Shown: piece by piece, positions 1 through 38,008 of the stretch
Numbering within the stretch: the stretch's first letter is position 1
Layout of the letters: each line of letters starts with the position of its first letter
Source: Phycisphaerae bacterium
GTDB taxonomy: Bacteria > Planctomycetota > Phycisphaerae > UBA1845 > PWPN01
Length of the DNA stretch: 38,008 bases
Direction: 5' to 3'
Assembly (NCBI GenBank): GCA_016928855.1
Contig: JAFGKA010000537.1
Span: forward strand, 1-38,008
Made by a program: the position numbers and the translations under genes
Notes under the pieces: generated by a model
Seen by the model: the letters and a program-made list of their open reading frames with translations, nothing else
Database searches by the model: none
Told to the model about the DNA's origin: nothing

Positions 1-255
1 CAGGGTGGGCAGAAGCTCGCCCTTGGCGGCCAAGTTGAGTTGGCTCAGGTCGCGATCCCGCACATCGTCGAAAGCCTTGACCGTCGATTTGCCAATCGCA
101 AGCTTCGCTACATCGGCATTGATGTCGCGGCATTCTGCGTTGGGCGTACTGTCTTGCGCTTCCGCCCTGGTTATCGACAAGACTACAGAACACACCACAG
201 CTAGGATTAGCCCTCTGTGCCGATTCGTGGGAAAGAAACATCGGGCGAGATTCAT
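1..255 (-). CDS. Secreted protein of unknown function, N-terminal part (runs off left edge)
   Basis: An open frame reads leftward from an ATG at 255 to the window edge without a stop, giving the first 85 residues. Residues 1-34 form a signal peptide: a basic stretch (RHRG), a hydrophobic core (LILAVVCSVVLSI) and an AEA cleavage site before QDS. The mature part seen is short and charged, with no motif I recognise. Its ATG overlaps the TGA of the small upstream ORF (ATGA), which suggests translational coupling. It lies downstream of the sigma/anti-sigma pair in the same direction, so it may belong to that regulon; this is inference from position. Confidence 0.6.
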   Translation of the reverse strand, partial: MNLARCFFPTNRHRGLILAVVCSVVLSITRAEAQDSTPNAECRDINADVAKLAIGKSTVKAFDDVRDRDLSQLNLAAKGELLPTL

Positions 256-416
256 GTCGCGCGACCCTCGTAGTTGTTACCGGGAAAGGCAAGCCACAAA
301 CTGCACATCTTCCCGCCCACCGATACCGACGTGGCAATAGGCGACTTCTTGACCTCTGCATCACTGAATGTGGGACACACGCCGGCCAAAGTCGGAGGCC
401 CGGTGCCCACAGGCAC
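252..416 (-). CDS. Small ORF of 54 residues coupled to the partial secreted gene
   Basis: From a GTG at 416 this frame encodes 54 residues and ends in a TGA that overlaps the ATG of the next gene by 4 bp (ATGA). An AGG-rich stretch (AGGAACAGG) sits about 5 bases before the GTG. The translation (for example FSDAEVKKSPIATSVSVGG) has a balanced composition, unlike the Arg/Pro/Ala-rich shadow frames here. There is an in-frame stop just upstream, so it is not the tail of a longer frame unless a frameshift intervenes. It has no recognised family. It could be a small coupled leader peptide or the remnant of a broken gene. Confidence 0.35.
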   Translation of the reverse strand: MPVGTGPPTLAGVCPTFSDAEVKKSPIATSVSVGGKMCSLWLAFPGNNYEGRAT

Positions 417-499
417 ACGAACCTGTTCCTGCCCCTATTCATTGGGGAAATCATCACTTCAGTACGCGCTACCACAAGCATCATCTGAGAAATCCGGGG

Positions 500-988
500 T
501 TACGCAAGCAAGCCGTCGTCGGCAATGTGTCGCTCGTGGTGAATCTGCGCCAGTGGCTGGACCTGATCGCGCGTCTTTTCGATCCCCATCGTCACGCTCG
601 GCTGGAGCGCAAGAAGAATCGCGGCCGCGGCCGCCGCCGCCGTCGCACGCGATGCGGGCCCTTCGATCTGCGACCAGAGGCTCGGCCGAGGCTTGGCTCG
701 CCTGAGCGCCTCGGCCTGAGCCCCTTCGCGGAGCTGTCTTGCCACCATCCGAAGAGCTTTGTCATTGGCGCGGCCAACCAGGTTGGCAGGCATCGGACTC
801 GTTGCCAGCAGGGTCAGTGCCGCTTGCGCGTGAGCGAGTCGCGACGCGCGACGCAGACAGCGCGGGCAACAGCTCAGGTGCGAAGCAAGCGACGTGGGCA
901 TCGGCCCACCGCGATCAAGCCATCGCATTAAGGCCCCGTGAGCACGACACCGCCGTCTCTTTTGCTGCAGTGAACGCCGTGCCTTCAT
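500..988 (-). CDS. Membrane-anchored anti-sigma-like protein with zinc-finger motif
   Basis: This 162-residue protein starts at an ATG that overlaps the stop of the ECF sigma gene by 4 bp, so the two are translationally coupled. Near the N-terminus it carries H37-x3-C41-x2-C44, the spacing of zinc-binding anti-sigma (ZAS, zf-HC2) domains. A hydrophobic alanine-rich stretch at about residues 115-130 can span the membrane once, leaving a short extracytoplasmic tail of about 30 residues. Position, motif and topology together indicate the cognate anti-sigma factor of the upstream sigma gene. It would hold the sigma factor at the membrane until a signal releases it. The arginine-rich N-terminus is unusual, and I do not know the signal. 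Confidence 0.65.
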   Translation of the reverse strand: MKARRSLQQKRRRCRAHGALMRWLDRGGPMPTSLASHLSCCPRCLRRASRLAHAQAALTLLATSPMPANLVGRANDKALRMVARQLREGAQAEALRRAKPRPSLWSQIEGPASRATAAAAAAAILLALQPSVTMGIEKTRDQVQPLAQIHHERHIADDGLLA

Positions 989-1572
989 GAGCAGTCCTCC
1001 CTGGCCATTCGGGCGGCGAGGCGTACCACGGCCTGGCGGCGGTAGACCCGCGCTGTGCCGGGCGTGATCCGCATGATCCGCGCCACTTGCCGGTAATCCA
1101 GACCTGTGAGGTCGCGAAGAACCACCACATCCCGGAGATGCGGCGGCAACGCAAGGACGGCAGAGCGAACGCGTTCGGCCATGTACAGATGCTCGGCGTT
1201 TGCGCCCGGATCCTCGCCTGCATCGGATCGCCCATAGCGGTCGGCTACGGTGGGCAGGCGATCCCGCTCACGACCGCGACGGCGGATCAACTCGATCGCC
1301 GCATTGATGCCGGAGCGGTAGAAATACGATGCGGGGTTGTCGCCGATCCCGTCCGGGCCGCGAGCTACGAGTTGGCAGACGACATTTTGATATGCGTCGA
1401 GCACTTCCTGCTCCGAGCCCAGCATTCGCCAGAGCGCATACACGACAGCCGCCCCATGTCGCTGCAACAGCGACAAAATCCAACGTTGTTCGGCCGCAAC
1501 ATCCGCCGACGCAACCGTCGCAAGCATCCTGCGGAGATCCGCCGGAAGGTTGCCGACCATGGTACGGGCCAT
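985..1572 (-). CDS. ECF-type RNA polymerase sigma factor
   Basis: This 195-residue protein has the two-domain layout of extracytoplasmic-function sigma factors. Region 2 covers about residues 30-105 (LWRMLGSEQEVLDAYQNV and following). Region 4 covers about 130-190, with the helix-turn-helix DLTGLDYRQVARIMRITPGT, which would read the -35 element. The ATG at 1572 follows AGGAG at a good distance. It is co-transcribed with the overlapping ZAS-like gene. It diverges from the pseudopilus cluster across 183 bases. Region 2 is somewhat atypical (N-terminal half less acidic than usual), but region 4 is clear. Target promoters cannot be assigned from this window. Confidence 0.85.
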   Translation of the reverse strand: MARTMVGNLPADLRRMLATVASADVAAEQRWILSLLQRHGAAVVYALWRMLGSEQEVLDAYQNVVCQLVARGPDGIGDNPASYFYRSGINAAIELIRRRGRERDRLPTVADRYGRSDAGEDPGANAEHLYMAERVRSAVLALPPHLRDVVVLRDLTGLDYRQVARIMRITPGTARVYRRQAVVRLAARMAREDCS

Positions 1573-1755
1573 GCCGCTCTCCTGGTCTCATGAAGACAGA
1601 CGCCGGGTGTCCCAGCGTGTTATACCTGGATCCATATTTCATTGCGCCGCCGCGGCCCTGAGCTAACAAAGAATCTGCCGCCACGTCGTATTTCTCGGAT
1701 GGCCCGAAGAAAAGGATGGTTTCGAACACGATAACCTATTTCCCGACAGGCGTTT

Positions 1756-2907
1756 ATGGCGACAACATGTGAAATCGCGGCGAACGGCGTGGTCACCCTG
1801 GTGGGCGCGATTCTCGAGCGGGCCTGCGAACAGGCCGCCAGTGACGTGCATTTCGAGCCGGCCGACAACGGTCTGCTCGTCCGGTTCCGCCTTGATGGTC
1901 TTCTGCACGATGTGGAGCGATTGCCTGCCGCCCTGGCGGCCAACGTGATCGCCCGGCTCAAGGTCTTGGCGGGCCTGCTGACCTATCGCATCGATATCCC
2001 GCAAGAGGGCGCGGTCACCGCTGCCGCCTTCGGGGCCGAGCTTCGAGTCGCCACATTCCCCACCATTCGAGGCGAGCGGGCCGTCGTACGAATCCATGCG
2101 GGCCATCGCGCGGTAGCTCAACTGGATGAACTCGGGCTGACGGCCGGCACAGTCGAACGACTTCAGCACGCCGCGGAACAACCCAACGGCATGATTCTGC
2201 TGACCGGCCCCGCCGGGACGGGCAAGAGCACGACGCTGTACGCCATCGCCCGGCACATCTTGACGGCGACGCCAGGCCGGAGCGTCGTGGCCCTGGAGGA
2301 CCCGGTCGAGCAGCGCGTCGATGGCATGACACAGATTCAGATCACGCCGCACGGCGAACTCGATTACCCGCGTGCGATGCGGTCGCTGCTCCGGCAGGAC
2401 CCGCAGGTGCTGCTCATCGGCGAAGTGCGTGACGCCGAAACCGCGTCGATCGCGGTGGAAGCGGCACTGACGGGTCACCTGCTGCTGACGACGATGCACA
2501 GCGGGGATCCGGCCGAGGCGGTGGTCCGGCTGCTGGAGATGGGCATTCCGGCCTACCAGCTCGTCAGTGCCCTGGGCATCGTCTGCACGCAACGGCTTCT
2601 TCGCACGCTCTGCGGAACATGCTGCCAGGCCACGGGCCGGGAGGCTGAGCCGTTCGTGCACGTCGGCTGCACGGACTGTCATGAAACAGGGTACGCCGGC
2701 CGGACCGCGATTGAAGAAGCGCTGGTGCTGGATGAAGCCGTCCGCGAAGCGGTTGTGGCCCATGCCACCGCCGGCCACCTGCGATCGCTGGGCCGCCGGC
2801 AGGCTTCGTCGCTGCTGGCGAACGCCGCGCGACAGGTACGGGATGGACACACGGACGCCGCAGAAGTTCGGCGCGTCGTGGGACACGACCCACAGGAAGG
2901 AGCTTGA
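1756..2907 (+). CDS. gspE: Type II secretion / type IV pilus assembly ATPase (GspE/PulE family)
   Basis: This 383-residue cytoplasmic ATPase would power assembly of a pseudopilus. It has the GspE core: an N2-type domain at about 1-115 with ASDVHFEP, Walker A GPAGTGKST at 151-159, an Asp box around 180-205, Walker B LLIGEVRD at 219-226, and a His box near TMHSGDP. The family's zinc tetracysteine is present as C286-x2-C289 and C305-x2-C308. It is short because the N1 domain that normally docks on GspL is absent, as in PilT-sized members. It starts the cluster, and its stop lies just before the GTG of the GspF-like gene. It could serve secretion or a pilus; no secretin or GspL/M genes are in view. 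Confidence 0.9.
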   Translation: MATTCEIAANGVVTLVGAILERACEQAASDVHFEPADNGLLVRFRLDGLLHDVERLPAALAANVIARLKVLAGLLTYRIDIPQEGAVTAAAFGAELRVATFPTIRGERAVVRIHAGHRAVAQLDELGLTAGTVERLQHAAEQPNGMILLTGPAGTGKSTTLYAIARHILTATPGRSVVALEDPVEQRVDGMTQIQITPHGELDYPRAMRSLLRQDPQVLLIGEVRDAETASIAVEAALTGHLLLTTMHSGDPAEAVVRLLEMGIPAYQLVSALGIVCTQRLLRTLCGTCCQATGREAEPFVHVGCTDCHETGYAGRTAIEEALVLDEAVREAVVAHATAGHLRSLGRRQASSLLANAARQVRDGHTDAAEVRRVVGHDPQEGA

Positions 2908-2909
2908 TC

Positions 2910-4109
2910 GTGGCGTGGTTTGAATACGACGGCCAGTGCCCGAACGGCACCGCCATCAGCGGTCGGATCGAGGCGGCCAATCACAGCGCCGCCGACGAAA
3001 TGCTCCGCACGACGATGCGCCTCACCGTCAGCGACGTGCGACAAGCCCGCTCGCCGGCACCGCGTTCGAGGATCAGCGACGAGGATTTCATGTTCTTCAA
3101 CGAACAGCTCGCCTCGCTGGCCTCGGCGGGGATGGCGCTCGACGCCGGACTGGAGCAACTCGCACGGGATGTCTCGTCGCCACGGCTGCGCGGCCTGATT
3201 CAGGATATCGCCGGTGAGGTGCGACGGGGCGAACCCCTCGAACAGGCCGTCGCCAGGCACGAAGCGCGCATGCCGGTGCTCTACAGCCGAGTGATCCGCG
3301 CCGGCGTGGCCAGCGGACAGCTTTCAGCCACGCTGCTGAGTCTCAATCAGCATCTTCGTCTCATGGGCGAGACCCGGCGGCTTCTCTGGGAAACACTGAG
3401 CTATCCGGCGATCGTTCTGCTGCTGGCGATGGGTGTCATCTCGTTCTTCTTCATCGCAATTGTGCCGATGTTCCAGGAGATTTTCGCCGATTTTGGCGTG
3501 CGCCTCCCGGTCGTTACGCTGCTGCTGATCGATGCCGGCAAAATCTACCCGTTCCTGCTGACAAGCTTCGCCATCACCGTCGTTCTGCTTATCCTGGTCT
3601 GGCAGGCGCTGCGATTCACGCTGAGGGGGCGGCTGTTGCGGGAATGGGTTGTATCCCACGTACCGATCGTGGGTCGTGTCTATCGCGCCTCGCTGATCTC
3701 ACGTTTCGTCCGATCCGTCGCCACATGCGTGCGATCGGGAATCACACTGCCGGAGGCGCTGCGGCTCGCCGGCGGCGTCACGGGCAGCCCGGGGCTCGCC
3801 CGTGATGCAGAGTATGTCGCAGCCGCCGCTGAAGCAGGCAACTCGATTCTCGATGCCACACAAGTGTGCGCCTGGATTCCCGGAATCTTCGGCTACACCG
3901 TGCAGGTCGCCCTCGGCCGCGAGGCGCTGCCCGCCGCCCTCGCACAGCTCTCAACCACGTATGAAGCCCGCGCGACGCACACACAGGCAATGCTCCGCGC
4001 TGCGTTGCTTCCAACACTGGTTGTGATCCTCGGCGGCACATTGTTTTTCGGCATTGCCGCAATGTTCTTGCCTCTGGTGTCGCTCGTGAACAGCGTCTCC
4101 GGTTCGTAA
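2910..4109 (+). CDS. gspF: Inner-membrane platform protein, GspF/PilC family (first copy)
   Basis: This 399-residue protein would form the inner-membrane platform that couples the ATPase to pilin insertion. It begins with the usual GspF N-terminus (WFEYDG... GRIEAANHSAADEML), then a first T2SF domain with membrane segments near residues 165-195 and 215-240. A second T2SF domain and a final C-terminal membrane helix (LLPTLVVILGGTLFFGIAAMF) follow. I chose the GTG at 2910 because AGGAAGGAG ends 7 bases before it; the in-frame TTG at 2904 lies only 1 base after that site. The gene follows gspE without a gap and is followed after 13 bases by a second GspF-like gene. Confidence 0.88.
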   Translation: MAWFEYDGQCPNGTAISGRIEAANHSAADEMLRTTMRLTVSDVRQARSPAPRSRISDEDFMFFNEQLASLASAGMALDAGLEQLARDVSSPRLRGLIQDIAGEVRRGEPLEQAVARHEARMPVLYSRVIRAGVASGQLSATLLSLNQHLRLMGETRRLLWETLSYPAIVLLLAMGVISFFFIAIVPMFQEIFADFGVRLPVVTLLLIDAGKIYPFLLTSFAITVVLLILVWQALRFTLRGRLLREWVVSHVPIVGRVYRASLISRFVRSVATCVRSGITLPEALRLAGGVTGSPGLARDAEYVAAAAEAGNSILDATQVCAWIPGIFGYTVQVALGREALPAALAQLSTTYEARATHTQAMLRAALLPTLVVILGGTLFFGIAAMFLPLVSLVNSVSGS

Positions 4110-4122
4110 GGAGAACCCGCGT

Positions 4123-5253
4123 ATGATCCTGATTCCGCTCGGCCTGTTCGTCCTGTTGCTGGTCGGCGCCGAACTCTGCGTCGCGTTGCGTGAACGACAG
4201 CGAGCCGTGACACGAATCGTGATCGGCCAGATGGCGATGATCACGTCGCAGAATCTCCCGCTCGGCACGGGCCTGATGCTGGCCGGCCAGAGCGAACAGG
4301 GCAAGGGCGGCCTGGTCCTGCGGCGGATCGCTCAGCTCGTCGCGACGGGCTTGTCCGTCGGCGAAGCCCTGTCACGGGCCTACCCGCGATGCCCCACGAT
4401 CGTCCGCAGCATCGTGGCCGCCGGGGAGCAGGCCGGCCGATTGAGTGGCTCGCTGCGATTGCTGGAAGGGCAACTAATGAGGGATGAGCGGTCCCGCAGC
4501 CAGCTCCTGCCGGTCGCCACCCCCTACGTGGTCGTACTCGTATCGTTCCTGCTGGCGAGCTGGTCGGGCTTCATGGTTGTGATCGTTCCAAAATACGTCG
4601 AGATATTCAGGGATTTCGACGCCTTGCTGCCACCCCTGACGGTGGCACTCATCCACGCGACGGAAAGCGTTTCGTTCGCTGCCCCCATCATCGGCCTATG
4701 GATGGCGATTGTGGTTCCGATCGCGATCTACGTCTACTTCCGGCCGCGCCGCGCGGACGCCCCTCGACTCGCATCGCAAATCGCCGATCACCTGCGATGG
4801 TACGCCCCCGGGCTGCGCCGCCACGAATTCGCACGCGGCATGGAAGCCGGCGCCTCGCTCCTGCGCCTGTTCGCTGAATCGGGAATGGACCTGGGGCGTG
4901 CGGCGCGGCTGATTGCGCGAACGGATATGAACATCGTCTTACGAGACCGGATTCGGTGGTTTGCCGACGCGCTGACCGCCGGCGCATCACCACCAGAGGC
5001 GGCCTCGCAGGCCGGCCTGGGTGACGTCTTCGCCGCCGCGCTGCGATCTGCACAAGCCGGCGCCTCGCTCGACGAGTCCCTGCGCTTCGTCACCGACTAC
5101 TACGGAGCCTTGTGCAGCCGCTTCTGGATTGTCGTGCGCAACCTGGCATGGCCGCTGTCGGTCCTGATGATCGCCCTCGCGGTTGCCGTCGTCTTGCTGG
5201 CGATGTTTCTTCCACTGGTCCAACTGATCGACACGACGCTAGGAGCCGTATGA
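4123..5253 (+). CDS. GspF/PilC-like membrane protein (second, divergent copy)
   Basis: This 376-residue protein repeats the T2SF architecture of the preceding gene but is clearly divergent. It lacks the soluble N-terminal leader of canonical GspF and starts directly with a hydrophobic segment (residues 1-22, LIPLGLFVLLLVGAELCVAL). GspF-type features follow: GLSVGEALSRAYP and AGEQAGRLSGSL in the first repeat, a membrane pair at about 130-155 and 185-210, a second repeat, and a C-terminal helix (LAVAVVLLAMFLPLVQLI). The ATG follows AAGGAGAACCCGCGT. Its stop overlaps the next pseudopilin gene. Two consecutive GspF genes suggest a heteromeric platform or subfunctionalised copies. Confidence 0.8.
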   Translation: MILIPLGLFVLLLVGAELCVALRERQRAVTRIVIGQMAMITSQNLPLGTGLMLAGQSEQGKGGLVLRRIAQLVATGLSVGEALSRAYPRCPTIVRSIVAAGEQAGRLSGSLRLLEGQLMRDERSRSQLLPVATPYVVVLVSFLLASWSGFMVVIVPKYVEIFRDFDALLPPLTVALIHATESVSFAAPIIGLWMAIVVPIAIYVYFRPRRADAPRLASQIADHLRWYAPGLRRHEFARGMEAGASLLRLFAESGMDLGRAARLIARTDMNIVLRDRIRWFADALTAGASPPEAASQAGLGDVFAAALRSAQAGASLDESLRFVTDYYGALCSRFWIVVRNLAWPLSVLMIALAVAVVLLAMFLPLVQLIDTTLGAV

Positions 5254-5663
5254 TGGCGATACAACAATGCATCCCGTCGCCGCACCGATGCCGCATGGGG
5301 CGCAGCGGGTTCACGACCATCGACATGCTGGCCGGGCTGATCCTCATTGTCACGGCAACGGGCATCCTCTTCGAGATTTCCGTGGGCTATCTGCGCGTGC
5401 GCAACCAGTTCGTCTGCGAGCGCACGTTGCGACTGGCGGCACAGTCGCAACTCGAGCGCTACCGCGCCGGCATCCGCCTGGACGCGCCACCGCCCGACGC
5501 CATCCTGCCGCCGAACATGACGCTCACCACCTCGCTCACCCCGGGGACCGGCCCGTGGGAAGGCATGACCCGACTGTCCGTCACAGCCTCAGGCGAAGGG
5601 CTCGGCGGTCATCCCCAGAGCATCACCGTTTCAGGCTACCTGGCGGAGGTATCGGCACCATGA
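5253..5663 (+). CDS. Pseudopilin (GspI/GspH-like) with Asp at position 5
   Basis: This 136-residue protein has a class III (type IV pilin-like) signal: a short basic leader ending MGRSG, then FTTIDMLAGLILIVTATGIL. Prepilin peptidase would cut between G and F. The mature residue 5, normally Glu and important for pilin packing, is Asp here. The hydrophobic helix is followed by a small globular domain. The adjacent ATG at 5250 overlaps the previous stop by 4 bp; I prefer 5253 because AGGAG then lies 7 bases away instead of 4. The gene's own stop overlaps the next pseudopilin gene. Its position after the platform genes and before the J/K-like genes suggests GspI or GspH. Confidence 0.72.
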   Translation: MAIQQCIPSPHRCRMGRSGFTTIDMLAGLILIVTATGILFEISVGYLRVRNQFVCERTLRLAAQSQLERYRAGIRLDAPPPDAILPPNMTLTTSLTPGTGPWEGMTRLSVTASGEGLGGHPQSITVSGYLAEVSAP

Positions 5664-6169
5664 AACAGCGGGACACACGCGCGTTCACGCTCATGCACGT
5701 CATCGCCACGATCGCCCTGGCAGGCCTCGTGACCACGGCGGCGACGTTGACGATCACGCGCTGCCTTCGCGTGCAGCATCGCGTGAGCACATGGACCAAC
5801 GATGACGCCGCAACCCAGGGAATCCTTCAGCGACTTCGACAGGATGTGGGCCAGGCGCGCACCGCCGAAATCGCAACCGACCCGGCGAACGCTCTCATCC
5901 TGCGTGGGCCTGACCTCGAGGTGCGCTACGCCGCAACGGACCATCTCGTTGAACGAACCGAACAGCAGATCGGCAAGGCGCCCATCCGCCACACCTGGCG
6001 GCTCGAGCGAACCTCGCTGCAATGGACCATCGAACGTGCCGGCGATGAAGCCCTCGTCTGGATGCGGGTGGAGATGGTGGATCCGATCACGCGAAAGGCA
6101 CCGATGACGCATCGCTACGCGGTCGGTCTCCGCTGTGGCGGCGCTGGCACACAGGAGCAGGAACCATGA
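5660..6169 (+). CDS. Pseudopilin, GspJ-like, with non-canonical processing site
   Basis: This 169-residue protein overlaps its neighbours by 4 bp on both sides. The N-terminus reads TRAFTLMHVIATIALAGL: the shape is that of a prepilin (compare GFTLIEV), but residue -1 is Ala and mature residue 5 is His instead of Glu. A roughly 20-residue hydrophobic helix follows, then a globular part containing LQRLRQDVGQAR, of the type seen in GspJ minor pseudopilins, and two predicted beta-rich blocks. Gene order and length support GspJ. The changed residues make it likely that it caps the pseudopilus and does not build the shaft; this is inference. Confidence 0.68.
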   Translation: MKQRDTRAFTLMHVIATIALAGLVTTAATLTITRCLRVQHRVSTWTNDDAATQGILQRLRQDVGQARTAEIATDPANALILRGPDLEVRYAATDHLVERTEQQIGKAPIRHTWRLERTSLQWTIERAGDEALVWMRVEMVDPITRKAPMTHRYAVGLRCGGAGTQEQEP

Positions 6170-6588
6170 TGAGACGCCGCGGAATCGGCATGATTGTCGC
6201 GCTGACAGTCATCACCCTCGTCGGCGCGACGACCGCGCTATTGACGCTTCAGGTCGGACGGATGGTGCAGCAGCGCAAGCAGGACCGCGCTCGCAGTTTC
6301 GCCCAGCTCGTACTGGCCAGCGGGCTGGCCTACGTCGAAGTCCACGCGCAGACGCTTTGCGAGCAGCCGCTCGCGGAGCCCCTGTCGCTGCCGACCGAAG
6401 GTCTGGTCCCTGCTGAGGCAACACCTGAACTGAAACTGTCGAAAACGGAGGCCGGACACATTGCGGTAGAGGTGGTGGTCACACTCGGCCGAGCACGCGC
6501 GACGGAACGCGAAGTGTTGTCTGTCGGGTCGGCCGCCCGGCCGCCGGCTTCGGCGCCGGCCCCTGCCACGCCACCGCCAGCCCCGTAG
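6166..6588 (+). CDS. Minor pseudopilin-like membrane protein (GspK/PilX-like N-terminus)
   Basis: This 140-residue protein is last in the cluster and overlaps the preceding gene by 4 bp. The N-terminus MMRRRGIGMIVALTVITLVG is a basic leader, Gly, then a hydrophobic helix without Glu5, as is usual for GspK. Canonical GspK is about 300 residues with an inserted alpha domain; this protein is less than half that size, so it may be a minimal tip subunit. The C-terminus is an Ala/Pro tail (PPASAPAPATPPPAP). No terminator is visible before the opposing gene that ends at 6618. Confidence 0.6.
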   Translation: MMRRRGIGMIVALTVITLVGATTALLTLQVGRMVQQRKQDRARSFAQLVLASGLAYVEVHAQTLCEQPLAEPLSLPTEGLVPAEATPELKLSKTEAGHIAVEVVVTLGRARATEREVLSVGSAARPPASAPAPATPPPAP

Positions 6589-6617
6589 AAACGTCGGGGG
6601 TGATGTGGAACGGTGAG

Positions 6618-6827
6618 TCAGGTGCTTCGGCGACCGCGTCGCGGCCCCTGAACAAACGTCTCCAACCGGACGAACATCCCCTGGCGGGCCTCGGGGCCTG
6701 CCTCGAGGAAGCTCAGGATCGCCGCCGCCACCAAGCGCTCCTTCACGAGCCCCACTCGTTCACACTCACGATCCATGGCCTCCACGAGCTTGGCGGGCAA
6801 GTAGTACGAACGTTTGGGCTTATCCAT
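6618..6827 (-). CDS. Small ribbon-helix-helix-like DNA-binding protein
   Basis: This 69-residue basic protein follows an excellent ribosome binding site (AGGAGG, 6 bases before the ATG at 6827). Its core PKRSYYLPAKLVEAMDREC, followed by two helices, matches the beta-strand plus helix-helix layout of ribbon-helix-helix repressors and antitoxins. The tail is arginine-rich (QGPRRGRRST). No toxin gene neighbours it, so autonomous regulation is more likely than a toxin-antitoxin pair. An inverted repeat at 6841-6855 just upstream could be its own operator. The family call rests on pattern only. Confidence 0.6.
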   Translation of the reverse strand: MDKPKRSYYLPAKLVEAMDRECERVGLVKERLVAAAILSFLEAGPEARQGMFVRLETFVQGPRRGRRST

Positions 6828-6840
6828 CCACACCCTCCTG

Positions 6841-6855
6841 CATGTGTGACACATG
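6841..6855 (-). promoter_or_regulatory. Inverted repeat upstream of the RHH-like gene, candidate operator
   Basis: CATGTG-TGA-CACATG is a perfect 6-bp inverted repeat with a 3-base spacer. It ends 2 bases upstream of the AGGAGG of the small RHH-like gene. RHH proteins usually bind short palindromes and often repress themselves, so this is a plausible autoregulatory site. A second interrupted repeat (GAGAC-GT-GTCTC) lies at 6876-6887. Function is inferred from position only. Confidence 0.35.
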
Positions 6856-7063
6856 CCCCCCTGCCGGGACGACATGAGACGTGTCTCTTCTACCACCGAT
6901 GACGACGTGCGGCAAGGACCTCCGCCGCCCGGCCGCGCCCCGCACGAGAGACCGGCACGACCATCGTGCGTTGACAGCCACGGCCGGGGCGGATACGGTC
7001 CGGCCAGCGCAGGACCGGCCTGAGGCGCGTGCAGGCCGGCAAGTTGATCCTCTGGGTTCGGAG

Positions 7064-10000
7064 ATGGCTCCACACGTGAAGATGGTACGGCTTGCTCTGG
7101 CGGCTCTGCTGATGGTGTTCGTGCTCGCGAGTACGCCGCGCGCGTTTGCGCAGCCCCTCGTTCCGCTGGCCGACGCCGTGGAAGAACCACTGATACCGAC
7201 GGGGATCAGCCGCGACACGGTCGAGCTGTCCGGCCGATACGCCTACCTCTGGTCGCAACCAGATGGCGTCCACGTCATCCAGTACCACGGCCACTTCGAA
7301 CTCGTGACGGGCGCCCGGCGACTCCATTCGGAAAACGCCGTCATCTGGTGGAACCGGGCCACGTGGGAGGGGCAACCCTATTACCATTATGAAGTGTACC
7401 TCTGGCGGGACGCCCGCCTGATCGAGGCCGCGGGCACAACGACGAGCGGCCCGGCTCTGTTCGTGACCTTCAACAGCTATGAACTGCCCGAGGTTCGCGA
7501 CGACGCAGCCACGGGGGAATCCTCGGCCGATACCGATCTGTACCGCGAAGCGCTGAAGGTCCGCGAAACCGTTGCCCAGTTGAGCCCGGTCCCGACGTAC
7601 CCGGGCCAGATGCGCGTACTGTCGCTGGCCGACGAAGCGGAGCCAATCCCCACAAAAGCACGCCCCGTCGTCCAATACCACGGCGACGAGCAGGATTACG
7701 ACCCGGCGGAAGGCGTCGCCACGGCCATCGGCCATGTCTACGTCTCGCAGGGCACGATCGACAGTGGCGACTTCCTCGAAATCCGAGCCGACGCGGCCGT
7801 GATCTTCATGACACCTGAGCAGCCGGCCGAGTCACAAGACGCGTCCGGCCTGTCCGACGACCGCTCGCTGACGCCCAGCGAGGCCAGCCCCACGGCGGGC
7901 ACGCTGCAGGGAACCGCCACGGTCGACCTCGGCGACCAGTTCGGCAACGCCGTCGCTGGTGCCTACCTGGAAGGTAACGTCGTCCTGACCATGGGCGAGC
8001 GGATGATCCGTGCCCCGCAGCTCTACTACGACTTTGAGCACGACCGCGCACTGATCCTCGATGCGGTCATGCGCGGCATCGTGCCCGAGCGGGATCTGCC
8101 GGTGTACGTGCGCGCGAAACAGATTCGCCAGCTTTCGGCGACCGAGTTCGTCGCCAGAAAGGCGATGATCACGACGAGCGAGTTCCACACGCCGCATGTC
8201 CACATCGGCGCCGACCGCGTCGTGCTGACCGACCGGACGCCGCGTGATGAAACGGGCCAGATCACGGGCGTGTTCGCGGGCAAGTATCGCGCGTCGCACA
8301 CGACGATGAATGTCGGGGGCGTGCCGATCCTGTACTGGCCGTATTCCCAGGGCGACTTCCGCCAAACCGAGAACGCGCTGCGCAGCGCCCGCTTCGCGTT
8401 CAGCGACGACTTCGGGGTGACGGCTCAGGCGAAGTGGTATCTCTTCAATCTGCTCGGGCTGGAGACGCCGGAAGGCGTGGACGCCTCGCTCCGGACGGAC
8501 TACTTCTCCGAGCGTGGACCGGCTGTCGGCATCGATCTCGACTACCAGCGCGACGACCATTACGGACTGCTGCGCGGGTACTACATCCACGACACCGGCA
8601 CCGATAACCTCGGCGGGTTCCGCAACGACCTCGAGCCCGACACGCAGGATCGCGGGCGGCTCACCTGGCGGCATCGCCACTTCCTGCCCAAGGACTGGGA
8701 GCTGACGCTCGAGATGTCGTACCTGAGCGACCCGGCCTTCCTCGAAGAGTACTTCGAATCGGAGTTCGACGAGGACAAAGAGCAGGAGAGCTTGGTCTAC
8801 CTGAAGAAGCAGCGCGACAACTGGGCCTTCACGCTGCTCGGCCAATGGCGGCTGATGGACTTCGTCACGCAGACCGAGCACCTGCCCGACGCTGCGTTTC
8901 ATCTGATCGGCGAGCCGCTCGGCGGCTTCGCCTCGGTGTTCAGTGAGTCGCACATGGGCTGGGCCCGGTATCGACCGGACAACCGACGGCTGTTCGAACA
9001 CGGCCGGATGGATGGCACCGGCCCGAGCGATATCACGTTCCGCGGCATCACTCGCAACGAAATCGACGCACCGCTGGCCCTGGGCCCGGTCAAGGTCGTG
9101 CCCTACGCAACCGGCCGCTACGGCAAGTGGGACGGCTCACCGTTCGAGGGCAGTCTGACACAGGCGTTCGGCAGCGTCGGCGTACGGGCCACGTCGCGGA
9201 TCTGGCGGCTTTTCGAGGATGTCCAGTCGCGATTGCTCGACGTCAACGGCGTGCGGCACATTATCACGCCGGAGCTGACCGCCTGGGCCAGCACGGCGAA
9301 CAAGGACAGCTTCGATCTGCACCCATTTGACGAATCGATCGAAGGCGCCGACGACTTCAGCGGCGCTTCGCTTGCCGTCCGCCAGCGGTGGCAGACCAAG
9401 CGCGGCGGCCCCGGCCGCTGGCGTGTTGTGGACTGGATCATGCTCAGGCTCGAGGTCGCGGCGTTCGACAACGCGCCCGAGAACGATCTGCCGATCGGCC
9501 GCTTCTACTGGAGCCGCCCGGAGAACAGTATCGCCCGCAACCACGCCCGGGGCGATTTCGTCTATCGCATCAGCGACACGACCGCGGTCTTCTCCGACGC
9601 AAACTGGGACCTGACCGACGGGCATATGGCGCTATTCAACCTGTCGCTCGCCGTCGAACGGACGCCGCGATACGGGTATTTCATCGGCTACCGCCGGATC
9701 CACGAGACCAACTCGAATCTGCTCGGCTTCGGCGCGAACTACCAGATCAACTCGAAGCATTCCATCGCATTCCGCGAGTATTTCGACCTCGACCGCGGGA
9801 AGACCGAAACGTTTGACATCACGATCATCCGGCGGTTCCCGCGCTGGTACGCCGCACTGACCATCGACGCAAGCGAGGTCGAAGACACGCTCAGCGTCTC
9901 GTTATCGGTCTGGCCCGAGGGCCTCCCGGAAGCCGCCATCGGCTCGCGGCGATATACGGGCCTGGCCACCTCGACCGGGATCAATGCACAAAGCGAATAG
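7064..10000 (+). CDS. lptD: LPS-assembly outer-membrane protein, LptD/OstA-like
   Basis: This large secreted protein of 978 residues would insert lipopolysaccharide into the outer leaflet of the outer membrane. The signal peptide (MVRLALAALLMVFVLASTPRAFA, about residues 7-29) ends before QPLVPL. The periplasmic OstA/LptA-like beta-jellyroll region reaches to about residue 400 (for example YLEGNVVLTMGERMIRAPQLYYDF and AKQIRQLSATEFVARKA). The conserved entry to the barrel follows (GVPILYWPY). The rest is a beta-barrel with alternating aromatic strands, ending about 15-20 residues after a final strand pair. An ATG at 7082 is an alternative start; neither has a strong ribosome site. No lptA/B/C/E neighbour is seen. 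It implies a Gram-negative type envelope with LPS or a related glycolipid. Confidence 0.82.
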   Translation: MAPHVKMVRLALAALLMVFVLASTPRAFAQPLVPLADAVEEPLIPTGISRDTVELSGRYAYLWSQPDGVHVIQYHGHFELVTGARRLHSENAVIWWNRATWEGQPYYHYEVYLWRDARLIEAAGTTTSGPALFVTFNSYELPEVRDDAATGESSADTDLYREALKVRETVAQLSPVPTYPGQMRVLSLADEAEPIPTKARPVVQYHGDEQDYDPAEGVATAIGHVYVSQGTIDSGDFLEIRADAAVIFMTPEQPAESQDASGLSDDRSLTPSEASPTAGTLQGTATVDLGDQFGNAVAGAYLEGNVVLTMGERMIRAPQLYYDFEHDRALILDAVMRGIVPERDLPVYVRAKQIRQLSATEFVARKAMITTSEFHTPHVHIGADRVVLTDRTPRDETGQITGVFAGKYRASHTTMNVGGVPILYWPYSQGDFRQTENALRSARFAFSDDFGVTAQAKWYLFNLLGLETPEGVDASLRTDYFSERGPAVGIDLDYQRDDHYGLLRGYYIHDTGTDNLGGFRNDLEPDTQDRGRLTWRHRHFLPKDWELTLEMSYLSDPAFLEEYFESEFDEDKEQESLVYLKKQRDNWAFTLLGQWRLMDFVTQTEHLPDAAFHLIGEPLGGFASVFSESHMGWARYRPDNRRLFEHGRMDGTGPSDITFRGITRNEIDAPLALGPVKVVPYATGRYGKWDGSPFEGSLTQAFGSVGVRATSRIWRLFEDVQSRLLDVNGVRHIITPELTAWASTANKDSFDLHPFDESIEGADDFSGASLAVRQRWQTKRGGPGRWRVVDWIMLRLEVAAFDNAPENDLPIGRFYWSRPENSIARNHARGDFVYRISDTTAVFSDANWDLTDGHMALFNLSLAVERTPRYGYFIGYRRIHETNSNLLGFGANYQINSKHSIAFREYFDLDRGKTETFDITIIRRFPRWYAALTIDASEVEDTLSVSLSVWPEGLPEAAIGSRRYTGLATSTGINAQSE

Positions 10001-10210
10001 GGCTGCCATCCCCGGAAGAAAATCAGTTCTGCTACCGCACTTTATTTCTTGACAGCTCTGCAAACGTATTGCAGGTTGGAGCCGTGCTGAGAAGGCTATG
10101 AAAGAGCCACAGCACCGGGAGGCGGTAAGGGGCCGCCTACGAATGCCGTCGGGATGGACGCCGGGTCTTGGCCAGAAGGCGTGGGTATCCCGACAGGCGG
10201 GAGAAGAAGC

Positions 10211-10891
10211 ATGAGAGCTGCGACAATTGGCACAGTGTGCCTGTTCATCGTGACCCTGGGAGGTCCGGCGTACGCGGCGTTCATCGTCGAACCCCACAGT
10301 ACCGGCAAGGCAAGCGGGAACTTCGCCTACCAGAATGGCTCGTCGGCATCGTTCACGTCGACAACGAGCGGAGCCATTGGTCTGACCGCCACAAAAACGG
10401 CGTTTGGAGGAAACGGAACGATCGACCGGTACGTCTCGTCGTACACGCCCGGCGTAGACCAGGACAACACCGTCCTGACACCGGGTTGGGATCTAGGCAA
10501 CGGAGACCTGGCCACGGGTCTGGCTGGCGGTGGCACAGGCCTGTACAACGTCTATTGGACGACGCCCCTGAGCACCAACGTCAGCGGTGGAGGCAGCCTT
10601 TTCATCCTCACGTCTGACGGCATGGACGTTGCTCTCAACGACATCAACAACAATACCGGCGGGACGGGAAGCCCCGGCGCCAACGGTGCCTGGTTGTTGC
10701 TGGCGGCGAACCTGCATCTGACCGAGGGTCAGACCTACATGGTGAGCCAGCTCGCGAATAATGCTTCCTATGTGTCGCAACGGAATGCAGGCATCATGTG
10801 GGAACGCGTGCCCGATGTGGCCGCCGTGCCCGAACCGGCCACAATGGTCTTCCTGGCCCTGGCCGGCCTGTTCTGCCGTCGCCGCCGATAA
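10211..10891 (+). CDS. PEP-CTERM sorting domain protein
   Basis: This 226-residue exported protein has a signal peptide (RAATIGTVCLFIVTLGGPAYA, cleavage before AFIVEP). The middle is low-complexity and rich in Gly, Thr, Ser and Asn, typical of extracellular matrix or surface proteins. The C-terminus is a full PEP-CTERM signal: VPEPAT, a hydrophobic stretch (MVFLALAGLFC) and a basic tail (RRRR). An exosortase would cut this signal during export across the outer envelope; no exosortase gene is in the window. I chose the ATG at 10211, after GGGAGAAG; the longer frame from 10154 would bury the signal peptide. A possible -35 (TTGACA, 10049-10054) lies upstream, with a weak -10. Confidence 0.85.
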   Translation: MRAATIGTVCLFIVTLGGPAYAAFIVEPHSTGKASGNFAYQNGSSASFTSTTSGAIGLTATKTAFGGNGTIDRYVSSYTPGVDQDNTVLTPGWDLGNGDLATGLAGGGTGLYNVYWTTPLSTNVSGGGSLFILTSDGMDVALNDINNNTGGTGSPGANGAWLLLAANLHLTEGQTYMVSQLANNASYVSQRNAGIMWERVPDVAAVPEPATMVFLALAGLFCRRRR

Positions 10892-10916
10892 CGGCCCGAC
10901 TCCACACACGGAACAG

Positions 10917-10959
10917 AACCGGGATCCATCGCCTGTGATGGATCCCGGTTTCTTCTTTT
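10917..10959 (+). terminator. Rho-independent terminator of the PEP-CTERM gene
   Basis: A perfect 14-bp stem (10917-10930 with 10937-10950, AACCGGGATCCATC and its complement) with a 6-base loop is followed by TCTTCTTTT. It lies 25 bases after the PEP-CTERM stop and before the opposing sulfatase gene ends at 11050. Confidence 0.85.
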
Positions 10960-11049
10960 GCACGGCCGCCGTCGCCCAACCGAAGCCATAGTACGCCGGG
11001 GTCGTCAGGTGCGTGTCGAATCGCGGGGCGATCCGTCGACGCCCGATGA

Positions 11050-12666
11050 TCAGGGCGCGACGGGGCGGCTCGCAGGCTCGGCCGGTCTCCGGGGTCTGAT
11101 ACTGGCGTTGCGAACCTTGTTCCACGGCTCGACGTTCGCCCGTTTAGCCCAGGCTTCGTGCGCGGCGCGCAGGGCTTCGACGCGATCGGGATGCTCCGTA
11201 GCCAGATCGTGCATCTCGGTGCGGTCGGCCTCGATGTCATAGAGTTCCCATGGCTCGCCGTGCCGTGCAACGAGCTTCCACCGCCCCTGGCGCACAGCGC
11301 AGTTACCCTCATGCTCCCAGAAGATGAATGCATCGCTCGATCGCGTCCCGCCTCGGAAAACGGGAACGAGGCTGCGCCCCTCCAGTGGCGTGATGGGCTG
11401 GCCGTTGCGCGTCGTGGGATACTCGGCCCCCGCCACTTCGACACAGGTAGCCATGATGTCCGTCACATGGCCGGGCTCGCGCGTCATCGCGCCGCCTTTG
11501 CGAATCGTCGATGGCCAACGCACGATCAGCGGCGTGGAGATGCCGCCCTCGTGCACCCAGTGCTTGTAGAGCCGGAACGGCGTGTTGCTGGCGTTGGCCC
11601 ACCCGATGCCATAGCTCAGGAAGGACTCCTTCGGGCCGGGCGGCACGCCGGGCTTACCGCGATCGATGATCTCCGCACAACCGCCGTTGTCCGAGAGGAA
11701 CAGAACGAGCGTGTTGTCGCTCACGCCGATCTCGTCGAGTTTGGCCAGAACCCGGCCAATGCCCTGATCCATGCGGTCAATCTGGGCCGCATACACAGCC
11801 ATCTTCCGATCCCACGCGGCACGGTCGGCCGGCTTGACATCGTCCCACGCCGGCACGCGTTCATCGCGCGGTGTCAGCGGCCAGCGTTCATCCACAAGGC
11901 CCATCTGGATCATGCGATCATGGCGCGCCTTGCGCAGCGCATCCCAGCCTTCCATGTACTTGCCTTGGTAACGAGCGATGTCCTCGGGCCACGCATGGAG
12001 CGGCCAATGCGGCGCCGTGTAGGCCAGGTACAGAAAGAACGGCTCGGGCTTGTCGCGGTGCTCGCTGATGAACGTCAGGGCCGCCTCGGTGAACGCATCA
12101 GTCAGGTAGTACTTGTCGTCGTCGGCCGGCACGAACGAATCGGCATTGCGCGCCATTGTCCGTTCGGGATCCAACCGGAAGTAGTTGCTGCCACCGCTGA
12201 TCAGGCTGTAGCATCGCTCGAAGCCCCGGTCCACCGGCCAGTGCGGACGCTTCTCGCCCACGTGCCACTTGCCCGATATCCATGTGCGATAGCCGGCGGC
12301 CCCCATGACTTCCGCAATCGTCACGCAACGATCGTTCAAGAAACCACGGTAGCCCGGCCGTTTCGCGTCCCGCACCATGTGCCCGACGCCGGCCTGGTGG
12401 GAGTATAGCCCCGTCAGCAGAGCAGCCCGTGTCGGGCAGCAACGCGCGGTGTTGTAGAACTGCGTGAAGCGCAATCCCTGACCGGCAAGTCGGTCCAGGT
12501 TCGGCGTGGCAATCTCCGAGCCGTAACACCCGAGATCGGAGAAGCCCATATCGTCCGCCATAATCAGAACGATGTTGGGACGAGGTGACTCGGACGCCCC
12601 GTACGTCACCGAAGCCGCACATACCATCAACAAGAGAACGACCGCTTGAACCATCGATCTGCGCAT
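11050..12666 (-). CDS. Secreted sulfatase (arylsulfatase family, type I)
   Basis: This 538-residue enzyme would hydrolyse sulfate esters, probably on polysaccharides or small aryl/alkyl sulfates, in the periplasm or outside. A signal peptide covers about residues 1-23 (cleavage near TYGA). The calcium-site aspartates are in NIVLIMADDMG (D38, D39). The formylglycine signature is C76-C77-P78-T79-R80, followed by AALLTG, so C76 would be converted by a formylglycine-generating enzyme, which is not in this window. SGKWHVG and LFLSDNGG carry further active-site residues. The ATG at 12666 follows AAGGAG at 6-7 bases; the longer frame to 12714 has no signal-peptide sense. It diverges from a TauE/SafE permease. 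Confidence 0.9.
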   Translation of the reverse strand: MRRSMVQAVVLLLMVCAASVTYGASESPRPNIVLIMADDMGFSDLGCYGSEIATPNLDRLAGQGLRFTQFYNTARCCPTRAALLTGLYSHQAGVGHMVRDAKRPGYRGFLNDRCVTIAEVMGAAGYRTWISGKWHVGEKRPHWPVDRGFERCYSLISGGSNYFRLDPERTMARNADSFVPADDDKYYLTDAFTEAALTFISEHRDKPEPFFLYLAYTAPHWPLHAWPEDIARYQGKYMEGWDALRKARHDRMIQMGLVDERWPLTPRDERVPAWDDVKPADRAAWDRKMAVYAAQIDRMDQGIGRVLAKLDEIGVSDNTLVLFLSDNGGCAEIIDRGKPGVPPGPKESFLSYGIGWANASNTPFRLYKHWVHEGGISTPLIVRWPSTIRKGGAMTREPGHVTDIMATCVEVAGAEYPTTRNGQPITPLEGRSLVPVFRGGTRSSDAFIFWEHEGNCAVRQGRWKLVARHGEPWELYDIEADRTEMHDLATEHPDRVEALRAAHEAWAKRANVEPWNKVRNASIRPRRPAEPASRPVAP

Positions 12667-12924
12667 CGAACGCTCCTTTGGCACGCTACCCGCCGCCGCT
12701 CCAACCGTACGCATATCCCGCGTCTGTCCATTTCCGCCGGCCGGCCACCCCCGATTGGCCCCCGAAGCCCACGACGTTTAACGACGATCGCACCAACATG
12801 TCAAACGGCGCCCACGCCATGAGCCGGCGCAACAGGTTCGTTGCCCGCCGAGGCAAAGCCGGTTACGTTCTCTGCTCCAGCCCGTCCTGCCGACGGGAGC
12901 GTTGCCACACGGGGCCCGAAACGA

Positions 12925-13863
12925 ATGAACCTGGACTATCTGATCTTCGGCACCATCGGCCTGTTCGCGGGCATCCTGGGCGGCCTGCTGGGCATCGGCG
13001 GCAGCATCCTCACGATCCCCGCTCTGACGTTCGTGTTCGGCCCGGCCCAGCACACCTATCAGGGCGCGGCCATGATCGTGAATTTTTTCGTCGCGCTGCC
13101 GGCGGTCTTTCTGCATCGCCGGGTGGGCGCGACGCTCAGGCCTGTTGTGCGGCTGATGATCCCGGGCGCCGTGGTGGGTGTTGTGGCCGGCGTGTGGCTC
13201 AGCAGCGGAGCCTGGTTCGCCGGCAGCAACGAACTGCGGCTGGCCGCGGCGTTCGGCGGCTTCCTGTTCTACGTGGCGATCTACAACGTCTATCGCCTCA
13301 TCTCGGGCCGCCACGTGCCGGATATCGACGCCGATGCCGCTCTCGGAATCCCGCAATGGCGGATCGTCATTGTCGGGCTGCCGATGGGCCTCGTCGGAGG
13401 GCTGCTCGGCATCGGAGGCGGCGCGGTCGCCGTGCCACTACAGCAGGTCGTGCTGCGCATGCCGATCCGCCGCGCGATCGCCAATTCGGCCACGACAATC
13501 CTGCCGCTGAGCCTGCTCGGCGCCGTGTACAAGAACTACACGAACACGCAGGCGGGCCTCGCGTTATCCGACTCGCTTACGTTGGCGGTGTGTCTCGTGC
13601 CGACCGCCATCATTGGCGGATTCATCGGCGCCAGGCTGACGCACGTGCTGCCCCGGCGAATCCTCACGGTGGCGATCGTCGCACTGATGGCCTATAGCGG
13701 CATAGCGATGATCCGCCGGGCGATGCGGCCAGCCGCGGCCACCTCACCCGCCTCGCTCGGCACGCCGCAGGTGGATGAAGAACGCCAGGCGGCTGTAGAA
13801 ATCGAACCGGGGACCGTCGTCATCGACCCGCTTGTCGCTCGTGCTCGTCTCGCCCACCAGTGA
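12925..13863 (+). CDS. TauE/SafE family membrane permease (putative sulfite/organosulfonate exporter)
   Basis: This 312-residue polytopic membrane protein has the two-fold repeat of the TauE/SafE (DUF81) family. The glycine-rich repeats GILGGLLGIGGSILTIPAL (about 15-33) and GLVGGLLGIGGGAVAVPLQ (about 155-173) are the family hallmark, each followed by hydrophobic helices. Family members export sulfite, sulfoacetate or similar anions, but the substrate is unknown here. Divergence from a sulfatase makes a sulfur-related role attractive, though only by proximity. The hydrophilic C-terminal tail of about 45 residues overlaps, on the opposite strand, the 3' end of the next gene by 120 bp. Confidence 0.85.
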   Translation: MNLDYLIFGTIGLFAGILGGLLGIGGSILTIPALTFVFGPAQHTYQGAAMIVNFFVALPAVFLHRRVGATLRPVVRLMIPGAVVGVVAGVWLSSGAWFAGSNELRLAAAFGGFLFYVAIYNVYRLISGRHVPDIDADAALGIPQWRIVIVGLPMGLVGGLLGIGGGAVAVPLQQVVLRMPIRRAIANSATTILPLSLLGAVYKNYTNTQAGLALSDSLTLAVCLVPTAIIGGFIGARLTHVLPRRILTVAIVALMAYSGIAMIRRAMRPAAATSPASLGTPQVDEERQAAVEIEPGTVVIDPLVARARLAHQ

Positions 13864-14556
13864 TGCTGAACCGCTCTGATGAGACCGGCCCATGCCACCC
13901 GCCCCGCGGCGGAACTGTTCGAAGGCCTCATCGAGGATCGCGTGCGGTGCCAGCTTGCGTACCATCTGGATCGTCAACGCCATGTTCTTTGCGTCGGTCA
14001 GGCCGAGCCTGGATCCGAGAAACAGGAATGAGAAGCGGTCCGAGTCCATTCGCATCGGCTCGCTGCCGTCAAAGAAGTAGAAATCGAGTTTCTCTGACGT
14101 GTTCTCGCGAGTGGACTGTGTTTCGTGCGACGCCGTGGGTGAGCCGTATTGCGTTGGCAGTGGCAGTCGGCTCGATCGCTCGTCCACGCGCTGACGGCAA
14201 TGCCCGGCAACCAGGAGGAAGACGTCGGACCACTGCGACAATCGCACCTCGTTGTCGTTGATGACAAACCGCAGATGATCCTGGAAAAATTTGAGCGTCC
14301 GCACGCGCCGAGGGTCCGGCAGTCCGCGGACCTCATCCATGTCGAACGCGTACGCCTCATACTGATACTCCTGCAAGAGGTGCAGGCCTTCACCGGCCGC
14401 CTCATCGGCGACGGGATTGCCGAGGATTAGCGGCCGCGGGCGTTTGAGCAGCATCTGGATCGTGTAGGCGTCAGAGCCCAGCAGTTCCGCGAGGCGCACC
14501 ACCGCCTCTTTCGGCAACGGATTGGGCGACTCGACAATCGTGATGAACTGCGCCAT
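13744..14556 (-). CDS. Conserved-looking protein of unknown function
   Basis: This 270-residue soluble protein has no signal peptide and starts at MAQFITIVES. The first ~75 residues (PLPKEAVVRLAELLGSDAYT, then LKRPRPLILGN, then ADEAAGEGLHLLQ) show a helix-strand-helix-strand rhythm resembling ClpS or the L7/L12 C-terminal fold; this is a weak structural guess. The middle contains RTLKFFQDHLRFVINDNEVRL, DFYFFDGSEPMRMDSDRFSFLFL and MALTIQMVRKLAPHAILDEAF, which look like an ordered mixed alpha/beta domain. The C-terminal ~45 residues overlap the tail of the opposing permease gene and may be unstructured. I do not recognise the family. Confidence 0.6.
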   Translation of the reverse strand: MAQFITIVESPNPLPKEAVVRLAELLGSDAYTIQMLLKRPRPLILGNPVADEAAGEGLHLLQEYQYEAYAFDMDEVRGLPDPRRVRTLKFFQDHLRFVINDNEVRLSQWSDVFLLVAGHCRQRVDERSSRLPLPTQYGSPTASHETQSTRENTSEKLDFYFFDGSEPMRMDSDRFSFLFLGSRLGLTDAKNMALTIQMVRKLAPHAILDEAFEQFRRGAGGMGRSHQSGSASLVGETSTSDKRVDDDGPRFDFYSRLAFFIHLRRAERGG

Positions 14557-14672
14557 GAACGTACTCACCGCCGATCTGCGTGAACACAGTGACACGAAAA
14601 CAATGCCACCGTGGAAGTGTAGCTTCGACGGGAGACGGAATCAACGTGATGGCATCGCGCACACCCGCCGGG

Positions 14673-14700
14673 TTGACGAACGCGCACGGCGCAGTATAGT
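14673..14700 (+). promoter_or_regulatory. Candidate promoter of the first glycosyltransferase
   Basis: TTGACG (14673-14678) and TATAGT (14695-14700) are separated by 16 bases. The ATG at 14712 lies only 11 bases after the -10 box, so the transcript would be nearly leaderless. This agrees with the absence of a ribosome binding site. Confidence 0.5.
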
Positions 14701-14711
14701 CCGGTTTGATC

Positions 14712-15800
14712 ATGCGAATCGCAATGCTGGCACCCATCAGTTGGCCGATCCCGCCGGCCGGCTACGGCCCGTGGGAACAGGTCGCCTGCAACATCACTGA
14801 AGGACTCGTCGCACTAGGCCATGAGGTGACGCTCTTCGCCGCGGCCGGCTCGCGCAGCACCGCCACTGTTGTCGAGACGACGCCGTACGCGATGGGCACC
14901 TGGCCCGAGGCCGAGCGAAACCGCCGGACAGCGTATGATCCGACGAGCGGGCTGCTCGAAGGCCCACCCGACTCGCGCGTCTGGGAACAACTCCACATCG
15001 CCACGGTAATGCAACGGGCCGCGGCCGGCGAGTTCGAAATCGTGCACTCGCACCTGCACGTACACGCGCTCGTGTTCGGCCGCCTGATCCCATGCCCGTT
15101 GGTTTCGACGCTCCACGGCGCCGCCTGGGTGCGCCCGGCCCACCCGATCTTCCTCGCCTACAAGGATCTGCCGTTCGTCTCTCTCTCGTACGCCGAGCGG
15201 CAGTTGCTGCCCGAGCTGAACTACGTCGGCAACGTCTACAACGGGATCCGGCTCGAGGACTTCCCGTTCGAGGCGGACAAGGACGACTACCTGTTGTTCG
15301 CCGGGCGCTTGTCACCGGAGAAGGGGCCGGCCGAAGCGATCGAGGTGGCCCGCAAGGCCGGGCGCCGCCTCCTGATCGCCGGCATGATCGAACCGCAGTA
15401 CAAAGAGTATTACGAAACGAAGGTCAGCCCGCACATCGATGGCCAACAGGTCGAGTACCTCGGCTTGCTGTCCCAGCGGGATCTCGCGCCCTATTACCGC
15501 AAGGCCGCGGCGGTGCTGTTCATGATCAGTTGGTGCGAGCCGTGCAGCATGGTCGGCATCGAGACGCAGGCGAGCGGCACGCCGATCATCGGCACTCGTT
15601 TCGGCTACCTGCCCGAACTCATCCGCGACGGCGAAACGGGCTTCCTCGTCGACACGACCGACGAAGCCGCCGCCGCGGTCGATCGCCTCGGCGACCTCTC
15701 ACCCGCCGCCTGCCGCAAGAACGTCGAGGAGCGATTCAGCGTGCCCGTCATGGCCAGGGGCTATGATGCTGTGTATCGGTCACTTGTGCAGGCTGTTTGA
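14712..15800 (+). CDS. Glycosyltransferase, family 4 (GT-B)
   Basis: This 362-residue cytoplasmic enzyme transfers a sugar from a nucleotide donor. The N-terminal acceptor domain starts MRIAMLAPISWPIPPAGYGP with the glycine loop GPWEQV, and EIVHSHLH and VSTLHGA follow. The C-terminal donor domain has LLFAGRLSPEKGP and the E-x7-E pair in CEPCSMVGIETQASGTP, the signature of GT4 enzymes, then GYLPELIRDGETGFLV. Length is normal. The ATG at 14712 is preferred over TTG at 14706. There is no ribosome site, but a promoter lies immediately upstream. The closest kind may be GT4 enzymes annotated as acting on mannosylated lipids or trehalose pathways, but specificity cannot be read here. Confidence 0.85.
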   Translation: MRIAMLAPISWPIPPAGYGPWEQVACNITEGLVALGHEVTLFAAAGSRSTATVVETTPYAMGTWPEAERNRRTAYDPTSGLLEGPPDSRVWEQLHIATVMQRAAAGEFEIVHSHLHVHALVFGRLIPCPLVSTLHGAAWVRPAHPIFLAYKDLPFVSLSYAERQLLPELNYVGNVYNGIRLEDFPFEADKDDYLLFAGRLSPEKGPAEAIEVARKAGRRLLIAGMIEPQYKEYYETKVSPHIDGQQVEYLGLLSQRDLAPYYRKAAAVLFMISWCEPCSMVGIETQASGTPIIGTRFGYLPELIRDGETGFLVDTTDEAAAAVDRLGDLSPAACRKNVEERFSVPVMARGYDAVYRSLVQAV

Positions 15801-16459
15801 AGAAAGGCAGAAGCAGAAGCGAAGAGGCCGACTCCAACAGTCGAGCCCGCCGCGCCGTAGGTTCGTATTGCGCAATTCGGTCATCGCGAACCCACCCCCG
15901 CTGTCGCGGGGATGGGCCACCCGGGACGACCTTGGAATGCCACTTCTGTGTGCCGCTGCTCTGTGAGCTTGCTGTTACCCACATCTCCTGTATGCATGCC
16001 CAACACACAACGGCCGCCGGCGATGGGCCAGTGTTCGAGGCTTCTTCAACCGGCGTATTGCTCACGCGATACCGTTCATTGGCCGCTTCAGCGGCCTTTC
16101 CGGCCGAAGGCCGGTTATTAGGCCGGTCCTTTTAGGGCCGGTAGAGCAGCCGACACACTCATCCCTCCTGTTCTTTCGCATAGCCCGTTTCAACGGGCTT
16201 CCCTGGACCGCCATCGACACGGCACATACGAACAAAAAGCCCGTTGAAACGGGCTACGTCTTACGGGAGAAGAAGAGGTGGGCACACGTCGCTGCCCGAC
16301 CAGCCCTAAAGGACTGGCCTATGGACCCGGCTTCGCCGGGAAAGCCCCCTCGAAGGGGGCCGGCGCCATGCGCCCCGCAACCGCTGAACAGATAGGATCA
16401 ATGTGGGTAACAGCAAGCTCTGTGAGCAGTGCCTCTGCCAGCAGCGCCGCGTACGCGAC
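15801..16459. other. Gene-free stretch of 659 bases holding the hairpin element
   Basis: No frame here looks like protein. The right-hand three quarters (15956-16429) are a structured element described separately. The first 155 bases show no motif I can name. Confidence 0.7.
15956..16429. repeat. Mirror-symmetric hairpin element bounded by inverted repeats
   Basis: A 29-base sequence at 15956-15984 returns inverted at 16401-16429: 20 identical bases, a 3-base block that differs, then 6 identical bases. Inside are eight hairpins, four per arm, in mirror order around about 16220. Left: 16081-16096, 16100-16114, 16123-16141, 16182-16199. Right: 16238-16255, 16300-16317, 16326-16340, 16344-16360. 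The innermost pair are exact inverted copies (AGCCCGTT-TC-AACGGGCT). In the next pair, CCGG/CCGG is replaced by CCAG/CTGG, so pairing is kept by a two-sided change. The flanks read TGCCG and TGCCT, a possible short target duplication. It may be a MITE-like or REP-cluster element; no transposase lies within it. Confidence 0.7.
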
Positions 16460-17776
16460 TCACACCTTGTCCGGCAACTCGTAGCCCTTGCGGCGGGCGC
16501 GGTCGAGGTATGTATTCGCCTCGTCGTCACCCACGAAGACTTCTTTCTTCGGATCCCAGCGAAGCTTGCGGTTCAGCCAACGGGCGATATTGCCCAGGTG
16601 GCAGACGGTGGCGCTACGATGGCCGATCTCGACGTCGGCGGCACAGAGCTTGCGCGACCGCATGCAGTCGAACCAGTTTCGCATGTGGTCGTCGCTCTCA
16701 TAGAGGCGAATGTCGCTGTCGCGGATGGGCTCGGTGACGATCTCGGCCGGATCGGACGTCACGCGGGCACGGTCGATCGTGATGCGGCCCTTGTCGCCGA
16801 TGAAGATGCCGCCACCGTGTGGGCCGTTATCGAGCTTGACCACCGGGCCATCGGCGTAGCGGTAAAAGATCATTGGCTGACTGCATCGTTTCTCGGCCTC
16901 GGCACGTGGCGCCGGCTCGGTAAAGACTGGAGGATCGAACTTGTCGCCCTCGACCCAAACCTCGACCGGCCCGGACTCGTCCGTCCCGAGCGCCCACTGG
17001 ATCTGGTCCAGTCCGTGGCTTCCCCATCCGGTCATCTCGCCACCGCCGAACCGCCGGAACGACAGCCACCCGGGGTTGGCCCGCGGTGTGTAGAGGTCGT
17101 TGTTGAACGCGATCGGATCGACCGGCCCGCACCATCGATCCCAATCCAGGCCCTCCGGAATCGGCTGCGCCGGCAAGCGGCACTCCCACGGACTCGGATA
17201 GTTCGACCCGATGACGGTGTGCACCTTGCCGATGCGCCCGTTGCGAACGAGTTCACAGCCCAGGCGGTTGGCCGCCATCGAACGCTGCTGGCTGCCCGTC
17301 TGGAACACCCGCTTGTACTTGCGGACGGCGTCCGTCAGCACGCGACCCTCGCGGATCGTCAAGGTCAGGCATTTTTCGGCGTACATGTCCTTGCCGGCCT
17401 GCGCTGCGTGGATGCAGCACAGGACCCGCCAATGATCGGGTGTGGCGACGATCACCGCATCGACCTCCTTGAGGTCGAGCAGCTCGCGGTAGTCCTGAAA
17501 CGCCTTCGCGCCGAACGGCTCGGCGACGGCCTGCGCCCTCGGCAGATTCACGTCCGCCGTCGCGACTACTCGGCCGAGCTTGGCCGCCTGCTGCAAAAGG
17601 CCCGTCCCCTGCCGTCCCGGGCCGATGATGCCAATGCCGATCTGCTCGTTCGCACCGAGTTGGGCCGGAGCCCCCAGCACCCGGGAAGCAAGCAACGAAG
17701 GCAGCGTTGAAGCGGCAGCCACGGCCGTGCCACGTTTCAGCAAATCCCGGCGGGAGAACGAACTCGACTGGCTCAT
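16460..17776 (-). CDS. Tat-exported Gfo/Idh/MocA-family oxidoreductase
   Basis: This 438-residue NAD(P)-dependent oxidoreductase probably acts on sugars or inositol-like compounds outside the cytoplasmic membrane. The N-terminus SSFSRRDLLKRGTAVAAAS is a twin-arginine signal with cleavage near LGAP. The Rossmann motif is IGIIGPGRQG. The family's EKP-like catalytic segment appears as YAEKCLTLT, with Cys in place of the usual Pro after EK, which is atypical. The C-terminal domain has GGGEMTGWGSHGLDQIQWALG. AAGGAG lies 6 bases before the ATG at 17776. Such Tat-exported paralogs are very numerous in planctomycetes; the substrate is unknown. It ends just outside the hairpin element. Confidence 0.88.
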   Translation of the reverse strand: MSQSSSFSRRDLLKRGTAVAAASTLPSLLASRVLGAPAQLGANEQIGIGIIGPGRQGTGLLQQAAKLGRVVATADVNLPRAQAVAEPFGAKAFQDYRELLDLKEVDAVIVATPDHWRVLCCIHAAQAGKDMYAEKCLTLTIREGRVLTDAVRKYKRVFQTGSQQRSMAANRLGCELVRNGRIGKVHTVIGSNYPSPWECRLPAQPIPEGLDWDRWCGPVDPIAFNNDLYTPRANPGWLSFRRFGGGEMTGWGSHGLDQIQWALGTDESGPVEVWVEGDKFDPPVFTEPAPRAEAEKRCSQPMIFYRYADGPVVKLDNGPHGGGIFIGDKGRITIDRARVTSDPAEIVTEPIRDSDIRLYESDDHMRNWFDCMRSRKLCAADVEIGHRSATVCHLGNIARWLNRKLRWDPKKEVFVGDDEANTYLDRARRKGYELPDKV

Positions 17777-17813
17777 GCGACACTCCTTGGAATCGAACGA
17801 AGGGGGGAAGAAA

Positions 17814-17886
17814 TGGAGCCGATGAGATTCGAACTCACGACCTCCTGCATGCCATGCAGGCGCTCTCCCAACTGAGCTACGGCCCC
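17814..17886 (-). tRNA. tRNA-Ala, anticodon GGC
   Basis: The 73-base transcript folds as a full cloverleaf. The acceptor stem GGGGCCG pairs with CGGCTCC through a G3-U70 wobble, the alanine identity element. The D-arm is GCTC...GAGC, the anticodon stem CCTGC/GCAGG with loop ATGGCAT (anticodon GGC, reading GCC), and the T-arm GTGAG-TTCGAAT-CTCAT. The discriminator is A. The CCA end is not encoded. Confidence 0.97.
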
Positions 17887-17924
17887 GGGATATCGTCGCG
17901 CGGACTCGACCCGCACGGTCCCGT

Positions 17925-17953
17925 ACCCTATCGGTTCGGCCGCGGGCTGTCAA
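17925..17953 (-). promoter_or_regulatory. Promoter of the tRNA-Ala gene
   Basis: On the minus strand TTGACA (17948-17953) and TAGGGT (17925-17930) are separated by exactly 17 bases. The -10 box ends 38 bases before the tRNA 5' end, leaving a leader of about 30 bases for RNase P removal. Confidence 0.7.
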
Positions 17954-18011
17954 GCCGACGAGACCACCGCAGCCCGGCCGCCGCACCCCCGAATCCAGCC
18001 CCGTCCCGCCG

Positions 18012-20513
18012 TCAGATGAACAGGTTCACATTCGCATTCTCGGCCTCGCCGAGGTACATCCCGACGCCGCCGACCTCGACGCCGTCGATCAGTTCCTCGC
18101 GGGTGATACCCATCACATCCATCGACATCGCGCACGCCACCAGCCGCACACCGGCCTGACGGGCCTGGGCCATCAGCGCCGGCAGCGCATCAACATTCTT
18201 GCTCTTCATGACGTACTTCATCATCGCCGTGCCCATGCCGGCCATGTTCATCTTCGACAGCGCGAGTCGAGCAGCCCCGCGCGGCATCATCCAGCCGAAC
18301 ATCCGCTCGATCAGCCGCTTGCGCACCGGCGGCGGATCCGGCCGCCGCAGAATGTTGAGCCCCCAGAACGTGAAGAACATCGTCACCGGACTGCCCATCG
18401 ACGCGGCCCCATTGGCGATGATGAACGACGCCATCGCCTTGTCGAGGTCGCCCGAGAAGACAACCAACGTTTTCCCCTGAGGACTGTTCGCTTGCGTATC
18501 GCCGTGCAGCGGATGGGGCTGGCCGCGTTTCCGGATCGTCGCGACGTAATGGCCGTTCTCCGGCTCGACACGCAACAGTTCATGACCCGTATGCCGACAC
18601 CACGCCGGAATGTCGCTGACGAACCCGACATCCGTTGCCAATACGTGGAGCACCTGCCCGGCCCGGAGATCGGAAATCGCCCGCCCCACTGCGACGATCG
18701 GCCCGGGGCACTGCTTGCCCCGCACATCCAAAGTCGCCGTCGGCGTCGTATCCGCTGAGGTCTTCGACGTGGGCGCCGGCAGATGCGTTGGCAACTCCGG
18801 CGTCTCCGGCTTCGCCGATGAAGGCGTCGGATCACAGCAGTTTCCACTGCTCGACGACGCACAACCGGCGGTCTGCTGGTCCGGATGAACAGCACAGTAT
18901 GTCTTGTAGCCGCCGGAGAGATTGCGTGCATCGTAACCGAGTTGCGTCAGAATGCGGGCCCCGACATAGCCGCGAAGCCCGACCTGACAATACACCGTGA
19001 TGGGCTTGTCCTTGGGCAGTTCACCATGCCGCGCGCGCAGGCGGTCCAGCGGAATCAGGACCGAACCCGGAATCGCCCCGGCCTCGTGCTCGGCCGGCTC
19101 GCGCACGTCCAACAGAACCGTTCCCTCGATCGCGTCCGCATGCGCCAATGTTGTATCGCCGCGAAGCGCGTTCGCCGCCGCAAACGCCGCGATGTTCACC
19201 GGATCTTTCGCCGCACCGTATGGCGGCGCGTAGGCCAGGTCGGCCTCTTCGAGGTCATAGACGCTCATACCCGCCTGAATCGCCATCGCGAAGACGTCGA
19301 TGCGCTTGTCCACGCCCTCGGTGCCGGTGATCTGCACGCCGAGCGCACGGCCATCCGACGGCGCGAACAGCAGCTTGATCGCCATCGGTGCCGCCCCGGG
19401 GTAATAGCCCACATGGTGGCTCGGGTGCACGTAGACCTTCTCATAAGCCAGTTCCGCGCGACGAAGCACCTTCTCGCTGGCGCCGGTCATGCCCACGACC
19501 AGATCAAACACGCGCACGATGCTTGTGCCCTGCGAACCACGATACCGACTCGGCCGACCGAAGATGTGATCGGCCGCGATACGCGCCTGCCGATTCGCCG
19601 GCCCGGCCAGTGGAATCAGCGTCTCGACGCCAGTCACGAAATCCTTAACGGCGACCGCATCGCCGACGGCGTAGATGCTCGGATCGGACGTCTGCATGTG
19701 CTCGTTGACGCGGATGCCCCCGCGCTCGGTCAACTCAAGCCCCGCGGCCTTGGCCAGATCGCGCTCCGGCCGCACGCCAACCGAAAGCACCACCAGATCC
19801 GCCGTCAGCTCCTCCCCGCTCCGCAGTTGGGCACGCACCGCCCCGTCCGCGTCGGCGAACGCCTCGACGGCATCAGACAGGTGCAGGTCGATTCCATGCA
19901 GTTCGAGCACCTGATGGATAGCCGTGGCCATCTCACGATCGAGCGGCGGCATGACCTGATCCAGCAACTCGACCAGATGCACGGAGAGCCCGCGATGCTT
20001 GAGGTTTTCGGCCATTTCCAGGCCGATGAAACCACCGCCCACCACGATCGCGCTGCGGGCTCCGGCATCAACCACCGCCTTGATCTGATCCGTATCCGGT
20101 ACGTTGCGCAGCGTGAAGATCTTCGGATGATCGACGCCGTGGATCGGCAGCCGTACCGGCGCCGCGCCAGGCGAGAGAAGGAGCTTGTCATACGTCTCGG
20201 TATACGTCCGATCGCCGGCAAGATCACGCACCGTGACCTTCTTCGCCGCCCGATCGATCGAGACGACCTCAGTCTGCACACGCACGTCCAGGTTGTAGCG
20301 CCGATGCAACCCCTGCGGCGTCTGGAGCAACAGGCGCTTGCGCTCGGCAATCTCGCCACCAATGTGATATGGCAGGCCGCAGTTCGCGAACGACACATAG
20401 GGGCCGCGTTCAAAGACGATGATCTCCGCGTTCTCGTTCAACCTTCGCGCCCGGGCGGCGGCCGTCGCCCCCCCTGCCACGCCACCCACGATCAGAAGTC
20501 TCGTGTCAGCCAT
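18012..20513 (-). CDS. Four-domain sulfur-relay flavoenzyme: CoA-disulfide-reductase-like, rhodanese, TusA and DsrE domains
   Basis: This 833-residue fusion combines four sulfur-handling modules. Residues 1-445 are an FAD/NAD(P)H disulfide reductase of the CoA-disulfide/persulfide reductase type: FAD motif GGVAGGATAAA, active C45 in SFANCGLPYH, NAD motif GGGFIGLEMAE, and YAVGDAVAV. Residues 455-545 are a rhodanese with C509 in YCQVGLRG. A linker with several cysteines (551, 559, 560) follows. Residues 593-662 are TusA-like, with C602 in GKQCPGP. Residues 680-833 are DsrE/F-like, with C794 in VACAMSMDVMG. All four catalytic cysteines are present, so persulfide sulfur could pass along one chain. 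The ATG follows GAGGAA. An ArsR-type gene lies 69 bases upstream in the same direction. Similar multi-domain fusions are known in other bacteria; the exact substrate is unproven. Confidence 0.9.
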   Translation of the reverse strand: MADTRLLIVGGVAGGATAAARARRLNENAEIIVFERGPYVSFANCGLPYHIGGEIAERKRLLLQTPQGLHRRYNLDVRVQTEVVSIDRAAKKVTVRDLAGDRTYTETYDKLLLSPGAAPVRLPIHGVDHPKIFTLRNVPDTDQIKAVVDAGARSAIVVGGGFIGLEMAENLKHRGLSVHLVELLDQVMPPLDREMATAIHQVLELHGIDLHLSDAVEAFADADGAVRAQLRSGEELTADLVVLSVGVRPERDLAKAAGLELTERGGIRVNEHMQTSDPSIYAVGDAVAVKDFVTGVETLIPLAGPANRQARIAADHIFGRPSRYRGSQGTSIVRVFDLVVGMTGASEKVLRRAELAYEKVYVHPSHHVGYYPGAAPMAIKLLFAPSDGRALGVQITGTEGVDKRIDVFAMAIQAGMSVYDLEEADLAYAPPYGAAKDPVNIAAFAAANALRGDTTLAHADAIEGTVLLDVREPAEHEAGAIPGSVLIPLDRLRARHGELPKDKPITVYCQVGLRGYVGARILTQLGYDARNLSGGYKTYCAVHPDQQTAGCASSSSGNCCDPTPSSAKPETPELPTHLPAPTSKTSADTTPTATLDVRGKQCPGPIVAVGRAISDLRAGQVLHVLATDVGFVSDIPAWCRHTGHELLRVEPENGHYVATIRKRGQPHPLHGDTQANSPQGKTLVVFSGDLDKAMASFIIANGAASMGSPVTMFFTFWGLNILRRPDPPPVRKRLIERMFGWMMPRGAARLALSKMNMAGMGTAMMKYVMKSKNVDALPALMAQARQAGVRLVACAMSMDVMGITREELIDGVEVGGVGMYLGEAENANVNLFI

Positions 20514-20582
20514 ATTCGATTCCTCATTCCGTCCAAATGTTTCATTGTTCGTTTGAGTACGGCGAGCCCCGCCCGGGAGCCC

Positions 20583-20900
20583 CTACCGACGCCCCACATC
20601 CGGTTGCGTGTGTCGCCGGATACAGGACAACAGCCATTCCGCGCCAGGATGCACCACGTGGTAGTAGACGGTTTTGCCATCGCGCGTGCCGCTGACAATT
20701 CCGTGCGCCCGCATGATGGCCAGATGCTGACTGACGCAGTTCTGCGCCATGCTGAGCTGAGCAGCCAGTTCACCAACCGACACCTTGCCCGCGAGCAGAA
20801 GCTCACAGATCCGAAGCCGGTGCGGATGCGCCAACACCCGCATCACCGCCGCCGCGCTCTCCAGCACGTCCATCGCGATGAGTCCCTGTTCCTTGACCAT
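20583..20900 (-). CDS. ArsR/SmtB-family repressor, possible persulfide sensor
   Basis: This 105-residue winged-helix regulator has the ArsR core VLAHPHRLRICELL, SVGELAAQLSMAQNCVSQHL and the wing GIVSGTRDGKTVYYHV. The ELCVC metal site of arsenic sensors is absent. C32 in the second helix and C93 in the last helix are placed like the two redox cysteines of the sulfide-responsive BigR/SqrR group (spacing 61 here, about 66 there), and C55 is extra. The sulfur-transfer fusion downstream fits this. The ATG at 20900 sits only 8 bases after the -10 box, so translation may be leaderless. It could also start at the ATG at 20873, which has AGGGA upstream. Confidence 0.82.
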   Translation of the reverse strand: MVKEQGLIAMDVLESAAAVMRVLAHPHRLRICELLLAGKVSVGELAAQLSMAQNCVSQHLAIMRAHGIVSGTRDGKTVYYHVVHPGAEWLLSCIRRHTQPDVGRR

Positions 20901-20908
20901 AACTCACT

Positions 20909-20936
20909 CTTATATCATGATATCTTGAGATGTCAA
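20909..20936 (-). promoter_or_regulatory. Promoter with embedded palindromic operator for the ArsR-fusion operon
   Basis: On the minus strand TTGACA (20931-20936) and TATAAG (20909-20914) are 16 bases apart. A perfect 12-bp palindrome ATATCATGATAT (20912-20923) covers the spacer and part of the -10. A dimeric ArsR repressor bound there would block polymerase, so autoregulation together with the downstream fusion gene is expected. Confidence 0.7.
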
Positions 20937-21187
20937 GCTGATTCTCCAGGAAGACGCCGCCGGCAAGGCCCGACCACCGCATCCAGATAGCCAACACAGC
21001 CACGCAGCGGACGCGAGCGGCGGCCCCCCGCCCCCGCCAGCCTGTCGGGAATGCACTGCCCTCTCCAGCGTGTCGTTCCGTATCGGCGATAGATGCCGTA
21101 TGATTCGGCGGACGGAGAGAAAAGAAGGGCAGGTGGCCGATCAGACGGGCACCCCTATCGGACCTCCCCGTGAGACCCCGGAGCAAC

Positions 21188-22426
21188 ATGAAGGCGCTGA
21201 CGTTCGACATCAACCGCATCCGCTGGCCGATCTGCAAGGTGCTCGGCTGGGTCAGCCCGCGCGTGTTCTGGTCGCGGTTGTCGGGGCTGCGGTTGCGCGA
21301 AATCGAGCCCCCGCCACTGCCCGGACCGGACTGGGTGCGGCTGCGGACGATCCTCGGCGGCATCTGCGGCACGGATCTGACCTCGATCTTCCAGCGGAAT
21401 CACCCGGCCAGCGTACTCCGCGTCATGACGCGGTTTCCGGTCGTGCTCGGCCATGAGAACGTCGCCGTCATCGAAGAAGTCGGCCCTGCGGTGACCGGCT
21501 GGCAGGTCGGCCAACGGGTCATCGCCGAATCCTCGCTGTCGTGTGCAGTCCGCGGCATCGACCCACCCTGCGGCCCGTGCGCGGCCGGCCGGTTCACGCT
21601 TTGCGAGCGGTTCCTCGACGGCAACGTCCCGCCCGGCATGATGATCGGCTGGAACAACTTCACCGGCGGAAGCTGGTCGGACGGCTTCGTCGCCCACGCC
21701 TCGCAGCTCCACGCCGTGCCAACGAGTCTGCCGGACGAACAGGCCATCGTGGTCGATCCCGTCGCGGGCGCCGTCCACGCCGTGCTGCGCCGCCTGCCGG
21801 CCGATGATGAGCGGGTACTGATCCTCGGCGCGGGCATGCTCGGAATCGGCATCGCCAAGGCGATCCGGGCCCTCGGCAGCCGTGCCCACGTCACCGCCCT
21901 GACGCGGAGCGAACTGCAGGCCAAGCGAATGCGAGACGCCGGCTCCGATGAGGCAATCTGTTGCCCGCGGGCAGCCTCGTCCGGCCACCGCTACGACGCC
22001 GTCGCCGCAGCAGTGGGTGGGCGCCGCCTCCACGCCATGTTCGGCAACCAGGCGTTCATCGGCGGCTACGACGTCACGTACGACTGCGTGGGCACGGGCG
22101 GCAGCCTGACCGACGCCATGAAATTCACCCGGGGCCGCGGCACCGTCGTCCTGGTCGGAACGTCCCAGATCACGGTCGTCGACACGACCCCGCTCTGGAT
22201 GACGGAGCTGAACGTCATCGGCTGCAACGGCCGCCAGTATGAAGCCTACGATGGCCGGACCGAGCACACCTACGAGGTCGTATTCGACCTGGTGGCCCGC
22301 GGCCGGCTGAGCCTGGACGGCCTGTTGACGCACACGTTCGCTCTGGCGGATTATCGACGTGCACTGGCCTTGCTGAGTTCTCCGGGCCGATCGGGTATAA
22401 TCAAAGCCGCGTTCCGGGCCACGTAG
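21188..22426 (+). CDS. Zinc-dependent alcohol dehydrogenase-like (MDR family) oxidoreductase
   Basis: This 412-residue enzyme belongs to the medium-chain dehydrogenase family. The catalytic zinc ligands are in GGICGTD (C60) and GHE (H89, E90). The structural zinc lobe is in residues about 119-140 (CAVRGIDPPCGPCAAGRF, then LC), with an altered first spacing. The NAD(P) site reads VLILGAGMLGIGIAKAI. The sequence is closer to threonine/sorbitol dehydrogenase-like members than to classical ethanol dehydrogenases. The N-terminal ~45 residues are longer than usual, with an insertion around WPICKVLGWVSPRVF. GGAG is 4 bases before the ATG. It stands alone; the substrate is unknown. Confidence 0.85.
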   Translation: MKALTFDINRIRWPICKVLGWVSPRVFWSRLSGLRLREIEPPPLPGPDWVRLRTILGGICGTDLTSIFQRNHPASVLRVMTRFPVVLGHENVAVIEEVGPAVTGWQVGQRVIAESSLSCAVRGIDPPCGPCAAGRFTLCERFLDGNVPPGMMIGWNNFTGGSWSDGFVAHASQLHAVPTSLPDEQAIVVDPVAGAVHAVLRRLPADDERVLILGAGMLGIGIAKAIRALGSRAHVTALTRSELQAKRMRDAGSDEAICCPRAASSGHRYDAVAAAVGGRRLHAMFGNQAFIGGYDVTYDCVGTGGSLTDAMKFTRGRGTVVLVGTSQITVVDTTPLWMTELNVIGCNGRQYEAYDGRTEHTYEVVFDLVARGRLSLDGLLTHTFALADYRRALALLSSPGRSGIIKAAFRAT

Positions 22427-22467
22427 CCCGCGACGCCGCAGATCCACGGAGCAACAGGGAGGTTGCC

Positions 22468-23454
22468 ATGCGTGCATCACACTGTCCCATCACCGGATCT
22501 CCCCAAACAGTTGCGGGCATTCTCGCACTCGCCATCGTCCTGACGGCGAATCTGCAGCGAGCCGCGGCACAGATCACCGACGAGTTGCGAAGCGCCGTCG
22601 CCCTGCAGCTCGCCCTGGAGAAGACGGGGTTGTCGCCCGGCTTGATCGACGGGCTGCCCGGCCCGAAAACGACGCTGGGCATCAGTGAATTTCAACGGGT
22701 ACGCGGGCGGCGCGCCACAGGCAGGCTCGACGCCGAGACCCGCGGGCTCCTGCGGATCGACGAGGCGAACGCGCTGGTCCAATACACCATCACTGCCGCC
22801 GACCGTGCGGCGATCGGGCCGGCGCCGACCGACTGGAACGCCCGTGCCCGGCTCGACCGGCTGGCGTACCCGTCATTGGCGGAACTCATCGCTGAACGGT
22901 TCCATTGTCATCGCCGGCTGCTGGCGAAGCTCAACCCTGGCAAGTCACTCGACGCCCTGAGTGTCGGCGACCGGCTTGTCGTCCCCAACGCGGCCGAGGT
23001 GATTCCGACCGGCATGGCCGGCCGCCTGGAGGTGAACCTGGCGGACAAGATCATCCGCGCGATTTCAACCGACGGCCAACTCATGGCCCTGTTCCACTGC
23101 TCGATCCCCGCACAAAAGGACAAACATCCCTCCGGCAACGCCCATGTCGAAGTCGTCGCCGCAAACCCGACGTACACCTTCAACCCCAGGATGTGGCCGG
23201 AAGTCAAAAATGTAAATCGGATCCTCGAGATCCCGCCTGGGCCGCGGAATCCTGTCGGCGTCCGCTGGATCGGCCTCTCGCTACCCGGCGTCGGCATGCA
23301 CGGCACGCCCACCCCTGAAATGATCGGCAAGACCGGATCGCATGGATGCATCCGTCTGACGAACTGGGACGCCGTTCGTCTCGCGAAGATGGTGCGCCCG
23401 GGCACGCCCGTCCGCTTCAGCAATAGCGCAACGGCGTTGGCCGAGGCCCACTGA
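22468..23454 (+). CDS. L,D-transpeptidase (YkuD domain) with peptidoglycan-binding and LysM-like domains
   Basis: This 328-residue exported enzyme would form 3-3 peptidoglycan cross-links or attach proteins to the wall. Residues 1-34 are a signal peptide ending AAA before QITDEL. A peptidoglycan-binding helix bundle spans about 40-97 (LIDGLPGPKTTLGISEFQ) and a LysM-like motif about 135-173 (LAKLNPGKS, LSVGDRLVVPN). The YkuD domain spans about 185-322, with the catalytic signature HGT (H278) and SHGCIRL (H292, C294, R296). The strong site AGGGAGG precedes the ATG. Its presence argues for a conventional peptidoglycan wall. Confidence 0.92.
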   Translation: MRASHCPITGSPQTVAGILALAIVLTANLQRAAAQITDELRSAVALQLALEKTGLSPGLIDGLPGPKTTLGISEFQRVRGRRATGRLDAETRGLLRIDEANALVQYTITAADRAAIGPAPTDWNARARLDRLAYPSLAELIAERFHCHRRLLAKLNPGKSLDALSVGDRLVVPNAAEVIPTGMAGRLEVNLADKIIRAISTDGQLMALFHCSIPAQKDKHPSGNAHVEVVAANPTYTFNPRMWPEVKNVNRILEIPPGPRNPVGVRWIGLSLPGVGMHGTPTPEMIGKTGSHGCIRLTNWDAVRLAKMVRPGTPVRFSNSATALAEAH

Positions 23455-23477
23455 AAATCACCCGGCGCGCGCAACAA

Positions 23478-23507
23478 GAACCGCGCCCCGAAAGCGAAGC
23501 GCGGTTC
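23478..23507. terminator. Hairpin between convergent genes, likely bidirectional terminator
   Basis: A perfect 9-bp stem (GAACCGCGC with GCGCGGTTC) and a 12-base loop lies between the L,D-transpeptidase stop and the rpsR stop. Neither side has a long T run, so termination may be weak. Confidence 0.5.
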
Positions 23508-23535
23508 CATTCATCGCATGTATCTTGCGGGGGAA

Positions 23536-23811
23536 TCAGACCCCGATGTACGGCAGAAGCGCCATGAAGCGGGCCCGTTTGATCGCACGACGAAGGTCGC
23601 GCTGCTCCGCGGCATTCGTGCCGGCACGCTTACGGCTCATCATCTTGCTGCTGCCCGTGACGAACTTCCTCAGCAACTCGACCTCTTTGTAGTCGACGAT
23701 CGGCCCCTTCCAGCCCTCTTCGCCGCGGGTCGGGAAACGCCGCTTCACCTGCGGGCTGCGCGGCCGCTTCGCGGGTCGATTAGTACGCTTGGTTGTCGTC
23801 CGTCGTTGCAC
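23536..23811 (-). CDS. rpsR: Ribosomal protein bS18
   Basis: This 91-residue small-subunit ribosomal protein contains the bS18 core VDYKEVELLRKFVTGSSKMM, then SRKRAGTNAAEQRDLRRAIK and ARFMALLPY. I chose a GTG start at 23811 because AGGAGGAG ends 7 bases before it. The alternative ATG at 23847 would add 12 residues and lacks such a site. With this start the gene overlaps the 3' end of the Trm112-like gene by 32 bases, and its ribosome site lies inside that gene. It is not next to rpsF or rplI, the common partners. The N-terminal extension is basic. Confidence 0.93.
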   Translation of the reverse strand: MQRRTTTKRTNRPAKRPRSPQVKRRFPTRGEEGWKGPIVDYKEVELLRKFVTGSSKMMSRKRAGTNAAEQRDLRRAIKRARFMALLPYIGV

Positions 23812-24001
23812 GTTGAAACTCCTCCTCGCTGACTTCGACCGACTCATCGATCAACATGATCGGGATGCCGTCGCGGATAGGATACTTCCGCCGGTCAGCC
23901 GAATCCGTTGAGTATAGCCAATCACCGACCTGAATCAAGGCCGCATGCGTCTTCGGGCACACCAGAATACCTAACAGCTCCGGATCCAGGGACTTAGCCA
24001 C
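23780..24001 (-). CDS. Trm112-like zinc-ribbon-type small protein (UPF0434/YcaR family)
   Basis: This 73-residue protein begins VAKSLDPELLGILVCPKTHA and continues YPIRDGIPIMLIDESVEVSE, the conserved pattern of the Trm112/YcaR family. The family usually acts as an activator or partner of methyltransferases or glycolipid enzymes. Only one CP pair is visible (C in LVCPKT), as in bacterial members that have lost zinc. The GTG at 24001 follows AAGGAGGA by about 5 bases. It overlaps rpsR out of frame, so the two are probably co-transcribed and coupled. Confidence 0.85.
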   Translation of the reverse strand: MAKSLDPELLGILVCPKTHAALIQVGDWLYSTDSADRRKYPIRDGIPIMLIDESVEVSEEEFQRATTDDNQAY

Positions 24002-24149
24002 CGCTGTCCTCCTTGACGCCCGCTGCCCGGACGCCCTTGGAGCCCCATACCATAGCCACCGGCGGCCCGGCTGACAAGGGGGGCCTTCCCGCCGTCGGCC
24101 GGCCAGGCCACCCTCGCCGCGAAACGGGCGTGACGGTACGATACCGGCC

Positions 24150-25121
24150 ATGACACGCATTCTGAAGAAACCGACCATCCTCGTCGCCGAGCGCGTCAGC
24201 GATTCCGCCATGGAACGGCTGGCCGCAGCCGGCGAGCTTATTGTCCTCGAACGCTGTGACGAACAGGCGTTGATCAACGCCGTCGGCAATGCCGATGCCC
24301 TGGTGATCCGGACCTACTCGCGCGTTACGCGGCGCGTGATGGAGGCCGGCAAAAAGCTTCGCGTCATCGCCCGGGCCGGCGTCGGCATCGACAATATCGA
24401 CCTGGCCGCCGCACGGGAGTTGGGCATCCCCGTCGTACACACGCCGGCCGCCTGCACGCATGCGGTCGCCGATCTGACCGTCGGCCTGATCATCGCGCTT
24501 CAGCGTAAAATAGCCGTATTCGATGGCCGGATGCGAGCCGGCGAGTTCGCCGCGCTGCGTAAAGAGAAGCCGCTTCCGCTCGAATTGCAGCACCAGACGC
24601 TCGGCATCATCGGCATGGGACGGATCGGCAGCCAGGTCGCGCGCCGGCTGGCCCTGGGTTTCGGCATGCGCATCGTCTATCACGATATCCGCTCCATCGG
24701 GCCGTTTGCGTTCCCGGCTGAATGCATCTCCCGCGATCAAGTGTTGGCCTCCGCCGATGTCGTCACGCTGCACGTTCCGCTGACGGCCCAGACCCGAGGT
24801 ATGATCGATCGCGACGCGCTGGCCCGGATGAAACCTTCGGCGTGTCTCGTCAACACATCGCGTGGCCCGGTCGTCGTTGGGACCGATCTGGCCGACGCGC
24901 TGACACGCGGCACCATCGGCGGCGCCGCCATCGATGTCTTCGAGCCGGAGCCACCCCCACCGGGCCACCCGCTGTTCGCAGCCCCCAACTGCCTGCTGAG
25001 CCCGCACGTGGCATCGCGATCCCGCGAAGGGCTGGCCGCGATGAACGACGTCGTGGACGATGTCGTGGCCATCCTCGAAGGCCGCCAACCGACCTGGCCC
25101 GCGGCCGCGGGCGCCGAGTAA
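24150..25121 (+). CDS. D-isomer-specific 2-hydroxyacid dehydrogenase (phosphoglycerate dehydrogenase-like)
   Basis: This 323-residue NAD-dependent enzyme has the split substrate-binding and Rossmann domains of the family. The NAD motif is GIIGMGRIG (about 152-160), followed by acidic D179 in YHDIR. The catalytic triad is R238 (NTSRGP), E267 (DVFEPEP) and H286 (LSPHVAS). RAGVGIDNID matches phosphoglycerate dehydrogenases, but the C-terminal regulatory (ACT/ASB) domains of full-length SerA are missing. It may be a short SerA or a related hydroxyacid dehydrogenase. No serC or serB neighbour is present. A TACGAT box ends 8 bases before the ATG, without a recognisable -35. Confidence 0.87.
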   Translation: MTRILKKPTILVAERVSDSAMERLAAAGELIVLERCDEQALINAVGNADALVIRTYSRVTRRVMEAGKKLRVIARAGVGIDNIDLAAARELGIPVVHTPAACTHAVADLTVGLIIALQRKIAVFDGRMRAGEFAALRKEKPLPLELQHQTLGIIGMGRIGSQVARRLALGFGMRIVYHDIRSIGPFAFPAECISRDQVLASADVVTLHVPLTAQTRGMIDRDALARMKPSACLVNTSRGPVVVGTDLADALTRGTIGGAAIDVFEPEPPPPGHPLFAAPNCLLSPHVASRSREGLAAMNDVVDDVVAILEGRQPTWPAAAGAE

Positions 25122-25153
25122 GCTCCCGCGGCGCATTTCGGCGCTGCCCACCG

Positions 25154-25594
25154 CTAACGTGAAGGCTCTTCCACAGACTCTGCCCGACCTGTTGGCCTCG
25201 CGAGCATATCACGCAAACGGCGCCGAATGCTCATCCGGGTGACCAATGGCGGTCCGCACAATGTCATGTCGAGTCCGATGAAGATAAGGATCCATCTCGC
25301 CCACCACTGCTGTTCCTCTGTAATACCAGGCCAGGCGAGGCCGATCAGCCGTGGGCCCAGGAAGGCCAGACCGATCACCACAAGGGCGATACCGACCATC
25401 CATCGGCCCGTGGACTTGTTATTCATGGCCCGCCAGAACGCCTCCCAGCGTTCCGCGGGCTCAAGCCGCAACAACTCCGGAAAGATGGCCAGCGCAGCCC
25501 GCCACGCCAGCTTGCGCGTCAGGATAAGGATAAGACACGCGCCAAGCCCAAACGCGAGCAACGGGAATGGGGAGAGCATCTGTTCCTCACTCAT
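25154..25594 (-). CDS. Small membrane protein of unknown function, last gene of the DUF1460 operon
   Basis: This 146-residue protein has three hydrophobic segments: about residues 9-27 (PFPLLAFGLGACLILILT), 62-88 (WMVGIALVVIGLAFLGPRL) and 96-116 (WARWILIFIGLDMTL). A charged cytoplasmic-looking tail rich in Arg follows. No family is recognised. It follows the 413-residue secreted-protein gene by 71 bases and closes the minus-strand operon. If the operon makes a toxic peptide, a small membrane protein here could be its immunity or transport partner, but nothing in the sequence proves it. ATG at 25579 (GAGGA upstream) is an alternative start. Confidence 0.6.
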   Translation of the reverse strand: MSEEQMLSPFPLLAFGLGACLILILTRKLAWRAALAIFPELLRLEPAERWEAFWRAMNNKSTGRWMVGIALVVIGLAFLGPRLIGLAWPGITEEQQWWARWILIFIGLDMTLCGPPLVTRMSIRRRLRDMLARPTGRAESVEEPSR

Positions 25595-25665
25595 ACTCGA
25601 CGCACAGGACGACGTCGCTTGCTTTCGCATTGTCCGCACCGCGATGCCTGCGCACCACCGATGCG

Positions 25666-26907
25666 TCAATGCTCGACATCCGAGAGCCCCGTCGGCTGCG
25701 ATGCGGGGCGGCTGGCCGGAAGCTCGATACGAACCTCCCAGGATCGGCTTTCGCGGACGATGGAGGCCGGCGCCCCCAAAGCCAGGATCTGAGACACCTT
25801 CTCGCCTCCTTCGGGGGCGTCCGGCTGCCCGTCCGCAATCACCTGGCTTGGTGACTGGCGCATATCAATGACTGCATAGCCCGCCGGCGGGCGAAATTCG
25901 AAGACTCCGTCTGGAAACTCAGGGGCAGTATCGACCCGAAGGAAACGTACGACAGCGCCATCCACAACAGCGCCGTTCTCGTCGTATGTCTCCATGCGCA
26001 AGCCCAGCGGATTTCCTTCCGCATCATAGTCGTCCACCTGTTTGAGGACGCCTGGATTCCCGTTGAGACCATACGTCTCAAAACGGTACACGCGCGTATA
26101 GTCCTGCCTGTCGCAAATCATGGATACGATGCGGCTGCCTCCCTCCCCGAAGATCTCCACGCGGTCCAAGGTTGCGCCCGCCGGCCCCTTGGAGGCTTCC
26201 GGAGACACCCGAATGGTCGTGCCTCTCGCGGTCAGGCCACCCTGGGCAATGCACTCGTCGCGCTTGCCCTCGTCTCGCACAAGCCGATTATCGCTGTCCA
26301 GTCGCCCAAACGTAAGCCGGATGATCCACATATATGGCACCGTAAGCCAGTCTCTGGCCGGGCTACCGGCGTACGCAGTGTGGTCCGGAAGGACCAGCGC
26401 GCTCCGGGTCGCCCCGACGTACCGGAATGCCCGATACCCATCTGATGTCGCCCGTCCGCCCAACGTCGCATACGTTTCCGACAACCTCGTATCGGGCTCG
26501 AGATCCTTCTCCGGCGGCAGGACCGTCTGGTCCAGCCTCCAGCGTTCGCCATCGGACCGGATGCGTTGAACAAGTCGCCGCGGAACCTCCTGTTCCTTCA
26601 GCCGCAACTGAACGTTGAGCTGGATCTCCTCTTCCCGCTCCGCCGTCCTCTCGGCCTCCGGACCGTCGAGAGCATCAAGGGTGGCCTCGAATTGCTTGCG
26701 CGCGTCCTGAGCCGAGAGCTTCTTCAGCTCGAACTCCCGGTAGAAGGTGGCATCGATTCCTTCAGGCGGTTCCCGCCAGGCGGCGTCAAAAAGCCGGTGT
26801 ACCGCAGTGCTCACACTGGTGACAGCCGGCGATTCAATGTCCGCCGCGCCGCACACTCCTGCCCCGCCAGCCGTGAGAGTCCATACGACCAACAGCTTCG
26901 AGAACAT
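25666..26907 (-). CDS. Secreted protein of unknown function (413 residues)
   Basis: GGAGGA lies 8 bases before the ATG at 26907. A signal peptide (MFSKLLVVWTLTAGGAGVCGAA) is followed by a long charged helical region (about 60-110: LKKLSAQDARKQFEATLDAL, EREEEIQLNVQLRLKEQE). A beta-rich domain comes next, with many Asp/Tyr/Arg repeats (YRFETYGLNGNPGVLKQVDD, YDAEGNPLGLRMETYDENGA), a pattern like RHS/MORN-type or lipoprotein-carrier-like beta sheets. I do not recognise the family. It ends with a Pro/Ser/Ala-rich tail. It is the third gene of the operon behind the DUF1460 amidase and the Cys-rich protein, and it is likely periplasmic or surface-exposed. Confidence 0.65.
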   Translation of the reverse strand: MFSKLLVVWTLTAGGAGVCGAADIESPAVTSVSTAVHRLFDAAWREPPEGIDATFYREFELKKLSAQDARKQFEATLDALDGPEAERTAEREEEIQLNVQLRLKEQEVPRRLVQRIRSDGERWRLDQTVLPPEKDLEPDTRLSETYATLGGRATSDGYRAFRYVGATRSALVLPDHTAYAGSPARDWLTVPYMWIIRLTFGRLDSDNRLVRDEGKRDECIAQGGLTARGTTIRVSPEASKGPAGATLDRVEIFGEGGSRIVSMICDRQDYTRVYRFETYGLNGNPGVLKQVDDYDAEGNPLGLRMETYDENGAVVDGAVVRFLRVDTAPEFPDGVFEFRPPAGYAVIDMRQSPSQVIADGQPDAPEGGEKVSQILALGAPASIVRESRSWEVRIELPASRPASQPTGLSDVEH

Positions 26908-27001
26908 TGGATTCGTCCTCCGAGATGCCCGCCGACACCCACATCTGCGCCCGATTGCGAATTCGCAGATCGAATCAATATACAACCCTGGAAACACTCT
27001 T

Positions 27002-27550
27002 TCATATACCGTCACATGAGTCCCCTTGAAGGGTGCCCACATATCTGTAGTACGGCATTGAGGTCGCCGGGTCTGGCAGGCAAAGCCGGACACTGCATCC
27101 CGTGCAGGCGCCGCCCGCGACTAACACACAGACCGCGCAGCCAACGCACGCGGGCCAGCCGGCTCCGGGCACGAGACACCCGGCGCAAATATCCACGCAC
27201 TTGTCGGCCAAGATCAAGCAGGCCGCAATAGCAGTCGTGTTCGGATACATCACACACTCTTCCGATGTCCCGACTGGAACCAACGTCGCCACACACTGTG
27301 TGCGTCCGGCCATCCCCGACGGGGCCTTCGCGCATTTCCAAAAAGCTGTGGTGATCGTCAGCGACTTCCCCGCCGGGCAGATGTAGGTGTTCGGAAAGAT
27401 CACCGTGCAAGCTGGACAAGCGGTAGAACCGCCTGCGGGCACCTGCACCAAGGTAAAGCACGGACCGTAAGGAGCACCGGCCCAAGCGGGCGCAACAGCC
27501 ATGACCAGAGCTAGGATCCATACCACACAATTCGAAACAGACAGTCGCAT
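27002..27550 (-). CDS. Extremely cysteine-rich secreted protein (182 residues)
   Basis: The ATG at 27550 follows GAGGAGG by 8 bases. The signal peptide (RLSVSNCVVWILALVMAVAP, ending AWA) leaves a mature chain of about 158 residues with 18 cysteines, an even number consistent with disulfide pairing. The densest stretch, about residues 122-160, repeats C-x2-3-C units separated by short Gly/Val/Ala runs (CAGCLVPGAGWPACVGCAVC, then GGACTGCSVRLC). This resembles the layout of halocin C8-like bacteriocin domains, but I cannot confirm homology. An adhesive or metal-binding surface protein is the alternative. It sits 39 bases behind the DUF1460 amidase gene, in the same operon. Confidence 0.65.
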   Translation of the reverse strand: MRLSVSNCVVWILALVMAVAPAWAGAPYGPCFTLVQVPAGGSTACPACTVIFPNTYICPAGKSLTITTAFWKCAKAPSGMAGRTQCVATLVPVGTSEECVMYPNTTAIAACLILADKCVDICAGCLVPGAGWPACVGCAVCVLVAGGACTGCSVRLCLPDPATSMPYYRYVGTLQGDSCDGI

Positions 27551-27589
27551 TATTCTGGCCTCCTCAAGTTTTCGGAATGACCTTCTCAC

Positions 27590-28537
27590 CTATGGGAGCT
27601 TTGTACGCGTTTCGCGCATCGTGCGAACCGTGTTGTCCTGGCACGCTGCACTTGGAACATCCGCAGGCAACTCGCTGACCACCTCCGTCGCATCCGCGCG
27701 AACCCGCAAGAACATCAGGCCGCTGATCCGGGGGAACAGGTCTACGAACTGCGTGAGTGGGTCGATGCGCACTCGCGGCGGAGCGGCGTGTGCAATGGAA
27801 ACACGACCATTCTCGTCATGCACGATCAAGCCCATGTGATCACATCCCGCCCGCCTACCCACGCCGTAGATGACGAGGACGATATCGCCAGACCGCAATT
27901 CGTTAAGCGCACCAGCGATCGCGTGTCGTGGGATGAAGGCTTCGATACGCTCCTCTGTATCCTTCGTCTTCCAATCGTGCCCGAGAAACACGGTTCTTAC
28001 GCCCTCAGCGGTTGGTACGTCCTTGAACCGCTTGGGCCGGACGATGTGTGTGAATGTTTCGGCACCGGGCAGACTCGGAGTGATGTCCTCCAGAAGCCAA
28101 TCGCAGTTGTTCGGCAACCAATCGCCCAGCGTGGAGAAGTTCCGGTTCTTATAGACAACAACGCCGTTCTTGTGACGCAAACGGTCCGAGATCGCACGAT
28201 AGGATTCCCAATCATGGCTCAGGCCCATGGCCACAGCCCGCTCCAAAGCAACGACGCAGTCGGCCTCGTCATAGGCGAACCGGATCGCGTTCAGGCGGAA
28301 GGGCTGCCCGACGGCCTTATGAGCGCACCGAGCGATTCCCTCGGCCGCATTGGCCGGCGGAGCACACTTGTGACGCAGCGCCAAGAACTCGGCGAGTTCG
28401 ACATTGCTGAAAGTCTTGAACTCCCGGGCATCGAGGTCTTGGTAACGAGAGAACTCTTCGACTGTCGGGCTGGCCCGGCTAACACTGAGCACCATCAGAA
28501 GCAACGGAAGAACAGCGGGAATGGCTCGACCAAACAT
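27590..28537 (-). CDS. DUF1460 family putative amidase/peptidase (NlpC/P60-like fold)
   Basis: This 315-residue exported protein starts at an ATG with GGAGGT 7 bases upstream and a signal peptide (about residues 1-22, cleavage after SRA). The fold signature of DUF1460 enzymes is visible: catalytic Cys in YDEADCVVALERAVAMG (C94), then VVVYKNRNFSTLGDWLPNNC, which corresponds to the family's sR-H-F-dW-nn block. RSGDIVLVIYG and CDHMGLIVHDENG follow, with H234 as the likely catalytic His. The family is related to N-acetylmuramoyl-L-alanine amidases and gamma-D-glutamyl peptidases, so it probably cuts peptidoglycan stems in the periplasm. It leads the four-gene operon. Confidence 0.8.
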   Translation of the reverse strand: MFGRAIPAVLPLLLMVLSVSRASPTVEEFSRYQDLDAREFKTFSNVELAEFLALRHKCAPPANAAEGIARCAHKAVGQPFRLNAIRFAYDEADCVVALERAVAMGLSHDWESYRAISDRLRHKNGVVVYKNRNFSTLGDWLPNNCDWLLEDITPSLPGAETFTHIVRPKRFKDVPTAEGVRTVFLGHDWKTKDTEERIEAFIPRHAIAGALNELRSGDIVLVIYGVGRRAGCDHMGLIVHDENGRVSIAHAAPPRVRIDPLTQFVDLFPRISGLMFLRVRADATEVVSELPADVPSAACQDNTVRTMRETRTKLP

Positions 28538-28706
28538 AGCTCAGACCTCCGTGAGACGTGAAGGAGACTGCACCCGACGGGCAAACGCTCAACGATGGGA
28601 GCGCTCGTCGGTCTCCAATTCAGTACATAGTCGTTGGCGAATGATGCGTCCCAACCAGAGTCCACCTGAGAGTATTCCGAGACGATCATCGCACACGACA
28701 CCCATG

Positions 28707-28738
28707 ACGGGAACGGGAACGGGAACGGGAACGGGAAC
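28707..28738 (+). repeat. Hexamer repeat ACGGGA x5, G-quadruplex-type motif
   Basis: Five GGG tracts (starting 28709, 28715, 28721, 28727 and 28733) are separated by identical AAC loops of 3 bases. This meets the usual four-tract G-quadruplex pattern with one spare. On the other strand it reads CCCGTT repeated. It lies within the predicted leader of the minus-strand DUF1460 operon, so its mRNA would carry the C-rich version. Confidence 0.85.
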
Positions 28739-28759
28739 CACCGTTATGCCACTTTTAAT

Positions 28760-28803
28760 ACACTACCACAACCCAACGGTGGTGTCAATACAAAAACACC
28801 ACC
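28760..28803 (-). promoter_or_regulatory. Promoter and inverted-repeat operator of the DUF1460 operon
   Basis: On the minus strand TTGACA (28783-28788) and TAGTGT (28760-28765) are 17 bases apart. A perfect 8-bp inverted repeat (GGTGGTGT with ACACCACC, 28778-28785 and 28796-28803, 10-base spacer) overlaps the -35 box, as a repressor or activator site would. Transcription would start near 28752, about 215 bases before the DUF1460 ATG. Confidence 0.5.
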
Positions 28804-29401
28804 TCGAAGCATATTTTCGGACGATTCACCACCCCAAGGACCACCCCGGTCCCGGTCGGGACACGTGCACGCCACACGTGTGACACCCTACGACCTCAAC
28901 CACCGGCCGTCTGATTCGAGGACAGCATTCCTGGCCCGTCGGCGTCAATCGTTGGACACGCCATGATCGGCAGGGGACAACAGCGTCTCTGCCGTCATTC
29001 TCCAGGACACGGACGCCCTCCTCGCCTGTGCCGGTGCAGCTCGGGGCTCGACATATTGCCGTAGATCCACGCAAGTCGAGGAAGATCTGTGGAGGGCTTC
29101 TTCCGTCCGCGGACCCGCACCGTCCACGCCCGGTGTCAGCCGGCCGCCGATCAGGTCATGCGTGCAGGCACACTCCCCGACCCACGGCCAGGCGAGTGCC
29201 GGCGCGTGGGGCCCTGCCGATCGCTAAACAGACCCCTTTCACGAGCCGATGATCAGTGGACGAACGCACTGGATGCCCGCGATCGCGCCGCAGCCAGGCT
29301 TATCGGTCCCCCCACGGCTTGCCGGCCAGCCGGCGGCGACGGGAGGGGACGGCTTTCGATGCCGCATCGGCGGCGCGAAGGTACGGCAGCAAGGGGAAAG
29401 C

Positions 29402-30307
29402 ATGACAACCGAACGACTGAGCACGTGCCCACTCTGCGGCAAAAGGCAAATCCGCCCGGACTCCTTCGCAACATGGCAACTGAATCTGGCGCAAGACCAC
29501 GCCGTCACGCGATGCGCGCGCTGCGGCCTGCGCTTCCTCAATCCTCGCCCCGACCCGATGGCCTATGAACAGATGTACCGTGATGGCTCCGGGCCACTGT
29601 CGGAGACGTATCCACCCTCGCAAGAGTACTACGCCCACGAAGATGATGTTCGCCTCGGTGAGTACCGGACGAAGCTCGACCTGCTCGTTGAGGCGGGCGC
29701 GCGGGGCCGGCTGCTCGAGATCGGCGCGTGCACCGGTGTGTTCCTCAGCGAAGCGAGAAGGTGCGGCTTCGAGGTCGAAGGGATCGAGCCGAGCGAAGAA
29801 AACCGGCGGCGAGCACTGGAAAACCACAATCTGCGGTTACACCCAGGCGTTGCGGAGGGTCAGGATTTCGCCGACGCCAGCTTCGACGTCGTCTTCAGCA
29901 GTCATGTGTTCGAACACCTGACCGACCCCGCGGCTGTAACACGGCAGGCGTTCCGATGGCTCAGGCCGGGCGGGTTCCTGATGATCGAAGTGCCCAACCA
30001 GTTCGAAAGCTTTGCCAGTCGCCGCAAGCGATGGCTCAAGACAACCCGGCGCAAAGAGCGATCCTTCCTCTGCGTGCATCACACCGTGTTCTTCTCACGC
30101 CGCACTGTCACCACGCTGGTCAAGCGGGCAGGCTTCGTACCGCGACGGCTGCGCAATATCTACTACAGCTCCGACAGCCTCTGGCGACATCCGCTTCAGG
30201 CCGCGGGGCGGCTCATCGGCGCCGCGGCGGGCGGCAGTGCCGTTATCGAAATCCTGGCCCAGAAGCCGGTCGATCCTTACGCGATGGGCCGAAACGCCAC
30301 GGAATAA
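29402..30307 (+). CDS. Class I SAM-dependent methyltransferase with N-terminal zinc ribbon
   Basis: This 301-residue protein starts with two CxxC knuckles (C9-P-L-C12 and C38-A-R-C41) that would bind zinc. A linker is followed by a class I methyltransferase core: SAM motif LLEIGACTGVFLSEA at 104-118, an acidic end of strand 2 (VEGIEPS), and FDVVFSSHVFEHLTDP (motif with HVFEH), as in Methyltransf_11/23-type enzymes. LRPGGFLMIEVPN closes the core. This zinc-ribbon plus methyltransferase layout is common in enzymes acting on sugars in polysaccharide or lipid-glycan clusters. AAGGGGAAAGC precedes the ATG. The acceptor is unknown. Confidence 0.86.
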   Translation: MTTERLSTCPLCGKRQIRPDSFATWQLNLAQDHAVTRCARCGLRFLNPRPDPMAYEQMYRDGSGPLSETYPPSQEYYAHEDDVRLGEYRTKLDLLVEAGARGRLLEIGACTGVFLSEARRCGFEVEGIEPSEENRRRALENHNLRLHPGVAEGQDFADASFDVVFSSHVFEHLTDPAAVTRQAFRWLRPGGFLMIEVPNQFESFASRRKRWLKTTRRKERSFLCVHHTVFFSRRTVTTLVKRAGFVPRRLRNIYYSSDSLWRHPLQAAGRLIGAAAGGSAVIEILAQKPVDPYAMGRNATE

Positions 30308-30458
30308 CGCACAGACGCTACCCACGCATTATGGACTTCACTGATCGGAAATGGCGTGTGCCAAATCGGCGCGCCGCTTCTCCGGCTGCTCACGACAGCT
30401 AAATACGCCCGCCGCGCGAACCGAGGAAGGGTAATGCAGAGTCACCAGGAGGCCTGCT

Positions 30459-30941
30459 TTGTCCGTGAAGGCACAACCCGAGTTATCGGCCCTCGATGCA
30501 CTGCTCGACAAGCTCGACCGCACGGCCGAAGCCCTCGGGCAGAAGAGCGGACGCGCCAAGGGCCCCCTCTTCTCGTCCGCCACGCGCAAGCATGAGCGGC
30601 ACCGCTTCCGGTGCGACTGTGCCGTTCGGTTCTACCAACCTCATTCAAATCTGCTTACCACGATCCCGGCGCGAACGCGCAACCTGTCGAAGGGCGGCCT
30701 CAGCCTGCTGGCCCGCCGCGTCTTCCAACTCGGCGAGCCGCTCGAAGCCGAACTGCTGGAGGCTGGCCAGGCACCAAGCTACCTCGCCGGCGACGTGCGA
30801 TTCTGCCGCTACGCGGGCCTGGGCTATTACGAAATCGGCGTCCGCATGCGCCACGCCGGCGCGACGCCGGCCTTCTCACACGACCCCGCCGCCGCACGAC
30901 GCAGCCTCGTCTGGCTCGACCGGGAAAAGAACACCGACTGA
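30459..30941 (+). CDS. PilZ-domain protein, probable c-di-GMP effector
   Basis: This 160-residue protein carries both PilZ signatures: the arginine-rich R-x3-R region (RKHERHRFRCD, about residues 43-53) and N-L-S-K-G-G (about residues 74-79), which together clamp c-di-GMP. The rest of the beta-barrel follows (GEPLEAELLEAG to YEIGVRMRHAG). The N-terminal ~40 residues are a short helical segment with no motif. The start is TTG at 30459, because AGGAGG ends 6 bases before it; GTG at 30465 is too far. No obvious partner (cyclase, glycosyltransferase or pilus gene) is adjacent. Confidence 0.83.
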   Translation: MSVKAQPELSALDALLDKLDRTAEALGQKSGRAKGPLFSSATRKHERHRFRCDCAVRFYQPHSNLLTTIPARTRNLSKGGLSLLARRVFQLGEPLEAELLEAGQAPSYLAGDVRFCRYAGLGYYEIGVRMRHAGATPAFSHDPAAARRSLVWLDREKNTD

Positions 30942-31337
30942 ACTGCATTTCGCCGCAAACCGACCACAGGCGTACGATCCCCGCCCAGAGCGTTGATTCA
31001 CAAGAAAGGACCCGTTCTCCCGACGCCGCTTTCAATTGCGGCGGAGCCACATCCGTCAGATTCGTAGGTTCGTCGGGCGTGCCAGCAGACCCGCCATGTT
31101 CTTCGTGTTGGCCACAACAGTCACCTATATATGACTCTCAGAAGCAGGCGACCGTTACGTATTCTTCGTCCTCATTCCTCGTCGGGCCCGGAAGGCGGAC
31201 AGGTACGGTTTGGGGCTCGGACGACGGGCAGGCACGCTATTGACGCCACACCGGTAGCGTGGGTAGCGTGTTACCTCCGACGGGCACGACGAGCGTCCCC
31301 CGGCCGACCACCAAAGAGGAAGGAGCTTAACAGACCG
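30942..31337. other. Gene-free stretch of 396 bases upstream of a lipoprotein gene
   Basis: No coding frame is convincing. A weak promoter candidate is TTGACG (31240-31245), 18 bases, TAGCGT (31264-31269). The -10 box lies in a direct repeat GGTAGCGTG x2 (31253-31270). Nothing else is recognisable. Confidence 0.4.
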
Positions 31338-32231
31338 ATGCGCCGGACAACTGAACGAACCTGTCCCATTCTTCGAGCACCCGTTTTCCGGCCTCCCGCC
31401 TGCTTTTCCAAGCCATTGCGGCTTGCGAGCCGGCTGCCAATCGTGCTGGCGATGGCCCTGGCCTCCTGCGCGTCGCCTGCGACGGGTCCTTTCGAATCCG
31501 ACTCGCGGCTTGGCGAGATCCGCAGCGTATCGTGCGAGGGCGCCTACCCCCGCCACCTGCAGGGCATCTGCACGAATCGTCGCGACTCGATCTACTGGTC
31601 CTTCACGGACGTGCTGGTCCGGACCGATACCGCCGGCCGCATGATCCATCGCGTGGACGTGGCCAGCCACCACGGCGATCTGTGCTTGCACAAGGGCCGA
31701 GTCTACGTCGCGGTCAACCTTGGCGCGTTCAACCAGCCGCCCGGCCGGGAAGACACGTGGGTCTATGTCTACGACGGCGAATCGCTCGACGCCCTGGCCC
31801 GGCACCCCACGCCCGAACTGGTGCACGGCGCGGGCGGCATCGCCTGGCAGGGCGACAGCTTTATCGTCGTCGGGGGATTACCTGAAGGCACGGACGAGAA
31901 CTACCTCTACGAGTACGATGAATCGTTCACCTTTCGCAAGCGGCACGTCCTGCCCAGCGGCCACACGGACAAAGGCATCCAGACCGCGGCGTTCGTCGCC
32001 GGGCACTGGTGGTTCGGATGCTACGGCACGCCGCGCGTAATGCTTCAGGCTGATCCGTCGTTCGCGCTGGTCGGCCGATTCGAGTTCGACTGCGCACTGG
32101 GGATCACGGACCTGCCCGACGGGCGCGCGCTGGTGGCCAACAACCGTCGTCAGGCGGATGGCTACGTCGCCTGGGCGCAGGTTGCCGTCGTGGACGAGCA
32201 ACGGGGCTTTCGGTTCCTGGACGCCGAATAG
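31338..32231 (+). CDS. Lipoprotein with beta-propeller-like domain, unknown function
   Basis: This 297-residue protein carries a lipoprotein signal (LPIVLAMALASC, cysteine at about residue 44) after an unusually long N-terminal region. The mature part shows repeated short blade-like blocks with small and aromatic residues: LGEIRSVSCEGAYPRHLQGI, SIYWSFTDVLVRTD, HHGDLCLHKGRVYVAVN, WVYVYDGESLDAL, GAGGIAWQGDSFIVVGG and ITDLPDGRALVANN. This is a propeller rhythm, and no catalytic motif is evident. AGGAG lies 12 bases before the ATG, a long spacing; an in-frame TTG at 31416 would give a tighter signal peptide. It is anchored to a membrane, probably in the periplasm. Confidence 0.7.
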   Translation: MRRTTERTCPILRAPVFRPPACFSKPLRLASRLPIVLAMALASCASPATGPFESDSRLGEIRSVSCEGAYPRHLQGICTNRRDSIYWSFTDVLVRTDTAGRMIHRVDVASHHGDLCLHKGRVYVAVNLGAFNQPPGREDTWVYVYDGESLDALARHPTPELVHGAGGIAWQGDSFIVVGGLPEGTDENYLYEYDESFTFRKRHVLPSGHTDKGIQTAAFVAGHWWFGCYGTPRVMLQADPSFALVGRFEFDCALGITDLPDGRALVANNRRQADGYVAWAQVAVVDEQRGFRFLDAE

Positions 32232-32285
32232 GGGCAACGCGCGCCCAAGGGACCCGCAGCGGACGGCATGTGTTCAGCGGCCGCC

Positions 32286-32314
32286 TTGGCCGCCCACCGC
32301 GCGGATGGTAGACT
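32286..32314 (+). promoter_or_regulatory. Candidate promoter of the second glycosyltransferase
   Basis: TTGGCC (32286-32291) and TAGACT (32309-32314) are 17 bases apart. The GTG start at 32322 is only 7 bases after the -10 box, which would make a leaderless mRNA. No ribosome site is present. Confidence 0.4.
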
Positions 32315-32321
32315 CGTCGCC

Positions 32322-33455
32322 GTGACGCCTATTCGCCTGCTCATGGTGATCACCGACCTCGAAATCGGCGGTGTGCCACTCCACTTGCTGCGCCTGGCCA
32401 CGGCATTGCCTCGCGAGCGATTCGAGATCCTCGTTGTGCCGTTGGCCGACGTCGGGCCCGTTGGCCGACGCCTTCACGATGCGGGCATTCGCGTCGAGCC
32501 ATGCGGGGCCCGGTCCGTCCGTGACGTGGCCGCACTTGACCGGTTGCGTCGAACGATCCGCCGGTTCCACCCGGACGTCATCCACGCCCTTCTGTTTCAT
32601 GCAAACGTCGCCGTCCGCCTGGTTGCGCCGCTGGCCGGGGTGCCGGCCAAGCGGATCGTCTGCGAGATCCAGACCGTCGAGCAGGAGCGCCGCTGGCACC
32701 TCGCCGTCGAGACGCTGACCTGCCGGCTCTCGCGGCTGCTCGTGGGCAACTCGCCATCCGTCGTGGAGCACCTTCACAAGGCCGCTCATGTGCCCCGCAG
32801 CCGGCTGGCCCTGGTCCGTGGCGGCGTGGACGTCGAAGCTATCAACGCCGCCGTTCCCGCGAGCCGCGCCGGGCTCGGCGTTGGCACCGATGAGCCGTTG
32901 GTCCTCTGGGCCGGCCGCCTCGATCCGGTCAAAGGCCTCGACGAGCTGATCGCCGCCACGGCTGACGTCCGCCGCCGACACCCGTTGCAGCTCCTCCTCG
33001 CCGGCAGCGGCGATTATGAGCCCACCGTTCGCCGGCTGATTGCCCAGGCCCAGGCCGAGGATTACATCCACCTGCTCGGGCCGCGGGACGATGTGCCCTC
33101 CCTGCTGGCTGCTGCCGACATCTTCGCCTTTCCATCCCGCACAGAGGGCCTTCCCAACTCTCTAATGGAGGCTATGGCGGCGGGCAAAGCGATCGTCACG
33201 GCCGACGTACCCGGCTGCCGTGACTTGGTGCGGCATGAAGACACGGCCCTGCTCGTTCCCGCGCGCAGCGCCAAAGCACTGGCAATCGCCATTGAGCGGC
33301 TCCTGCAGGATGCACCGCTTCGCGGCCGCCTGGGTAGCAACGCAAGGAACCACGCGGCCAGCCACTATGAATGGTCGTCCAGTGTCGATGCTTGGCACGC
33401 GGTGTACGAACACCTCGCGCGCGGCGACGCTCCCTGCCCGCTTGCTCCGATTTGA
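32322..33455 (+). CDS. Glycosyltransferase, family 4 (GT-B)
   Basis: This 377-residue enzyme has the GT4 pattern. The N-terminal acceptor domain opens IRLLMVITDLEIGGVPLHLL with the glycine-rich loop, then FHPDVIHALLFHANV. The donor domain begins LVLWAGRLDPVKGLDELIAA and contains LLLAGSGDYEP. The E-x7-E pair is in SRTEGLPNSLMEAMAAGKAIV, followed by DVPGCRDLV. I chose the GTG at 32322, where the family homology begins and which sits just behind a -10-like box; the ATG at 32268 would add 18 unrelated residues. It is one of two GT4 genes in the window, 17 kb apart and not in an operon. Confidence 0.83.
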   Translation: MTPIRLLMVITDLEIGGVPLHLLRLATALPRERFEILVVPLADVGPVGRRLHDAGIRVEPCGARSVRDVAALDRLRRTIRRFHPDVIHALLFHANVAVRLVAPLAGVPAKRIVCEIQTVEQERRWHLAVETLTCRLSRLLVGNSPSVVEHLHKAAHVPRSRLALVRGGVDVEAINAAVPASRAGLGVGTDEPLVLWAGRLDPVKGLDELIAATADVRRRHPLQLLLAGSGDYEPTVRRLIAQAQAEDYIHLLGPRDDVPSLLAAADIFAFPSRTEGLPNSLMEAMAAGKAIVTADVPGCRDLVRHEDTALLVPARSAKALAIAIERLLQDAPLRGRLGSNARNHAASHYEWSSSVDAWHAVYEHLARGDAPCPLAPI

Positions 33456-33983
33456 TTTGCAGCCTGGAGCAATGTCATTCACCATAAGCGGAAGTGACCG
33501 GATGACGGTGCGAAATACTCGGCCGCGGCCCATTTTTTTATAGGTCCGCCGCCAAAACGCTCCGCTCGGACTCTTCCCAACACATAGCGGTCTTCGAGGA
33601 TGATTCCACTAGATGTGGGGGGCAACCGTCTCAAACGTCAAAAAAGGAAAAGCCCCGTCAGCCCTCGTATGGTCTATTGCGGTGTTTTCCCGACTGGCGG
33701 CGATCGAAAGGTGTGATATTGTTGGCTCCGAGGGAATCGATCATCGCGGTCTGAGCACGGAGCCCGGAAGTCGAAAATGGACGAGAGACATCCGGGGGGC
33801 GCACAATAGAGGTGTTCGGACCGCCGCGACCGGCATATCCGTTTCGCCGACAAGCGGCCCAGATTTGAGAGTCATGGAGGACGAGAGGTGCATGCGAGCA
33901 TGTGATCGCTGCGCCGACGCTGCGGACGGGTCATGAATGACCTGGCGGCGGGCGGACGAGAATAGCCGATGGAGACGCTCACG
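33456..33983. other. Stretch of about 530 bases without a recognised gene
   Basis: Apart from the terminator-like site at 33521-33539 I find a 7-bp stem (GGCTCCG 33724-33730 with CGGAGCC 33758-33764) but no RNA family I can name. Frames here have a poor protein composition. Confidence 0.4.
33521..33539 (+). terminator. Possible terminator after the second glycosyltransferase
   Basis: GGCCGCGGCC (33521-33530) is followed by CA and seven T. The palindrome leaves almost no loop, so the hairpin would be weak. Confidence 0.3.
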
Positions 33984-34223
33984 ATGGCAACCACACAGCC
34001 CGTCAGCCTGGCCGAACGGCAGGATGAGATTGCCGTGACACGGGAATCCGTGCTGGACATGGTTGATTCGTGCCAATTTAAAGGCATCGTCTTCATCGAA
34101 CGATATGCACCGAAGGCAATCACGGTGCGGCATTACCGAACCGATCGCATGGAGGCGGTCGGGCGTCTGAGACGGTTCGGCGGACCCAGGCAACAGCTGT
34201 CTCAGAACAATGGGCACCGATGA
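33984..34223 (+). CDS. Small protein of unknown function (79 residues)
   Basis: The frame begins MATTQPVSLAERQDEIAVTR, continues DMVDSCQFKGIVFIERYAPK and YRTDRMEAVGRL, and has a balanced composition. The ATG at 33984 follows GGAG by 9 bases; an in-frame ATG at 33969 would add five residues. The stop lies inside a 10-bp terminator-type stem (34215-34246), which supports a real transcription unit. The family is not recognised. Confidence 0.5.
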   Translation: MATTQPVSLAERQDEIAVTRESVLDMVDSCQFKGIVFIERYAPKAITVRHYRTDRMEAVGRLRRFGGPRQQLSQNNGHR

Positions 34224-34252
34224 GGAATGGATGCTTCATCGGTGCGCCTCTT
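34215..34252 (+). terminator. Terminator-like hairpin overlapping the stop of the 79-residue gene
   Basis: A perfect 10-bp stem (GCACCGATGA with TCATCGGTGC, 34215-34224 and 34237-34246) has a 12-base loop. It is followed by a modest T-containing run (GCCTCTTTG). The TGA stop codon of the upstream gene is part of the left arm. Confidence 0.5.
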
Positions 34253-34538
34253 TGCTCGTCGACGCTTCCTGTGAACGAAGAAGCCTTCACGGAGGCCCGG
34301 CGAGCCCTGAACGAGTGGATCGGTGAGACGACAGCTAACGACGTGTGAAATCAGAAGAGTGCAAAGCAGGCCCGGGGACGTGTGTCACGGAAGCGTTCCG
34401 CTCGACTGTCAAGTGGATGTGCACGGACCGCAGACCGCGCTTGATGGTTCCCTCGCTCGAAGCCCTTTCCGAAGGAATGCTTCCACCCGGGCCTGTTATT
34501 TTTTTCGCACCACTCGCGAACGAATCGAGGAAGCAAGG
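34224..34538. other. Intergenic stretch of 315 bases
   Basis: Apart from the hairpin at its left end and a T7 run at about 34499-34505, I see only a 25-residue frame from a GTG at 34271 that I do not call a gene. The 34539 gene starts near a GAGGAAG sequence. Confidence 0.4.
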
Positions 34539-34841
34539 ATGCTGATCGACGAAGACGACCGACACGTCGTGCGCTGGGCAATCGAGAAGGCCTATACCTT
34601 CGAATACCGGCGCCAGAACGACCTGCCGGACCCCTGCCTTCGCGTACAACTCGGGCTGAGCACCGCCTTCTTCCATAAGGGCAAGCTCGTACATTGGTCG
34701 GCCGATTGTCCAGGCAGCTATCTCGACCAACTCATGCTCGAGATGACGAGCCTGTTCGCGATGTGCTCGACGTGCCGTGCCTACGTAAGCCCGGAAGTCG
34801 TCCTGACGCCCGCCGAGGAAATCAGCCTCAAGGCGATCTGA
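34539..34841 (+). CDS. Small protein of unknown function (100 residues)
   Basis: This frame begins MLIDEDDRHVVRWAIEKAYT and continues with LRVQLGLSTAFFHKGKLVHW, SYLDQLMLEMTSLFAMCSTC and SPEVVLTPAEEISLKAI. The composition is protein-like, with both hydrophobic and acidic surfaces. GAGGAAG lies about 5 bases before the ATG. A CSTC pair occurs near residue 80. The longer upstream frame (from 34323) has a shadow-like composition, so the start at 34539 is preferred. The family is not recognised. Confidence 0.5.
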   Translation: MLIDEDDRHVVRWAIEKAYTFEYRRQNDLPDPCLRVQLGLSTAFFHKGKLVHWSADCPGSYLDQLMLEMTSLFAMCSTCRAYVSPEVVLTPAEEISLKAI

Positions 34842-34908
34842 GGCCCCCCGAAGCGAGCAGCCAGCGTCTTCTTGGCCCCGCCAAACCAAGCCCACGAAAC
34901 ATCGTCGC

Positions 34909-34938
34909 TTGACGTCATGGACGGCGTGAATCTAGAAT
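34909..34938 (+). promoter_or_regulatory. Promoter of the lipoprotein gene at 34996
   Basis: TTGACG (34909-34914) and TAGAAT (34933-34938) are 18 bases apart, a good sigma-70-type match. The transcript would have a leader of about 50 bases before the ATG. Confidence 0.6.
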
Positions 34939-34995
34939 CCGGCTGGCGCCGCCGGTGAAGAGCGGCACCAGGGTGCAAACGCGAGCGACTGATAC

Positions 34996-35535
34996 ATGAA
35001 GACAACTACACAGATGCGAATCGTCGGCGGCCTGCTCCTCGCAAGCCTCGGCGGTTGCGCCACAACTCCGAAGGTCTCGCCCGACGCGGGAACCGCACTG
35101 GGCATGCTGGCGGTTCGCAGCATCCAGATCCAGCCGTTCACCAAGATCAGAAGCTTCGACGCCGACGCGACGCCGGACGGAATCGGTGTAGTCCTGCGGC
35201 CGGTGGATCAGTTCGGCGACCCCGTCAAGATCATGGGCCACCTGTACTTCGAACTCTACGCGTACCGGCCGGCCTCCGGCGAGCCCAAGGGCGAACGGCT
35301 CGAGTTCTGGGATCGCACCCTCGCCACGGCCGACGACGTGAAGCTCTACTGGGACCGCACCGCGCAGATGTACGAGTTCCCGCTGGCCTGGACGCAGGGT
35401 CTGCCGCCAACACCAAGCCGCAAGTACCTGCTGACGGTCAGCTACCGCACGCCGTGGGATGAGACACTCGAGGATCAATACGAGCTTGAACTTGCCATGA
35501 CGCGCGAGCAGGTCACAGGTACGGCGGAACGCTGA
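34996..35535 (+). CDS. Lipoprotein of unknown function (179 residues)
   Basis: The signal peptide RIVGGLLLASLGGC ends in a lipobox with Cys at residue 21. The mature part has blocks RSIQIQPFTKIRSFDADATP, IGVVLRPVDQFGDPVKIMGH, LYFELYAYRPAS and FPLAWTQGLPP, then RKYLLTVSYRTPWDETLEDQ, which look like a beta-sandwich. The upstream promoter (34909-34938) and the 65-base gap to a second lipoprotein gene suggest a two-gene unit. The family is not recognised. Confidence 0.7.
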   Translation: MKTTTQMRIVGGLLLASLGGCATTPKVSPDAGTALGMLAVRSIQIQPFTKIRSFDADATPDGIGVVLRPVDQFGDPVKIMGHLYFELYAYRPASGEPKGERLEFWDRTLATADDVKLYWDRTAQMYEFPLAWTQGLPPTPSRKYLLTVSYRTPWDETLEDQYELELAMTREQVTGTAER

Positions 35536-35600
35536 TGCGGCCGCGGGGGCAGACACACACTGGCACAACGAACTCCGGTCCCAGAGTGATAGCAAGTCGT

Positions 35601-35912
35601 ATGCGGTCGAGAATCCTACCCATCGCAGGCATCGCCCTGTCTATCGCCGCCGTTGCCGGCAGTGGCTGCAGCCATGGCAAGCTCAAGCACGATCGTTGGC
35701 AGGCGCTGCGAATCGGCCAATCACGCGACGACGTCAAGGCCGCGCTCGGTAAGCCCCTCGACGAGCGGCGTGACCGCTTGACCTTCACGAAGCCGAAGGA
35801 CGGCATCGCCGTCGAAGCATGGTTCGACCCACAAAACGAGACGCTCACGTTCACGCAGTGGTCGGACCCCGTCCACGGCATACGCTCCAAAGGCGATCCA
35901 CCGAGCGAGTAG
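35601..35912 (+). CDS. Small lipoprotein with BamE/SmpA-like domain
   Basis: This 103-residue lipoprotein has a signal ILPIAGIALSIAAVAGSGC with Cys at about residue 22. The mature domain WQALRIGQSRDDVKAALGKP, then LTFTKPKDGIAVEAWF, matches the l-x-G-x-s-x-d-x-V-x2-x-L-G-x-P signature of SmpA/OmlA/BamE proteins, which bind or stabilise the outer-membrane assembly machine. I chose the ATG at 35601 because the signal peptide starts there; an ATG at 35535 overlapping the previous stop (TGATG) would add 22 residues before the signal. It is probably outer-membrane anchored. Confidence 0.7.
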   Translation: MRSRILPIAGIALSIAAVAGSGCSHGKLKHDRWQALRIGQSRDDVKAALGKPLDERRDRLTFTKPKDGIAVEAWFDPQNETLTFTQWSDPVHGIRSKGDPPSE

Positions 35913-36532
35913 CCGAGCGAAAAAAGGTGTCAGGAGCGGAAAAAGGTGTCACCCATTAGCCCCCACGTTGTCAAGCCCAAAAAGCGTCCGTAGGCGACTT
36001 GGCCCTTGTTGAGCCGATCGCCGGATACCGCCGTCTGGCCTGCCGCTGCCTGGATACGCGCCCTGGTCTTCGGTTTTTTTGGCTATCGTGCCACAGCGGC
36101 TGGGCCGCGGGCACGCTCCAGTCACCCATCAGGATCAAGGCTTGGGCCGGTCCGCGGGCGACCGCGCTCAGCCCCTGGCTCAACCGAGCCCCAGAAAACC
36201 GTCGGTATCCGTAGTCGTGTCGGCATGTCTGAAGCCTACTACACGCCGCACCGATAGGCAAAAGGAATCGACTCCTTACCTTCCCCATGCTCGCACGCCG
36301 CCGGCTACTTGCAGCCGTGGTTCTCCGTGTACCGATGGACACAATGGCGCCTGCGTGCCTCAAGAGACCTCTCGAAGACGCGGTACTCCGCCGAATAGGC
36401 CCGGTCTTCAGCCTGCACCGTAAAGGTACCCGAATGTCAGATCGCGTTGTACCTGCCAGGGAACCGTTGGCGCAGGCCGTCTGTGTCGGTTTTGTGCACC
36501 GTCTCCTGGGTGTGAAACGGATCGGCGTCGGC
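35913..36532. other. Degraded or non-coding stretch of 620 bases
   Basis: Neither strand has an intact protein-like frame. The left end carries the tandem GAGCG-A6-GGTGTCA repeat (35915-35951). On the minus strand several blocks read like pieces of one protein broken by stops and frame changes (for example RIQAAAGQTAVSGDRLNKGQ and AEDRAYSAEYRVFERSLEAR), so a decayed gene or transposable-element remnant is plausible. I cannot name the family. Confidence 0.4.
35915..35951. repeat. Tandem 19-base repeat, two copies
   Basis: GAGCGAAAAAAGGTGTCA (35915-35932) and GAGCGGAAAAAGGTGTCA (35934-35951) differ at one base and follow each other with a 19-base period. It lies at the junction between the BamE-like gene and the degraded stretch. 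Confidence 0.75.
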
Positions 36533-37657
36533 CTATGGCCGTGCCAGCCGGCGCAGCACATCGCAGCCGCGGTGGAGAACGGACTGCTCGGCCGCATAGC
36601 TGATACGGAAGTGCGTGTCCCGCTCACTGAACACGTTGCCGGGAATGATCAGCAGGCCGTTCTCGATCGCCCGCTCGACAAACGCCGTCGCACTCGCGTA
36701 GCCGTCGGGCACCTTCGGAAAGAAGTAGAACCCGCCGCCAGGCCGGACGATCTCGTAATAGTCCCGCAGCGCGCCATGGACGAACTTGCGGCGGGCGCGG
36801 AATTCGTCCACGTGCACCGTGATGTCAACGTCCATCGCCGCCAGGCCGGCATATTGCACCATGCTGGGCGCACAGACGAACGTGTACTGCTGCAGTTTCG
36901 TCATCGCCTCGATCAGCGGCCGCGGTCCCGCGGCGTACCCGAGGCGCCAGCCGGTCATGCCGGCCGACTTGCTGAAACCGCGCAGCAGGAGCGTCCGGTG
37001 GCGTGCCTCGCGCCAACCGCTCGGAGCAGTCCCGTCATAGCTGAGCTGGCAATAGATCTCGTCGGAAATGAGGATCAGGTTGTGTCGCTCGGCGATGTCG
37101 GCGGCCTGCTTCATCTCTTCGGCGCTGAGCACGACGCCGGTCGGATTGGAGGGCGAGGCGAGGATGAGCACCTTCGTCCGCGGTGTGATCGCCGCCTCGA
37201 TCCGGTCCGGGTGCAACCGGAAATCCGGGTACGTATCCACGAACACCGGCACGCCACCGAGAAGCCGGACGGCATGCTTGTAGATCACGAAATAGGGATC
37301 GAGGCAGACCACCTCGTCGCCAGGGTTCAGCAGGGCCATCAATGACAGGAGAATGCCGCCGCTGACGCCGGACGTCACGAGGACACGCGCATCACCCAGC
37401 GGGCCAAACTCGTCGATCAACGCCGCTTCGATGCGAGCACGCAGCTCCGGGATGCCCTGCGTGAGGGTGTATCCGTTTCGCCCGCTGCGAATCGCTTCGA
37501 TCGCGGCGGCCTTGGCGGCGTCGGGCACGTCGAAATCCGGCTGGCCGATCGACAAGTTGATCGGGTCCGTCAGCTTCGCGCCAAGATCAAATACCTTGCG
37601 GATCCCCGATGCATCCACCGCGTGGCATCGTTGCGAAATGAACGACTCGACAGACAT
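36533..37657 (-). CDS. Class I/II aminotransferase, aspartate aminotransferase-like
   Basis: This 374-residue PLP enzyme moves an amino group between amino and 2-oxo acids. The PLP lysine is K230 in RGFSKSAGMTGWRLGY. Supporting residues are NPTG (N171), D199 and Y202 of ISDEIYCQL, R238 after the lysine, and the N-terminal NLSIGQPDF. Length and motif order match fold-type I subgroup I-gamma aminotransferases (AspC/AspAT family, prephenate- or methionine-related members). The ATG at 37657 follows GGAGAG by about 6 bases. It is the last gene read leftward from the small basic protein, with a terminator between them. Confidence 0.9.
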   Translation of the reverse strand: MSVESFISQRCHAVDASGIRKVFDLGAKLTDPINLSIGQPDFDVPDAAKAAAIEAIRSGRNGYTLTQGIPELRARIEAALIDEFGPLGDARVLVTSGVSGGILLSLMALLNPGDEVVCLDPYFVIYKHAVRLLGGVPVFVDTYPDFRLHPDRIEAAITPRTKVLILASPSNPTGVVLSAEEMKQAADIAERHNLILISDEIYCQLSYDGTAPSGWREARHRTLLLRGFSKSAGMTGWRLGYAAGPRPLIEAMTKLQQYTFVCAPSMVQYAGLAAMDVDITVHVDEFRARRKFVHGALRDYYEIVRPGGGFYFFPKVPDGYASATAFVERAIENGLLIIPGNVFSERDTHFRISYAAEQSVLHRGCDVLRRLARP

Positions 37658-37678
37658 CAACCACTCTCCGCCGCTAAT

Positions 37679-37705
37679 GGAAAACCCCGACGACACTCGC
37701 CGGGG
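37679..37705 (-). terminator. Terminator of the small basic protein gene
   Basis: On the minus strand a 9-bp stem (CCCCGGCGA with TCGTCGGGG, one G-T pair) with a GTG loop is followed by TTTTCC. It lies 38 bases after the small basic protein stop and before the aminotransferase start. Confidence 0.7.
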
Positions 37706-37742
37706 CTTTCGGATATCAATCAGAACCGGACACGGCCCAACG

Positions 37743-37967
37743 TCACTTCTTGACCTCGCCGGCCGCGGCGTCCTTCTCGTCCTTCTTCTTCTTGCTCTTG
37801 CCGCCCACGGTGACCTTGCGGTGAGCCACCTTGACCAGCCCGAACACACTCTGATCATCTTCCCAGCGTTCTTCGTCCTGCAGGGCCTTGATGCGCTCGG
37901 CTCGGGTCAGAACGTTACGGTGCCGCTCCAACGCGTTGCGGCTCTTCAATGACGGATGCAATGACAT
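37743..37967 (-). CDS. Small basic protein (planctomycete/verrucomicrobial family)
   Basis: The 74-residue chain MSLHPSLKSRNALERHRNVL, then TRAERIKALQDEERW and VFGLVKVAHRKVT, and a Lys-rich tail (GGKSKKKKDEKDAAAGEVKK), matches the small basic protein family found in planctomycetes, verrucomicrobia and relatives. The family's function is not known; its conserved size and basic character suggest an RNA- or ribosome-related role. AGGAG lies 9 bases before the ATG. The gene ends at a clear terminator. Confidence 0.85.
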   Translation of the reverse strand: MSLHPSLKSRNALERHRNVLTRAERIKALQDEERWEDDQSVFGLVKVAHRKVTVGGKSKKKKDEKDAAAGEVKK

Positions 37968-38008
37968 GACTTCATACTCCTGCTGCGCCCACTCTCCGGG
38001 CGTCAGAA

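Follow-up and report, generated by a model that had tools for sequence, protein, structure and literature searches.

A probable nest of three mobile-DNA layers in a planctomycete genome: a dispersed palindrome, a Tn5-type miniature transposon and a four-hairpin cargo of Y1 type

All nine copies of ISRm22, an insertion sequence of the IS4 family, lie in REP sequences, a preference that Tobes and Pareja (2006, PMC1525189) related to the palindromic 9-bp targets used by Tn5. Y1 genes have been described in several palindromic settings: those of REPtrons and TIRYT have several palindromes on their flanks, or else terminal inverted repeats, which can be self-complementary, REPtrons being described as non-transposing as a unit (PMC6006769, PMC3733652), and IS608 presents a single hairpin per end (PMC6006769). 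REPINs contain no gene; they consist of a pair of hairpin units in inverted orientation and appear to depend on a Y1 transposase, the RAYT, located elsewhere in the genome (PMC3116915; PMC8049555).

We analyzed a window of 38,008 nucleotides (the whole stretch of DNA under study, contig C88) from a planctomycete assembly of 5.28 Mb in 606 contigs (92% complete), which was also searched for copies. The element found in this window resembles ISRm22 and other REP-inserting insertion sequences in its palindromic targets, but it differs from ISRm22 in that it is a non-autonomous miniature transposon (MITE), is found in planctomycetes, uses several palindrome classes and carries an array of hairpins as cargo. 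This cargo resembles REPINs in having two inverted, gene-less hairpin units and an apparent dependence on a Y1 transposase encoded elsewhere in the genome; unlike REPINs, each arm contains four hairpins over about 120 bp rather than one REP and lacks a GTAG tag, and the Y1 gene, unlike RAYTs, scores as an IS200/IS605 TnpA (NF033573). A Y1 gene with flanking palindromes or inverted repeats is shared with REPtrons and TIRYT genes, whereas two traits depart from REPtrons: at least two distinct tnpA copies in one genome share a fixed gene-hairpin junction, and the order of the hairpins is identical on both sides of the gene in relatives. As in IS608 and ISDra2 (IS200/IS605), the HUH and tyrosine motifs are conserved (similarity to the TnpA of ISHp608, E = 3e-7), but the single hairpin of each IS608 end is replaced by inverted arrays of four. 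The reading that we favor, with a probability of about 0.77, is that the locus is made of three nested layers of mobile DNA: a palindrome, a Tn5-type MITE and a hairpin cargo derived from a Y1 transposon. Each layer would be of a known kind; in open papers, neither a Y1 element whose inverted arms have four hairpins each, nor the carriage of such arms by a Tn5-like MITE that targets REPs, nor the triple nesting was found described.

The element lies between two convergent genes, a glycosyltransferase gene (14706-15800, plus strand) and a Gfo/Idh/MocA oxidoreductase gene on the minus strand (16460 onward; its longest mechanical frame spans 16460-17986). A preliminary description had given an array of 474 bp bounded by 29-bp inverted repeats. 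The outer 29-nt arms are indeed 90% complementary, but they are made of a 17-bp terminal inverted repeat (TIR) plus 12 bp of a target palindrome, and the mobile unit is corrected to 450 bp (15968-16417), with a left TIR of sequence CTTGCTGTTACCCACAT at 15968-15984 (plus strand) and a right TIR at 16401-16417 (minus strand). The region has 69 matches in the same genome and thus constitutes a dispersed repeat. The end motif GTGAGCTTGCTGTTACCCACAT was found 37 times with up to three mismatches (vs 0 for the reversed pattern), and the TIR yielded approximately 37-48 matches depending on stringency (0-2 for the control). Complete copies with two ends (382-481 bp) are present at five sites, the window itself (C88) and contigs C521, C248, C394 and C220. 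From end to end, the copies of C248, C394 and C220 share 90-94.5% identity although their flanks are unrelated, which shows that the composite of MITE and hairpin cargo, as judged from these sequences, has moved as one unit. Shorter elements share the same ends with other interiors; several such ends are cut by contig ends, with identical interiors. The element is short, has 17-bp TIRs and contains no ORF of at least 100 aa wholly inside the 450-bp unit, as is typical of MITEs, and the suggestion of a MITE-like element is borne out by many copies at unrelated sites with the same hairpin order, a target duplication and intact empty targets. Exact matches to GAGCTTGCTGTTACCCACAT revealed ends in JACRLV01, JAGMDK01, JAJDDU01, JAUWNI01 and CP054190, all Planctomycetota, and complete elements in other genomes measure 140-312 bp. 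A single TIR match in viral contigs had no palindrome flank and was taken as chance.

The target of the element is a dispersed REP-like palindrome, GTGTGC-CACTGCTC-TGT-GAGCAGTG, which is split within its loop. In the window, the left part of this palindrome (15948-15967, plus strand) comprises the tag GTGTGC, the half stem CGCTGCTC, the loop TGT and GAG, and the right part, CTCTGTGAGCAGTG, occupies 16418-16431 (plus strand). The target-site duplication is an exact 9-bp direct repeat, CTCTGTGAG, found at 15959-15967 and 16418-16426 (both plus strand); the flanks TGCCG/TGCCT, put forward earlier as a hint of it, are not the duplication, which lies inside the 29-bp repeat. When the ends are aligned, CTTGCTGTTACCCACAT is conserved inward and the half palindrome CACTGCTC-N2/3-GAG is found outward in two flavours, with or without a preceding GTGTGC. 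Exact copies of the whole palindrome number 24 in this genome, 345 in G423, 48 in G422, 30 in G009 and 28 in G425 (reversed pattern: 0). The intact palindromes examined in this genome all read GTGTGC-CACTGCTC-N2/3-GAGCAGTG in the same orientation (20/20), so that this sequence of 25 bp, within the 20-40 bp of REPs, is REP-like in its constant tag and high copy number. Filled sites read GTGTGC-CACTGCTC-TGT-GAG[element]CTC-TGT-GAGCAGTG, with the tag on the left side only and CTCTGTGAG duplicated.

Among 45 distinct TIR ends of this genome, 44 adjoin a half stem similar to CACTGCTC by relaxed match. The match is loose for one of them (C445), owing to its position in a coding gene, and the remaining end (C322) adjoins a variant palindrome half, CACTGGCTTTGAG, which leaves 43 clear cases. 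The TIR copy of C445 (locus L062, about position 1500) interrupts this gene, which by eye resembles one for a formylglycine enzyme, with a PEP-CTERM-like tail. An exact duplication of 9 bp is found in C88 and one of 8 bp in C220; 9 bp, GCTGCAAAC, are also duplicated in G425, and the others are of 8 bp or mutated. Of the five complete copies, some have a given arm next to the GTGTGC tag and others have it on the side without the tag, which indicates that the element inserts in both orientations. Together with the abundance of intact palindromes, these two orientations relative to the GTGTGC tag rule out that the palindrome halves are the element's own ends. Other palindromes are split by this TIR in JAUWNI01 and JAGMDK01, namely CACCGG-CTGCAAA-CCGGTG, where the 9 bp GCTGCAAAC are duplicated, and CGCGGGCTnnAGCCCGCG, where GGCTAAAGCC stands against GGCTGAAGCC. 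The target is therefore the loop of palindromes able to form hairpins, not a single sequence. Not every site presents a clean duplication, since the loops differ on the two sides of the complete copy of C394 (L017; GA/TGT) and of a Tn5-like derivative in G425 (L178, G425:C73, 1379-1720; GTCA/TGAC); these unlike loops probably result from recombination between copies. The 345 exact palindromes of G423 (JAGMDK01) often form inverted pairs about 42-54 bp apart, resembling a REPIN population of their own. The tagged palindrome was also seen in 11 stretches (L201-L211) of contigs classed as viral, which may be misclassified planctomycete DNA.

Inside the MITE, the eight hairpins that had been described were all located, in mirror order about position ~16218. 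The left arm (16081-16199, plus strand) carries H1 (16081-16096), H2 (16100-16114), H3 (16123-16141) and H4 (16182-16199); after a spacer of 38 bp (16200-16237), the right arm (16238-16360, minus strand) presents the inverted order H4 (16238-16255), H3 (16300-16317), H2 (16326-16340) and H1 (16344-16360). The sequence TAGG stands directly before H3, at 16119-16122 on the left and at 16318-16321, minus strand, on the right; it is conserved and unpaired. Comparison of the sequences confirmed that the innermost hairpins are exact inverted copies. Folding of the 474-bp region is much more stable than that of dinucleotide shuffles (z = −12.3 as RNA and −11.2 as DNA; none of 100 shuffles as good). 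A dyad in the centre spacer was not retained as a conserved feature: of 11 spacers, C240 alone is clearly distinct, two (C220 and C502) are borderline and eight resemble shuffles. As the preliminary description had proposed, we looked for covariation on the copies, with 41 arms and 28 pairs. Standard pairs make up 96.1% of the 1135 pair cells, and two-sided changes were observed in 102 cells and in 12 of the 28 pairs. The covariation score is 0.288 (12 pairs), relative to 0.03-0.09 (3-5 pairs) for controls with slid partners. The double change from C-G to A-T noticed between the two H3 hairpins was confirmed and is seen repeatedly among the copies (alignment columns 46/60: AU 23, GC 16). The structure of the arms is maintained.

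The fetched loci contain 58 occurrences of the four-hairpin arm, with double counting where loci overlap, and the arm is present in four other genera (G006, G009, G011 and G016). Double arms without TIRs are found in this genome (C217, C461, C240 and C514) and in other genera, a REPIN-like distribution in which two inverted copies of a hairpin unit are dispersed at many sites with and without TIRs. In G016 and G009, an open frame of approximately 160 codons has one arm on each side, in the same inverted layout; it starts 30-34 bases from H4 and encodes a Y1 transposase (PF01797, E ~1e-20; NF033573, IS200/IS605 TnpA, above cut-off) whose HUH and YxxxQ motifs align with those of the ISHp608 TnpA (E = 3e-7). 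In this genome, two different partial tnpA copies (C514 and C14) are fused to an arm on their assembled side only, both being cut by contig ends. At every 3' junction seen, in three genera, the stop codon of tnpA falls inside H4, the hairpin that corresponds to H4 right in the window. The tnpA loci were found through searches with the arms and their linkage is therefore ascertained; the fixed gene-hairpin junction makes it unlikely that the linkage is due to chance.

The arms flanking tnpA in relatives, the fused partial copies and the covariation of the arms together suggest that the core derives from a Y1 element, has lost the gene and resembles a REPIN, the eight hairpins being cargo and the putative remains of a transposon that moves as single-stranded DNA. 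The core does not qualify as a strict REPIN, since the only NCBIfam match is IS200/IS605 TnpA rather than a RAYT, and since TAGG before H3 is found instead of a GTAG at the hairpin feet. For the inner core, the earlier suggestion of a pair of REP clusters is near the mark, as its arms border a Y1 transposase gene in relatives. TnpA would presumably bind the hairpins on single-stranded DNA. The four bases just 5' of H3 (T40, A41, G42 and G43 of the arm alignment) are conserved though unpaired, and one might speculate from their likeness to IS200/IS605 guides (PMC6006769) that TAGG is a candidate guide tetranucleotide. Searches of viral contigs found no relative of the Y1 protein, and a plasmid collection returned only distant TnpA relatives (about 30% identity). 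At six loci of G009 and G016 (L068, L078, L079, L084, L073 and L075), a common motif similar to CCGGGTCCGTGACA lies outside the arms, inverted on the two sides in some loci; this border is possibly another element end or a target.

Tn5 ends read CTGACTCTTATACACAAGT, and Tn5 makes 9-bp duplications; the ends of the MITE resemble those of Tn5. A search of six genomes for the DNA-binding domain of Tn5 transposase (PF14706) returned two matches, in G423 and G425. The G423 gene is truncated by the end of its contig; it begins some 100 bp inward of an element end, CTTGTTGTTCTACACAT, which adjoins half of a palindrome, GGGGGCGTGAGCC. Its product matches PF14706 (E = 3.5e-21), the Tn5 transposase of the PDB (E = 8e-6) and an IS4/Tn5 domain of NCBIfam. 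In G425, a deleted Tn5-like copy is bounded on both sides by an end of the CTTGTTGTTCTACACAT type. The window's TIR agrees with CTTGTTGTTCTACACAT at only 13 of 17 positions (4/17 differ), PF14706 is absent from the window's own assembly (92% complete, 606 contigs), and the genomes searched yielded no full-length transposase of Tn5 type with precisely the TIR CTTGCTGTTACCCACAT. None of 30 PF01609 transposases fetched from these genomes carries the TIR; no ORF lying inward of single TIRs in other genomes appeared transposase-like by eye; and a short open frame at the end shared by C58, C445 and C481, considered as a Tn5-like C-terminus, had no family match. The TIRs could accordingly belong to another DDE family whose short ends came to resemble those of Tn5 by convergence, as the partial agreement and the lack of the transposase in this genome would allow. 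We regard this as unlikely, given that the duplication is 9 bp as in Tn5, that Tn5-like ends use the same palindromic targets, that both kinds of end share the pattern CTnnnTnTTnnnCACA, and that the deleted Tn5-like copy of G425 has its end on both sides. The element is thus likely a miniature transposon of the IS4/Tn5 (IS50-like) type, an assignment kept at this level because PF14706 is missing from its own assembly and the fetched PF01609 transposases are without the TIR. Contig breaks inside the repeats probably hide autonomous copies. A transposase of this type presumably acts on the TIR, and the element may still be active.

Two other alternatives concern the hairpins. The array could be cargo of the TIR element only, with arms that were never Y1 ends and an incidental association with Y1 genes in relatives. 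Many arrays of this genome do lie beside or between TIRs, and such composites move as units, but double arrays occur without TIRs in this genome and in other genera, and the placement of the tnpA stop codon within H4 recurs at every 3' junction seen in three genera; this alternative is distinctly improbable. Still less credible is a structured RNA read from both ends, in which the hairpins would be selected as RNA, e.g., as terminators or stabilisers. The strong covariation would fit such an RNA, but hairpins that a Y1 transposase binds as DNA would be expected to covary just as well. The G-U strand bias reported for one hairpin pair holds weakly across the arms: on the H1-to-H4 strand, 49 G-T cells exceed 11 A-C cells, in line with a structure specific to one strand, but 29 of the 49 fall in two columns and the difference by columns is 16 to 9. 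A single terminator-like site was found at H4 right on the minus strand, whereas no Rfam family reached its gathering score over the region and no promoter-like site was found, leaving no positive evidence for the RNA locus that had been suggested. Moreover, the arms flank a transposase of the Y1 family, which binds DNA hairpins (PMC6006769), and the unit lies between TIRs at unrelated sites.

Under the three-layer reading, the first layer would be the REP-like palindrome dispersed in the genome. The second would be a non-autonomous DDE element of IS4/Tn5 type with the TIR CTTGCTGTTACCCACAT, which would enter the loop of the palindrome and duplicate about 9 bp, its transposase acting in trans. 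The third, the cargo, would be the gene-less remnant of an IS200/IS605-type (Y1 HUH) element whose inverted arms flank tnpA in related genera; it would relate to the tnpA elements as REPINs do to RAYTs, with four hairpins for the one of a REP, and in the window the 38-bp spacer would replace the tnpA gene. The second and third layers would move as a single unit. It is conceivable, at somewhat less than even odds, that the composite is movable by two transposases, one of Tn5 type that cuts and pastes double strands at the TIRs, the other an HUH enzyme that acts on single strands through the four-hairpin ends. In that case, the dispersed palindrome would be a renewable landing site, and three repeat populations would be interdependent in one genome. 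The three-layer reading would also add a miniature Tn5-like family that targets the hairpin loops of several palindrome classes in at least six planctomycete assemblies, and a Y1 (IS200/IS605) lineage that has many derivatives without the gene and whose inverted ends bear four hairpins each, where the textbook form has one. With four hairpins per end, this lineage can test how an HUH transposase chooses among hairpins. Many contigs end within these repeats, which suggests a reason for the fragmentation of such genomes in assembly.

Two further features were observed in the window. A tRNA-Ala (anticodon ggc; 17814-17886, minus strand) lies inside the longest frame of the Gfo/Idh/MocA gene, and the true start of this gene is therefore probably downstream of the tRNA. 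At 20317-20485 (plus strand), the Rfam family Vibrio RNA AS7 (RF02819) matches above its gathering score (100.7 bits), antisense inside a gene (18015-20513, minus strand) for a multi-domain pyridine nucleotide-disulphide oxidoreductase; conservation of the coding sequence is a likelier cause of this match than a genuine Vibrio RNA.
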